A stretch of 52,543 nt of DNA from Candidatus Kuenenia stuttgartensis (GTDB lineage: Bacteria > Planctomycetota > Planctomycetia > Planctomycetales > Planctomycetaceae): NCBI GenBank assembly GCA_945861865.1, contig CAMAWN010000016.1:1-52543 (forward strand). Reading direction: 5' to 3'. This document shows, one piece after another, positions 1 to 52,543 of this stretch. The notes under the pieces are model-generated. The model searched no databases. It was not told the origin of the DNA and was given only the letters and a program-made list of their open reading frames with translations. Made by a program: the position numbers and the translations under genes. Position 1 is the first letter of the stretch. Each line of letters begins with the position of its first letter.

Positions 1-343
1 TCGGACTCCTCAGACGGGGATTCCTAGGTCCGCAGCAGCACTAGGCTGCCAAGGAGAATTGCCGATTGGCAATTATTATGTGATCGGCTTTTAACGTGGC
101 CTGCTGATCAACCACGGCACGCCACCATCATCTATGGTGACCCAGTCGAATCCAATCGCCCCCGGGTGCGGACAGGATACGCAACAGGTGTCGAACGATG
201 AAGGAGGAAAATCGTCTGATCCACAAATTCTGTGAATCGTGTCGGAAAGTGGCTCATGGTACGACGCAGTAGTTTCATCAGGACGTAGGTCAGAGCAATT
301 GTCATGGCAGGCTGTTTCAACCGCTTGTTGAAGTTCGGAGTGG
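1..343. other. Window edge, no confident gene
   Basis: This stretch lies downstream of the minus-strand DUF1207 gene. It holds one weak minus-strand open frame (listed separately) and a perfect small hairpin at 57-74, arms AATTGCC and GGCAATT around GATT. There is no T-run on either side, so I do not call it a terminator. Nothing else was recognised. Confidence 0.5.
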
Positions 344-384
344 TCAGTAATCGAACCACATGCCAGCTCCGCAGAGCGTTTCAT
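91..384 (-). CDS. Possible small Cys-rich protein (97 aa), doubtful
   Basis: An open frame from ATG at 384 to a TAA at 91. Its first 13 codons overlap the end of the DUF1207 gene in another frame. The product would hold seven cysteines, including CVSC near residues 68-71, and a mixed, protein-like composition in the non-overlapping part (residues 18-97). There is no convincing ribosome binding site, no signal peptide and no family I recognise. A second minus-strand frame (132-359) competes with it. It may be a real orphan or a chance frame. Low confidence. Confidence 0.25.
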   Translation of the reverse strand: MKRSAELACGSITDHSELQQAVETACHDNCSDLRPDETTASYHEPLSDTIHRICGSDDFPPSSFDTCCVSCPHPGAIGFDWVTIDDGGVPWLISRPR

Positions 385-1348
385 TGCGACCGGCGAATTG
401 CCATTGCAGGGCGGGACCGGAGTAGTACTGCAGACCCAGGCGGAAGAGATGGTTCGATTCTTCGCCTCGCCACTGCCAGCCGGCGACGGTGTTGACGCTG
501 GTGATCCAATGAAAGTCTTGTCGCGTGTGTCCATTGATCCCGAAATACGGCGCGCCTTTCAGTCCATAAGCCCGGAGCGGCGTGTATTGATAGCCATATT
601 GCAGTTCCAGGGGTTCCGCGCCGTCTTCATGGCCGGCTGCGTAGGCAACTTCGCCGTAGATCTGCATGTCGTCGGTGAGAGAGTGAGTCATGCCGACGAT
701 GGCGGAGTCACGCACATAATTGAGGCGTTGGAAGCCAGGGTTTCGCAGCAGGTACTCGTCACCGATGTGCGAACTAAGGTGGTAGTAGCCGGCTTTGTAG
801 GCATTTCTGCCAAACCGCCAAGTGGAGAGGAATCCAAAGCGATAGTCGACGGCTTCGAGATCCGACTGCTGCTGCGGATCAACGCGAGCCTGGGCACCGC
901 CTTCCAGGTCAAGTTGCCAAGCTCGTGGATTTGCCTCGTCGAAGTTGGTGTAGCCCAGCAAGCCGACTCGGCCGCCGAGTTGAGTTTCCCAAACGAGCCC
1001 TCGGCGGGATTCATTCAGCCAGATGGCGTTGAAACGGGGTTCTTTCTCGCCGGCGATGTAGGACCGATAGAGGAGTCCTTTCGGCAGAACCTGGAACTCG
1101 AAGTACTCGCCGAATCGGTGCTGAGGTTCGTCCTCAAAGATCGCCGCATCGCCATCTGACAACTGATCGAAGCCGTCGTGCTCGAAGGGGAGGACTTCCG
1201 ATCGTTCGTCAATCAGTCGTAGCGGCGGATATGCGGCGGCATCGTCGAAGCGAGTTTCGACTGTCACTTCCCGCGCCAGCGCGACGGCGAGAGACGAATG
1301 GCACGTCGCCAGCAGAAGAATCGCCCAGAGCAGTCCGTGCCGTCGCAA
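344..1348 (-). CDS. DUF1207 family secreted protein
   Basis: Exported protein of unknown function, resembling the DUF1207 family that I know mainly from planctomycetes; placement at the outer membrane is inferred. The chosen start is TTG at 1348. It gives a 334-residue product beginning with a clean signal peptide (hydrophobic from GLLWAILLLATC, cleavage probably after AVALA near residue 25), and it has a perfect AGGAGG (1357-1362) eight bases upstream. The only in-frame ATG is at 1492 and would put 48 charged residues before the signal sequence. The segment LPKGLLYRSYIAGEKEPR, near residues 88-105, is followed by alternating short aromatic strands (YAAGHEDGAEPLELQYGYQYTPLRAYG), as in beta barrels, and the chain ends in an aromatic residue (WFDY). 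It is divergent from the DUF6268-like gene, with 270 bp between them that may hold both promoters. Family call good, function unknown. Confidence 0.8.
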   Translation of the reverse strand: MRRHGLLWAILLLATCHSSLAVALAREVTVETRFDDAAAYPPLRLIDERSEVLPFEHDGFDQLSDGDAAIFEDEPQHRFGEYFEFQVLPKGLLYRSYIAGEKEPRFNAIWLNESRRGLVWETQLGGRVGLLGYTNFDEANPRAWQLDLEGGAQARVDPQQQSDLEAVDYRFGFLSTWRFGRNAYKAGYYHLSSHIGDEYLLRNPGFQRLNYVRDSAIVGMTHSLTDDMQIYGEVAYAAGHEDGAEPLELQYGYQYTPLRAYGLKGAPYFGINGHTRQDFHWITSVNTVAGWQWRGEESNHLFRLGLQYYSGPALQWQFAGRNETLCGAGMWFDY

Positions 1349-1618
1349 GATCGCGTCCTCCTGACGCGCGAGCCATCGCCGGAACAAATCGGCGGGTCGC
1401 GATGGTTTTTCCTCCTCGCTATCGACGGGCCTTGCTGAAAAGGGCCACGAAAGCGGTTGTGAGGACCGACTCGCCGTCGAAAGTCTGGGCAAAATGCCGG
1501 TGATGCCGCGTGGGACGACGGCTCCTTTTGCACAGACACGGCAAACCCTTCCGGTTTTGCTCGATAGACGTGGACGGCCTGACGATCCTCAAGTTGGGAT
1601 CACGGAGTGCGCTGATTC

Positions 1619-2800
1619 GTGAGGAACTCATCTGTGCTATTCGGTTGGATCGAACGACTGAGATCGCATCGCCGCTGGCGGTTTCCGTTACGCCGTGCGC
1701 TACCCGCGCTGGGCTTGGCGAGCGTGTTGATCGGCCCCACGTTGTGGGGACAGGACGAGGTGCCTCGCTGGCACGATCCGTTCGACCCACCGGCCAGTTC
1801 CGCCGCTGAGCCGCGTTCGCCGGTGCGATTCGTCTGGCACGATGACGAATTCGATGAGACTGCCGAGCCGAATCCAATCCGGCGGGCGGCGTATCAGAAT
1901 CAGTATCCGCTGAGCAAGGACTCGGAAGACCTGTTGCCGCGAGAGGATCATTGGCGTCGGCTCAATGAGGACTCGGCCGAGGTCATGCCGGAGGAACGGG
2001 ACGTGGAGTCTGACGAACTCTTCACCGATGACGAGACTCCGTGGATCGAATGGAAGAAGACCGTCGGCACAGCAACTTGGATCGCTCCCAACTCAGGTGG
2101 TCTGGGTGTGACGAGCATTGAGGCTCGCGGTTCCATCGAGTTTCCCAGCTTTCAAGCGTTGTGGTTCGTTCCGAGATTTGCCGCGCACGTCCTGAACGGC
2201 TCGACCGCCACGGATCTGCCAGGGCAGTTGTACGACGTCTCGTTCGAGACCGTCGTGATGCTGCCCATTGGTGAACACTGGTTCGTGCAAGCCGCCCTCG
2301 CGCCAAGTTTCTACAGCGATGGGAGCAACACCGGTTCCGATGCCATCCGGATGCCGGGACGTGCGTTGGCGTTCTGGAAGTACTCGGACACGCTGACGTT
2401 CACCGGCGGCATCTTGTATTTAGACCGCGATGACGTGAAAGCGATCCCGAGCGCTGGTCTGATCTGGAATCCCAACGCGGATTGGAAACTCGAACTCGCG
2501 GCTCCGCGTCCGCGAATCGCCTGGCGATTCTCGCACGACGACGACTCGGCTCGGTGGGGCTACTTGGTCGGCGAGTTTGGCGGCGGCACTTGGGCGATTC
2601 GCCGAGCCTCTGGACTCAACGATGTCGCCACGCTGAGCGACTATCGCCTCATGGCCGGCTACGAGCGGAAATGGACGAGCGGACGAAGTTGGCTGGTCGA
2701 GGCCGGATACGTCTTCAGCCGAACCTTGGAATACACGTCGAAACTGGGAGATACGGATCTGCCGAGCACAGCGCTCGTGCGGCTGGGAATCACCTTCTGA
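1619..2800 (+). CDS. DUF6268-like outer-membrane beta-barrel protein
   Basis: 393 residues from GTG at 1619. A weak GGAG lies about eleven bases upstream, so the start is only moderately sure. Residues 28-45 are hydrophobic (LPALGLASVLIGPTLWGQ) and look like a signal peptide behind a long basic N-terminus. A Glu/Asp-rich linker follows (residues 60-130), then about 260 residues of alternating strands. The stretches FTGGILYLDRDDVKAIPSAG, LIWNPNADWKLELAAPRPRI and WGYLVGEFGGG match my memory of planctomycete DUF6268 barrels, and the chain ends LVRLGITF with a terminal Phe, a common outer-membrane protein signature. The role is unknown: a porin-like or structural barrel is inferred. It converges on the next gene with five bases between stops. 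Confidence 0.7.
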   Translation: MRNSSVLFGWIERLRSHRRWRFPLRRALPALGLASVLIGPTLWGQDEVPRWHDPFDPPASSAAEPRSPVRFVWHDDEFDETAEPNPIRRAAYQNQYPLSKDSEDLLPREDHWRRLNEDSAEVMPEERDVESDELFTDDETPWIEWKKTVGTATWIAPNSGGLGVTSIEARGSIEFPSFQALWFVPRFAAHVLNGSTATDLPGQLYDVSFETVVMLPIGEHWFVQAALAPSFYSDGSNTGSDAIRMPGRALAFWKYSDTLTFTGGILYLDRDDVKAIPSAGLIWNPNADWKLELAAPRPRIAWRFSHDDDSARWGYLVGEFGGGTWAIRRASGLNDVATLSDYRLMAGYERKWTSGRSWLVEAGYVFSRTLEYTSKLGDTDLPSTALVRLGITF

Positions 2801-2805
2801 CGGCA

Positions 2806-3783
2806 CTACCGACGCAGGGAAAAGACCTCGACGTCATCGACGATCCATTCCGTCGACCAAGTACGGCCGTTGTCGGCGCTCATCACATTGAAGAAGAGCG
2901 TGTTCATTTGCAGGTTCGGCTCGCCGTACGGCATGGACGTGGCGATGTGGTCGGACGGCTTGAGCGGCCCCGTCCCTTTGGTCGCGTAATAATGCACCCG
3001 TCCATCCGGCGAGAGAGTCATGCCCAGCGTCCACCAACCGGTTTCTTTGATGACCGGGCCGGCCACGAAATCTTGGCCGTACTGATCGGCACGAATCACG
3101 AACACGGCCGTGTCTTCTTTATTCTGACCATCGGTCTTGCTGTTGAGTTGCAAAAACATGCCTGGCCAAGCTTGGTCGAGTTGCTTCGTTTTCCCGATCT
3201 TTTTGAAGAACTTTCCGGAAGGAGGCTTCAAAACATGCGTGAGCGTTTCGATTCGGAAGCCGAACGACGAGCCGGTCCGCTTTTCCCATTGATCGAACGC
3301 CGGCAGGTAGACGCGAGCGACGGCGTTGGGCGTCCACCTGGCCGGAATCGTTCCGCCAAAGCGGTTGTTGCCGTTCATGATGAAGTCGTCTTGCTGCATC
3401 TTGTAGCTGGGTGCATCGGGGATTCCGGTCTGCACCGATCGCAGCTTCATGGCACTTTTGCTGTTCGGCAGGCCGCCTTCTGGAGTCTCGACCCGTTCGA
3501 CGACGTCGGGCTGTCCGCGTAACAGACTCTCGAACCAGCGATTGTTGCTTGATGTTCCAGACGGGTATCGCACTTGCTTGTCGATGTTGTTGCTGCTCTT
3601 GGGCAGATTGGGGACGTACGACCAATCCGCATCTTCGAAGTCGTCACCGATTTCGGTCATCTTCTCGCCGGTGCCGGGAACGACTTGGGCCTTCGCCAGC
3701 GACGCCCCTCCGACCACCAAGGTGGCGACTGTGAACAGCCCCGCGACTTTGCGGATCAGGCAAAACTTGAGAGCGTCCAACAT
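2806..3783 (-). CDS. Secreted protein of unknown function (beta-sandwich-like)
   Basis: 325 residues from ATG at 3783. I chose it over GTG 3792 because GAGGAG ends eight bases before it. Residues 1-33 form a signal peptide (basic CLIRK, hydrophobic VAGLFTVATLVVGGASLA, then KAQ). The mature part starts with an acidic DDFEDADWSYVPN segment and continues with many aromatic strands (FGFRIETLTH, WPGMFLQL, TAVFVIRADQYG, GWWTLGMTLSPDGRVHYYA), ending WIVDDVEVF. That layout resembles concanavalin-like or laminin-G-like sandwiches in secreted planctomycete proteins, but I cannot name a family or a catalytic residue. It stands alone on the minus strand, convergent with the barrel gene. Real gene; function not known. 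Confidence 0.8.
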   Translation of the reverse strand: MLDALKFCLIRKVAGLFTVATLVVGGASLAKAQVVPGTGEKMTEIGDDFEDADWSYVPNLPKSSNNIDKQVRYPSGTSSNNRWFESLLRGQPDVVERVETPEGGLPNSKSAMKLRSVQTGIPDAPSYKMQQDDFIMNGNNRFGGTIPARWTPNAVARVYLPAFDQWEKRTGSSFGFRIETLTHVLKPPSGKFFKKIGKTKQLDQAWPGMFLQLNSKTDGQNKEDTAVFVIRADQYGQDFVAGPVIKETGWWTLGMTLSPDGRVHYYATKGTGPLKPSDHIATSMPYGEPNLQMNTLFFNVMSADNGRTWSTEWIVDDVEVFSLRR

Positions 3784-4013
3784 GCTCCACACTCCTCAGC
3801 GACTTGCGTGATGACATCAACGCCGACAACTCATGCCGAAACGAACCGATCCATTCATCCCGGATATCGGTCTTGTCCCTCGCAAGCGACAAAGGAATCT
3901 CTTTTTGGCGGAGCAACCGGAAAGGTCTCGCGCGTCGACAGAATCGGCAGAGAAGCTCGACAACGCGAATGATTTCTCGCCGTTCTTTGTGGCAAGGAGG
4001 GCGATCGTGAGTG

Positions 4014-4039
4014 AGCCCGACCCACAAGGGATCGGGCTA
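4014..4039 (-). repeat. TAGCCC hairpin carrying the stop codon of ogt
   Basis: On the minus strand the TAG stop codon (4037-4039) of the methyltransferase gene starts a hairpin: AGCCCGA pairs with TCGGGCT (4032-4038 and 4014-4020) around an 11-base loop. No T-run follows, so it is not a classical intrinsic terminator. A hairpin beginning with the same TAGCCC and also containing a gene's stop codon occurs at 21232-21272, which suggests a dispersed element. Confidence 0.5.
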
Positions 4040-4546
4040 CGCTTGTGCTTCCAACTCCAGCAGTCGCCGCTTGAGGTCGATCCCCTGTGGAGCTGAGAAG
4101 CCGTCGATTCTCCCGCCGCTTGCCAGCACTCGATGGCAGGGAATGATGATCGGAACTTCGTTGTTGGCCATCACCGTCCCCACGGCTCGCGCCGCATTCA
4201 GCGAACCGGCTCGCGCGGCGAGTTCGCCGTAGCTGACAGTCTCACCAAAGCCGACCGCTCGCGTGGCGAGGATCACTTTCCGTTGAAACTCAGTGCGATG
4301 CTCGGTCCGCACTTTGATGTTGTCGAACGAAACCCGCTTTCCCGCGGCAAACACTTCCAACTTCTTCCGCAGTGCCGGATACCAGTCGGACTCGGCCAGC
4401 GTCTCGTCGGCAAAGTGGCGGTGCAGACTGGCCCAAGCCTCGGCAGCCGTCGGATGTCCCATCACCAACCGCCACACGCAACGCTGTTGGCCGACGAGAC
4501 CGAACCAACCCAACGGTGTCGAAAATACACAGGCCTGAAGTGGCAT
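4037..4546 (-). CDS. ogt: Methylated-DNA-protein cysteine S-methyltransferase
   Basis: Suicide DNA repair protein that moves the methyl or alkyl group from O6-alkylguanine in DNA to its own cysteine. 169 residues, the usual size for the Ogt/AdaB-type enzyme. The acceptor motif IIIPCHRV is present (PCHRV at 136-140, Cys137). Residues 119-123 ARAVG contain the arginine-finger position, and GGRIDGFSAPQGIDLKRRLLE completes the C-terminal DNA-binding domain. The start is ATG 4546 because AGGAGG (4552-4557) lies five bases upstream; an ATG seven codons earlier lacks such a site. It is divergent from the unknown-protein/cytochrome operon. The stop codon lies in a hairpin. Whether it is the ogt or the ada C-terminal type cannot be told; no Ada regulatory domain is fused. 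Confidence 0.93.
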   Translation of the reverse strand: MPLQACVFSTPLGWFGLVGQQRCVWRLVMGHPTAAEAWASLHRHFADETLAESDWYPALRKKLEVFAAGKRVSFDNIKVRTEHRTEFQRKVILATRAVGFGETVSYGELAARAGSLNAARAVGTVMANNEVPIIIPCHRVLASGGRIDGFSAPQGIDLKRRLLELEAQA

Positions 4547-4571
4547 GACCGCCTCCTCGAAAAGCATTCTT

Positions 4572-4600
4572 TGACCTCATCCCAGAGCACCCCTAGAATG
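4572..4600 (+). promoter_or_regulatory. Predicted sigma70-type promoter for the cytochrome operon
   Basis: TTGACC (4572-4577), a 17-base spacer and TAGAAT (4595-4600) match the -35/-10 consensus well. Transcription would start near 4607, giving a leader of about 135 bases before ATG 4742. Confidence 0.5.
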
Positions 4601-4654
4601 CCGCCGACGATTAACGACGCCGGAGGTTGATTGCCAGCCTCCGACGAACACCAC

Positions 4655-4705
4655 AAGCGTGAGGGCCTTGCAGACGCCGCTCGGTGCGAACTGGACCTCA
4701 CGCTT
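4655..4705 (+). promoter_or_regulatory. Long stem-loop in the leader of the cytochrome operon
   Basis: AAGCGTGAGG (4655-4664) pairs perfectly with CCTCACGCTT (4696-4705); two more pairs (CC with GG) follow after one mismatch. The loop is about 27 bases. The 3' arm runs into CTTTTCTC, so it could act as an attenuator or weak terminator, or merely shape the leader. A smaller CGGAGG/CCTCCG hairpin (4621-4642) precedes it. This is structure seen in the sequence; the function is inferred. Confidence 0.35.
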
Positions 4706-4741
4706 TTCTCGTCGGTGGCATTTTCGTCAAAGGACCGAATC

Positions 4742-5485
4742 ATGTTGGCCTTCGACTCCTACGTCGATGACTTTTATTGCAATATGAATCTCAGCACCGA
4801 GATGCCACTGCCGGCCGCTCGCGAGACGATTTTGGGGTTCTTCGAGCGAGTCCAAAAGTCGTACCCGATGATGCGGAACTTCTACACCCGCGAGACCGGC
4901 GACTGCGTGCTGGAAGAAGACAAAGACCTCGGCCACCAACGCTGGGTCTCTGTCGAACCGAAACGAGTTTGCAGTGGATTCCTCAACCCGCCGGACATCG
5001 ACACCGCCGTCGAACAGCATCGACTGACGCTGGAACTCCTGCCGTACATGCTTTCGGTCAGCCCACTGGATTGCGAAGCGCTCGACTTCATGATGGGCTT
5101 CGACATGGCCTATCGCGGCAACCATGACGAACTGGTCGCCGAAGCGCTCGGTGGCTGCCCGGCCATCGACGGCTTGGTGCGAATCCCCGGCGCACGCGTC
5201 CTCAACTACGAACCGGCGATCACGCTGACGCTCGACGAAACGTGCCGGATGCAAGCTCGGCTGTTGATCGAGACGCGGACCAACGCCTATCACGTCCGCC
5301 GCGGCGAATACCCCGAAGAGAACATCAGCGTCTATTTCACCCTGCGTCAGTACGGCAGTCTCGAACCGGGCATCTCCTTCGAGCAAACGCTCGACAAGCT
5401 CCGCAGCCGCTGCGACGAACTCATCGAGGAATTGGTTGTCGAACCCATTCTGCGTCCGTTGGCGCAAGCCATCGCGACACGCTGA
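4742..5485 (+). CDS. Conserved-looking protein of unknown function, cytochrome partner
   Basis: 247 residues from ATG 4742, which has AAAGGA (4729-4734) seven bases upstream. A TTG at 4631 with CGGAGG nearby would add 37 residues, but these look non-coding and lie across leader hairpins. The protein is soluble and acidic, with no signal peptide or membrane helix. Visible features are an N-terminal FDSYVDDFYCNMNLSTEM segment, a central LPYMLSVSPLDCEALDFMMGFDMAYRGNHDELVAEALG segment with several acidic and His residues, and a C-terminal predicted helix DKLRSRCDELIEELVVEPIL. I recognise no family. It ends 23 bases before the heptaheme cytochrome and very likely shares its transcript, so a role in assembling or regulating that cytochrome is possible but only inferred from position. 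Confidence 0.8.
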   Translation: MLAFDSYVDDFYCNMNLSTEMPLPAARETILGFFERVQKSYPMMRNFYTRETGDCVLEEDKDLGHQRWVSVEPKRVCSGFLNPPDIDTAVEQHRLTLELLPYMLSVSPLDCEALDFMMGFDMAYRGNHDELVAEALGGCPAIDGLVRIPGARVLNYEPAITLTLDETCRMQARLLIETRTNAYHVRRGEYPEENISVYFTLRQYGSLEPGISFEQTLDKLRSRCDELIEELVVEPILRPLAQAIATR

Positions 5486-5508
5486 ACAGGCTTCGCGGAG
5501 AGCGTTCG

Positions 5509-7404
5509 ATGAACGAACCGTCGCGTCGCGATTCGGTGAATGCCGTTCAAGAATGGCGATGGTGGTTGACCGGCAGTTTGGCGGTCGTTGCCATCTTGTC
5601 GTTGGCGGTCTGGGCACGCCGCTCGCCGCAACCGCTGGCCAACCAACCCAGACCGACGGTGTCAGAGTTATTTCCGCTGCCGACGATTTCTGAGAGCCCA
5701 TTTCTCAACACGAAACTGGATGTCGCCTACGTCGGCAGCGATGCGTGTCGAACGTGTCACGCGGACCATGACGCGGCATTTCGACACACGGGCATGGGCC
5801 GCTCGATGGCGGACGTCGATCTGACTCGCGAGCCGCCCGACGGCGAGTTCGAGCATGCGATTTCAAAGCGTCGCTACGAAGTCCGACGACACGATGGGCA
5901 GTTATGGCATCGCGAATTGCTGCTCGTCGATGACCCTTCCGAGGTGCTGCTGGCCGAGTTCCCCGTGAAGTTCGTCGTCGGTTCGGGGCATCACTCGCTG
6001 ACGTACTTGATCGAAGCGGATGGCTTTTTGGTGGAGTCGCCCGTGACGTGGTACACGTCGCGCAAGGCTTGGGGCATGTCGCCGGGCTACGATGTGGCCG
6101 AACACTCAGGCTTTGAACGAGCCACCGGTGAGGGTTGTCTGACGTGCCACGCCGGCCGCGCGGAGGCCCTCGACAAAAGCCTGCATCGCATGCACATCAC
6201 CGAGGCGGCCATCGGGTGTGAACGTTGTCACGGCCCCGGTGCATTGCATCTCGAAAAGCACCGCGAGCGAGAAACTGCGACTGCGAATGCTCAACCAGAG
6301 ATCGACCATTCGATCGTCAATCCGAGCCACTTGTCGCGGGAACTCGCCGAGGCGGTTTGTCAGCAATGCCATCTGCGCAGCACCGCCACCATCCCCACGC
6401 GAGGCCGACAGATCGCCGACTTCCGCCCCGGTCTGCCGTTGCAGGATTTTCGCACGGACTTCTGGCTCGACGTTCCCGACAAGCCGATGACCGTCGTCGG
6501 GCATGTCGAGCAGTTGCATCTCAGCCGTTGCTACCAAAAATCGGACAAGCTGACCTGCCTGACGTGTCACTCCCCGCACGATGTCGGAGGCGAACGGAAA
6601 TCGGAACCTCATCAGACCATCTGCTTGAGCTGCCATCATCCTGAACACTGCCACGAGGAGGAATCGCAGCGGCGGAAGATCAGCCCGGACAACGATTGTG
6701 TGCTCTGCCACATGCCCAATTCGGACACCGAGATTCCACATCTCGCTTTCACGCACCACCGAATTGGAATCCACAAGGCGGTCCCGAAGTCGTCGGATAC
6801 GAGTCCGTCACCCGCCAGTCGTCCAGGCGTGCTGCGTCCGTTTCTAACCGAGTCGTGGCCCAGCGAACTCGATCAACAGCGAGCGTTCGGACTCGGCTAT
6901 TTGGAGGCGGCGAATCGAGAACCGCAACCAGTGCTGGCCGACAAATACCAGCAGCGCGCGCTGGAGTTGCTGACGAACGTCCGCTCGACCGGCCTGCGAG
7001 ATCCCGCGCTGGACGCGGCTTTGGCTCGATTGCACTTCGAATCAGAAACCCCCGGCGGACGATCGCTGGCAGAGAGCGCACTGTCACTGGCGGGCCTGAA
7101 TGGACAAGATCGCTCCAATGCCCTGTTTCTGGTGGCAGATTCGCACTTCCAAGCGGGCCGATGGCCGGATGCCGTCGCCACACTTCAGCAGTTGACCCGC
7201 TCGCGTCGTCACCATGTCGATTGGCTACTCTTGGCCGAATGCGAACAAAGGCTGGGACACTCGAATGCCGTGCAGGAGGCGCTGCTGACCGCCACACGCA
7301 TCAACCCGCGACTGTGGAGGATCCATCAGGCATTGGCCGAGCGATTCGCGAAGGCCGGCGACCAGCAGCAAGCCGACTGGCACAAACGCCGCGCCGTTCC
7401 ATGA
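5509..7404 (+). CDS. Heptaheme cytochrome c with TPR-like C-terminus
   Basis: 631 residues from ATG 5509 (second gene of the operon). Residues 19-36 are one membrane helix that anchors the protein with the rest probably in the periplasm. Seven CxxCH heme c sites are visible, starting at Cys80, 210, 237, 284, 350, 372 and 397. Several His residues outside these (HTGMG near 93, HHSLTY near 161, HRMHI near 226, HHRIGIH near 416) could be distal ligands. From about residue 445 the chain is helical and Ala/Leu-rich, with repeats such as ALARLHFESE and ALFLVADSHFQAGRWPDAVA, which look like TPR units. This heme plus TPR layout is known from planctomycete multiheme proteins related to cytochrome c554; the substrate is unknown. 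An open frame starting at 5242 adds only out-of-frame sequence of the upstream gene. Confidence 0.88.
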   Translation: MNEPSRRDSVNAVQEWRWWLTGSLAVVAILSLAVWARRSPQPLANQPRPTVSELFPLPTISESPFLNTKLDVAYVGSDACRTCHADHDAAFRHTGMGRSMADVDLTREPPDGEFEHAISKRRYEVRRHDGQLWHRELLLVDDPSEVLLAEFPVKFVVGSGHHSLTYLIEADGFLVESPVTWYTSRKAWGMSPGYDVAEHSGFERATGEGCLTCHAGRAEALDKSLHRMHITEAAIGCERCHGPGALHLEKHRERETATANAQPEIDHSIVNPSHLSRELAEAVCQQCHLRSTATIPTRGRQIADFRPGLPLQDFRTDFWLDVPDKPMTVVGHVEQLHLSRCYQKSDKLTCLTCHSPHDVGGERKSEPHQTICLSCHHPEHCHEEESQRRKISPDNDCVLCHMPNSDTEIPHLAFTHHRIGIHKAVPKSSDTSPSPASRPGVLRPFLTESWPSELDQQRAFGLGYLEAANREPQPVLADKYQQRALELLTNVRSTGLRDPALDAALARLHFESETPGGRSLAESALSLAGLNGQDRSNALFLVADSHFQAGRWPDAVATLQQLTRSRRHHVDWLLLAECEQRLGHSNAVQEALLTATRINPRLWRIHQALAERFAKAGDQQQADWHKRRAVP

Positions 7405-7435
7405 AATCGTTTGCGACGTTCGTCAGCGGCGCAAT

Positions 7436-8116
7436 TCATTCCGAGTCCGCGGCACGACGATGGCCGAACAACTTCTTCAAGGTGAGATGCGTTGGCAGAA
7501 AGATCGCCAGCGGCAGCACCACAAGCATCATGCCGAGATAGGCCAGCGGCGGCATCCAATCTTGAGGCCGATCGCTCCCCAGCCCATAAACGTAGTTGAT
7601 GTTGACCGGCAGATTGGGGTGCTCTTTGGGAGCCGGCGGAGCGGGCATGCAGAAGTAGCAGATCAGCATCAAGCCCCACGCCAAAGCCGCCCAACCTCGG
7701 AAGGCTCGGCTGTCGTAGCGCAGTCGCCAGACCAGCCACACGATCAAGATCGGCAGCCAGAAGTGAAAGAACGACAGGCCACGTGTGAAGAACGGAATCC
7801 GCTCGTTGAACATGTACGCCGTCATACCAGCTAGTGACAGCCCCACGCACTCACCCAGGAAGTCCACCATCCACAACAACTGCGGAGCCAGAATTCCCAC
7901 CGCTGGCATCGACACCAGCAGCGACGACTCGGTCCACACTGCCGCGAGCGTGAAGAACACCGCCACGTCGCAGAAATACAAAAAATTCGTCGGCCCGTAG
8001 TCTCGCCAATAGACCGGCACGAGCACGCAGACGAACACGGTGTAGAGCACTTTCAGCCACACGGGGATTCGGCGATCCTCTTTCCCAGAGGAGATCGTTG
8101 GTTCGGAGTTCGTCAT
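7436..8116 (-). CDS. Six-helix membrane protein of unknown function
   Basis: 226 residues from ATG 8116; a start three codons earlier is possible, and neither has a strong ribosome binding site. Hydrophobic segments at about 18-36, 45-62, 64-88, 115-131, 141-158 and 190-208 predict six membrane helices. The loop between helices five and six holds CMPAPPAPKEHPNLPVNINY and then YGLGSDRPQDWMPP. The aromatic and proline pattern, and short motifs such as YFCDVAVFFTLAAVW and FFHFWLPILIVWLVWRL, resemble conserved membrane-associated proteins seen in planctomycetes, but I know no function. It converges on the cytochrome gene with 31 bases between stops. Confidence 0.8.
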   Translation of the reverse strand: MTNSEPTISSGKEDRRIPVWLKVLYTVFVCVLVPVYWRDYGPTNFLYFCDVAVFFTLAAVWTESSLLVSMPAVGILAPQLLWMVDFLGECVGLSLAGMTAYMFNERIPFFTRGLSFFHFWLPILIVWLVWRLRYDSRAFRGWAALAWGLMLICYFCMPAPPAPKEHPNLPVNINYVYGLGSDRPQDWMPPLAYLGMMLVVLPLAIFLPTHLTLKKLFGHRRAADSE

Positions 8117-8250
8117 TGGCACCACCGTCGCCGAGGCCGTGAGTCATTCGTCGCTGGATGGCAACGTAGAAGTCCGGCCGCAGAGTCGCAACATCGGCTG
8201 ATGGCGTTATTCTGTCGTCCGCATTGCCAGACACTCAGTTTGAGGACGAC

Positions 8251-10941
8251 ATGAGCCAGTCGCAGGAGAAGCGTAACGTGGGGCAGGTTTCCAACCTGCC
8301 CGTCCAACAAGGGCAGGTTGAAAACCTGCCTCACGCGCCGCGTAATCTCACGCCGGCGATGGAGCGATATTTGGAAGTGAAGCGACAGAATCCCGGTTCG
8401 ATCCTGCTGTTTCGGATGGGTGATTTTTACGAGCTATTCTTCGAGGACGCCGTCGTCTCGTCCAAAGTGCTGGGGTTGACGCTGACCAGTCGCGACAAAG
8501 GCTCGACGAACCCGATTCCAATGGCCGGGTTCCCGTATCACGCCCTCGAAGGCTATTTGCGAAAGCTGATCGTCGCCGGACATCGCGTCGCCGTCTGCGA
8601 GCAGATGGAAGACCCGAAACTCGCCAAAGGCATGATCAAGCGTGAGGTCACGCAAGTCGTCACGCCCGGCACGTTGACCGACGAGGCGTTGCTCGACCCA
8701 CGCGAATCGAACTTCCTCGCCAGCGTTTGGCCGAGCCGATCCGGCTCAGTCGGTCTCGCGTGGTTGGAGGTTTCGACCGGCCGATTTGTCACGACCGATT
8801 TGGAACCCGCGCAGTTGGCGGACGAACTCGCCCGCATTCGGCCAAGCGAGTGCCTGCATCCCGAACACCTCGCCAACGACGAGCGGTTGCGACCGTTGTT
8901 CGCACGCAGCGGATTGCTCGCGACACCGCGTGCTCCGTGGTGTTGGGCTGAGGAGGCGTGTCGCTCCGCGCTACTGAAACACTTCGGCACGACGACGCTC
9001 GAAGGCTTCGACATCGACGGCAATTCGGCCGGCGTGACGGCAGCGGGAGCGTTGCTCGAATACGTCCAAGAGATGCAGAAGTCCTCGCTGGCTCACATCA
9101 GCCGCTTGGAACCGTATCGCCGAGGCACGTCACTGATCATCGACGAAGCGACGCGAGCGAGTCTCGAATTGACCCGCACGATCCGCGAAGGCAAGCGAGA
9201 CAACAGCCTGCTGTCGGTCCTCGACGAAACCGTCTCGCCGATGGGCGCGCGGCTGCTGGCCGAGTGGCTGTCGAATCCGCTGACCAACATCGGAGCGATC
9301 AATCGCCGTCTGGATTCCGTCGAGGAACTGACTCGCGATACGATGTTCTGCCGCGACCTCCGCGAGATCCTCGCCGAGACTTACGACCTGCAACGCCTGA
9401 CCGCAAAGGTCGCCACCGGACGAGCCAGTCCGCGCGATCTCGGCAGCTTGACCCGCTCGCTCGCTCTGTTGCCGCGATTGAAGGCCAAACTCGCAGGGCG
9501 GCAGAGCGAACTGCTGCAATTGCTTGAAGCTGATCTCGATCTCAACGCCGAAATTCGCACCGACATCGACGCGACGCTGGTCGATGAACCGCCGCTGCTC
9601 ACCACCGACGGCGGCATGATTCGCCCTGGCTTCAACACAACGCTCGATGAACTGCGTGACCTCGCTCGCGGCGGCAAAGAGTGGATCGCCCGCTATCAGG
9701 CGAAAGAATCCGAACGGCTCGGCCTGCCGAACTTGAAGGTCGGATTCAACAAAGTCTTCGGCTACTACCTAGAAGTCACCGCCGCTCAAGCCGCGAAGAT
9801 TCCGCCGGAATACATCCGCAAGCAAACGCTCAAAAACCAAGAACGCTTCATCACACCGGAACTCAAAGAATACGAAGACAAAGTTCTGCGAGCCGAAGAG
9901 CGGGCGATCTCGCGGGAACAAGAACTCTTCGCCGCCCTCCGCGGACGAGTCTCCGCCGCCACCGTGCGATTGAAGCAAACTGCCGACGTGCTCGCCGAAG
10001 TGGATGTCCTCGCCGCGCTGGCGACGCTCGCCGTCAAGCAAGGCTATTGCCGTCCGGAACTGACCGAGGACCCGATCCTCGACATCCGCGAAGGCCGGCA
10101 TCCGGTGCTCGACAAGCTGATGCCATCGGGTTCGTTCGTGCCGAATGACGTGCGACTGGGACGTAGTGCGGCCGGTCGTGTGCAGCTCATCACTGGTCCG
10201 AACATGGCCGGCAAGAGCACCTACATCCGACAAGCAGCCTTGCTGACGATCATGACTCAGATGGGCAGCTTCATCCCGGCCAGCGAGGCTCGCATCGGTA
10301 TCGCCGATCGCATCTTCGCTCGCGTCGGCGCGAGTGATGAGCTCAGCAAAGGCCAGAGCACGTTCATGGTCGAGATGACCGAGACCGCGCGGATTCTGAA
10401 CTCCGCGAGCGACCGCAGCCTCGTGATCCTCGACGAGATCGGCCGCGGCACGAGCACCTACGACGGCATCTCGCTGGCCTGGGCGGTCACCGAATTTCTG
10501 CACGATCAAATCCGCTGCCGCACGCTGTTCGCCACGCACTACCACGAGCTGACCGAACTGACCAAGACGCTTCCCGAAACCAGCAACTGGAACGTCGCGA
10601 TCCGCGAGCACGGCGACGACATCGTCTTCCTGCACAAAATTGTGGAAGGCCCGGCCGATAAAAGCTACGGCATCCACGTCGCTAAAATCGCCGGCCTGCC
10701 GCGCGACGTCGTCGAACGTGCCCAAGTCATCCTCGCCCAACTCGAAGCCGACCACGTTGACGAATCAGGCAAAGTCAAAATCCCCGAACGTAAAACCGGG
10801 TTGCGCGACCGCCAGCTTTCGCTGTTCATCGAAGCGGATCATCCGGTGATCGAACAATTGAAGTCGCTCGACATCGAGCAGCTCACGCCAATTGCGGCTT
10901 TGCAGAAGCTGAACGAACTTCGCGAGTCGTTGGCCAAGTGA
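8251..10941 (+). CDS. mutS: DNA mismatch repair protein MutS
   Basis: Recognises mismatches and starts methyl-independent repair together with MutL. 896 residues from ATG 8251 (GAGGA at 8242-8246, short four-base spacer); MutS is usually 850-880. The mismatch-reading motif FYE is at 59-61 in [12 protein letters not shown]. The connector, lever and clamp regions follow ([17 protein letters not shown] near 500), then the ATPase: Walker [14 protein letters not shown] near 648-660, STFMVEM, Walker [17 protein letters not shown] near 720-735, and [10 protein letters not shown]. Odd feature: residues 10-28, [19 protein letters not shown], are the translation of a double palindrome (8277-8335) shared with other loci here. 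It sits just before the conserved [12 protein letters not shown] start of domain I. A start after the repeat would lose LTP and has no ribosome binding site. TTG 8224 is an alternative start. Confidence 0.97.
8277..8335 (+). repeat. Double-hairpin palindrome A, translated inside mutS
   Basis: Two inverted copies of a 25-base unit (8277-8301 and 8311-8335) separated by nine bases. Each copy is itself a hairpin: GGCAGGTT-TCC-AACCTGCC, then GGCAGGTT-GAA-AACCTGCC, flanked outside by CGTGG and TCACG. After reverse complement the two units differ at two positions. The same layout occurs at 28212-28268, 38350-38416 and 47150-47213. Confidence 0.9.
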
Positions 10942-10948
10942 CGGCTGA

Positions 10949-12628
10949 CTATTCCGGTGCGAGCCGCACCAACCGCGCGACCGGTTCGATCCACAACCGG
11001 CCGCGAGTGGCTCGGAGTTCAGCGACGAGGATCACCTCGCGGATGTCCTCGAGCACCTCGAACTCGTGGCGGACCATTTGCCAGTCGGAGTCGCCGGCGA
11101 GTTTGTTGTCCCGTTTGCCGCCGGAGATGCGAAGGCCGGCTCCGGTCCCTGGCTCGTCTTCGCGAGGCTCGACGGCTTCGGTGCGCATTCGTGATTCGAT
11201 GCGGTAGTGGCCTTTGGCGAGCAACACTTTGCGACGCCACGAGGCGACGCATTGGCCGGAGTCGCCGACTTGGATCGCGTAGTATTTCTGGCCGTCGCTC
11301 TCGGTCTCTTCGACTTTCGTGTCGTCCGTCTCTTGAGCGGGGAACCAATCGGCAAGTTCGATCGGTTTGTCTCCCTCGAATTCCAGCGGCGTCGGATCGC
11401 CGTTTTGCAGTTGTTCGCGGATGTTCGGCTCGCGCGCGGCGATGCGTTCTTTGAGTTCGCGGATTCGATCAGCGTGAGCGTTCGCGAACTCTTCGCCCAT
11501 CGCAGCGACGACCGGTTGCAAGCGAGCGAGCACTGTGTCGAGCTTGTCGTGCAGTCGTTTTGGCTCGAAGAGCGGCAGCAATTCGCCGACTCGCTCGCGG
11601 TAGCGTTTTCGCCATTCGGGATTGTGCATCACCGCACTGGCAACCATTGGTTCAAAGTATTCCAAAATCGGGAAGCCGGGGTCACCGAACATCTGATCCA
11701 TGCCGTGTGGAAGGAACCTAGCTTTGTTGTTCGGAGACTCGAAGTAAATTCGGTAGTTGTTTTTGTTGGGCGTGTAGCCGTCCCAGTGGCACGTCATTAG
11801 TTCGAGGGCCATGAAGCGGATGAAAGCGTCCACGTCCAGTCGCTCATCAATCACGGGCCAGCGTTTTTCGGGATCGGGTTCGAGGCACGCCGCCTGCAAG
11901 GCTCGCAAGTCGCTGTGATCGTCGGGGCCTTGGCCGGAGTCTTTTTCGAGATCGACGTCGATGTCCTGCACGAAGCCGCCGTCGTAGAAGTTGCCGGTCA
12001 CGTCTCCGAACTGCCGCTTGAGGAACGGCCTGTCAAAACCCTCCTTCAAAACGTACAGGCCGAGGTCGCGATCGTTCAGCCAGACGCGAGCGTGAGTGAC
12101 TCGCGTCGCCGGCACCTGCGCATCGCGGCACAGTTCCGAGCAAATCCATTCGCACAAGTACGACTCGTCCTGCACCGAATTGTTGAGATGGAATTTCTCC
12201 ATCGCGTGAAAAGTTTGGTCCTTCTCGTGCTTGTGCATGTTGAGCGTGAAGGCGGGCCGATCGTCGAACTCACGAAAACTGCCGGCAGCTCCTTTGAGCT
12301 TGATGGCGACGTCGGTGTAGGTCGTCTCGCCGTCGGCAAGCGTCTCGATCAGTTTGCACTTTGCGTAGCGGCGAGCGTCCTCACGCAGCTTCTTCGCCTG
12401 CGACTCTTTCAACTCGATCTTGAGCTGCGGAATGACGCCGTTGTCAAAAAAGTCGTTGCTGGCGTCATGCAGCGGAGGTGCGGGAACTGTGGACTCGACG
12501 GCACTCGGGACGGAATCGACGGTCGTCACTGTTGGGCCGGTGGCGGCCTGTTGGCACGCCAGCAAGCAGAGCAAACCGCAGCAACACAGGCCGATCCAAA
12601 CTGGCCGCGAAATCCAAGTCAGGCTCAT
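10949..12628 (-). CDS. CotH-family lipoprotein (putative protein kinase-like)
   Basis: 559 residues from ATG 12628, which is preceded by a G-rich ribosome binding site (GGGGGAA). The N-terminus is a lipoprotein signal with lipobox LLAC, lipid-anchored Cys25. A proline- and serine-rich linker follows, then a CotH domain: ATPase-like fold segments KLKGAAGSFREF, HAMEKFHLNNSVQDESYL, LGLYVLKEGFDRPFLKRQF, LMTCHWDGYTPNKNNYRIYF and the metal/ATP-site-like LPHGMDQMFGDPGFPI, then DP/EWRKRYRERV. In Bacillus, CotH phosphorylates spore coat proteins; many non-spore formers have exported homologues of unknown target. The last 130 residues (about 430-559, with DWFPAQETDDTKVEE and RGRLWIEPVARLVRL) look like an added beta-sandwich. 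Convergent with mutS (seven bases between stops), divergent from the YrdC fusion across an AT-rich 136-bp promoter region. Confidence 0.88.
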   Translation of the reverse strand: MSLTWISRPVWIGLCCCGLLCLLACQQAATGPTVTTVDSVPSAVESTVPAPPLHDASNDFFDNGVIPQLKIELKESQAKKLREDARRYAKCKLIETLADGETTYTDVAIKLKGAAGSFREFDDRPAFTLNMHKHEKDQTFHAMEKFHLNNSVQDESYLCEWICSELCRDAQVPATRVTHARVWLNDRDLGLYVLKEGFDRPFLKRQFGDVTGNFYDGGFVQDIDVDLEKDSGQGPDDHSDLRALQAACLEPDPEKRWPVIDERLDVDAFIRFMALELMTCHWDGYTPNKNNYRIYFESPNNKARFLPHGMDQMFGDPGFPILEYFEPMVASAVMHNPEWRKRYRERVGELLPLFEPKRLHDKLDTVLARLQPVVAAMGEEFANAHADRIRELKERIAAREPNIREQLQNGDPTPLEFEGDKPIELADWFPAQETDDTKVEETESDGQKYYAIQVGDSGQCVASWRRKVLLAKGHYRIESRMRTEAVEPREDEPGTGAGLRISGGKRDNKLAGDSDWQMVRHEFEVLEDIREVILVAELRATRGRLWIEPVARLVRLAPE

Positions 12629-12764
12629 TGCATTCCCCCGACCCGCATCGTAGCGACGCGACAAAGTTGCGAAATAGCTCCCGGCGAGCAGCTGATTATC
12701 CTTTGCCAAGGGACTCAACTATATTTATTTCGCCCGTTCTTTCGCCTATTGGAGTTTCCCGACA

Positions 12765-13862
12765 ATGCCGGAGGTCGTCGAGCTGCGCGAGGTCACGGAT
12801 CGACGTGATGTCATTCATCGCGCCGTGCAGCGATTGTCGTCGGGCGATTTAGTCGCGCTCCCCTCCGAAGCAGGTTACGTTTTGGCGGGGGCCGCACTCG
12901 TGGAAACGGCTGGCCGCTGGTTCCATGCGGCTGGCGAGTCAACCACGCTGCTGCTGCGAGCTGCTGACGAGGTGTCCGATTTCTTGCCGCATCTGCCGAA
13001 AGCTGGACTGCGAATCGCTCGACGTTGCTGGCCGGGGCCGCTCGTGCTGCGTGCTCCGGCATCGGCGGAGAATGGATTTGTGGCCGCTCTGCCGGAAAGC
13101 AGTCGAGCGGCCCTCATTGCGAATGGCCAGATGGCGGTGCGAGTTTCGAGTCATCCTGTGCTCAGCGAAGTCGCCAAGCTCTCGCGCGGGCCACTGGTGA
13201 TCCGTGAGATCGAAGCCTCGGCAAAGAATCTGGATTTCACGGCCGCTCCGTGGACGGACGCCGCGCTCGTCGTGAAGGACAGTGCCGCAGACGAATCGAA
13301 CGCTGAAGCGCGGACGTCGATCGTGCAGATCAACTCGCAAGGTGGCTGGACGACCGAGCGAATCGGAGCGACTCCGGAAAACCGACTGCAAGTGGCCGCG
13401 TGCGAATTGATCCTCTTTTGCTGCACCGGCAATACCTGTCGCAGCCCGATGGCCGAGTCGTTGTGCCGGCATCTGTTGGCCGAGCGGCTCAAATGCTCGC
13501 CGGAAGATTTGACGAAGCGCGGGTTTCTGGTGGCGTCGGCGGGACTCGCCGCTGACTACGGCAGCCCGGCCAGCCACGAATCGGTCGAGAGGATGAAGCG
13601 CCGTGGACTCGACCTGCGATCGCACACCAGCCAGCCGCTCACCGATCGGCTGATCGAGCAGATCGATCGCTGCTACACGATGACCAACAGCCACCGCTCG
13701 GCGATTCTTAATAGCCACCCGGAACTTGCCGATCGCGTGCAGGTGCTCGCTCGCGACGGCAAGGATGTCTCCGACCCGATCGGCGGCGGCATGAACGAAT
13801 ACGCGGCCTGTGCGGCGAGCATCGAGCAGCATCTCAGCCGCATCCTCGACGACATCCTCTGA
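12765..13862 (+). CDS. YrdC-like domain fused to arginine-phosphatase-like LMW phosphatase
   Basis: 365 residues. Residues 15-200 match the YrdC/Sua5 fold (VALPSEAGYVLAGAAL at 30-45; RCWPGPLVL at 87-95; TSIVQIN at 184-190). Active Sua5 makes threonylcarbamoyl-AMP for tRNA t6A. Here the usual Lys/Arg substrate motif before the PL.L strand and the SAN.SG motif are not recognisable, so this half may have lost activity. Residues 214-365 are a low-molecular-weight phosphatase: ILFCCTGNTCRSPMAES with the CX5R loop (Cys220-Arg226), Ser227, and the general acid in DVSDPIGG (Asp337). The loop CTGNTCRS equals that of Bacillus YwlE, in which the middle Thr (here Thr224) selects phospho-arginine over phospho-tyrosine. 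rpiB follows 48 bases downstream, as ywlF follows ywlE. The phosphatase assignment is good; arginine specificity is inferred from one motif. Confidence 0.88.
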   Translation: MPEVVELREVTDRRDVIHRAVQRLSSGDLVALPSEAGYVLAGAALVETAGRWFHAAGESTTLLLRAADEVSDFLPHLPKAGLRIARRCWPGPLVLRAPASAENGFVAALPESSRAALIANGQMAVRVSSHPVLSEVAKLSRGPLVIREIEASAKNLDFTAAPWTDAALVVKDSAADESNAEARTSIVQINSQGGWTTERIGATPENRLQVAACELILFCCTGNTCRSPMAESLCRHLLAERLKCSPEDLTKRGFLVASAGLAADYGSPASHESVERMKRRGLDLRSHTSQPLTDRLIEQIDRCYTMTNSHRSAILNSHPELADRVQVLARDGKDVSDPIGGGMNEYAACAASIEQHLSRILDDIL

Positions 13863-13910
13863 CGAACTCCTTTTCCCGATCTGACGAACTCTTTTTCTCG
13901 GAACACAATC

Positions 13911-14357
13911 ATGAAAATCGCAGTGGCCAGTGACCATCGAGGACTCACCGTCAAGGAACGCATCCTGCGGCAGCTTGCCGACCTCGGCCAAGAGGGGGTC
14001 GATCTCGGCCCGAACTCGCCGGAGAGCGTCGATTACCCGGACTACGCCGCGAAAGTGGCCAATGTGGTCGCCAATCACGAGGCCGATCGTGGCATCCTGA
14101 TCTGCGGCAGCGGCATCGGCATGTGCATCGCCGCCAACCGCTTCGCTGGCGTGCGAGCGGCTCTCGTCCACGACGACTTCGGCGCAGAGATGAGCCGCCG
14201 GCACAACGACGCTAACGTCATGTGTCTCTCGGCCGACTTGCTGGGCGAGCAGCTCATCACCCGCATGGTCGATGTCTGGGTGAAGACGCAGTTTGAAGGT
14301 GGCCGGCATCAACGCCGGCTGGAGAAAATTGATCAGAACGCGAGAGGAAATCCGTAG
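13911..14357 (+). CDS. rpiB: Ribose-5-phosphate isomerase B
   Basis: Interconverts ribose 5-phosphate and ribulose 5-phosphate in the pentose phosphate pathway. 148 residues, normal for RpiB. The start MKIAVASDHRG is canonical (ASDHRG 6-11), followed by DYPDYAAKVA (41-50), the active-site loop GILICGSGIGMCIAANR (61-77, catalytic Cys65), and RRHNDANVMCLSA (96-108, His98 as the ring-opening or phosphate-site residue). It is co-directional with the phosphatase fusion upstream, so probably one transcript. A palindrome (14388-14429) separates it from gcvH. Confidence 0.96.
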   Translation: MKIAVASDHRGLTVKERILRQLADLGQEGVDLGPNSPESVDYPDYAAKVANVVANHEADRGILICGSGIGMCIAANRFAGVRAALVHDDFGAEMSRRHNDANVMCLSADLLGEQLITRMVDVWVKTQFEGGRHQRRLEKIDQNARGNP

Positions 14358-14387
14358 CGCGACGAAACGCCATGATTTCGAAAACAA

Positions 14388-14429
14388 TTGGTTATTGGTT
14401 ATCCGCCGAGCAAAATAACCAATAACCAA
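14388..14429. repeat. TTGGTTA-type inverted repeat between rpiB and gcvH
   Basis: TTGGTTATTGGTTAT (14388-14402) and ATAACCAATAACCAA (14415-14429) are perfect inverse complements around a 12-base loop. Each arm is itself a tandem repeat of TTGGTTA. There is no G/C-rich stem or T-run, so a standard terminator is unlikely. A degenerate relative built of TTGGTNA/TTGATCA words lies at 45785-45829. Confidence 0.75.
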
Positions 14430-14475
14430 CGATCAATTCCGTCGGTTCGAGCGAACGCAATCCAGGAGGAACAGC

Positions 14476-14859
14476 ATGGCTCCCTCGAATTTGAAATACG
14501 CCCAGACTCACGAGTGGCTCAGCCTCAACGGCGACGTGGGCACGATCGGCATCAGCGACTTCGCCGTGAAGGAACTGACGGACCTCGTCTACATGGGCCT
14601 GCCAAACGTCGGCAAGAAGCTGAACGCCGGCGAGGTCTTCGGCGAGATCGAAAGCGTCAAAGCGGTGAGCGACCTGTACGCGCCGGTCAGCGGCGAGGTC
14701 ATCGAAGTGAACTCCAACTTGCCGAACGATCTCGACCTGCTCTCGAAAGATGCCTTCGGCAACGGCTGGCTGATCAAAGTGCGGCTGAGCAATCCGGCGG
14801 AAGCCTCATCACTCATGGACGCCGCTGCCTACAAGCAGCAATGCGCGGTCGGACATTAG
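14476..14859 (+). CDS. gcvH: Glycine cleavage system H protein
   Basis: Lipoyl carrier that shuttles the methylamine group between the P, T and L proteins. 127 residues, the usual size. The lipoylated lysine is Lys62 in GEIESVKAVSDLYAPVSGEV; the hammerhead-fold marker THEWLSLNGDVGTIGISDFA is at 11-30, and NSNLPNDLDLLSKDAFGNGW is present. A strong ribosome binding site (AGGAGGA) is placed correctly before ATG 14476. First gene of the glycine cleavage cluster; a small membrane protein starts 23 bases downstream. Confidence 0.97.
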   Translation: MAPSNLKYAQTHEWLSLNGDVGTIGISDFAVKELTDLVYMGLPNVGKKLNAGEVFGEIESVKAVSDLYAPVSGEVIEVNSNLPNDLDLLSKDAFGNGWLIKVRLSNPAEASSLMDAAAYKQQCAVGH

Positions 14860-14882
14860 CGGTCACTCTGTTGAGGCGAGAC

Positions 14883-15110
14883 ATGCCCGTTATCTTTTTG
14901 TTCCCGTTGGTTCTCAGTTTCGTCGCGTTGTTCTTCTTCATCTCTGGCGAGTTTGGGCCTGTTGTGAAAGGTGTGATCGGAGTCATGGTTCTGGCGGCCG
15001 CCTGTTTGCAGTTTATCCCTGCCTTCCAGGAATCCGTGCATTTCTTGGTGCCCTTGTTCATGCAGTTGTTTGTCTGTGGTTGGTATTACCTCGCAAGTCA
15101 GTTCGGCTGA
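14883..15110 (+). CDS. Small three-helix membrane protein within the gcv cluster
   Basis: 75 residues from ATG 14883, with GAGGCGAG directly upstream. Almost the whole chain is hydrophobic: helices at about 2-20 (VIFLFPLVLSFVALFFFIS), 26-44 (VVKGVIGVMVLAAACLQFI) and 53-71 (FLVPLFMQLFVCGWYYLA). I recognise no family. It lies 23 bases after gcvH and 71 bases before gcvPA, so it is probably co-transcribed. No part in glycine cleavage is known for such a protein; it may simply be carried by the operon. Confidence 0.7.
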   Translation: MPVIFLFPLVLSFVALFFFISGEFGPVVKGVIGVMVLAAACLQFIPAFQESVHFLVPLFMQLFVCGWYYLASQFG

Positions 15111-15181
15111 TGCTGCCTCAAGCTAGCGATGAAATCGTGCTCACGGCATTTCGGTCGTCGAGAATTTTTCGGGAGCCCTGA

Positions 15182-16531
15182 GTGCCGTACCTCTTCAACA
15201 CCGTTGAATCCCAGCCAGAGATGCTCAAGACCGTCGGCGTGAAGTCCGTCGGTGAATTGTTCGATCAGGTTCCGCGTGAGCTGCGGCTGGATCGGCCGCT
15301 GCGATTACCGCCGCCTCTGAGCGAGATTGAACTCGAATCGCACTTGCGAAACCTCGCCAGTCAGAACGTCGGCGCGTCGGGGCGAGTCAGCTTTCTTGGC
15401 GGCGGCATCTACGATCACTTCGTCCCCGCCGCCGTCGATGCGATCGCCGGACGCAGCGAGTTCTACACGGCCTACACCCCGTACCAAGCCGAGGCCAGCC
15501 AGGGCAGTTTGCAGGCGTTCTTCGAATATCAAACGCTGATCTGCGAACTGACCGGCATGGATGTCTCGAACGCAAGCCTCTACGAAGGTGCGTCGGCGAT
15601 GGTCGAGGCAGTACTGATGGCGATGCGAGTCACGCAGCGGCGCGGCAAGGTCGTGGTGCTCGGCTCCGTGCATCCAGAATACCGCGACACACTGACGACC
15701 TACGTCCGGCATCTCGGCTGCGAGATCGTCGTCGTGCCGACGCCGCAAGGGACCGCCGATCCGCACGACGTCGCGCGACTGATTGATGACCGCACCGCCG
15801 CCGTCGTCGTGCAGCATCCGAACTTCTTCGGCTGCCTCGAAAGTCCCCGCGAAATCTTCGCCGCCGCGAAGCAACATGGGGCATTGTCGATTTCGATTTT
15901 CGACCCGATCAGTCTCGGCGTGTTGCGTCGCCCGGCCGAGGACGGGACCGACATTGCAGTCGCCGAAGGACAATCGCTCGGCATTCCGCTGCAGTACGGA
16001 GGGCCGTATCTCGGCATCCTCGCTTGCCGGCAAGAATTCGTGCGGCAGATGCCGGGCCGGCTCGTCGGCGAGACGGTCGATCGCCACGGCAAACGCTGCT
16101 TCGTGCTGACGCTCGGCACTCGCGAGCAACACATTCGCCGCGAAAAGGCCACGTCCAACGTTTGCACGAACCAGGGACTGCTGGCGCTGCGAGCGACTGT
16201 TTATCTTTCACTGCTCGGCCCGCGCGGGCTGCGAGAAGTCGCCGAGTTGAGTTGCCAAAAAGCCCACTACGCCGCCGAGCAATTGCTGACGGTCTCCGGC
16301 CTCGAACTGGTTTTTGATCGCCCGTTCTTCAAAGAGTTCGTCGTTCGCGGGCGAGGCAACGCCGCACAGCGTGCGCGTTCCGCTGGCTTCGACATCGGCC
16401 CCGCTCTGAATCGCTTCCCAACGCTCGCCACCGAATTCGGTGTGTCTGCGAACGAGTGGTTTTTGGTCGCCGTGACAGAGTCTCGAACGAAGAGCCAAAT
16501 CGACAACCTGGCGAACGCCCTCCGAAAGTAG
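15182..16531 (+). CDS. gcvPA: Glycine dehydrogenase (decarboxylating) subunit 1
   Basis: N-terminal half of the two-subunit P-protein, which with gcvPB decarboxylates glycine and loads the aminomethyl group on lipoyl-H. 449 residues, normal for GcvPA. Starts with GTG 15182 preceded by GGGAG. Signature segments are SFLGGGIYDHFVPAAVDAI, EFYTAYTPYQAEASQGSLQA, YEGASAMVEAVLMA (42-140), QSLGIPLQYGGPYLGI near 262-277, the MPGRLVGETVDRHGKRCFVL region and REKATSNVCTNQGLLAL near 320-336. There is no PLP lysine, as expected for this subunit. Twelve bases separate it from gcvPB. Confidence 0.97.
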   Translation: MPYLFNTVESQPEMLKTVGVKSVGELFDQVPRELRLDRPLRLPPPLSEIELESHLRNLASQNVGASGRVSFLGGGIYDHFVPAAVDAIAGRSEFYTAYTPYQAEASQGSLQAFFEYQTLICELTGMDVSNASLYEGASAMVEAVLMAMRVTQRRGKVVVLGSVHPEYRDTLTTYVRHLGCEIVVVPTPQGTADPHDVARLIDDRTAAVVVQHPNFFGCLESPREIFAAAKQHGALSISIFDPISLGVLRRPAEDGTDIAVAEGQSLGIPLQYGGPYLGILACRQEFVRQMPGRLVGETVDRHGKRCFVLTLGTREQHIRREKATSNVCTNQGLLALRATVYLSLLGPRGLREVAELSCQKAHYAAEQLLTVSGLELVFDRPFFKEFVVRGRGNAAQRARSAGFDIGPALNRFPTLATEFGVSANEWFLVAVTESRTKSQIDNLANALRK

Positions 16532-16543
16532 ATCGTCGAATCG

Positions 16544-18004
16544 ATGCGAAACCGACAAGCCACGAACCTCCTGTTTGAACTCTCGCAGACCGGACGCCGC
16601 GCCGCGAGATATCCGGCCTGCGATGTGCCTGCGAGATCGCTCACGGAGTTGTTGCCGGCCGACCAACTCGCCGAGCAATCGCCCGATCTGCCGGAGTTGA
16701 CGGAGCCGGATGTCATTCGGCACTTCACGAACTTGTCGACGTTGAACATGTCGGTCGACACGCACTTCTACCCGCTCGGCAGTTGCACGATGAAGTACAA
16801 CCCGAAGCGACATGAGCGGCTCGCGTCGCTGCCGGGGTTGATTGATCTGCACCCGTATCAGGACGAAGCCAGTCAGCAAGGTATGTTGGCGATCCTGTTC
16901 GAGCTGCAAGAAATGCTCGGCGAGATCGCAGGCTTGCCGGCCGTCTCACTGCAACCGGCAGCCGGTGCTCACGGTGAGATGACCGCGCTGCTCACCGCAG
17001 CCGCGTACTTTCACGACCGAGGCGAACAGCGAACGAAAGTGCTCTTCCCGCAAAGTGCCCACGGCACGAATCCCGCCAGCGCGGCGATCGCTGGTTTCGA
17101 GTGCGTGCAGCTCAAAGGGCGAGCCGACGGCTTCGTCGATCTTGACGAACTCAAGGCCAACCTCGACGACAAGACTGCAGTGTTCATGATCACGAATCCG
17201 AACACACTCGGACTCTTCGAACGAGATATCGCGAAGATCGCTCACTTGCTGCACGATGTCGGCGGATTGGTCTACATCGACGGCGCAAACATGAACGCGA
17301 TCTTGGGCATCACTCGACCGGGCGATTTCGGCGGCGACATGATGCACTACAACGTCCACAAAACATTCACCGGACCGCACGGCTCCGGCGGTCCGGGCGC
17401 GGGACCAATCGCCGTTCGTGATTTTCTGGCGGACTATTTGCCCGGCCCGATCGTGACTCGGACGCAGTCGGGCGGCGCAGATCGTTTTCAATTGACAACC
17501 CCGCCGAAATCCATCGGCCGAGTTCGCAGCCAGTTCGGCAACGTCGGTATTTTGCTGCGTGGCTATCTTTATCTTCGCACATTGGGAGCCGCCGGCCTCA
17601 AAGCCGTGTCCGAGCAAGCCGTGCTCAATGCTAACTATCTGCGAGCGAAACTGGCCGACGTCCTGCCGGTGCCTCACGGTGAGCGCTGCATGCACGAGTT
17701 CGTCGCCTCCGCCGAGAAATCGAAATCTGAAAAAGGGATTACCGCGCTGGACATTGCCAAACGGTTGCTCGACTACGGCTACTACGCTCCGACCGTTTAC
17801 TTTCCTCAGATCGTGCCCGAAGCCTTGATGATCGAGCCCACCGAAACCGAATCGCAGCAAACGCTCGACGCCTTCGCGGACACGATCCGCACAATTCTGA
17901 GCGAGTCGCCTGAGTTTCTGCACAACGCTCCGCACGAGACGCCAATCTCTCGCCCCGACGAAGTCAAAGCCGGCCGGCAGCTTGTCCTGCGATGGAAGCG
18001 GTAA
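16544..18004 (+). CDS. gcvPB: Glycine dehydrogenase (decarboxylating) subunit 2
   Basis: PLP-bearing half of the split P-protein. 486 residues, normal length. The PLP lysine is Lys273 in MMHYNVHKTFTGPHGSGGPG. Other marks are THFYPLGSCTMKYNPK near 71-86, SLQPAAGAHGEMTALL, LFPQSAHGTNPASAAIAGFE and FMITNPNTLGLFE. ATG 16544 lacks a clear ribosome binding site; translational coupling with gcvPA is likely. The lipoate ligase starts three bases after the stop. Split P-proteins like this are typical of Gram-positives, archaea and planctomycetes, in contrast to the fused GcvP of proteobacteria. Confidence 0.97.
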   Translation: MRNRQATNLLFELSQTGRRAARYPACDVPARSLTELLPADQLAEQSPDLPELTEPDVIRHFTNLSTLNMSVDTHFYPLGSCTMKYNPKRHERLASLPGLIDLHPYQDEASQQGMLAILFELQEMLGEIAGLPAVSLQPAAGAHGEMTALLTAAAYFHDRGEQRTKVLFPQSAHGTNPASAAIAGFECVQLKGRADGFVDLDELKANLDDKTAVFMITNPNTLGLFERDIAKIAHLLHDVGGLVYIDGANMNAILGITRPGDFGGDMMHYNVHKTFTGPHGSGGPGAGPIAVRDFLADYLPGPIVTRTQSGGADRFQLTTPPKSIGRVRSQFGNVGILLRGYLYLRTLGAAGLKAVSEQAVLNANYLRAKLADVLPVPHGERCMHEFVASAEKSKSEKGITALDIAKRLLDYGYYAPTVYFPQIVPEALMIEPTETESQQTLDAFADTIRTILSESPEFLHNAPHETPISRPDEVKAGRQLVLRWKR

Positions 18005-18007
18005 GCG

Positions 18008-18781
18008 ATGAACAATCTTGTCCATGTGATTCTCGACGAACCGCAATCCGGTGTCTGGAATATGGCAGTCGATGAGGCGCTGCTGGAAGAGTCTCTCCGC
18101 TGCGGGACGATTTTCTTGCGTCTCTATCGCTGGTCCGAGCCGACGGTCTCTCTGGGCTATTTTCAAAAGGAAGCCGAACTGCGTTGCGATCCGAGACTCG
18201 CGAACTTGCCGAGCGTGCGACGGCTCTCCGGAGGCGGCGCGATCTTGCATCATCACGAGCAGACTTACTCATGCAGCCTGCCGCCGTCGCATCGGCTCGC
18301 TCAGCAACCGCATCAGCTTTACGCGGAAATTCATGCCAGCTTCGCCGCATGGCTGACCGAATGTGGTGTCCAAGTCACGCCTCGTGGCAGCAACTCTCAC
18401 CGGAAGGAGGAACCGTTTCTGTGCTTTCTGCGGGAAGCCGCACCGGATTTGGTGGTGAGTGGGCACAAGGTCTTGGGAAGTGCTCAACGGCGGCGGCGAG
18501 GAGCGGTGCTCCAGCACGGCAGCTTGCTGCTCCGAGCCTCGGAACACACACCTGAATTGTTTGGTCTTTGCGAATTAAATCCGATGTTTCCTGACACGAT
18601 CGTGATGTTGGATCGAGTTGCACAGCGGTTGGCTCGGTGTTTGGGAGATGAGTTTGTTACCGGCGAACTCCCAGGACCAGTTCGAGCCGAGGCTACGAAG
18701 TTGGCGAATGAACGTGCCGCAACAGGCAGTTCGATCGCGCTAAAATGGAAAGTGCCGATCGATCAAATTTTGACCGATTGA
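18008..18781 (+). CDS. Lipoate-protein ligase A family protein
   Basis: BPL/LplA/LipB-fold protein, 257 residues. Motifs are VRRLSGGGAILHHHEQTYS (70-88; RR at 71-72 and GGG at 75-77 form the lipoyl-AMP loop) and SGHKVLGSAQRRRRGAVLQH (151-170; Lys154 is the conserved lipoate/AMP-binding lysine). It could ligate lipoate to GcvH, act as an octanoyltransferase of the LipM type, or move lipoyl groups between proteins as LipL does. No cysteine sits at an obvious LipM position in GSAQ-RR, so I leave the class open. It starts three bases after gcvPB, clearly in the same operon, which points to H-protein lipoylation. It lacks the extra C-terminal LplA domain. Confidence 0.9.
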   Translation: MNNLVHVILDEPQSGVWNMAVDEALLEESLRCGTIFLRLYRWSEPTVSLGYFQKEAELRCDPRLANLPSVRRLSGGGAILHHHEQTYSCSLPPSHRLAQQPHQLYAEIHASFAAWLTECGVQVTPRGSNSHRKEEPFLCFLREAAPDLVVSGHKVLGSAQRRRRGAVLQHGSLLLRASEHTPELFGLCELNPMFPDTIVMLDRVAQRLARCLGDEFVTGELPGPVRAEATKLANERAATGSSIALKWKVPIDQILTD

Positions 18782-18944
18782 CAGTCGTTTACGGCGAGAC
18801 TAGCTTCCCCGGTCAACACTTCCGGCGAGTGTCCCTTTCTTAGCTGCCTCCATCGTGACGGCAATGGACATTCGGCGAATTGGTTCTGTTGTGGCGTGAA
18901 ATGATTTTTATTTTCATGTGGCATTTTTCTCACAACAGTCTTCA

Positions 18945-18972
18945 TTGGATTTCGGAGTCGGCTCGATAAAAT
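18945..18972 (+). promoter_or_regulatory. Predicted promoter for the FHA gene
   Basis: TTGGAT (18945-18950), a 16-base spacer and TAAAAT (18967-18972) in an AT-rich stretch that stands out from its surroundings. Transcription would start near 18979, about 20 bases before ATG 19000, which has no strong ribosome binding site. Confidence 0.4.
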
Positions 18973-18999
18973 TGTGTCGTCACAGTCGGGGAACGCGTC

Positions 19000-20100
19000 A
19001 TGTTGAGTGCGGAACTGAAAGTGGTTGGTGGCAAGCAACACGGCTCATTCATCCCGCTTCAGACGAAAAAGTTTTTGGTCGGGCGCGAGCAGGATTGCCA
19101 GTTGCGTCCCTCCAGTGAATCGGTCAGCCGACATCACTGTGTTTTCACGCTGGATGAATTCAGCGTCCGTCTGCGCGACTTGGGCAGTACGAATGGCACA
19201 TTCATCAACGGACAGCGTGTTCAAGGCCAAGCGATCCTGCAACCTGGTGACCGTATTCTGATCGGCAAGCTGGAATTTGACATCGTCATTGAAGGCGCGG
19301 TCGCTACTGTCCAGCACGCTCGGGGCGAGGCTTCCGTAGGATCGGCGCCCGACGCTAGTTTTTTGCTAAGCGATCTCGCTGAAACGCCGGAATCAGTTCC
19401 GTTGAAGCAGACGTTGGTGGACAACGGACTCGAACACGTCCACAACGCCGCCGGCAATGACACAACAGTGATGAGTGCCGACAACATCAGTCTGTTCCCT
19501 CCATCCGCGCCCGCTGCGTTGCCGATCGAGACGAAGCCTGTCGATGCCTTGCCGGTCGGCTCGACCGTTGCTCCTTTGGCTCAGACGATTCCGGTCATGC
19601 CGCCACCAATGATGCCGCAGGGAATGCCCATGCCAAATGCGGCGATGATGTCTCCCTACGGAATGCCGGGAGCGATGCCCGGCACGTATCCGCCACAGCC
19701 AACGTATGTCCAGGCTCCGTTTGCCAACTATGCGCCACAATACATGCCAAATCCATACGGCATGCAACAGCCCTTTATGCCGCAACCAGGATACATGGAT
19801 CCGGCTTACCAGCAGCAAATGGCGTATCAACAACAAATGGCTCAACAGGCGATGATGGCGCAATATGCCGCTCAGCCGGCACCGGTCGCTGACGTGGAAG
19901 AATCGGAGCCGGAAACCAAGACGAAGGTCTTGAATGTTCCCGCAATTTCGTTGCCGCCACCGGAAGAAACCGGAGCGAAACCGCCGCCTGAGGCTCCGCC
20001 GCCGGCCAGGACCGAAGGCACTACCGCCGTCATCGCGGCGGAAGTCCCGAATCGGCAGTTGGCGGCCGACATCCTCAACAAGTTCAAAAACCGCCGGTAG
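19000..20100 (+). CDS. FHA domain protein with Pro/Met/Gln-rich tail
   Basis: 366 residues. An N-terminal forkhead-associated domain (about 1-98) binds phosphothreonine peptides. The conserved contacts are visible: VGRE (27-30), SVSRHHCVF (41-49) and DLGSTNGTFING (60-71). From about 100 to 180 the chain is an acidic/Ser/Thr linker with TTVMSADNISLFPPS; from 185 to 295 it is low-complexity, rich in Pro, Met, Gln, Tyr (PPMMPQGMPMPNAAMM, PQYMPNPYGMQQPFMPQPG, QQQMAYQQQMAQQAMMAQ). The end (IAAEVPNRQLAADILNKFKNRR) is a predicted amphipathic helix and may bind a partner. No enzyme domain. It probably reads a Ser/Thr-kinase mark; the kinase at 22546 is a candidate partner by position only. Confidence 0.92.
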   Translation: MLSAELKVVGGKQHGSFIPLQTKKFLVGREQDCQLRPSSESVSRHHCVFTLDEFSVRLRDLGSTNGTFINGQRVQGQAILQPGDRILIGKLEFDIVIEGAVATVQHARGEASVGSAPDASFLLSDLAETPESVPLKQTLVDNGLEHVHNAAGNDTTVMSADNISLFPPSAPAALPIETKPVDALPVGSTVAPLAQTIPVMPPPMMPQGMPMPNAAMMSPYGMPGAMPGTYPPQPTYVQAPFANYAPQYMPNPYGMQQPFMPQPGYMDPAYQQQMAYQQQMAQQAMMAQYAAQPAPVADVEESEPETKTKVLNVPAISLPPPEETGAKPPPEAPPPARTEGTTAVIAAEVPNRQLAADILNKFKNRR

Positions 20101-20142
20101 CCGACGGGGTATTGCAGTCCCACCGATTGAAGGAGCGTCTCC

Positions 20143-20361
20143 GTGTCCGAACCGAATCCCGCCGCCGCTGCCGCCGATCAACAACGACGCTACCGAGAAC
20201 TGATCGACTTACTTCCCTTGGCGATCTCTCTGGCCGGATTGCCGCACAGCGAAGGCTCTCGATATTACACCGAGGAGCAAATCGAATTGCGGGCTAACAC
20301 GGTGCGTCACGCCTTCAAATTCGCGCGTCAGTTGGCCAGAGATTACATTCAGCGGCAATAG
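20143..20361 (+). CDS. Small helical protein of unknown function (72 aa)
   Basis: GTG start at 20143 with AAGGAG about eight bases upstream, 42 bases after the FHA gene and so likely in its operon. The 72 residues are soluble; after a short Ala-rich N-terminus there are predicted helices (YRELIDLLPLAISLAGLP; EEQIELRANTVRHAFKFARQLARDYI). A tyrosine pair (SRYYTEEQ) sits between them. I recognise no family. The good ribosome binding site and the composition support a real gene. Confidence 0.7.
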   Translation: MSEPNPAAAAADQQRRYRELIDLLPLAISLAGLPHSEGSRYYTEEQIELRANTVRHAFKFARQLARDYIQRQ

Positions 20362-20435
20362 AGAAAAGTCGGCTCGATCCCACCCAGGGCGATTGCGCGA
20401 CGTTGGGCAACCCACGACAGTTGGGTTATAGCGAT

Positions 20436-20579
20436 TCAAGGAGTCGGCTCGGCAGGCTGCTGGGCGATCAAATCGCGTTCACGTTTCAGGATGAGCATCG
20501 TGCCCTCAAGTGTGAGTGTCGCGATTCGGAAACAGTTCTCGGAGTTGACGGGCCGCAGTTCCTCGAACAGTTCGATCGA
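20436..20579 (-). pseudogene. C-terminal remnant of a lost gene
   Basis: A 47-codon frame without a start ends in TGA at 20436-20438. It reads IELFEELRPVNSENCFRIAT, LTLEGTMLILKRERDLIAQQ, PAEPTP. The composition and the heptad-like KRERDLIAQQ end look like real protein. In-frame TGA (20580-20582) cuts it off, while the neighbouring frame upstream continues (GVPYGTEWLIDR), which suggests a frameshift near the ATCGATCG run at about 20572-20580. I do not recognise the original family. Confidence 0.35.
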
Positions 20580-20781
20580 TCAGCCATTCAGTACCATACG
20601 GAACTCCGGTCACGCAATTGATCCGCCAACGGAAAGCTGACTCGTGATGCGGCTCAGGCGTTGGTCGATCTGAACGAAAACTCGCCGAGGATGACCAACA
20701 GCGGATGGACGAATTGGCGGAAAAAGTCTCGGCCCAATCAGCGGTCGCCAAGCACTGGATTTGCTTTGGTGGCCAGAATTG

Positions 20782-20820
20782 ACCACAAAGACACGAAGTT
20801 CGGCTTCGTGCTTTTGTGGT
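20782..20820. repeat. ACCACAAA hairpin upstream of the thioesterase gene
   Basis: Arms 20782-20798 (ACCACAAAGACACGAAG) and 20804-20820 (CTTCGTGCTTTTGTGGT) pair at 15 of 17 positions around a TTCGG loop. It ends 26 bases before ATG 20846. It could be a dispersed repeat, or a terminator for the old gene upstream; no T-run follows. Confidence 0.6.
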
Positions 20821-20845
20821 TCACTCCAAAGCGTCAGACCCAGCT

Positions 20846-21241
20846 ATGCGACAGCACGAAATTCAAATCCGAGTGCGATACTCGGAAACCGATGCGATGG
20901 GGTTTCTGCATCACGCGAATTATTTCTGCTACTTTGAAGTCGGACGGACGGAATTGTTCCGCGCTCAAGGGGGCGACTACCGAGCGATGGAAGAGGGAGG
21001 CTTGTTCCTCGTCGTCGCCAAGCTGGATTGCCGCTATCGCGCGCCGGCTCGGTATGACGACTTGCTGACGCTGCGGACGACAATTACGGCTGCGACTGAG
21101 GCGAAGCTCGAACACGGGTACGAACTCTTCCGGGACAGCACGCTGCTCTGCACCGGACACAGCACGCTGGCCTGTGTGGATCGCAGCGGAAAACTCCAGC
21201 GGATGCCGGTGGAGTTGCTGCGGATGTGTGGCGCAACGTAG
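20846..21241 (+). CDS. YbgC/4HBT-type acyl-CoA thioesterase
   Basis: 131 residues, hot-dog fold. The signature [21 protein letters not shown] (11-31) carries the catalytic Asp16 and the HH-AN-Y stretch of the YbgC/4-hydroxybenzoyl-CoA thioesterase group; [17 protein letters not shown] follows. It hydrolyses an acyl-CoA thioester; the substrate is not evident, and no tol-pal genes are nearby. I chose ATG 20846; GTG 20816 would add ten residues but lies in the hairpin arm, and neither has a good ribosome binding site. The TAG stop (21239-21241) is inside a long hairpin shared with the end of convergent hemE. Confidence 0.88.
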
Positions 21242-21272
21242 CCCTGTCGCTCCGCGACACGGCTATGTTGCG
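21232..21272. terminator. Long hairpin between convergent ybgC-like gene and hemE
   Basis: CGCAACGTAGCCCTGTCG (21232-21249) pairs with 21255-21272 at 17 of 18 positions, counting one G-T pair. It includes the TAG stop of the thioesterase and lies directly before the hemE stop, so it could end transcription from both sides, although no T-run is present. It begins with TAGCCC like the hairpin at 4014-4039, and may be a mobile-type repeat reused as a gene end. Confidence 0.55.
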
Positions 21273-21276
21273 AGCG

Positions 21277-22317
21277 CTACTTCGATCCAAGTTCATGCAC
21301 GATCTCGACGAGCGCCTTCGCGTGCTCCGGCGGGACATCGGGGGTGATGCCGTGGCCGAGGTTGAAGATGTGGCCGGGGCGATGTTCGGCGGCTGCGAGA
21401 ACCTGCAACGCTCGGCGGCGGATCGTGGGGATGTCGGTCAGTAGCGTGACCGGATCAAGGTTGCCTTGCACGGCGACATCGTGGCCGACAGTTCGCCAGC
21501 CATCGCGCAGATCAACTCGCCAATCGAGTCCGATCACGTCACCGCCTCCCTCGCGGAGCAGCGGCAGCAGCGCTGGGTTGCCGGTTGCGAAGTTGATGAC
21601 CGGCGTGGCATGTTTCACACCGTCGATGACCGCCTTCGTGTGCGGCAGGACGTATTCGCGATAGTCGCTCGGCGAGAGGCAGCCGGCCCAACTGTCGAAG
21701 AGTTGGATCGCCTGACAACCGGCCTCAACCTGCGCGAGAATGTATTTCACGAGGCTGTGCGTCAGGCAATTCATCAATGCCGTCCACGCTCCGCTGTCGG
21801 AATACATCAGCCGCTTGACGTGCGCGTAATTTTTCGAGCCACCCCCTTCGATGGCATACGACGCAAGCGTGAACGGCGCTCCGGCGAAGCCGAGCAGCGG
21901 AATATCGGCCGGCAAGTCGCGGCGAATGAGACGGACGGCGTCGAAGACGTAGCCCAAGGAATTCACATCGTCGAGGTGTCGCAGCGAGTCGATTCCGGCG
22001 GCGTCACGGACGGGATTGTGGATGACCGGACCTGCGCCCTCGGTGTATTCCAATTGCAAGCCGATCGGTTCGAGGATCGGCAGCAAGTCGGCGAAGAGAA
22101 TCGCGGCATCGACGCCGAGCACTCGCTGAGCAGTGAGCGTGACCTCGGCGGCCAGATCAGGGCGTTTGCAGAGTTCCATGAACGTCACGCGACGGCGGAC
22201 AGCCATGTATTCCGGCAAGTAACGTCCCGCTTGTCGCATGATCCAAATAGGGGTTGTGTCGGTCGGTTCGCGACGGACGGCTTTCAGAAAACGGCTATTT
22301 TGCAGGACGTCGGACAA
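21277..22317 (-). CDS. hemE: Uroporphyrinogen decarboxylase
   Basis: Removes four carboxyl groups from uroporphyrinogen III to give coproporphyrinogen III in heme synthesis. 346 residues from TTG 22317, the normal length. GAGGAG (22325-22330) lies seven bases upstream of that TTG, and there is no in-frame ATG near; the open frame extends to 22749 but that part runs over the kinase start and looks non-coding. Motifs are [15 protein letters not shown] (23-37), [54 protein letters not shown] and [15 protein letters not shown] near the end. It is divergent from the kinase gene with a 228-bp gap. Confidence 0.96.
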
Positions 22318-22545
22318 AATGTGGCTCCTCAAGTGTGAGTCCGAATTGTAGTGGCAACGATCCGTACCGCGACCGTCAGCCAGCAGTCCGTTTGCGTCGA
22401 TAAATGGGGGCGGCCTTGAAGATCTCGATGCGGAGAACGTGGCGTCGTGCTGGAAAGGCGGGGAGGTGACTGGTTTAATACTCGTTCGCTTTTCGGAGCG
22501 ATCATTTTCACTTCTCATCGCGCCGCACGTTTGGGTTGATTTCGC

Positions 22546-25500
22546 ATGGCCCTCAAGCTGACCGTCGAATCGTTTTTGCAGGTCGTTCGGCAGAGCGGCT
22601 TGATCGACAAGGATCAGCTTCAAAAACTGTTGCAGGAGTATGAGGCTCGCGGGATTGACGTCCAGCAGGCGCAGTCCATTGCGGATGCGCTGGTCGGCGG
22701 CGAAGTCATCACGCAATGGCAGGCCGAAAAGCTGCTGGCCGGAAAGCACAAGGGCTTTTCACTCGGCAAGTACAAGCTACTGGGTTTGCTGGGCAAAGGC
22801 GGGATGAGTTCGGTGTATCTGGCCGAGCATGTGCTGATGAAACGGCGCTGCGCGATCAAAGTGCTGCCTAGCAAGCGAGTCAACGATTCGTCGTATCTCG
22901 CGAGATTTCATCGCGAGGCTCAGGCGGTGGCATCGGTCGATCACCCGAACATCGTGCGTGCGTACGACGTCGATTGCGCTCAGGACCGCGACTCACAAAT
23001 TCATTTCCTGGTGATGGAGTATGTCCAAGGCCAGAGCTTGCAGGAGTTGATCATTCGCAACGGGCCGGCCGATTATGCGGATGCGGTGGAGTACATTCGG
23101 CAGGCGTCCGAGGGACTCGAACACGCGCACCGAGCGGGTCTCGTGCATCGTGACATCAAGCCGGCAAACTTGTTGATCGACACGACCGGCACCATCAAGC
23201 TCTTAGACATGGGCTTGGCTCGGTTCTTTGATGACCGCGACGAGAATCCGCTGACGGTTGCCCACGACGAAAAGGTGCTCGGCACAGCCGACTATCTCGC
23301 GCCGGAGCAGGCACTGGACAGTCACACGGTTGATGCGCGAGCCGACATTTACAGCCTGGGTTGCTCGCTGCAATTTTTGCTGACCGGCAATCCGCCCTAC
23401 ACGGAAGGAACGCTGACTCAGCGACTGATGTGGCACCAGACGAAGCCGTTTCCGCCGCTGACCGATTCTCGGATCGACTGCCCCGCTTCGTTGTCGGCGT
23501 TGCTCAACAAAATGGTCGAGAAGAAACCGGAGGACCGCTATCAGTCGACCGCCGCCGTTGCCGAGGCCTGTCGTCAGTGGTTGGCCGACAATGTCGGAGC
23601 CGACTGGAAGCAATGTCATGTTCCGCTCTCGCGCGGGGGCTCATCGAGCGGACGATTGGTTTCACCGACGCGCGACTTGCAAAGTGACCCTGCGATTCTG
23701 AAACAGACTTCGCACGACAGGGGTTCCTCGTTGGTGCGGCAGAATGCCGATGGCTCCTCGGCTACCAAGATTTCGCGACCAGGAACGGTGCCAGCCGCTC
23801 CAGCTTCAAAGGCTCAGCCAGTGGTCACGAACTCGGTGATTGCACCGATCGCTGCGGCGGCTCTACCTGTCGCGCCGCCAATGGCCGTACCGGTCGCAGC
23901 ACTACCGGTTGCCGTTCCGATTGCTCAGCCGGTTGCAGTCCCGCTTCCTCCCTTCGCGAAGCCAATCGTGCCGATCGCAGTCCCAGTGGTCGCAACGCCA
24001 GTCGCGCAACCCGTGATGGTTGCCGTTCTCGTGGCGACTCCTGCTGAACCAGAACCCGTGCCAATCAACTTTTTTGAAGAAACAACTTCGGAAACGACAG
24101 AGGCCGCGACCGACTTTCTGTTTGACAATGAAGCCGCGAACGAAGCGACCATCATCACTCCCGTGGAGGCCCCCACAGAAACCACCGAGGACGACAACCT
24201 TTTCTCGCTCTTCGGTGCTCAAAGCGAAGTGACACCCACAGAGGAAGCCGAGCTAGCTCCATTGGATGTTCCGATCGTGCCGACTCCGCCTAGGCCTCCG
24301 CTTGCGGAAACGGTGGTCCTTGAATCGCCGCGGCCACAATCCGATGTCCCCGAATTGACCTTTGAGTACAGCCACACGGAAACGGCAGCACCATCTCCCA
24401 AGAAGTCCGCGCACTCAGTCGGCGACCTGTTCAAGAAGCCCGTTGCTCGATACGTCGCGTTGGTCGCGTTGGTCATCGGTGGCATTGCTTGGTGGAGCAC
24501 TCGCGGGTCGGTTGAATCCGACAAGACAGTCGCGAAGTCCCCCAAGAAGGGGAACGCGGGAAAATCGGTTGGGAACAGCGCGGCCGGTGTGAAAAAGTCA
24601 GACGCTTACGAGGTGACGCTGCTGGTCGGAGCCGGCGGCGATTTCAAATCGATTGGACGAGCGATTCACTCGGCGGTCGAGAGCCGTGCGGAGCACGAGA
24701 AGGCCGCCAATGGAAAGCCGCTGAGGTTCCTCATCCAGGTGAAGCCCGGACAAACGTTCGAGGAAGCGATCGTCTTTGACGAGTCATTTCCCGGCGAGGT
24801 CCATCTGACATCAGACACTCCCGGCAAAAACTTTAAGCTGACACCACCTAGCCGCTCAGAGCCTGCGATCACGATTAAGAACCGCCGCGACGTGACGATC
24901 GAGAATATCTTCATCGAACTGGAGGGCTTTCCACAAAAGGAAAAAGGCATTGTCATCACTGGCTCGGCGGCGCGTTGTCGCATTCGGAACTGTGTCATCT
25001 CGGATGTGGGAATGTCCGGCATCGAATTGAGCGGCGCGGTGGGTGGCGAAGGAGCGGACGGCATCGTGCTGGATGCGATCACGTTTCAGAAAGCATCTCC
25101 GACGTCGGCCGGTGTGCATGTCAGCAAGTCGAGCACCGGGACACCGACTCAACGTGTTACTGTGCAACGCTGCCGTTTTTTTGGGTCCATGTCATCGGGC
25201 GTGTTCATTGATGGCCCTGTCGAGTATTTGACTGTCCGAAATTGTGGCGCATCCGGTTCGACGAGTGGCATTCGCTTTGCCGAAGGAGTGGTGGCGAAGA
25301 ATGTGCTGATCGATCACTGCTCGTTCCGAAATCAAAGCGAAGCCGGTTTGCTGTTTGAAGCAATGCCCGGAGCGAGTTCCGGCGATCTCGTGTGGCGCAA
25401 TTGTCTGTTCGCTGGCACCGCGAAAGCCGAGTTGCTCATCGCGAAAGGCTACGACGCGAACAAATTCAACTCGCTGATGAGCGCGGACAAACCGATCGAG

Positions 25501-25677
25501 AACAACTGGACTGACCGCAAGACGGACAACGCCGTGAACGGCGAACGCGACCTGCTCGGTAATGGCGGCGCGCGTGTTCCCGTGATTCAATTCGAGGCGA
25601 CTGCCGCGACCGCCGAATTATTTTTAGTTGCCAAAGCGGGTGAGCCGTACAAGACGGCGGGCGTCAAAGCCAAATAG
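22546..25677 (+). CDS. Membrane Ser/Thr protein kinase with beta-helix domain
   Basis: 1043 residues. A helical N-terminal segment (1-70, [20 protein letters not shown]) typical of planctomycete kinases is followed by a Hanks-type kinase domain (77-345): [12 protein letters not shown] (83-94), CAIKVLP with Lys105, Glu124, [10 protein letters not shown] (201-210, catalytic Asp203), DMG at 221-223 where DFG is usual, [10 protein letters not shown] (247-256) and DIYSLGC. Residues about 410-520 are a Pro/Ala/Val-rich spacer with repeated PVAVP words, then an acidic part. One membrane helix lies near 635-652 ([14 protein letters not shown]). Outside it, about 700-1000, is a right-handed beta-helix (pectate-lyase-like coils [40 protein letters not shown]). 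Likely an envelope sensor: the beta-helix may bind a polysaccharide, and the kinase signals inside. Ligand and target unknown. Confidence 0.93.
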
Positions 25678-26090
25678 CCGCGACAACGTCACTTCCGCCA
25701 ACCTCCCGGATCGCCGATTTTCCGTTGCGCAATCGGCACAATCGTCAGGGCCAGTCGGAAAACTTGTGGCCGAGTAGTGAACAGTGCGGGAAGATTCGGA
25801 ATCGCGTCGCGAGTCCCTCTTAAACCCTCCGGCTTGCTCCAAGCGCTTGATGGCGGAGTCTTTCGAGGCTCCCGGCGGACAACGAGAATTCAACTCGAAT
25901 TGGCCGCCGGCAAACTGTTCAGGCACCGGAAATCGCTGCAACTCTCGTCTGGCCTGTCTCTTATTTTGTACAGGTAGCGAAGGGCTGAACCGAACCGGAC
26001 GATGGCCGACAATTCGCGGCGGGATTCGCCTCCAAGTCCGCCCACATGAAACCCTCCGAAAGCCCCATCGCAGCACGCGCAGGGAACGCC
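25678..26090. other. 413-bp intergenic region, nothing recognised
   Basis: Between the kinase stop and the HExxH protein. Open frames exist on both strands but have shadow-like Arg/Ser/Cys-rich composition and no ribosome binding sites. A start at ATG 26046 for the next gene would use its last 45 bases. No strong hairpin or promoter was seen. Confidence 0.5.
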
Positions 26091-26771
26091 ATGAAACGCT
26101 CAGGGAACAACTCGACAAATCGCTCGGTTGTCGGACTGCACAACGGTCGGCGCAACACCGTGTCTCGCCCCGTGGCCGCCTTTCGCAAACGAGGTGGAGG
26201 TGACAGCGGTGAGCAATCCGCGTTCTTCGCCCAAGAAGATTGGCACCAGCCGCGATCCGATGAACCGCGACGACAGCAACATCCGCAATTCGTGGTTCAA
26301 CCACCGGGGCCGACGTTTCTGCATCCGGTCACGGTCCAGGAGATTCGCGAACGGTTGTCTTTGCTGCCGAGTTCCATCGTGGAAAAAGTCGAGGTCGTGC
26401 AGCTCAGCCGGATGACTCGCAAGCGGCAGTTGTTTCCCTGCTACGGAATGCAGTGGGGAGCCAGCATCTACCTGTACCCGATCGAGGAATCGCTGGTGGA
26501 AACCTATGTCCGCCCACCGACACCTCAGCAGCAGATCGAAGCCCGCATGTTTGGCGGCGTTTGGTCAGATGCGGGTGGCGAGTGGACATTGACTTGGACG
26601 CGGGAGTCGCTGAAGGACTTCTACCTGAATAATGTCTTGATCCATGAAGTCGGTCATGTGCTGGACACTCGCAACACACGCACCGAGGATCGCGAACGCT
26701 ACGCCAACTGGTTCGCGATTGAGTACGGCTATCGAGTCTCTCGCGGCCGGCGAATCCTATTGCCGTCGTGA
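26091..26771 (+). CDS. HExxH-motif protein, putative zinc peptidase-like
   Basis: 226 residues from ATG 26091 (AGGGAA four bases before). ATG 26046 would add 15 residues. The first 65 residues are basic, Arg/Asn/Gln-rich and probably disordered. A compact domain follows, with LLPSSIVEKVEVVQLSRM, ASIYLYPIEESLVE and, at 182-192, VLIHEVGHVLD, an HExxH zinc motif (His185, Glu186, His189). Glu211 in FAIEYG could be the third ligand, 22 residues after His189. There is no signal peptide. This kind of short HEVGH protein is usually annotated as hypothetical; protease activity is an inference. Convergent with the DUF6580-like gene. Confidence 0.75.
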   Translation: MKRSGNNSTNRSVVGLHNGRRNTVSRPVAAFRKRGGGDSGEQSAFFAQEDWHQPRSDEPRRQQHPQFVVQPPGPTFLHPVTVQEIRERLSLLPSSIVEKVEVVQLSRMTRKRQLFPCYGMQWGASIYLYPIEESLVETYVRPPTPQQQIEARMFGGVWSDAGGEWTLTWTRESLKDFYLNNVLIHEVGHVLDTRNTRTEDRERYANWFAIEYGYRVSRGRRILLPS

Positions 26772-26809
26772 TTTTCGCGAGCCGTCGATCTGCGACATTC
26801 GCCGCAACA

Positions 26810-27385
26810 CTACCGAGTCGGTTGCACGAGTGTCTGGCTCGCTTGTGGAACTCGCCGCTCAAGCCACGCAATTCCGCCAAACAAAGCGGCGGTGTAGAGC
26901 AAGTCGCCGGCAAACGTCCCGCGAAAGAACGGCACGCCCGCGATGTAGCAGTCGATCAATCCGCTGAATGATTGCGAGTAAAACGGCGGAGTCATCCGAC
27001 TGAGCGTGAGCCATGCTCCGAAGTTCGTGATCAGGAAGAACACCACCGAACAGGCCAAGGCTGTTCCAATCGCTCGGCCAACCGTCACTCGGCCCCGCAG
27101 CCATTGTCCAAGACCCGCCACGACCGCGAACGCGGGATAAACGAAGAGCATGTTGCTCAAGGCTTGATCGCGATACGCCACGTCCTTGGTCGCGTACAGC
27201 ACGACGTCGCTCAGAAACATGGCGGCCAACGGCAAGAGCACGCTCCAACGACGGCTCGGCAAGTAGGCTGCCGCGAACAGCGTCACCGCCGTCATCGGAG
27301 CCAAATTGTGCAAGTGCGGCAGCAGTCGAGCCGAGGCGGCGGCAAAAATCAAAACGATCAGCATGAGAACGCGCGGCGTGGGCAT
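26810..27385 (-). CDS. DUF6580-like integral membrane protein
   Basis: 191 residues from ATG 27385 (a TTG ten codons upstream is possible). About six hydrophobic segments: 4-20, 30-43, 47-63, 77-96, 104-122, 155-175. The N-terminal stretch LLPHLHNLAPMTAVTLFAAA and the middle NFGAWLTLSRMTPPFYSQSF, with SGLIDCYIAGVPFFRGTFAGDLLYTAALFG, fit the family named DUF6580 (putative transport protein) as I recall it; the pattern resembles small S-components of ECF transporters. Substrate unknown. It stands alone on the minus strand. Confidence 0.82.
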   Translation of the reverse strand: MPTPRVLMLIVLIFAAASARLLPHLHNLAPMTAVTLFAAAYLPSRRWSVLLPLAAMFLSDVVLYATKDVAYRDQALSNMLFVYPAFAVVAGLGQWLRGRVTVGRAIGTALACSVVFFLITNFGAWLTLSRMTPPFYSQSFSGLIDCYIAGVPFFRGTFAGDLLYTAALFGGIAWLERRVPQASQTLVQPTR

Positions 27386-27468
27386 GTCGGTCGAAAACTC
27401 CTGAAGTGTCACCAAATCGAAACGGGACTGATTTCACCGGGCCATTAACCCGATCCTGAGAGGCGGGA

Positions 27469-28143
27469 TTATAGCGCGGTGCCCGGCGAATTGGGAACGC
27501 CGCTGGTCGCGCGATCGGATGAGTGAGCAGTCTTCAACAACTCGTCAATGTGCTGCCGCCCGAATCTCACGAGGGCCAGTTGGCCGTTGTTGACGTAGTG
27601 CTTCCAAGCGTGAGCGATTCTCGCGAGTTGCTCATCGGTCAGGTCTTTGATCTTCCGAGCCGGGCAGCCGGCCCACAGCGTGCGTGGGGGAACGATTGTC
27701 CCTTCCATCACGACAGCTCCCGCCGCGATCAGCGATTGCTCGCCGATCACGCAACGGCTGAGGATCGTCGCGCCAATTGCGATCATCGCTTCGTCGCCGA
27801 CCACCGACGCATGAACCAACGCTCGATGACCGAGCGTGACTCGATTCCCCAGCACGCAGGGAAAACCGTGATCGACGTGCAGAATCGAGCCGTCTTGGAC
27901 GTTCGTGTCCTCGCCGACTTCGATCAGGTCGCCGTCGCCGCGCAATACGCATCCGTACCAGACCGAACTGCGAGCCTTCAGTCGTACTCGGCCGAAGACG
28001 GTCGCGCCGGGTGCGACCCACGCGGACGGATCGATTTCTGGCGGAGTCCACAGGGCGTCCCAAACATTGCCCTCCTCGGGGTATGGCAAAGCAGGGCAGG
28101 GGAGTGCCGCGGGCGACACAACGAAATCGGTGAGCGTGTTCAT
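27469..28143 (-). CDS. Gamma carbonic anhydrase family protein
   Basis: Left-handed beta-helix (hexapeptide) enzyme of the gamma class. 224 residues. Coils run from VAPGATVFGRVRLKARSSVW (43-62) onward. The structural Arg68 and Asp70 (VLRGDGD) are present, and the zinc histidines are His89 (ILHVDHG), His106 and His111 (LGHRALVHAS). A C-terminal helix follows (LARIAHAWKHYV near 180). Activity as carbonic anhydrase is plausible, but many family members (YrdA, PaaY type) have other or unproven roles. It is divergent from the FAH gene, with a palindromic repeat in the 143-bp gap. Confidence 0.92.
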   Translation of the reverse strand: MNTLTDFVVSPAALPCPALPYPEEGNVWDALWTPPEIDPSAWVAPGATVFGRVRLKARSSVWYGCVLRGDGDLIEVGEDTNVQDGSILHVDHGFPCVLGNRVTLGHRALVHASVVGDEAMIAIGATILSRCVIGEQSLIAAGAVVMEGTIVPPRTLWAGCPARKIKDLTDEQLARIAHAWKHYVNNGQLALVRFGRQHIDELLKTAHSSDRATSGVPNSPGTAL

Positions 28144-28211
28144 GGCGGAACGTTCTCGCGTGTCGTGCTCGCTTGCAACGCTGGCAGCGAGTTGTCGTAA
28201 TGCTTGCCGCT

Positions 28212-28268
28212 CGTGGGGCTGGTTTTCAGCCGGCCCGTTTTGACTGGCAGGTTGAAAACCTGCTCCAC
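28212..28268. repeat. Double-hairpin palindrome B in a divergent intergenic region
   Basis: Same family as A. First unit 28212-28236 (GGCTGGTT-TTC-AGCCGGCC, outer CGTGG), linker of nine bases, second unit 28246-28268 (GGCAGGTT-GAA-AACCTGCT, outer CCAC). The first stem differs from copy A on both sides and stays paired, with two G-T pairs. It ends 18 bases before the FAH start codon. Confidence 0.85.
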
Positions 28269-28286
28269 TCCTGAGGAGCTTGCTTC

Positions 28287-29090
28287 ATGAAGATCATTCG
28301 CTATCGCGATTCGACTGGAAACACTCACTACGGACGACAAGCCGCCGACGGTTCGGCGACACGCATCGACGGCGACATTTTTGCGCAGCATCGCGACACC
28401 GACGAGAAGGCCGACGTCGCCAAGTTGCTGACGCCAATCGCGCCGGTCGATGTGCTGTGCATCGGCTTGAATTACCGCCGTCACGCCGAGGAAGGAAATC
28501 AAGCGATCCCCGAATGGCCGGTCCTGTTCATGAAGAATTGCGGGGCGGTCAATCATCCCGGCGACCCGATTCTGCTGCCGCGGCATCTGCGGAGCGATGC
28601 GGTCGATTACGAATGCGAACTGGCAGTCGTCATCAGCAAACCGTGCAAGAACGTCTCGAAGGCGGATGCGTTGAAATATGTGCTCGGCTACACCTGCGCC
28701 AACGACGTGAGCGCTCGCGACTGGCAGATCAAGCGTGGCGGCGGACAGTGGTGCCGCGGAAAAACGTTCGCGACTTTCTGTCCGCTGGGGCCGTGTCTCG
28801 TCACCGCTGACGAGATTCCCGATCCGAATACGCTGGGCATCAAGACGATCCTGAACGGCCAGGCGATGCAGGACTGGAACACGAACGACATGATCTTCGA
28901 CGTGCCGACGCTCATCGAGTTTCTCAGCGGCAGCATGTTGCTGCTGCCGGGCACGGTGATTCTGACCGGCACGCCGCATGGAGTCGGCGGAGCCCGCAAG
29001 CCGCCGGTGTTCCTCCAGCACGGCGACACCGTGACCATCGAGATCGAGAAGATTGGACAGTTGACGAACCCCGTCCAAGACGAGCAGTAA
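28287..29090 (+). CDS. Fumarylacetoacetate hydrolase family protein
   Basis: 267 residues from ATG 28287, with GAGGAG eight bases upstream. FAH-fold hydrolase, decarboxylase or hydratase acting on beta-diketo or dicarboxylic acids. Visible marks are CIGLNYRRHAEE (58-69), MKNCGAVNHPGDPI (82-95), the metal site VDYECELAVVI (107-116; Glu109, Glu111) and ANDVSARDWQ (138-147; Asp140), then GKTFATFCPLGPCLV, the MIFDVPTLIEFLS lid and TGTPHGVGGARKPPVFLQHGD. The exact substrate cannot be told; similar proteins are often labelled ureidoglycolate lyase or 2-hydroxyhepta-diene-dioate isomerase without proof. The Hsp70 gene follows six bases later, so they are co-transcribed. Confidence 0.93.
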   Translation: MKIIRYRDSTGNTHYGRQAADGSATRIDGDIFAQHRDTDEKADVAKLLTPIAPVDVLCIGLNYRRHAEEGNQAIPEWPVLFMKNCGAVNHPGDPILLPRHLRSDAVDYECELAVVISKPCKNVSKADALKYVLGYTCANDVSARDWQIKRGGGQWCRGKTFATFCPLGPCLVTADEIPDPNTLGIKTILNGQAMQDWNTNDMIFDVPTLIEFLSGSMLLLPGTVILTGTPHGVGGARKPPVFLQHGDTVTIEIEKIGQLTNPVQDEQ

Positions 29091-29096
29091 CCCATC

Positions 29097-30689
29097 ATGA
29101 GTGATCCGTCCGCCAAATTTGTCGAAGGCCAAACTGTCGGGATTGATTTGGGGACGTCGTACTCGGCGCTGTCGCGACTGGGGGAAGACGGGAACCCCGA
29201 AGTCATCCACAACTCGCACGACAGTCCGATCACGGCGTCGATCGTGGTGCTCGGTGAGGACGGCAAGATTCTCGTTGGGCCGCAGCCGGATGTGTTGGCT
29301 CAGCAAGATCCGAACCGTGTGGTCATCGCGATCAAGCGCGAGATGGGCAACCCGCGCTTCACGTTGCACTACCAACAACGCCGCATGACGCCCGAACTGA
29401 TTTCGTCGCTGATTCTGACGAAGCTCAAGACCGATGCCGAGAAAAAGATTGGCCCGGTTAGCAACGCGGTCATCACCGTCCCGTACTACTTCAACGAACC
29501 CAAGCGGGCCGCCACGAAATACGCCGGCAAGATCGCCGGCCTCAACGTTGTGGACATCATCAACGAGCCGACGGCCGCGACGTTGGCCTACGCTTGGACC
29601 AAAGGGGAACTGGGCCGCCTCGACGCGCCCGACCAGACGAAAACGATTCTGGTGTACGACCTCGGCGGCGGCACGTTTGACGTCACCATCGTGAAGTACA
29701 CGCCGACGGAATTCACCGTGCTGGCGACCGATGGCGACACGATGCTCGGCGGCTTGGACTGGACGGAGCGTGTGCTCGATTTCGCCTGCGATAAGTTCGT
29801 CGCCAAATACGGCATCGATCCGCGTGGGGACGTTCAAGCCAAGTTCGCGTTGATGCGCGAATGCGAATCGGCCAAACGGGAGTTGAGCCACTGGACCAAG
29901 ACGAAAATCGACGTCACCTATCGCGGCCAAACATTGCCGGTCGAACTGCCCCGGCCAGAGTTTGAGCAGATGACGCTCGATTTGCTGCAACGGACGCGGG
30001 ACACGACCGAGTTCGTCCTGGAGAACAACAACGTCTCGCGGGACGAACTCAGCGAAGTCTTGCTTGTGGGGGGCAGCACGTCGATTCCCGCCGTCGTCGC
30101 GATGCTGGAAAAGCTCACCGGCAAACGCCCCTCGAAAGTGCTGAATCCGCAGTTGGCGGTGGCTCAGGGGGCCGCCATCCACGCCGCGATTCTCGAAGCG
30201 AAGGCGACCGACGCCCATGGCCAGCTCTCGCCGGCACTCCTCAAACGCCTGCGAGCCATCACGACGAACGACGTCAATTCGCATTCGCTCGGCGTCGAGA
30301 TCACCGATCCGAAGAACCCGGACCGCAAACGCAACCACGTCATGATCCCCCGCAACTCACGGCTCCCCTGCGGGACGACGAAGCAGTTCGTGACGAACAC
30401 CGACGCGCCGCAAAGTATCGTCGTCCGCTTGCTGCAAGGCGAAGTCAGCGACGTGGAGGCTTGCACCTACATTGGCGACGTCCGCATCAGCCAATTGCCG
30501 GCGGCCTTGCCGAGCGGTTCGCCGGTGGAGGTGGTCTACAGCTATGACCATCGCGGATGCATCACGGTCGATGCCAAAGAGCTGGTCGGCGGAGCATCGG
30601 CGTCAGTCGAGATCGCGTGGGACGGAGCCCTCGACAGCGATGCCATCGAAACGCTGAGACAACTCACGCAGCAATATCACGTCGAGTAA
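29097..30689 (+). CDS. Lid-less Hsp70 family protein
   Basis: 530 residues; DnaK itself is about 640. The ATPase domain is complete: VGIDLGTSYSALS (14-26), AVITVPYYFNEPKRAATKYAG, INEPTAATLAYA, VYDLGGGTFDVTIV near 187-200, and LVGGSTSIPAV near 323-333. The substrate-binding half is short (about 400-530, SHSLGVEITDPKNP, IPRNSRLPCGTTKQFVTNTD) and stops where the helical lid of DnaK would start, at LTQQYHVE. An insertion at LEAKATDAHGQLSPALLKRL separates the halves. Such proteins occur in planctomycetes beside true DnaK and may act on specific clients. It is co-transcribed with the FAH hydrolase. Convergent with the PhyH gene, six bases between stops. Confidence 0.93.
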   Translation: MSDPSAKFVEGQTVGIDLGTSYSALSRLGEDGNPEVIHNSHDSPITASIVVLGEDGKILVGPQPDVLAQQDPNRVVIAIKREMGNPRFTLHYQQRRMTPELISSLILTKLKTDAEKKIGPVSNAVITVPYYFNEPKRAATKYAGKIAGLNVVDIINEPTAATLAYAWTKGELGRLDAPDQTKTILVYDLGGGTFDVTIVKYTPTEFTVLATDGDTMLGGLDWTERVLDFACDKFVAKYGIDPRGDVQAKFALMRECESAKRELSHWTKTKIDVTYRGQTLPVELPRPEFEQMTLDLLQRTRDTTEFVLENNNVSRDELSEVLLVGGSTSIPAVVAMLEKLTGKRPSKVLNPQLAVAQGAAIHAAILEAKATDAHGQLSPALLKRLRAITTNDVNSHSLGVEITDPKNPDRKRNHVMIPRNSRLPCGTTKQFVTNTDAPQSIVVRLLQGEVSDVEACTYIGDVRISQLPAALPSGSPVEVVYSYDHRGCITVDAKELVGGASASVEIAWDGALDSDAIETLRQLTQQYHVE

Positions 30690-30695
30690 CGTTGG

Positions 30696-31517
30696 CTACG
30701 GCAACAGTAGTTCCGGCGACTCGGCCGAGCGTGTTCCCGGCAACGGTAGATTGTCTGCCGCGCGAAAGGTGAACACCGCCGAGTACTTCGTCTGCTCCGT
30801 GTGATTGCGGCTTGCGGAGTGCAGCGTCTTGGCGTGGAAGAACAGCACGTCGCCGGGATCGAGTTCCACGGGGACCGCGTTGGCGATGACCGCTTGGTTC
30901 TCCGGCAAGTCGTCGCGAAAGAAGAGCGACTCGTCGAATCGCGAGCGGTCGAGGCTCATGCGGTGCGAACCGGGGATGACTCGCAGGCAGCCGTTCTCGA
31001 CTCGTTCGGGGACGAGCGAAATCCAGACGCTGATCAGGTCGGGACGTTGATAGGCCCAATACCGAATGTCCTGATGCCAGCCGGTGTCGCTGCTGAATCT
31101 CGGCTGCTTGGTCATGATGCAGTTGTGATGTGCCAGCGGCATGACCAAGCGCGGGCCGAACAGGTCGGCGAGCCGGTCGGTCAGCACGCGGTCGCTCAGC
31201 CATTGCGTGAAGACGGAATGCCGCAAGTGCGCCTGCTTGAGCCGTCGAATCGTGCGGCCTCCCTCGGCCGCCAGCGAGGCCGGCGCGCCGGGATAGTGCA
31301 GCTCGGCTTCGTATTCGATCGGCCCGATCTCCCGTTCGACGCCGTCCAGCGTCACGGCCAGCATCTGCTCGCGCACCGCCGTCGGAATGAGCTGTCGAAA
31401 CACAAGAAAACCGTCACGCTGAAACCGCTCCCACTCCGCCACGCTCAGCCGCCGCAATCGCTCCGGCGGCGAGGCGGGCGTCAGCACGGGATCGAGCAAA
31501 TCAGCAGCCGTGTCCAT
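30696..31517 (-). CDS. Phytanoyl-CoA dioxygenase (PhyH) family protein
   Basis: Fe(II)/2-oxoglutarate dioxygenase fold, 273 residues from ATG 31517. A GTG at 31538 would add seven residues, but they are encoded by the arm of a palindromic repeat. The iron ligands are visible: His148 and Asp150 in GWHQDIRYW and His233 in KTLHSASRNHT; the 2-oxoglutarate Arg may be Arg237. NGCLRVIPGSHRMSLDRSRF (175-194) and LDPGDVLFFHAKTLH are typical. The substrate is unknown; in bacteria the family hydroxylates many secondary metabolites and osmolytes. It stands alone. Confidence 0.92.
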   Translation of the reverse strand: MDTAADLLDPVLTPASPPERLRRLSVAEWERFQRDGFLVFRQLIPTAVREQMLAVTLDGVEREIGPIEYEAELHYPGAPASLAAEGGRTIRRLKQAHLRHSVFTQWLSDRVLTDRLADLFGPRLVMPLAHHNCIMTKQPRFSSDTGWHQDIRYWAYQRPDLISVWISLVPERVENGCLRVIPGSHRMSLDRSRFDESLFFRDDLPENQAVIANAVPVELDPGDVLFFHAKTLHSASRNHTEQTKYSAVFTFRAADNLPLPGTRSAESPELLLP

Positions 31518-31533
31518 GAATTTGGCATTTCCC

Positions 31534-31638
31534 GCCACCCTGCTTGCCAGGGTGGTCCCCGCGCTTCTGCACTACGAATCCTGCGGTGAGTTTCGCGTAG
31601 TGCAGAAGCGCGGGAACCACCGACGCAAGGTCGGTGGC
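31534..31638. repeat. 105-bp nested palindrome (second family)
   Basis: A perfect 17-base inverted repeat, CGCGCTTCTGCACTACG (31560-31576) and its complement (31596-31612), is bracketed by two similar hairpins in opposite orientation: CCACCCTG-CTTGC-CAGGGTGG (31536-31555 region) and CCACCGA-CGCAAG-TCGGTGG (31618-31637 region). The outer ends GCCACC and GGTGGC are also complementary. The plan equals the double-hairpin family, with different sequence. It lies upstream of the PhyH gene. Confidence 0.85.
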
Positions 31639-31680
31639 GTTCTATCGAGAGCCTGCCGCCATCGCGGTGCGGCTCGGCGT

Positions 31681-31706
31681 CAAAAACAAAAACCGCCGGA
31701 AGGCGG
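31681..31706 (-). terminator. Hairpin plus T-rich tract on the minus strand
   Basis: On the minus strand CCGCC-TTCC-GGCGG (31693-31706) is followed by TTTTTGTTTTTG, a good intrinsic-terminator form. No minus-strand gene ends here, so it may be a dispersed sequence or may block read-through towards the PhyH gene. Confidence 0.4.
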
Positions 31707-31787
31707 AACGACGAACAGATCGTCTTGCTTGCCGCCGCGACCTGCAAGGGATGCAATTGTCGCATCGCGATGGATGGAGAATCGACA

Positions 31788-32054
31788 ATGCGCCGAACGG
31801 GGCTGATCGGAATGGGGATTGGAGTTGCCACCGCGCTGAGTCTTGCCACGCTGTTTGGCGCGCTGACTGGACTTCAGGGCATCAACATCATGCATTTCGC
31901 TCATGCAAGTCCAGGGCTTGACGGAGCAATTGAAGGTGCCAAGATCGCGTTGCTGTTTGGTGGCCTACCAGGTGGCCTACTTGGTGGAATCATAGGAGGA
32001 GTCATTGGGCTCGTTGTCGGCTCGAAACGACGCAATCGCCAAAACAAAGATTGA
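31788..32054 (+). CDS. Small glycine-zipper membrane protein
   Basis: 88 residues from ATG 31788 (GGAGAA seven bases upstream). Two hydrophobic segments: 5-28 (GLIGMGIGVATALSLATLFGAL) and 53-79, the latter a glycine zipper, LFGGLPGGLLGGIIGGVIG, ending in a basic tail SKRRNRQNKD. Glycine zippers of this kind pack tightly in membranes and occur in outer-membrane lipoproteins, pore-forming peptides and envelope stress proteins. No lipobox. I recognise no specific family. The next gene begins 51 bases downstream. Confidence 0.7.
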   Translation: MRRTGLIGMGIGVATALSLATLFGALTGLQGINIMHFAHASPGLDGAIEGAKIALLFGGLPGGLLGGIIGGVIGLVVGSKRRNRQNKD

Positions 32055-32105
32055 TTTGAAGCTCTGTCAGCTTCGCCAAAACAACTGAAAAATAGGAGTC
32101 TCCCC

Positions 32106-34580
32106 ATGCGAACGATCGTCTCGTCTCTGTTCGTCGTCTTCGCGACATCAACGTGTTTCGCGGCTGACTTGCCGCTGGTTACGGAGGTTGAGCATCAGCC
32201 GCTGGTGGCGGCGACGGAGCGGTTGCTCGAAGCGTTGGAGTTTGTCGGTGCTCCGTTGCCGGCGGAGGATACGAAGGCGTTGCTGGGGGCGTTGAAGGAG
32301 ACCGATGCCAAGGTCGCGAATCGGACCATCCAACGCGTGCTCGATGCGCATTGCATCGTGGGGGTGACGATCAATCCGGAGAGTCGCGTGTCGGTCGTGG
32401 AGGGGCCGGTGGCGAAGCGGCTCATTCAAGGGGGCTGGGCGACGTTCTTGATCAAGGTGCAGAACGATGCGGGGATCACGCCGCCGCTCAAGCCGGAGAG
32501 TCCGAATGCGGCGCCGCTTTACATGCGAGGGTCGGTGAATGCTCGGCAGAAGTCGTTGACCGACGAGAAAGACAAACTCGTCAAGCCGGAAGATGTGCCG
32601 CATCGGTTTCTGGACATCGCCATGTTCGACAAGCAGCCGCTGAAGCCGCAGTTGTCGGGGCTGGCGCTGGAGTATCGCATCATTCAGCTTTACTCGCGCG
32701 AGGTCGGGCGGCGCGAGGCGAAGCTCGGATTCAATGTCGGGCAGGGGACGCAGGATCTCGGATTTCGCAACACGGTGCCGATTCTGTTCCACGCGGATCC
32801 GTCGGTGGAGGTGGTGCTCGGCGTGAAAGATTTCGATGGCGAGCCGACCTCGGCGGCGTTCGTCATTCGCGACAAACGCGGCAACGTGTTCCCGAATCCG
32901 GCGCGGCGGCTCTCACCCGACTTCTTCTTCCACAATCAGATTTACCGCGCGGACGGCGAGTCCGTGAATCTCGCGCCGGGTGAGTACACCGTCGAAGTCA
33001 GCCGCGGGCCAGAGTACCTCGTGCAGACGAATTCGATGGTGGTTGGACGCCACACCTATGCGACGGACCCAAGCAAGGTTCGCCCAGTCGTTGATGGCGG
33101 ATACTTGAGTCAGAGGTATGACGTGCAACTCAATCGCTGGACGCATCCGGCGAAGCGCGGCTGGTTCTCCGGCGATCATCACATTCACGCGGCGGGGTGT
33201 GCGCACTACGACAGCCCGACCGAGGGCGTCACGCCCGCCGACATGATGCGGCACATTCTGGGCGAAGACCTCAACGTCGGCTGCGTGCTGAGCTGGGGTC
33301 CGTGCTGGTACTCGCAGAAGCAATACTTCGAGGGGAAGACGTCCGCCCTCTCGCGGCCGAATTACCTGATGCGGTACGACATCGAGGTCAGCGGCTTCCC
33401 GTCGTCGCACGCCGGGCACCTCTGCCTGCTGCGGCTGACCGAGGACGACTACCCGAACACGAAGGTGCTCGAAGACTGGCCCAGCTGGACGCTGCCGGTG
33501 CTGAAGTGGGGCAAGGATCAAGGGGCTGTCGTCGGCTACAGCCACAGCGGTTGGGGCCTCGAACTGCCGGACGTCATGCCCGACGGTTCGCGCGAATTCG
33601 CACAACCGCGCGACAAGTCGAACACCGAATGGAAAGGCAAAGCCGCTGACAAGCTGCCCGACTACGGAATGCCGAAGTTCGACGGCATCGGCGCAAACGA
33701 GTACGTCGTCACGATCGCTCACGACGTCTGCCACTTCATCAGCGCGGTCGATACGCCGTCGATCTGGGAACTCAACATCTGGTACCACACGCTCAACGCC
33801 GGCTTCCGAGCGAGGATCTCCGGCGAAACGGACTTCCCCTGCATCTACGGCGACAAAGTCGGCCTCGGCCGCATCTACGTGAAGCTCAACAAAGACCAAC
33901 CGCTCGACTTCGACAACTGGATTCTCGGAGTCCGCGACGGTCGCAGCTATTGCGGCGACGGCTTGAGTCATGTGCTCGATTTCAAAGTGACAGCTCCCGC
34001 CGCCGCGGCTGTGACGGATTCAATGATCTCAACAGTCTCTGTCGGCGAGCCAGGCTCATCGAAGAAGCTGAGCACCATCGAACTCGCGAAGCCCGCCAAC
34101 GTGAAGGTCAGCTTCGACGTCAACGCACTGCTCGAAGAAAAAATGAACGACAACACCGAGTCGATCCGCAAGCGTCGCCTCGATGCGAAGCCGTACTGGC
34201 ACATCGAACGCTGCCGAGTCGGCCAGACTCGCGAAGTCCCCGTCGAGATCATCGTCAACGGCCAAGTCGCCGCCACGAAGAACATCACCGCCGACGGCAA
34301 GACTCAGCCCCTGAGCTTCGACATCCCGATCAAGCAATCCAGCTGGGTCGCCGTGCGCATCCTGCCAAGCGTCCACACGAACCCGATCTGGGTCGAAGTC
34401 GGCGGCCAACCGGTTCGAGCCAGCAAGAAGAGCATCGACTGGTGCAAACAGGCCGTCGAAGTCTGCTGGAACGCCAAGAAAAACCAAATCCGCGAACCCG
34501 AACGAGCCACCGCCAAAGCCGCCTACGACGATGCCGCCAAAATCTACGAGGCCCGTTTGAAGGAAGCGACGGCGGATTGA
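32106..34580 (+). CDS. Exported CehA/McbA-type PHP metallohydrolase
   Basis: 824 residues with a signal peptide (MRTIVSSLFVVFATSTCFAA, cleavage about 20). Residues 45-340 are an N-terminal accessory region with strands such as GWATFLIKVQNDAG and LSGLALEYRIIQLYSREVG. At about 355-365 WFSGDHHIHAAGCAHYDSP is the PHP metal motif HxH, and further His/Asp residues follow (LSWGPCW, GYSHSGWGLELP, TIAHDVCHFISAVD, RISGETDFPCIYGD), as in CehA/McbA, a phosphoesterase-like family first named from carbaryl hydrolase. A C-terminal sandwich (650-780) and a helix end it. The natural substrate is unknown; similar planctomycete proteins sit among sugar and sulfatase genes. Ribosome binding site GGAG before ATG 32106. 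Confidence 0.88.
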   Translation: MRTIVSSLFVVFATSTCFAADLPLVTEVEHQPLVAATERLLEALEFVGAPLPAEDTKALLGALKETDAKVANRTIQRVLDAHCIVGVTINPESRVSVVEGPVAKRLIQGGWATFLIKVQNDAGITPPLKPESPNAAPLYMRGSVNARQKSLTDEKDKLVKPEDVPHRFLDIAMFDKQPLKPQLSGLALEYRIIQLYSREVGRREAKLGFNVGQGTQDLGFRNTVPILFHADPSVEVVLGVKDFDGEPTSAAFVIRDKRGNVFPNPARRLSPDFFFHNQIYRADGESVNLAPGEYTVEVSRGPEYLVQTNSMVVGRHTYATDPSKVRPVVDGGYLSQRYDVQLNRWTHPAKRGWFSGDHHIHAAGCAHYDSPTEGVTPADMMRHILGEDLNVGCVLSWGPCWYSQKQYFEGKTSALSRPNYLMRYDIEVSGFPSSHAGHLCLLRLTEDDYPNTKVLEDWPSWTLPVLKWGKDQGAVVGYSHSGWGLELPDVMPDGSREFAQPRDKSNTEWKGKAADKLPDYGMPKFDGIGANEYVVTIAHDVCHFISAVDTPSIWELNIWYHTLNAGFRARISGETDFPCIYGDKVGLGRIYVKLNKDQPLDFDNWILGVRDGRSYCGDGLSHVLDFKVTAPAAAAVTDSMISTVSVGEPGSSKKLSTIELAKPANVKVSFDVNALLEEKMNDNTESIRKRRLDAKPYWHIERCRVGQTREVPVEIIVNGQVAATKNITADGKTQPLSFDIPIKQSSWVAVRILPSVHTNPIWVEVGGQPVRASKKSIDWCKQAVEVCWNAKKNQIREPERATAKAAYDDAAKIYEARLKEATAD

Positions 34581-34692
34581 TTGCCTGTCCGCCGCAGCCG
34601 AATGCTCACAAGATGACGCCTGCGTGTTTTCGTTGCGACGGGGTTGATACTCTTTGCCGCCCATCGAGCCACTCACCCTGTGGAGCCGCCTC

Positions 34693-36732
34693 ATGCGTCT
34701 GATTTGGATTCCTGTGTTCGTTGCCGTTTGGTGTTTCGCGAGCTTTGTTCCTGCCGTTGCCGATGGCCCGGCGGACAATCAAGCTGAGAAAGTTCGTCCC
34801 ATTCCTCCGGCCGGTATTGAAGTGCCAGAGGAGGAACGCGACGACCTGGAAGATGGACTCAAGAAACTCAAAGCCTCCATCGACGATCTTGCTCAGAAGA
34901 AGGACGCTCGCACGCAGGAGTTGTTGCCCGATGTCTTGATTTATCACAAGGCGGTGAACGACGCGCTGACGTATCGCGAGTTCTTCAAGCCGCAGGAAAT
35001 CAACACGGCGAAATCGCTGCTCAACGACGGACTGGCTCGCGCGGAGCAGTTGAAGCGGGGCGAGGCTCCGTGGACGACGGCGACGGGGCTCGTGCCGCGC
35101 GGGTACGTTTCAAAGATCGACGGCAGCGTGCAGCCGTATGGACTGGTTGTGCCTGAATCGTTCACGCCAACGGGGCCGCATCGCTGGCGATTGGATCTGT
35201 GGTTTCACGGCCGAGGCGAAGTGCTCAGCGAGGTCAACTTTCTGGAGGACCGTCGCAAGAATAAAGGGCAGTTCACGCCGACCGACACGATCGTGCTGCA
35301 TCCGTACGGCCGCTACTGCAACGCGAACAAACTGGCCGGCGAGATCGACTCGCTCGAAGCGATTGAATCGGTGAAGCGTCGTTACCGCATCGATGACGAT
35401 CGCATCGCGGTGCGCGGTTTCTCGATGGGCGGTGCGGCGTGCTGGCAATTCGCTGTGCATTACGCCGATCGCTGGGCCGCGGCGGCTCCGGGAGCCGGAT
35501 TCTCGGAAACCCCCAACTTCCTGAAAGTCTTTCAAAGCGAGACGCTCGAGCCGACGTGGTACGAGCAGAAGCTATGGCACATGTACGACTGCACGGATTG
35601 GGCCGCGAATCTCGCGCAGTTGCCGATCGTGGCCTACAGCGGAGACAAAGATCGCCAGAAGCAGACGGCCGACATGATGGCAACCGCGCTCAAGGCGGAA
35701 GGGATCGAACTCACGCATCTGATCGGGCCGGACACGGCACACAGTTATCACCCGATCACGAAGCTGGAGATCGACCGTCGCATCGACAGCATCATGTCAC
35801 TCGGCCGCAATCCGCTGCCGCTCGATGTCCGCTTCACAACGTACACGCTCCGCTACAACCGCATGAATTGGGTCACGGTCGATGCACTCGGCGAGCATTG
35901 GGAGAAGGCGTCGGTGCGAGCATCGATCCAAGCGAATCCGCTCAACGCGGAGATCGTCTTGGACCTTGCGAACGTCGAGGCGCTCACGCTGACGATCCCG
36001 TCCGGCCATGTGCAGTTCAACACCGACTTGCCCGTCAAAGTGCTGGTGACGGAGGGAGGACAGCAGCAATCAGTAGAGACACGGAAGGCTGGCTCGGATC
36101 GCTCGTGGCAAGTCTCGCTTCGCAAGCACGGCACAACTTGGAAACTTGGTAGCCGTCCAACCGACGACCTTCGCAAGCGACACGGCTTGCAAGGCCCGAT
36201 CGATGATGCGTTTCTCGATTCGTTTGTCTTCGTGCGTCCGACCGGCAAGTCCTCGCACGAAGCAATCGAGAAATGGACGCAGTCGGAACTCAGCCATGCC
36301 ATCGTGCACTGGCGGCAACAGTTCCGCGGCCAAGCTCGCGTGAAGGACGACACCGCGATCACCGATGCTGATATCGCCAACAGCAACCTCGTCCTCTGGG
36401 GTGATCCGACCAGTAACGCTGTCCTGAAGAAGATCGCCGACAAGTTGCCAATCCGCTGGGGCGAGACGGAAGTCGTCGTCGGCAATCGCAAGTTCCCGGC
36501 CGAGCATCACGCTCCCCTCGCGATCTACCCGAATCCGCTCAACCCGAATCGGTACGTTGTGCTCAACAGCAGCTTCACCTACCGCGAGTACGATTATCTC
36601 AACAACGCCCGCCAAGTTCCGAAGCTGCCCGATTGGGCGATCGTCGATGTCCGCACTCCGCCGAATAGCCGGTTTCCCGGCAAGGTCGTCGATGCCGACT
36701 TCTTCGATGAACACTGGCAGCTCAAGCCGTGA
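34693..36732 (+). CDS. Exported alpha/beta hydrolase (prolyl oligopeptidase-like)
   Basis: 679 residues from ATG 34693 (GGAG seven bases upstream), not GTG/ATG further up, because this start gives a signal peptide MRLIWIPVFVAVWCFASFVP-AVAD. An N-terminal helical region (30-125, EERDDLEDGLKKLKASIDDL) precedes the hydrolase core: RWRLDLWFHGRGEV, the nucleophile elbow GFSMGGAACW (Ser near 244), YSGDKDRQKQ with the acid, and HLIGPDTAHSYHP with the His. The remaining 300 residues add a beta-rich domain and a Rossmann-like segment (DADIANSNLVLWGDPTSNAVL). An esterase or peptidase is likely; the substrate is unknown. The stop overlaps an alternative start of the kelch gene. Confidence 0.88.
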   Translation: MRLIWIPVFVAVWCFASFVPAVADGPADNQAEKVRPIPPAGIEVPEEERDDLEDGLKKLKASIDDLAQKKDARTQELLPDVLIYHKAVNDALTYREFFKPQEINTAKSLLNDGLARAEQLKRGEAPWTTATGLVPRGYVSKIDGSVQPYGLVVPESFTPTGPHRWRLDLWFHGRGEVLSEVNFLEDRRKNKGQFTPTDTIVLHPYGRYCNANKLAGEIDSLEAIESVKRRYRIDDDRIAVRGFSMGGAACWQFAVHYADRWAAAAPGAGFSETPNFLKVFQSETLEPTWYEQKLWHMYDCTDWAANLAQLPIVAYSGDKDRQKQTADMMATALKAEGIELTHLIGPDTAHSYHPITKLEIDRRIDSIMSLGRNPLPLDVRFTTYTLRYNRMNWVTVDALGEHWEKASVRASIQANPLNAEIVLDLANVEALTLTIPSGHVQFNTDLPVKVLVTEGGQQQSVETRKAGSDRSWQVSLRKHGTTWKLGSRPTDDLRKRHGLQGPIDDAFLDSFVFVRPTGKSSHEAIEKWTQSELSHAIVHWRQQFRGQARVKDDTAITDADIANSNLVLWGDPTSNAVLKKIADKLPIRWGETEVVVGNRKFPAEHHAPLAIYPNPLNPNRYVVLNSSFTYREYDYLNNARQVPKLPDWAIVDVRTPPNSRFPGKVVDADFFDEHWQLKP

Positions 36733-36755
36733 CGCCGTTTTTCCTTGGAGGCACT

Positions 36756-37751
36756 ATGAGATTCACGCTCGTACTCATTCTGAGTTTGGTATCTGTCGCA
36801 AACGCCGACGACAAAGTGCTCAACTGGACGAAAGTCACCGACAACGCCGGCTGGCAGCCGAGAGATTCTCAAGGTGAGGTCGTCTTCAAAGATCAACTGT
36901 GGATCTTCGGTGGCTGGTTCGATTCGTTTCACGCTCCGCCGCGCGACGTGTGGAGTTCGCCCGATGGCAAGACGTGGAAGAAGATCACGGACAACGCTCC
37001 GTGGAAGCACAGCGACTTGCCGATGTCGCTGACGTTTCAAGACAAGATGTGGTTCATGGGTGGCTGGTACAACGGTCGCTTGCCGGGCCACTCGGCCAGC
37101 AGCGAAGTGTGGTGGTCCACCGACGGCGCGAAGTGGGAACAATCCACCGCGAAAGCCGGTTGGACACCGCGCATCGCGGCGGCGGTTGTCGATTTTAAAG
37201 GCCGCATGTGGATGCTCGGCGGAACCGAGAACTATTACTTCGGCGACGACAGCAGCTTGAAGAACGACGTCTGGTCATCGGCCGACGGCAAGGAATGGAA
37301 GCAGCACACAGCCAACGCCGGCTGGTCGCCGCGAGCGTATCATCAAGCGGCGGTGCTCAACGGCAAGATGTACGTCTTCGGCGGCGGCAACTACGTCCCG
37401 AAATATCACGGAGTCAACGACGTGTGGTGCTCGGAAGACGGCGAGAATTGGACGCAGCTCACCGAACACGCCGGCTGGTCGCCGCGACTGTGGTTCTCGT
37501 CGGTCGTTTATCGAGATCACATCTGGGTACTCGGTGGTTGGTCGAACAACCCGTCGAAGAATTGGGGCGACGTCTGGTATTCCAAAGACGGCAAGAATTG
37601 GAAGCAGCTCAAGTCCGACGTGGCTTGGAAAGAACGTCACGAGCACTCGGCCTACGTCTTCCAAGACAAAATCTGGCTCGCTGGTGGGCACGCACAACCG
37701 CTCAGCAGTGAAGTCTGGTCGCTGGAGTTGCCAAAGGATTTTGGAAAGTAG
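36756..37751 (+). CDS. Exported kelch-repeat beta-propeller protein
   Basis: 331 residues from ATG 36756, chosen because GGAGG precedes it and it yields a signal peptide MRFTLVLILSLVSVANA; GTG 36729 overlaps the upstream stop. About six kelch-like blades follow, each with a WxxGG core (LWIFGGWF, MWFMGGWY, MWMLGGTE, MYVFGGGN, IWVLGGWS, IWLAGGHA) and the repeated SxDGKxWKxxTxNAxWxxR segment. Such propellers bind sugars or proteins; no galactose-oxidase catalytic residues are evident. It ends 50 bases inside the 3' end of the convergent 546-residue gene. The third gene in a row of exported proteins. Confidence 0.9.
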   Translation: MRFTLVLILSLVSVANADDKVLNWTKVTDNAGWQPRDSQGEVVFKDQLWIFGGWFDSFHAPPRDVWSSPDGKTWKKITDNAPWKHSDLPMSLTFQDKMWFMGGWYNGRLPGHSASSEVWWSTDGAKWEQSTAKAGWTPRIAAAVVDFKGRMWMLGGTENYYFGDDSSLKNDVWSSADGKEWKQHTANAGWSPRAYHQAAVLNGKMYVFGGGNYVPKYHGVNDVWCSEDGENWTQLTEHAGWSPRLWFSSVVYRDHIWVLGGWSNNPSKNWGDVWYSKDGKNWKQLKSDVAWKERHEHSAYVFQDKIWLAGGHAQPLSSEVWSLELPKDFGK

Positions 37752-39342
37752 CCAGCACGAGCACCGGCCACGGACTCACGGCAGCGATTTGCCGCGCTTC
37801 GTCCTCAGTCGGCACGAACAGCATCGCGTCCTCGCGGCCAGCTTCAGACAAATCGAGATCGTTCAACACGCGCCATTCGGCTTCCTGAGACCAGTCGATC
37901 ATCTTGGCCCCGCGACGCGAGCGAGTCGTATTTAATTGAAAGAACGGCCGGTCGGATTTCGTCAGCGTCGACCAATGGTGATCGTCGCCGTAGATCACCG
38001 GCTTGGCTCCGCGTGCTTGCAACCACTCGCGGCGCAGGCAGAGGCCGTAGGTTTCGCAGTCCCATCGACCGCGATGCGCACGAAACGTGCGCTGCTTCGT
38101 CAGTTCGCGGAGCGGCTTGGCCGAAAAACTCACCACCGTTGCTTCGCCGCGAATCCCTGCGGCGGAGGCGATCAGTCGTCGCTGTTGCACGATTCGCGAC
38201 AACGCGGCGAATGCCGAATGGCTGCCGGCCTCTTGCCGCAACAACAAATCGTCGATGAAGTCCGCTTCGGATTGATCGGGCCATGGGCCGTCTTGCCGCC
38301 GAGTCCAATGCACGAAGTAATCACCGTTCGGCCAAGGTATGTCGGTCATCGTGGGGCACGTTTCCAACGTGCCCGCCACTTGCGGCGGTGCGAGCACGTT
38401 GGAAACGTGCTCCACGAACAACCACCATCCAACGGCACCAAGCGACTGTAATTCGGTGGCGACTTCGCTTGGAACAAGCGCATCGCCCAGCGCCAGCCAC
38501 ACCGACGCCGTCGGCCAGGCGGCGTTCAACAGTCTCGCTCGCAGGAGCTGATGTAGGTTTCCGTTCGGACGCACCTGCAATGCGAACACTTGATCCGCCG
38601 CCGCGATCAGCACTCGGTCACTCAGCGGCAAGTCGGAGGATGGTCCGACTTCGGCGGATTGCCCGTCCCCGCTCGTTGAATGCGGAACGGGCAGGAGTGC
38701 CCATTCTCCGGGTGGCGACACGAACACGTCCGATCGCGTGACGTCAGGCTCTTCGGAATCCTGTACGAGGCTGTTTCGCCAAAGCTGACGTCGCAAGCGA
38801 GTCAGCCAATCGACCAGCGTGCGGCGTTCGTCGAGATGCACTTGCAGGCGTCGAACGCCGAACAGAATTGCCGCTCGTTCAAGAAACCGATCGACGGTCG
38901 TACCGGAAGCTGTCAGCAACAGGTCTCGTTGAGGATCGAGTTTCGCCGTTGCTGAGCGGAGCACCGCGAACCAGTCCGGCCGCTCGTCGATGGCTCGGCC
39001 CAATCGCGAACTGATCCACGCAACTCTTCGTCCCTCTGGCACACCTCGCGGCCACCACAGCAGTCGTGGACCGAGCCAGTGTTCCAACGGCCGATCGTCA
39101 CTCGACGGCCAGCCGAAAGTCAGCGCTTCTCCGTTCTGCTGTGACCAATTCAAGAGCCGAATCAAGGCGGTCGCGTTCCGATGCGGCTTGGTGTGTTCCG
39201 GCAGTGACGCAACACGCTGTGCGGCTTCCGCCAGCATCGGCAGCAGATCATCGCCGGGCTTCAAAGAAGTCAGTGCCGACGGCCATGCGTGGCTCGGCAC
39301 GAGCCATCCCGAAGCGATCAAGGCTCGTGCGAGTTCGACCAT
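37702..39342 (-). CDS. Large protein of unknown function (546 aa) with in-frame palindrome
   Basis: No signal peptide and no membrane helix. Rich in Trp, Arg and Leu; visible segments are LLPMLAEAAQRVASLPEHTK, LLTASGTTVDRFLERAAILF and LVDWLTRLRRQLWRNSL. In the C-terminal part MIDWSQEAEWRVLNDLDLS resembles the WxxExEWR motif of several poorly known families (for example DUF2971-like), and SAKPLRELTKQRTFRAHRGR with TYGLCLRREWLQARGAKPVI precedes it. Near residues 309-331, VEHVSNVL-APPQVAGTLETCPTM is the translation of palindrome C. No family is recognised, so I give no function. The last 16 codons overlap the end of the kelch gene on the other strand. Confidence 0.72.
   Translation of the reverse strand: MVELARALIASGWLVPSHAWPSALTSLKPGDDLLPMLAEAAQRVASLPEHTKPHRNATALIRLLNWSQQNGEALTFGWPSSDDRPLEHWLGPRLLWWPRGVPEGRRVAWISSRLGRAIDERPDWFAVLRSATAKLDPQRDLLLTASGTTVDRFLERAAILFGVRRLQVHLDERRTLVDWLTRLRRQLWRNSLVQDSEEPDVTRSDVFVSPPGEWALLPVPHSTSGDGQSAEVGPSSDLPLSDRVLIAAADQVFALQVRPNGNLHQLLRARLLNAAWPTASVWLALGDALVPSEVATELQSLGAVGWWLFVEHVSNVLAPPQVAGTLETCPTMTDIPWPNGDYFVHWTRRQDGPWPDQSEADFIDDLLLRQEAGSHSAFAALSRIVQQRRLIASAAGIRGEATVVSFSAKPLRELTKQRTFRAHRGRWDCETYGLCLRREWLQARGAKPVIYGDDHHWSTLTKSDRPFFQLNTTRSRRGAKMIDWSQEAEWRVLNDLDLSEAGREDAMLFVPTEDEARQIAAVSPWPVLVLATFQNPLATPATRLHC
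38350..38416 (-). repeat. Double-hairpin palindrome C, translated inside the 546-aa gene
   Basis: Units 38350-38374 (GGCACGTT-TCC-AACGTGCC, outer CGTGG) and 38392-38416 (AGCACGTT-GGA-AACGTGCT, outer CCACG) with a 17-base linker. Compared with copy A, the inner AGG/CCT pair became ACG/CGT on both sides, so pairing is kept. Read on the minus strand it encodes VEHVSNVL, in the same frame as VGQVSNLP in mutS. Confidence 0.88.
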
Positions 39343-39400
39343 GCGAAGCCTTTATCCGCGTCGAAAACGATCGAGGCTGGACCGTGGCACGAAGCGACCG

Positions 39401-39649
39401 TCACTTCGGTTTCTTCTGCTTCATCGTCGTGACTTTGTAGACCTCACCCTGCTTGTCGTAGGTCGTCCATTCGCCGACTTGCTCGCCATTCTCAAAGGTG
39501 CCTGATCGCAGCTTCGTGCCGTCTTTGCGGAACCACTCCCAATAGCCGGTCATGACGTCGCCCGTCATCTGCCCCTTGGCCCACAGAGTGCCATCTTTGT
39601 GGAAGTGCAGATGTTCCTTGGCATTCGCTTTGGATTTCTTCGCGGGCAT
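39401..39649 (-). CDS. Small MORN-like (YwqK-type) protein
   Basis: 82 residues from ATG 39649 (GGAG eight bases upstream; ATG 39667 would add six). Two toxin-antitoxin-like/MORN-style repeats: HKDGTLWAKGQMTGDVMTG-YWEWF and RKDGTKLRSGTFENGEQVG-EWTTYD. Each has the GxW/KDGxxxxxG pattern. A basic Lys-rich tail and head suggest a nucleic-acid or acidic-surface contact, but that is inference. There are 83 bases between it and the M48 peptidase upstream on the same strand. Confidence 0.8.
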   Translation of the reverse strand: MPAKKSKANAKEHLHFHKDGTLWAKGQMTGDVMTGYWEWFRKDGTKLRSGTFENGEQVGEWTTYDKQGEVYKVTTMKQKKPK

Positions 39650-39732
39650 GGCAAGGCTCCGTTTCAAGTCCTTGAGCGATCAGTGACGACGCACCGACGC
39701 TGTGCGGAGTGTAAAACGAGTTGCTCAAATCG

Positions 39733-40575
39733 CTACGCCAGCGGCACACCGACGCCGTGCTTTGTCGGAGCAGCTTGGTATTCCTGGACGGCCAGCGGCA
39801 GCAGTGCTCGCAGCGCTGCCGCGCGGCTGGCGTCCGAGGGATGGGTCGAGGCGAACTCCGGCGGAGCATCGCCGCTCTTGGCGGCACCGAAGCGTTCCCA
39901 AAACTTGGGAGCCTCGTTCGGGTCGTAGCCAGCTTGAGACATGATGTGGATGCCCATTTCGTCGGCTTCGGACTCGTGGGCACGGCTGTAGGGCAGGACG
40001 AAACCGTATTTGGTTCCGGTGTTGTACACGGCCATGAAGGCTTGCTCTTTGTCGGCGGCTTTCTTTTTGACGACGGCTTGCAGAATTTTTCCGGTTCCAT
40101 CGACTCCCATCTGCTGGGTCATGCGTTCGCCACCGTGACGAGCGAGTGCGTGTGAGATTTCGTGCGACATGACGACCGCGACGCCGGCCTCGTTCTGACA
40201 GACCGGCAGGATGCCTTCGTAGAACGCGACCTTGCCGCCTGGAAGGCAGAAGGCGTTCTGCGTTTGATCGGCAATGACGGTGAATTCCCAATCGAAGTTC
40301 GTGCCGAGGTCCTGCTGTTTCGCGGCGTCGGCCAATCGTTGACCGACGCGTGTGACGACTTCGTTGTACTTGGCGTTCGTTGAGATCTTGTTCTTCGTTT
40401 TGACTTCGTCGTAGGCGGCGACGCCCATCTGGACTTCTTGCGATTCCGGGATGAGCAACAACTGGCGGCGCTGCGTGATCGGTGTTGTGCGGCAGCCGAA
40501 ACACGAGCAGAGGCCGAAACCGGCAGGGATCATCCAGTTCAGGAATTCGCGACGGTCAAGTTGGTGATTGGCCAT
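39733..40575 (-). CDS. M48 family metallopeptidase, Tat-like export signal
   Basis: 280 residues from ATG 40575 (AAGGA seven bases upstream); an open frame to 40638 adds nothing meaningful. The N-terminus DRREFLNWMIPAGFGLCSC has the twin-arginine form and ends in a Cys-rich patch where lipid attachment is possible (LCSC is not a perfect lipobox). The catalytic site is MSHEISHALARHGGER with His138, Glu139, His142, and the third ligand in SRAHESEADEMGIH (Glu201). Resembles the LoiP/BepA-like exported M48 peptidases that handle misfolded outer-membrane proteins. The C-terminus has the STHPSDASRAAALRALLP segment usual in the family. Confidence 0.94.
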   Translation of the reverse strand: MANHQLDRREFLNWMIPAGFGLCSCFGCRTTPITQRRQLLLIPESQEVQMGVAAYDEVKTKNKISTNAKYNEVVTRVGQRLADAAKQQDLGTNFDWEFTVIADQTQNAFCLPGGKVAFYEGILPVCQNEAGVAVVMSHEISHALARHGGERMTQQMGVDGTGKILQAVVKKKAADKEQAFMAVYNTGTKYGFVLPYSRAHESEADEMGIHIMSQAGYDPNEAPKFWERFGAAKSGDAPPEFASTHPSDASRAAALRALLPLAVQEYQAAPTKHGVGVPLA

Positions 40576-40681
40576 GGTCACATCCTTGTGAGGAAACGAA
40601 CTCGAAGCGTCAGCGAGGGCGGACGCTTCAGAAGACATGGGATTGAGCGGTTGTAAAACGCAGGCCCTCGTTGACGTTCGG

Positions 40682-42763
40682 TTACTTGGTCGTGGGCTGT
40701 TGTCCGGCGGCGGGTTGAACAGTTTTGGGCGCTGGCTTTTTCTTCTTGCCGAAGAGTCCGCCGAGGTCTTCGAGCGTGTTCTCGAGGTCCTTGGCTTGGC
40801 GGACGCCGGGAGTTGGTTCGGTGCCGGGTTGCAGTCCGAATTTCGGCAGCTTCACGTCCGGTTTGGGCAGTGGCAGCGCTTTGCCGAGTCCCTTCAAATC
40901 GAGCGGCTTGTTCGGGTCGATCGGCAATCCGCCCAGTCCTTTGATGTCGAGCTTGCCCGGCAGTTTGATTCCAAACGACTGGGCGATCTCTTGGACTTCA
41001 CCTTTGTTGAAGCTCAGTTGGCCGGTGAGCTTCTGGATTTGCTCGTCGTACAACACGGTCAGCTTTTCGGACCGCTTCGCGGCTTCTTGCTCGAACCGAA
41101 CGAGCAGTTCGCGGCGACCGGCCTCCAATTGCCGAGCGAACGCTGTGTTGATTCCGGACGAGAGATCGTGGCCGAGGTTCGATCGTAGCTTGAACTGCGG
41201 CTTGAGCGCGGTTCCCGAAAGCTGCATCTGCGCGTCCACTTTGTGAATGCCGGCGACGACTTCTTGGATCACGCCGAGAACTCGGTCGTCACCTTTGAAT
41301 CGCTTCGTGCCGAGCTTCGCGGTAATCGATTCAAGAGCTTGCCGATAGTCGATTTGCCCGGAGAGGTCGTCGCCGACAAGTTTGAGGTTCGCGATGCACT
41401 CCGAGGCGCGACTGGCCACCGCCAGTTGAATTGACTCAGGCTTGCCGATGTCCCGTTCGTCGGGACGCGGCTCTTTGTACGACAGCAGAAGTTGGTGCTC
41501 CGGCACGTCCTTCGTGTAATCGAGCACGGCCTTGAGTTGCACGGTCAGCAGGTCAAGCTTTCCAACCTGACCCGATGCGAGTTGGATTTGATTGGGAGCC
41601 GACGGAGAATTCGGGTCAGCTTGGGAAGGCTGACCCACGGCGTCGATGCGGACGATGATTGGCTTGCCGTGAATCTTCGGATTACTGGTGATGCCGGAGA
41701 TCGAGCCTTTGAACGCCAGTCGTTCGCCACTGAAGTTCCCTTGACCATCGACGTTGAGCAGTCGGATCAGCAACAGCGGCAGTTCAACTTTACGAGCGAA
41801 CAGGATCGTTTCGCCGCGAAACCGTTCCGGCTTCGGTTCATCGGTCGCGAGCTGAATTCGCTCGCGAAGGAACTTCACCCAACCGATCGCGGTCTCCAAC
41901 CGATTGGTCAGTTCCGGGCCGAGCAGCAGTTCGGTGACTTCGTTGGGATCGAGGTTCAGCAGGTCAGCCTTCTCTTTGATCTTGGCAATGTCTTTTGATT
42001 TGGCCTCGTTGAGAGACTTCAAGTCATCCTGAGCCTGTCGCATCGTTCGTGCGAGTTGTTGTTTAACCTGTTCGAGTTCCTTCAAGAGCTGTTCAACGTC
42101 TTTCGCGGCTTGGCCGTAGCGTTCGATCTTTTCGAGTTCGTTGCCGCCTTTGACCTTCACTGATTTGCGCAGCTCGTCGATCTGCTGTTTGAGGGCCTTG
42201 AGTTCGTCTTCGTATCGGCCGAACTCGCTCGGCCAGCGATCTTCGAGCTCTTGGCCCAGCCGGACGGTCTCGAACTGATTCGGATCGAAGTCGAGCTTCG
42301 CGCGGTCCACGAGTCCCGCTAGCCAATCCTTGCCGCGTACAAGCAACTCGTGCTTGATGTTCTCCAGCATCTTGCTGTCTGAGTCGTCCGATAAATCCGG
42401 CTCCTCACCGGGCAGCTGTCCGGAGTCGGCTCGCTTGGTGCCCCACTGCAAGCCGATGACGCTCGCTTCTTCGACGATGTACGACTTCTTGAGCAGCGGT
42501 TGTAATTCGAGCTTCGCGTACAGATCGGTGAACTCGACGAGGTTTGTTCCTGGGTGCTTGCGGTCGGCGACTTGCACATTCGCCGCCTTGATCGTCGGTG
42601 CGAAAAAAGTCGTACCGAGACCAGCAATTTCGACCTTCGCGCGAGCCGCTCGTTGGCCAGAGTAGATCATGCCGCGACGCAACACGGGATCGAAGCCGTA
42701 ATGAAAAAATGCCCACACGAGTCCGATCAAAATCGCTCGCGGCAGCAAGTAGGTCCAACGCAT
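40682..42763 (-). CDS. TIGR03545 family protein
   Basis: 693 residues. One N-terminal membrane helix (about 5-22, YLLPRAILIGLVWAFFHYGF), then AsmA-like beta-strands (ARAKVEIAGLGTTFFAPTIK, ANVQVADRKHPGTNLVEFTD), a long coiled coil (about 180-275, rich in KQQIDELRK, VEQLLKELEQVKQQLARTMRQ), more beta-structure to about 600, and a Pro/Lys/Gln-rich tail. TIGR03545 is a family of unknown function, usually found beside TIGR03546, as here (the partner starts 41 bases upstream). The layout, a single anchor plus AsmA-type strands and a coiled coil, suggests a periplasm-spanning envelope protein; this is inferred. Confidence 0.88.
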   Translation of the reverse strand: MRWTYLLPRAILIGLVWAFFHYGFDPVLRRGMIYSGQRAARAKVEIAGLGTTFFAPTIKAANVQVADRKHPGTNLVEFTDLYAKLELQPLLKKSYIVEEASVIGLQWGTKRADSGQLPGEEPDLSDDSDSKMLENIKHELLVRGKDWLAGLVDRAKLDFDPNQFETVRLGQELEDRWPSEFGRYEDELKALKQQIDELRKSVKVKGGNELEKIERYGQAAKDVEQLLKELEQVKQQLARTMRQAQDDLKSLNEAKSKDIAKIKEKADLLNLDPNEVTELLLGPELTNRLETAIGWVKFLRERIQLATDEPKPERFRGETILFARKVELPLLLIRLLNVDGQGNFSGERLAFKGSISGITSNPKIHGKPIIVRIDAVGQPSQADPNSPSAPNQIQLASGQVGKLDLLTVQLKAVLDYTKDVPEHQLLLSYKEPRPDERDIGKPESIQLAVASRASECIANLKLVGDDLSGQIDYRQALESITAKLGTKRFKGDDRVLGVIQEVVAGIHKVDAQMQLSGTALKPQFKLRSNLGHDLSSGINTAFARQLEAGRRELLVRFEQEAAKRSEKLTVLYDEQIQKLTGQLSFNKGEVQEIAQSFGIKLPGKLDIKGLGGLPIDPNKPLDLKGLGKALPLPKPDVKLPKFGLQPGTEPTPGVRQAKDLENTLEDLGGLFGKKKKPAPKTVQPAAGQQPTTK

Positions 42764-42804
42764 GAGTTCATCCTTGAACGATGTGCGATTTCAAATCTCA
42801 AATC

Positions 42805-43305
42805 TCAACACACCTTGCCCGTGAGTTCGCCACCCCAGAGCAGTGAGACCAATCGAAATTGTTGTGCCCACGTCACCAATCGGGGTGTCAGCAATCCGAA
42901 GATCGGCCGGCTGAGAAAATACAGCGGCATGAACGCAGCGAGTCCCAACGAGAAACTGCCGAGCACGACAGTGTTGTTGAAGTCGGTCCACGGCAACAAC
43001 GCCGCTTCGTTCATCGTTTCCCAGAGTGGCCGGAGAGGCTCGCTCTTCAACAAGAACTCGCCGATGCGATGCGTGATCGGGTCGAGCAACATGCCGGCCC
43101 ACGAGGTCACGAAGACCGTGGCCAAGCCAACGCCGAGATTCACTCGCAGTGAGCACATCAGCATCATCAGGCCAATCGCCAGCAGATTGCCTTTCGGCAC
43201 GACGCCCACCAGTACGCCCAGGGCGAAACCAAACGCCATTTGTTGCGGCGTCGCGTCCACGACGAGCGCCTTAAAAAACAATCGAAACGGCCTGAGCATG
43301 AACAT
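42805..43305 (-). CDS. TIGR03546 family membrane protein
   Basis: 166 residues from ATG 43305 (GGAGA six bases upstream); the longer frame to 43353 has no site. Hydrophobic helices at about 25-45, 52-75, 115-130 and 138-155. The segment ATPQQMAFGFALGVLVGVVPKGNLLAIGL is the recognisable DUF2062-like/TIGR03546 signature. It is the usual neighbour of TIGR03545 and probably forms a complex with it in the inner membrane; function unknown. Confidence 0.88.
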   Translation of the reverse strand: MFMLRPFRLFFKALVVDATPQQMAFGFALGVLVGVVPKGNLLAIGLMMLMCSLRVNLGVGLATVFVTSWAGMLLDPITHRIGEFLLKSEPLRPLWETMNEAALLPWTDFNNTVVLGSFSLGLAAFMPLYFLSRPIFGLLTPRLVTWAQQFRLVSLLWGGELTGKVC

Positions 43306-43493
43306 GCGCAGTCTCCGAAAGGAAGGTTGTGCGAGGGGATGGGCGACTCTCACCAGGTCGGCGAAAGGCGATGATCAGAGGAGAGGAACGATCGAGGATC
43401 AGAACGATCCGCAGGCAGGAGCAGGACGGTATCGAAGAATCGGCGATCGAGGCAACAGGAGTTGAATCGAGTTGCGGGGCGAGTCGCAGAGTT

Positions 43494-44405
43494 TCACGCG
43501 GCTTTGTGGCCCGAAGTGTTGGCGGTTTGCGAAATGCGGACCGTCGCCGGTCCGCGCAGATTCACATCCATTTGCGGGAACGGAATCTCGATGCCCGCTT
43601 GATCCAGCCCGAGCTTCACGGCACGCAGCGTACGCTGTTTGACCAAGCCGAAGTCGGCAGCAGTCGCCCAGGCACGCACGGACCAGTTCACGGACGAGTC
43701 CGCCAATTCGAGCAGTGCGACTTCAGGAATCGGCTCGGACAAAATGCCGGGGACCGCGCAGACGGCTCGCATCAGAACTTCATAGGTCTGGTCGATGTCG
43801 GCCGCGTAGCCAGCACCCACCGTGACCTCGACTCGGCGAGTCTGGTGGTACGACGTGTTCTCGATCGTATTGCCGAAGATCGAACCATTAGGAATCATGA
43901 TCCGGCGGTTGTCTGGCGTGTCGAGTGTCGTCGAGAACAGGTCAATCTCATCGACCTTTCCGGTTTGGCCGCCGACCACGATCACGTCACCGACTTTGTA
44001 TGGCCGAAAGACCAACAGCATGATGCCGGCCGCGAAATTGCCTAACGCACCCTGAAAGGCCAAGCCAATGGAGAAGCCAACGGCACCCAGTGCTGCCGCA
44101 TAGCTGGTCGTCTGCACGCCAAACTTATCCAGACAACCGGCCAGCGCAAGCACCAGAATTCCCCACCATGCGAACTTGGTGGTGAACCTCGCCAGCGTTT
44201 CGTCGAGCTTTGCTAATTTCAAACTGCGATACACCAGCCGGCTGATCCAGCCGGCGGCGATCCAAGCGGCAAACAGGACGACGAGGGCACCGATGACCGT
44301 GGGGGCGTAAAGTTCGCCGTGCTTCAACAGGTTGTTCCAATCCAACCACCAGGCAGTCGCTCTGACGGTGGGTGACGATTCGGCGATCAGCGAGAGTGGC
44401 TCCAT
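43494..44405 (-). CDS. Small-conductance mechanosensitive channel (MscS family)
   Basis: 303 residues from ATG 44405, with AGGAG five bases upstream; the open frame runs 60 codons further but those are not protein-like. Helices at about 34-54 and 77-93, then the pore helix 99-131 with GAVGFSIGLAFQGALGNFAAG, followed by the beta domain (RPYKVGDVIVVGGQTGKVDE, then IPNGSIFGNTIENTS near 171-185) and the alpha/beta C-terminal domain. Opens under membrane tension to release osmolytes. It lies 188 bases upstream of the TIGR03546 gene on the same strand. Confidence 0.95.
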   Translation of the reverse strand: MEPLSLIAESSPTVRATAWWLDWNNLLKHGELYAPTVIGALVVLFAAWIAAGWISRLVYRSLKLAKLDETLARFTTKFAWWGILVLALAGCLDKFGVQTTSYAAALGAVGFSIGLAFQGALGNFAAGIMLLVFRPYKVGDVIVVGGQTGKVDEIDLFSTTLDTPDNRRIMIPNGSIFGNTIENTSYHQTRRVEVTVGAGYAADIDQTYEVLMRAVCAVPGILSEPIPEVALLELADSSVNWSVRAWATAADFGLVKQRTLRAVKLGLDQAGIEIPFPQMDVNLRGPATVRISQTANTSGHKAA

Positions 44406-44697
44406 CGTATCTCCTGCGATTCCTTTCGACGGTTGAACGAGGGGAACGGACGATAGCAACGAGCTTGCCGATGCGGGAAGACGATTTTGGGTCGGCACGA
44501 TCGGCAGATTTTGCCGAGAGCGCGGCGATGTCTGCGGATCGACGAGCGATCGCGTGACGCGGCAGAATCGTCGCGAGCGCAGCACGGCGGCGTCCGATGA
44601 TTAGTGGGACGTGCTTGCTCGGAATCTCTTGCGGCGATCGCCGGCCGGGAGCACTCGATCCGCGACGACGCTGCATTTGGCGACTCGAAGGTGAACG

Positions 44698-45744
44698 ATG
44701 GGCTTGGGTGGGTCGAAAATGTTGGATGATCGACGCCGTCGGCGTTTGGTTCTGGAAACGGAACTGGATGACTCAGCGATTGCTCGTTCGCCTGAAGGCG
44801 TGAATGGCTCATCAACCCACGAGACGGTGCCACCGGATCTATGGCTGTTTCTGCCGCAGGTTGTTCCCCAAAAGCTCTGGAAGTGTTGGGCGGCTGGTGC
44901 TGTCGTCGCATTCGGTTTCGTGGGATTGCTGGCCGCGTGGTTGTTTGCTGACGACGCCTCGACGTCCGGGTCGGTTCTGGGAGACATGATCTCGCCGTTC
45001 GCCGAACGCTTGCTCCGCAGTAGCGGAGCCGTGGCATGGTGGCTCGCCGCTCAATTGAGCTGTGTGGTGTGGTGGGTTCGCTCGCGCAGCCGAGTCGATT
45101 ACGGTGGTCACTTCCATGTGTGGGGTTGGTCGGCGGCTGGATTCTTTGTCGTTGGTGTGCTGAGTCTGTCGGACGCTCATCGGTCGGTCGCTCAGATCGT
45201 GGCGTGGACGTTCACAGGCGTCACGTCGAACTCGATGGGCATGACCGCGTTGTGGTTGTTGCCGCTACTGGTCGCTGGCCTGACGTGGTGGGCGACCTTG
45301 GGTGCGGAATTTCGGAATGATCTGGCCAGTCGCGTGCTGCACTCGCTGTCTGCGATCGCCGCGCTGTCACTGATGGGCGTCGAGTTGTGGACAGTGCGAA
45401 TGGGAGACACGGCATCATCAGATTTACTCGGCCGACTCGCACTCACCACATTGCAGTGGTGCAATCTGATGTCGGTCTGGCTGCACCTGCGGCACGTCGT
45501 CCATGTCTCTGCAGACCCGCCGAGCCTGAGTGCTTCTGGTTGGTTGGCCGCGTGGCGCTACGGCCCCGGACGCATGGTGGCGGCAATGTCCCGTCGGACT
45601 TCGGAAGTTATCGAGACCGAAGACGCTCAGACTCGCATGCGGGTCGAGGCCGCCGATGGCACGTCGCAAGAAGTTCGCATCGACGAAGCGGAAGCCACTC
45701 CGAAAGGTCCGACGAAGAGGATTCGACAGGCCGCGCGACGGTAG
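44698..45744 (+). CDS. Multi-helix membrane protein of unknown function (348 aa)
   Basis: ATG 44698 with AAGGTGA upstream. A polar N-terminus (1-58) precedes helices at about 63-83, 109-126, 141-157, 182-201 and 213-231, possibly one more at 245-262. The last 75 residues are charged and cytoplasmic (EVIETEDAQTRMRVEAADGT, then GPTKRIRQAARR). No motif is recognised. It is divergent from the mscS gene (292-bp gap with no clear promoter) and convergent with the acetyltransferase gene across a repeat. Confidence 0.78.
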   Translation: MGLGGSKMLDDRRRRRLVLETELDDSAIARSPEGVNGSSTHETVPPDLWLFLPQVVPQKLWKCWAAGAVVAFGFVGLLAAWLFADDASTSGSVLGDMISPFAERLLRSSGAVAWWLAAQLSCVVWWVRSRSRVDYGGHFHVWGWSAAGFFVVGVLSLSDAHRSVAQIVAWTFTGVTSNSMGMTALWLLPLLVAGLTWWATLGAEFRNDLASRVLHSLSAIAALSLMGVELWTVRMGDTASSDLLGRLALTTLQWCNLMSVWLHLRHVVHVSADPPSLSASGWLAAWRYGPGRMVAAMSRRTSEVIETEDAQTRMRVEAADGTSQEVRIDEAEATPKGPTKRIRQAARR

Positions 45745-45784
45745 TGAACGAGTTCGTAAACTTCGTCGGCTTGAGTTGTTCAAG

Positions 45785-45829
45785 ATTGGTGATTGATCAT
45801 TGATCAACGACCGATAACCAACGACCAAT
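45785..45829. repeat. Degenerate TTGGTNA/TTGATCA palindromic repeat
   Basis: Outer ATTGGT (45785-45790) and ACCAAT (45824-45829) are complementary, and inside is TTGATC-ATT-GATCAA (45793-45807). The words TTGGT, TTGAT, CGATAACCAACG recall the arms at 14388-14429. It lies between two convergent genes. Confidence 0.5.
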
Positions 45830-45872
45830 TTCTTCCCGTTTTCGCGACCCACCCAACGATGGCATTGCCACG

Positions 45873-46358
45873 CTACAAAGTCGGCACAAAGGCCATGAGA
45901 TACCGATCTTCGTGCGGGCGGTAGAAGCCGCGAATGTGTTCGCGGATGGTGAAGTCCAGGCTTTGATAGAGCTTCACGGCCGGTGCGTTGTTCGGATCGA
46001 CGGTCAGCAGCACGGGTACGTCAGCTTGGGCGAGCGCCGCCTTCATCAGTTGTGTGCCGATGCCGGTTCCTCGGCAGTCGGGGTGGACCATGATCTTGTG
46101 CAGAAAGAGCTCGCCACGTTTGGTCGGGAATTGGACGAGCGCTCCGGCGATGTCGTGGGATTCTCGCAGCGGCGACTCTGACATTCGTCGTGCGACGAGC
46201 AGCGTGGCGGTGTCGCTCCAAACACGCCAGATGTGCTCGCCGTCGGGGATGAAAACACCGGGAACGATCGGCCAAGCGATTCGGTCAAGTGCGGCGACGT
46301 TCAAATAGTCGGTGGCCTGTGCGGATTCGATGCGGATCGGCATGTGCGGTTCCATCAA
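45873..46358 (-). CDS. GNAT family N-acetyltransferase
   Basis: 161 residues from ATG 46358; ATG 46343 (MPIRIESAQ) is an equally good start. GNAT fold: the acetyl-CoA binding motif is at LHKIMVHPDCRGTGIGTQLM (86-105, RGTGIG 96-101), then VPVLLTVDPNNAPAVKLYQS and LDFTIREHIRGFY, which are motifs A and B. An acyl group from acetyl-CoA is transferred to an unknown amine. No substrate hint from the neighbours. Confidence 0.92.
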   Translation of the reverse strand: MMEPHMPIRIESAQATDYLNVAALDRIAWPIVPGVFIPDGEHIWRVWSDTATLLVARRMSESPLRESHDIAGALVQFPTKRGELFLHKIMVHPDCRGTGIGTQLMKAALAQADVPVLLTVDPNNAPAVKLYQSLDFTIREHIRGFYRPHEDRYLMAFVPTL

Positions 46359-46530
46359 GCAAGCGGCCAGCGTGTTCCTGGCAACGTTCGAGTCCGGCGA
46401 CTTGTGCTTCTCAACACGATCAACTTTTCGGAAACAGGGCCGCGATGACTTCGCGATGTCGTTCGGATCGAAGATTCACAACTTTGGTGACAGAACTCAT
46501 TGCGATCAGACTCGGCACCACAACGAGACG

Positions 46531-47136
46531 TCAGTCGGCCGGTTTGATTTCTTCTTCCTCTGGCTCAGTTTTCTCCAGCCCAGGCGTCTCGGTTTCAGGG
46601 CTAGGTGGCGGCTTGTCTTGGCCGAGTTCCGGTTTGCCGATGAACTGTGCGACCGCTCGGCGAGTGATTTGGGTTACCGTCAGTTGGTGCAGGTGCGAGT
46701 AAATCACTAACGCGTCGAAAAGTGGGTGCGTTATCGCGTGGCGAAATCCGACGAACTGAAAAAAGTCGTATTCGTCGGGATGTGTGAAGGGAACTGGCAC
46801 GCCGGCGGGAGCGACCTCGCCTTTCATGTGATAGAGGGGGTCGTCTTCCTCATTCATCGGGATCGTCGCTGCCGTACCCGCCGCAACAACGGATCCCGTC
46901 TTGGATGCCTGTGATGCTGGAGCCTTGTTCGTCGGAGCAGGTACCGGCGCGGCGGGTTCTGATTTGGATGGCAACAGTCCCTTCCAGCGATCCGCTGGAA
47001 TCCATTTTCCATCCTTGCCCGATCGGACCAGCGTGTCGGGTTGAATTTGCCCGATCTGGACTTTCTCCATCAACTCGGAAGATGTGAGCGGCCCAACCTC
47101 TGTCCCCATCACTTGGAAATACCACGGCTTTGCCAT
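46531..47136 (-). CDS. GYF-domain protein
   Basis: 201 residues from ATG 47136, preceded by GAGG. An upstream open frame to 47220 would add 28 residues that are only the translation of palindrome D. Residues 3-55 are a GYF_2 domain: WYFQVMGTEVGPLTSSELME, then VQIGQIQPDTLVRSGKDGKW, IPADRWKGLLP. A Pro/Ala/Ser linker follows (60-100), then DPLYHMKGEVAP, an aromatic patch FTHPDEYDFFQFVGFRHAIT (121-140) and a Glu/Pro-rich tail. GYF domains bind proline-rich peptides. Partner unknown; the Pro-rich kinase and FHA proteins in the window are speculative candidates. Confidence 0.87.
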   Translation of the reverse strand: MAKPWYFQVMGTEVGPLTSSELMEKVQIGQIQPDTLVRSGKDGKWIPADRWKGLLPSKSEPAAPVPAPTNKAPASQASKTGSVVAAGTAATIPMNEEDDPLYHMKGEVAPAGVPVPFTHPDEYDFFQFVGFRHAITHPLFDALVIYSHLHQLTVTQITRRAVAQFIGKPELGQDKPPPSPETETPGLEKTEPEEEEIKPAD

Positions 47137-47149
47137 GTGAGCCTCTGAA

Positions 47150-47213
47150 CGTGGGCCGAGGTTTTCAACCTGCCTGTTGGCTTCCAGCCGGGCGGTTGAA
47201 AACCCGCCCCACG
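47150..47213. repeat. Double-hairpin palindrome D between GYF and DUF1559 genes
   Basis: Units 47150-47174 (outer CGTGG, core GAGGTT-TTC-AACCTGCC) and 47190-47213 (GGGCGGTT-GAA-AACCCGCC, outer CCACG), with a 15-base linker. It fills nearly all of the 87-base gap between the two genes. Confidence 0.85.
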
Positions 47214-47223
47214 AATTCACGCC

Positions 47224-50200
47224 TCAGAACTGGCCGACGGACTCCTTGCCGGCGCGAGTGACCAGAGCCTTCAAGGTCTCGATGCTGATCTTGTCGGTAA
47301 TTGCGCGGACGGCACCGTCTCCCATCAAAGTGAGAAATCCGCCGTCGCGGGAGTCCTTCAGGAACAGCAACGGCTTCTTAAAGTCGATCACAATGTCCTC
47401 CGGCTTGGTCCAGATCACGGCGGAATCCGAGCGAGCTTCGACCGCCAGAATCGTGTTGCTGGTGCCGTCGCGAATTTCCGAGAATTTCGTTCCCTCTTTG
47501 ACACCCAGAGCTCCTTCGGCATTGGCGGGACTGACGAAACGAGTCTTGCCTTTCTTGGCCAATTCCCCGTCGCCAGCGGACGAAAACACGGCGGGCATCT
47601 TGTCGATCAACGGCTTGTTGTGTTCGCTGTCCCACGGTTCGTCGAGATGGAACTGCTGGTACAAATCGTTCGCATCCAAGTACGGCAACAGTTTGACGCG
47701 CCAACTCAACAAGGCCTTGCCCTTCTTGTCGGTGACGGCTCGTTGCGGAAGCCGTTTATTCGCGCTCTCATAATTGTGAAACGCCAGCCCGATCATCTTG
47801 AGGTTGTTCTTGGGATCACCCTGGCGAGCCACGACAGGACGGGCCGAAGCGAACGGTGCTGCCGCGATGGCGACAGCCGGCGGGATGGCATCAATCGCCC
47901 CGAAGTTGATGGCCTCACCACCGCCCCGAGTGAACAACGCTTTGAGCGTGTTGACGTCGATCGCGTCGCTGACGAAGCGGACGGAACCGTCACACATCAG
48001 AATGTGAAAGCCACCCACCAGTGCAGACTTCAAATTCTTCAGAGGGTTCTTGAAATCGATCTCCAGATCATCCGGCTTGGTCCAGATGACAGCGGCGTCG
48101 CGATGCGCTTCGACCGCCAGAATCGTGTTGCTGGTTCCGTCCGTGAAATTCTGAATTTTCATCCCGTCGGTGCCTTCAAACGCGGTCCCTTTGCCAGTCG
48201 GTACGAGATAAACCGTCTTGCCGTCCGTCGCGAGGTCGGCGTGGGTTGGCTGCACATAGACCGTCGGAATCTGTTTGATGAACTGTTTGTTGTGGTCGCT
48301 GTCCCACGGTTCGTCGAGATGAAACTGTTGATACAGCGCGGCTTGATCGATGAATGGCAGGATATGAACTCGCCAACTCAGAAGCTTTTTGTTTGCCTTG
48401 TCGACAGTGGCCGCTACCGGAAACGCCCGGTACGTATCGTGGTAGTTGTGCATGGCCAGTCCAATCTGCTTGAGATTGTTCTTGGCTTGCGACCGTCGCG
48501 CCGCCTCGCGAGCTTGTTGCACGGCCGGTAGCAGCAGCGCGATACTGACGGCGATGACGGCGGGGCTGGCTCCGACTCCGCTGGGGATGACGCCATGGCT
48601 TTCGGTCTTCCAACCGTTTGACGTGCGGCCCATCGTGGTGACGGTCGGCAGCAGATGTTTCTCGATGTCGCCGATCGGCGGCAGCGGAGGCAGTTTGAAA
48701 TTGATCCCTTGCTGAGCCAACTGTGCCAGCATCACGGGGCCAAATGTGTTGACCAGCGTGTAGACCGATTGCAGTCCCGGTTTCGGATCCGAATAGCTGA
48801 CGGTGAGCGGTTTTGAATTCCATTGAAACGCCGCTTTGACGTGCTCGTTGTCAGCGAGTGAGCCTTTCGATGTACCGGCGAGGTGTCCGGTCACCAATTG
48901 TTGGGTCAGGCCGATGATGAGTTGGTCTTTCGTCAGCACCCACGTCGGCTGGACGGGGACCGGCAAGTTGTTGAAAACGATGCGATAACCTTTCTCGTTG
49001 CCGGCAGCAAAGTCTTGAATGGAGAACGGTGCCTGCGGGCCAGCGCCGGCGAGCGCTGCTCTCGCCGCCATCACGACGACGTTGAGAGCTTTCGCGACAC
49101 CCTCTGGTTTGCGAATGCTCGCCGTGAGGACGATGCCGGGAACAAACGGCACTCCCGTTTCCGCAGACGACGTGTAGAACGACCAGGTATCGCCCAGCCC
49201 TTCCAGCAGATCTCCCTTCAGAGAAAAGCCAAGTTGCGGTTCGACGCCCGCGACGGTTTGTTCGATCTGAGCGCGAACGTTGGGGTCCACTTGCTCGATG
49301 CCTTTGAGCACCTTGTCGTAGAGGTACGCCAAATCGAATCGAGTCACTGTCGCGTTGACCGCGCTGGCGGGGATCTGCTTGAAATCGTTCAGGCTGATCG
49401 GCTTGTCCGGGATGAGATCAAACAACCCGGTCGGAGTTCCCTCGGTTGTCACCATCGAGACGCTCTGAATGCCGGTCTTGTCCAACCCGGAGACTGCGGT
49501 GAACGACTTCAGTTTGGTGATACCCAATGCTTCGATGACCTTCGAGGCCATCGGATCGGTGATGATCGGCTGCAAAGTGCTCAGCAATTTCTGAGCGTCG
49601 AAGAACATCAGCATCGACGGCCGCTCGACGGCGAGATCTTGCGAGATTTTCGTGACCCACGCGGCGGGCGTGCCTGGCTTTTGCAACTTGTCCAGTAATT
49701 CCTTTGGGGTTTCCTTGCCGATCACGAGCAGCAACTGAGACTCGCGGTAGCCGATCCGAACCTCTGGTTCATTGCGGCCAAACTCACGTGGACGGATGAA
49801 TGTCGCGTCACCGATGGTCTCTTCGATCATGGCCTGCGGACCGTCTTTGGGAGTCAGCGCCATCAATTTCTTGAGCGCGCCAACGGCTTCCGATCCTTCC
49901 TTCTCGGCATCGACGATGATGGCCATTTCGATTTCAGGATTTTCGGACGGCTTGAAGCTCTTCAAATAGATCGCCACCGGATGCGACAGGGCAATTTTCA
50001 AGAGTGCCGGGCCTGCGACCGCCGCCACGGTTGCCTGCTCATTTCCCTGAGCTGCCGCGGCAGAGTTGATCAGCTTGGTGGCTTCCTCCACGAGTTGCTT
50101 GCCGAAATCCTTCACGGATTGCTCGGCGAACAGCTTCTCGGTGCGGTTGGTGCTCTTCGGATCAGATTCCGTCCAGCCATTCCAAGTGAAGAAGAAGAGG

Positions 50201-50328
50201 CACTCGTCGGGTGCGACATGGGATAGCTTGAGCTTGTCGGATGTCTGAGCCTGCGCCGGCACGACGTTCGTCATCGCGATCAGCGATGCCAACGCCAGCA
50301 CGCATCCGCGGAACCATGAACGGAACAT
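47224..50328 (-). CDS. Exported protein with tandem DUF1559 domains (1034 aa)
   Basis: ATG 50328 has AGGAGG six bases upstream; a longer frame to 50574 is not protein-like. Signal peptide to about 28 ([18 protein letters not shown]). Residues 30-580 are a unique region with strands, [17 protein letters not shown] near 41-57 and many 15-25 residue helices, perhaps DUF3352-like, uncertain. DUF1559 domain 1 starts about 588 with [71 protein letters not shown]. Domain 2 (about 835-1034) repeats [63 protein letters not shown]1559 proteins are pilin-like (H-X9-DG) proteins greatly expanded in planctomycetes. Usually they begin with a pilin-type helix; here that helix is internal. Confidence 0.93.
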
Positions 50329-50450
50329 GAGAAGCCTCCTGAGTGAAAATAACGTGAGAGGTTCGGAGCATTGCAACAACTCTGCCGATCCGGTCAAGCG
50401 ACACGGACATCGGCCGACTGTCGGCTTGATTCGGCTTTCGCCGCCGTTTC

Positions 50451-50478
50451 TTGCGAGTGGGTGGGCGGGGACTACAAT
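50451..50478 (+). promoter_or_regulatory. Predicted promoter for the aconitase gene
   Basis: TTGCGA (50451-50456), 16-base spacer, TACAAT (50473-50478). Transcription would begin near 50485, about 83 bases before ATG 50568. It lies in the 239-bp divergent gap with the DUF1559 gene. Confidence 0.5.
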
Positions 50479-50567
50479 CCGGGCCTTCAAAACGTCCAGC
50501 AGGCCGTTCGTCTGCTCTCCACCCACCGACTGGCCGGCGGCCTGTCGCGACCGAAGGACTCTATTCA

Positions 50568-52543
50568 ATGGCATCGACGAACCCGTTTGGCGCGGAAGGC
50601 ACCCTCAAAGCGAAGAGCGGTGACTTCAAGATTTTTTGTCTGCAAAAATTGGCCGATGCCAAAATTGGTGAAATCAACACGCTGCCGTTTTCGATTCGCG
50701 TCTTGCTGGAGTCGCTGCTGAGAAATGTGGACGGCTTCGTCGTGACCGAAGAGGACGTCACGACGCTTGCCCAATGGAACGCGGCCAAACCGGCCGAGGT
50801 CGAAGTCCCGTTCATGCCGGGGCGGGTCGTGCTGCAAGACTTCACCGGCGTGCCGGCCGTCGTCGATCTCGCCGCGCTGCGGGCCGCGATGGTCCGCATG
50901 GGGGGCGATCCCAAGAAGATCAATCCGCTGGTGCCGTGCGATCTGGTCATCGACCACTCGGTGCAGGTGGACTCCTTTGGCTCAGCCGACGCGTTGCAGC
51001 AGAACATCGACTGGGAATTCCAACGCAACGGCGAACGCTACCGCTTCCTCCGCTGGGGAGCCCAAGCCTTCAACAACTTCCGCGTCGTCCCGCCGGCGAC
51101 CGGCATCGTGCATCAGGTCAACTTGGAGTACCTCGCGAAGGGAGTGCTCACCAAGAACGGCGTCGCGTTTCCGGATTCGCTGGTCGGCACCGATTCGCAC
51201 ACCACGATGATCAACGGTCTGGGCGTCGTGGGCTGGGGCGTGGGCGGCATCGAGGCCGAAGCAGTCATGCTCGGCCAGCCGATCTACATGCTGACCCCGG
51301 AAGTGGTGGGCTTTGAGTTGAAGGGTTCGCTGCGAGAGGGCGTCACCGCGACCGACTTGGTTTTGACGGTGACGCAGATGCTGCGCAAGCACGGGGTCGT
51401 CGGCAAGTTTGTCGAGTTCTACGGCCCCGGCCTCGATCACATGTCGCTGGCCGATCGCGCGACGATCGCCAACATGGCCCCCGAATACGGCGCGACGATG
51501 GGCTTCTTCCCGGTCGATGACGAGACGCTCAACTATCTGCGTCGCACCGGCCGCACCGAGCAGGAAGTCGATCTCGTCGAACGGTACTACAAAGAACAGG
51601 GCTTGTTCCGCACCGCCGCATCGCCAACGCCACGATTCAGCAGCACGCTGGGTCTGGACCTCACGACGGTCGAGCCATCCATGGCCGGTCCGAAACGTCC
51701 GCAGGATCGCGTGCTGCTCAAGGACATGCAGAAGACGTGGCGAGATCAACTCGGCAAAGGCTTTGGCCGCACCTCGGCCGGCCCGACCGTCGCGGTCAAC
51801 GACGGCCGCGGAGCCACGATCACCGACGGAGCGGTTGTCATCGCGGCCATCACCAGCTGCACCAACACCAGCAATCCCAGCGTGATGATCGGTGCCGGTT
51901 TGCTCGCTCGGAACGCGATCGCGAAGGGGCTGACCAGTCAGCCGTGGGTGAAGACCTCGCTGGCACCGGGTTCACGCGTCGTCACCGATTACTTGCAGAA
52001 GTCCGGCCTGGACGTGTCGCTGAATGCACTCGGCTTCAACACGGTCGGCTATGGCTGCACGACCTGCATCGGGAACAGCGGCGCGCTGCCCGACGCCGTC
52101 TCACAGGCAGTCAGCGACGGCGATCTCGTCGTCTCGGCCGTGCTCTCCGGCAATCGCAACTTTGAAGGCCGAGTCAACGCGCAGGTGAAAGCGAACTATC
52201 TCGCCAGTCCGCCGCTGGTCGTGGCCTACGCGATCGCTGGAACGACCGACATCGACCTCACGACGCAGCCGCTCGGCCAAGGCCAGGACGGCAGCGATGT
52301 CTATTTGAAGGACATCTGGCCGTCGCAGGCCGAGGTGGCGCAGACGATCAACGCGTCGATGTCGCCGGAGACGTTTCTCAACGAGTACGGCAATGCGACC
52401 AAAGGCCCCGTCGAATGGCAGTCGATCCCGACCAGCACCGGCGACCTCTACGAATGGGATTTGCAGAGCACCTACATCCAAGAGCCGCCGTTCTTTGTCG
52501 AGATGCCGGCGACTCCCGCGCCGATCAAGTCGATCACCGGAGC
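50568..52543 (+). CDS. acnA: Aconitate hydratase (AcnA type), 3' end beyond window
   Basis: Isomerises citrate and isocitrate in the TCA cycle using a 4Fe-4S cluster. ATG 50568 has AAGGA (50554-50558) nine bases upstream. 658 codons are present without a stop; AcnA is about 900 residues, so the C-terminal swivel domain is missing. Visible marks are [87 protein letters not shown], and the three cluster cysteines, in [15 protein letters not shown] (near 431) and [12 protein letters not shown] (near 496 and 499). [12 protein letters not shown] follows. Normal housekeeping gene. Confidence 0.97.

Follow-up and report, generated by a model that had tools for sequence, protein, structure and literature searches.

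The mutS locus and its palindrome

The 52,543-nt stretch of DNA analysed here, called the window throughout, carries a mutS gene with a palindromic repeat in its reading frame close to the 5′-end (Table 1). The AlphaFold model of the encoded protein matches E. coli MutS structures, and an alignment of the protein with solved MutS chains starts at residue 34. Residues 1–30 were modelled with a pLDDT below 50, and the first helix of domain I starts at residue 35.

A half-site scan of the window gave eight matches at up to three mismatches, located in four places, where 100 dinucleotide shuffles predicted 0.00. A previous sequence-only reading had described the repeat as a double hairpin present at four loci; the same four places were recovered, and the boundaries it gave for the mutS copy, 8277–8335, proved exact. 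It had also read the frame correctly, placing the element between ATG 8251 and domain I, where its translation is a stop-free peptide of 19 residues. When the mutS copy was stacked with 39 other genomic copies (40 in total), the ends of the element were found to be CGTGG...CC(A)CG, enclosing a variable spacer. The minus-strand ORF hosting one of the further copies in the window had no Pfam match.

Table 1. Positions in the window of mutS, of its two insertion sites and of the further copies of the repeat.
Feature	Position	Strand	Remarks
GAGGA and ATG start of mutS	8242–8253	+	ATG in 12/12 and GAGGA in 11/12 genomes of the genus
mutS	8251–10941	+	896 aa; all five MutS Pfam domains
REP doublet (REPIN-like element) in mutS	8277–8335	+	59 nt; two inverted hairpins, in the mutS frame
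REP hairpin 1	8281–8301	+	9-bp stem GGGCAGGTT/AACCTGCCC, loop TCC; GTGG tag at 8278–8281
REP hairpin 2, inverted	8311–8331	−	outward minus-strand tag is GTGA in the mutS copy
Second MutS insert slot	10162–10173	+	turn before Walker A, after VRLG; 12 nt here
Further copy, intergenic	28213–28271	+	half-site scan
Further copy, in frame within ORF 37702–39342 (−)	38350–38416	−	FVEHVSNVLAPPQVAGTLETCPT
Further copy, intergenic, diverged	47151–47215	+	half-site scan

The 59-nt insert was absent from mutS in all 11 other genomes of the genus, which share the same ATG and have a short leader instead, e.g. MSQSMEQTSATNPAPRN in G011. Its absence there points to a recent insertion in mutS. An ancestral coding peptide, for which a check of the orthologues had been proposed in the sequence-only reading, was thereby refuted. 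Relative to G011, whose MutS is 95% identical, approximately 18 nt were replaced with a net gain of 45 nt, and the junction displayed no evident duplication (both judged by eye). The 59 nt fit an insertion tolerated in the flexible leader of MutS, one of the two possibilities named in the sequence-only reading.

The other possibility, that the start of the gene was rebuilt around the element, was not supported, since all 12 genomes share one start codon. The codons following it are alike across the genus (MSQSMEQ, MSHSLEK, MSQPPEK, MSQSMDQ) and the upstream DNA diverges with indels. This pattern also speaks against the idea that the true start lies within or after the element, at GTG 8278 or ATG 8359, and that all or the upstream part of the palindrome serves as a 5′ leader hairpin controlling translation. 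As RNA the hairpin is strong (−45.9 kcal/mol, z −9.1; 0 of 200 shuffles as good), and it starts 26 nt past the A of the ATG. A GGAG lies 9 nt upstream of GTG 8278, and many REPs at the 5′-ends of ORFs may be extragenic according to the discussion of such cases in PMC3733652. However, the only start codon available in frame from 8335 to the end of LTPAMERY is ATG 8359, and its use would remove the LTPA of this motif, which in this or a close form is present in the aligned MutS. A start downstream of the element is unlikely, and we give the leader hairpin only a small chance of being the correct explanation.

Hairpin structure, family size and relation to known repeats

Taken alone, the mutS copy folds best as one long hairpin, and as single-stranded DNA it reached −26.2 kcal/mol (z −8.3; 0 of 200 shuffles as good). 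An alignment of 41 copies was used to find the unit that covaries; L062 and L082, which have broken ends, were left out, and the copies from beyond the window were the best among 40 scored ones of 158 candidates, so that the sample consists of copies most like the mutS copy. The two local hairpins held standard pairs in 90.1% of the cells, and 12 cells were changed on both sides against 3.1 after shuffling (0 of 500). The single long hairpin was not supported as covarying unit, with 6 changes on both sides against 5.8 after shuffling. As the local hairpins covary and the long helix does not, the covarying unit is a head-to-head pair of REP-like hairpins with the GTGG tag on the outside. The tag was found at the left end of 39 and at the right end of 34 of the 41 copies. 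The phase of the spacer was also considered as a sign of selection and discarded: the interior copies had their arms in phase in 7 of 10 cases, the terminal ones in 5 of 6 and the remaining ones in 14 of 25, without a clear difference.

The genome from which the window derives (G000, assembled in 351 contigs) contained 258 matches to GTGGGGCAGGTTNNNAACCTGCC at up to two mismatches (130 forward and 128 reverse), and none to the reversed control. Here, in the half-site scan and in the counts that follow, the numbers are matches to the pattern and not hairpins, because one hairpin can match on both strands. Repeats of this family are written GTGGGGCAGGTT. The 12 rows of the genus held between 15 and 594 matches each, whereas outside the genus any match was present in 5 of 28 rows and more than one in two (G019, 47; G039, 75). 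The reversed control gave 1, 1 and 2 matches in G001, G008 and G010, respectively.

The sequence-only reading had likened the element to the Rickettsia palindromic elements (RPE) while noting its different sequence. The likeness in behaviour holds, in that palindromes lie open in frame in housekeeping genes (here mutS, CinA, PBP2 and others), and the mutS copy even has a CGTC just inside hairpin 1 (8301–8304). The closest kind is nevertheless the GTAG/GTGG REP doublet. CGTC elements of the RPE-4/6 type, as described in PMC3733652, have CGTC at the outer end, loops of 4–5 nt and stems whose first two pairs are AT, and that description reports no association with a transposase. In the family of the window the outer end is GTGG, an inner-side CGTC occurs in only 7 and 4 of the 41 copies at the two sides, the loops are 3 nt long and the stems begin with G-C pairs, so that the two are set apart by description. 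Membership of the RPE can be dismissed with near certainty.

The GTAG superfamily comprises head-to-head REP dimers, one of them a GTGG variant, GTAG-20 of Opitutus terrae, and several REP families are reported from R. baltica in the same survey (Di Nocera et al. 2013, PMC3733652). The family of the window resembles this type, the GTAG/GTGG REP doublet or REPIN, in having inverted palindromes arranged head to head with an outside GTRG tag (41 copies), hairpins with compensatory changes and many dispersed copies. Since in-frame GTAG-type REP doublets within genes, repair genes included, have already been published there, the element in mutS belongs to a known kind. REPINs as described by Bertels and Rainey (2011, PMC3116915) are REP doublets forming an inverted repeat with a predicted hairpin, and the likeness extends to REP families of this genus lying beside Y1 or RAYT-like genes. 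They are, however, described in extragenic space and as a long hairpin with compensatory changes, whereas here it is the local hairpins that covary and a part of the copies, detailed below, lies deep inside called genes.

Copies in other genes

The context of 43 copies in G000, again those most like the mutS copy, was determined with a simple home-made gene caller based on codons. Of these, 17 were intergenic, 10 were at gene edges and 16 were inside called genes, 10 of the latter with at least 77 residues on both sides; two further copies were seen by eye in the same host proteins. Arm 1 was in the VGQV frame in 10 of 12 intragenic copies (by eye; binomial p 5e-4), and the consensus has a TGA in one of its three frames. 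Pfam searches identified as hosts a tryptophan-halogenase-like protein, CinA, a PBP (two copies), PSCyt/PSD proteins and MurJ, in which the copy is near the called N-terminus, and a hydantoinase-like protein was recognised by eye. The flanks of the copies (L062, L063, L081 and L082 left out) revealed no target motif beyond a weak T at position −1.

Ten of the 12 genomes of the genus yielded a CinA sequence, and all 10 proteins contained the insert peptide. It was present in none of 15 aligned sequences from other genera, in a loop that aligns poorly; this comparison includes L185 and L186 and leaves out eight rows missed by the seed. In PBP2 of ten genomes of the genus (L164–L173), several unrelated and mostly palindromic inserts occupied one slot, the linker in the PBP dimerisation domain. 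Nine of the ten folded at z −4 or lower relative to 150 single-base shuffles, the exception being that of G001 (z −1.0). L185 and L186, missed by the seed, were left out of the insert-slot comparison that includes PBP2. One PBP2 insert family, GGCACACTCCGTGTGCC, was also located near a Y1 match in G005 (L256).

A second insertion slot before the Walker A motif of MutS

A second slot was identified further downstream in mutS, at a turn which in the predicted model connects the strands 632–636 and 644–648. It measured 48–174 nt in 10 of 11 readable genomes of the genus, compared with the 12 nt of the window. The stretch from HPV to TGPNM accordingly spanned 49–91 residues in these 10 and 37 in the MutS of the window; outside the genus it spanned 35–37 residues in 36 of 43 readable sequences and 44–70 in the remaining 7. 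The loop is thus enlarged in the genus relative to the outside (Fisher p 8e-6, on rows that are not independent). The rows were taken from two collections with near-duplicates kept; five unreadable rows were left out, as were G005 and G023, in which the site was not reached.

The ten inserts represent about seven unrelated types, as judged by eye, which differ in sequence and length. Eight folded at z −4 or lower (150 single-base shuffles), and the weakly folding ones were those of G006 (z −0.5) and G011 (z −2.3). The insert of G008 folds well, yet is without exact inverted arms of at least 8 nt. Only one of the seven long loops outside the genus folded as well or was palindromic. On a mutS tree from which the loop was omitted, at least eight changes of the slot state were needed. 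One insert type common to G002 and G007 was somewhat at odds with this tree (AU p 0.0485), so that inserts may have been replaced or exchanged.

Could these inserts be adaptive, with REPs in MutS altering mismatch repair, for instance as a tunable mutator, and with repair genes favoured as hosts? MutS has two slots, one of them with about seven insert types, and Di Nocera et al. (PMC3733652) point to numerous REPs lying within repair genes and raise the possibility of mutators. The other proteins hit (halogenase-like, PSCyt/PSD, PBP2, MurJ and hydantoinase-like) are, however, unrelated, PBP2 displays the same pattern of many inserts in one slot, and the MutS inserts vary in sequence and length at what is in the model a turn between two strands. 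We therefore regard an adaptive role as improbable. A more specific version is very unlikely: the slot would be a standing docking site emptied and refilled by REPINs driven by a RAYT, with the loop setting the rate of mismatch repair as a reversible mutator dial. If the slot were repeatedly emptied and refilled, the CGTAGTGCGGCC of the window would be the scar of a lost insert.

The 12 nt at 10162–10173 are CGTAGTGCGGCC and start like the end of a GTAG REP. They are possibly the scar of an insert that was lost.

Insert families and Y1 transposases

Several inserts of the second slot belong to families repeated elsewhere in the same genomes. GTAGGTCAGGCTNNNNAGCCTGACC, from MutS of G010 and G004, had 196 matches in G010 and 271 in G004, counted with the pattern GTAGGTCAGGCT and a 4-base loop. 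GTAGCACAGGCGNNTCGCCTGTG, from MutS of G007 and G002, had 40 and 33 matches, and GTAGCCCTGTCGCTCCGCGACAGG, from MutS of G009, had 51 matches in G009 and 85 in G006. The controls were 0 for all three.

Genes with the Y1 domain (PF01797) were present in 11 of the 12 genomes, in a count that pools RAYTs and other Y1 transposases. In G010 (L241) a 228-aa Y1 gene at 872–1555 is located between doublets of the GTAGGTCAGGCT family at 760–875 and 1570–1650. In G006, a short Y1 ORF (L258, 944–1294) has doublets of the GTAGCCCTGTCGC family on its two sides, at approximately 822–947 and 1701–1826; its Y1 match is weak (E 7.8e-5) and the gene may be cut short. Both families were also found in MutS. At L240 a doublet of the same family flanks the Y1 gene on one side only, and it is from L240, L241 and L258 that the link between families and Y1 genes is drawn.

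At none of the 71 Y1 loci examined did copies of the window's own family lie on both sides of a Y1 gene, so that we infer that a RAYT mobilises this family. The RAYT association of GTAG/GTGG REP doublets was thus seen in two sister families and not in that of the window. The nearest case was at L241: approximately 360 nt away, on one side of the Y1 gene only, there is a doublet of this family with GGCACGTT arms, itself read in frame within the next ORF. At L209, a locus at the start of a contig, the repeat belongs to a different ORF, some 1.4 kb away from the Y1 gene. The three Y1 matches of G000 (one clear, one barely over the Pfam cut-off and one below it) had no copy of the window's family in the flanks that were fetched.

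The window also contains, at 21238–21261, a single REP of another family, GTAGCCCTGTCGCTCCGCGACACG. This family adjoins the Y1 gene of L258 in G006 and, with small changes, occurs in MutS of G009.

Evolution of the element in mutS

The history of the 59 nt may be depicted as follows. They very probably represent a single copy of a mobile palindrome that is non-autonomous and consists of two GTGG-tagged REP hairpins placed head to head, inserted in frame in mutS. The element would have multiplied within this planctomycete genus, presumably moved in trans by a transposase of the RAYT type (IS200-like, Y1). Its insertion at the 5′-end of mutS would postdate the split from the nearest relative, with about 18 nt replaced and a net 15 residues added. 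The insert would be read as a leader, predicted to be disordered, ahead of the mismatch-binding domain, probably with little or no effect on function. Its coding role may be one of survivorship: genic copies would last only if their length keeps the frame and if they offer a harmless reading frame (mostly VGQV..NLP) at a flexible terminus or loop. On the best reading these are selfish REPINs, and a copy within a gene persists only where it keeps the frame and the place is flexible; palindromic elements of this type seem able to join proteins repeatedly.

Relative to the REP doublets in PMC3733652, where different REPs at about the same site are described for one case, recB, the genus investigated here has a single MutS slot with about seven insert types, and a copy in every CinA that was found. 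That paper does not mention mutS by name in its main text, and our literature searches, most of which did not name mutS, returned no report of REPs in MutS. It is this occupation of one MutS loop by many families across the genus that is worth following. With both filled and empty sites available from a dozen species of a single genus, it can be seen how selfish palindromes turn into protein sequence, which reading frames and loops are permissible and for how long an added peptide is retained. The inserts amount to a natural insertion scan of housekeeping proteins (MutS, CinA, PBP), and the MutS slot, being located by the ATPase site, allows a direct test of neutral insertions versus those changing the mutation rate.

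Two mutS matches from Lachnospiraceae (L117 and L161) have a large gap and spanned approximately 3.8 kb compared with 2.6 kb. No frame of the stretch was free of stops; these genes may carry an insertion or be broken.
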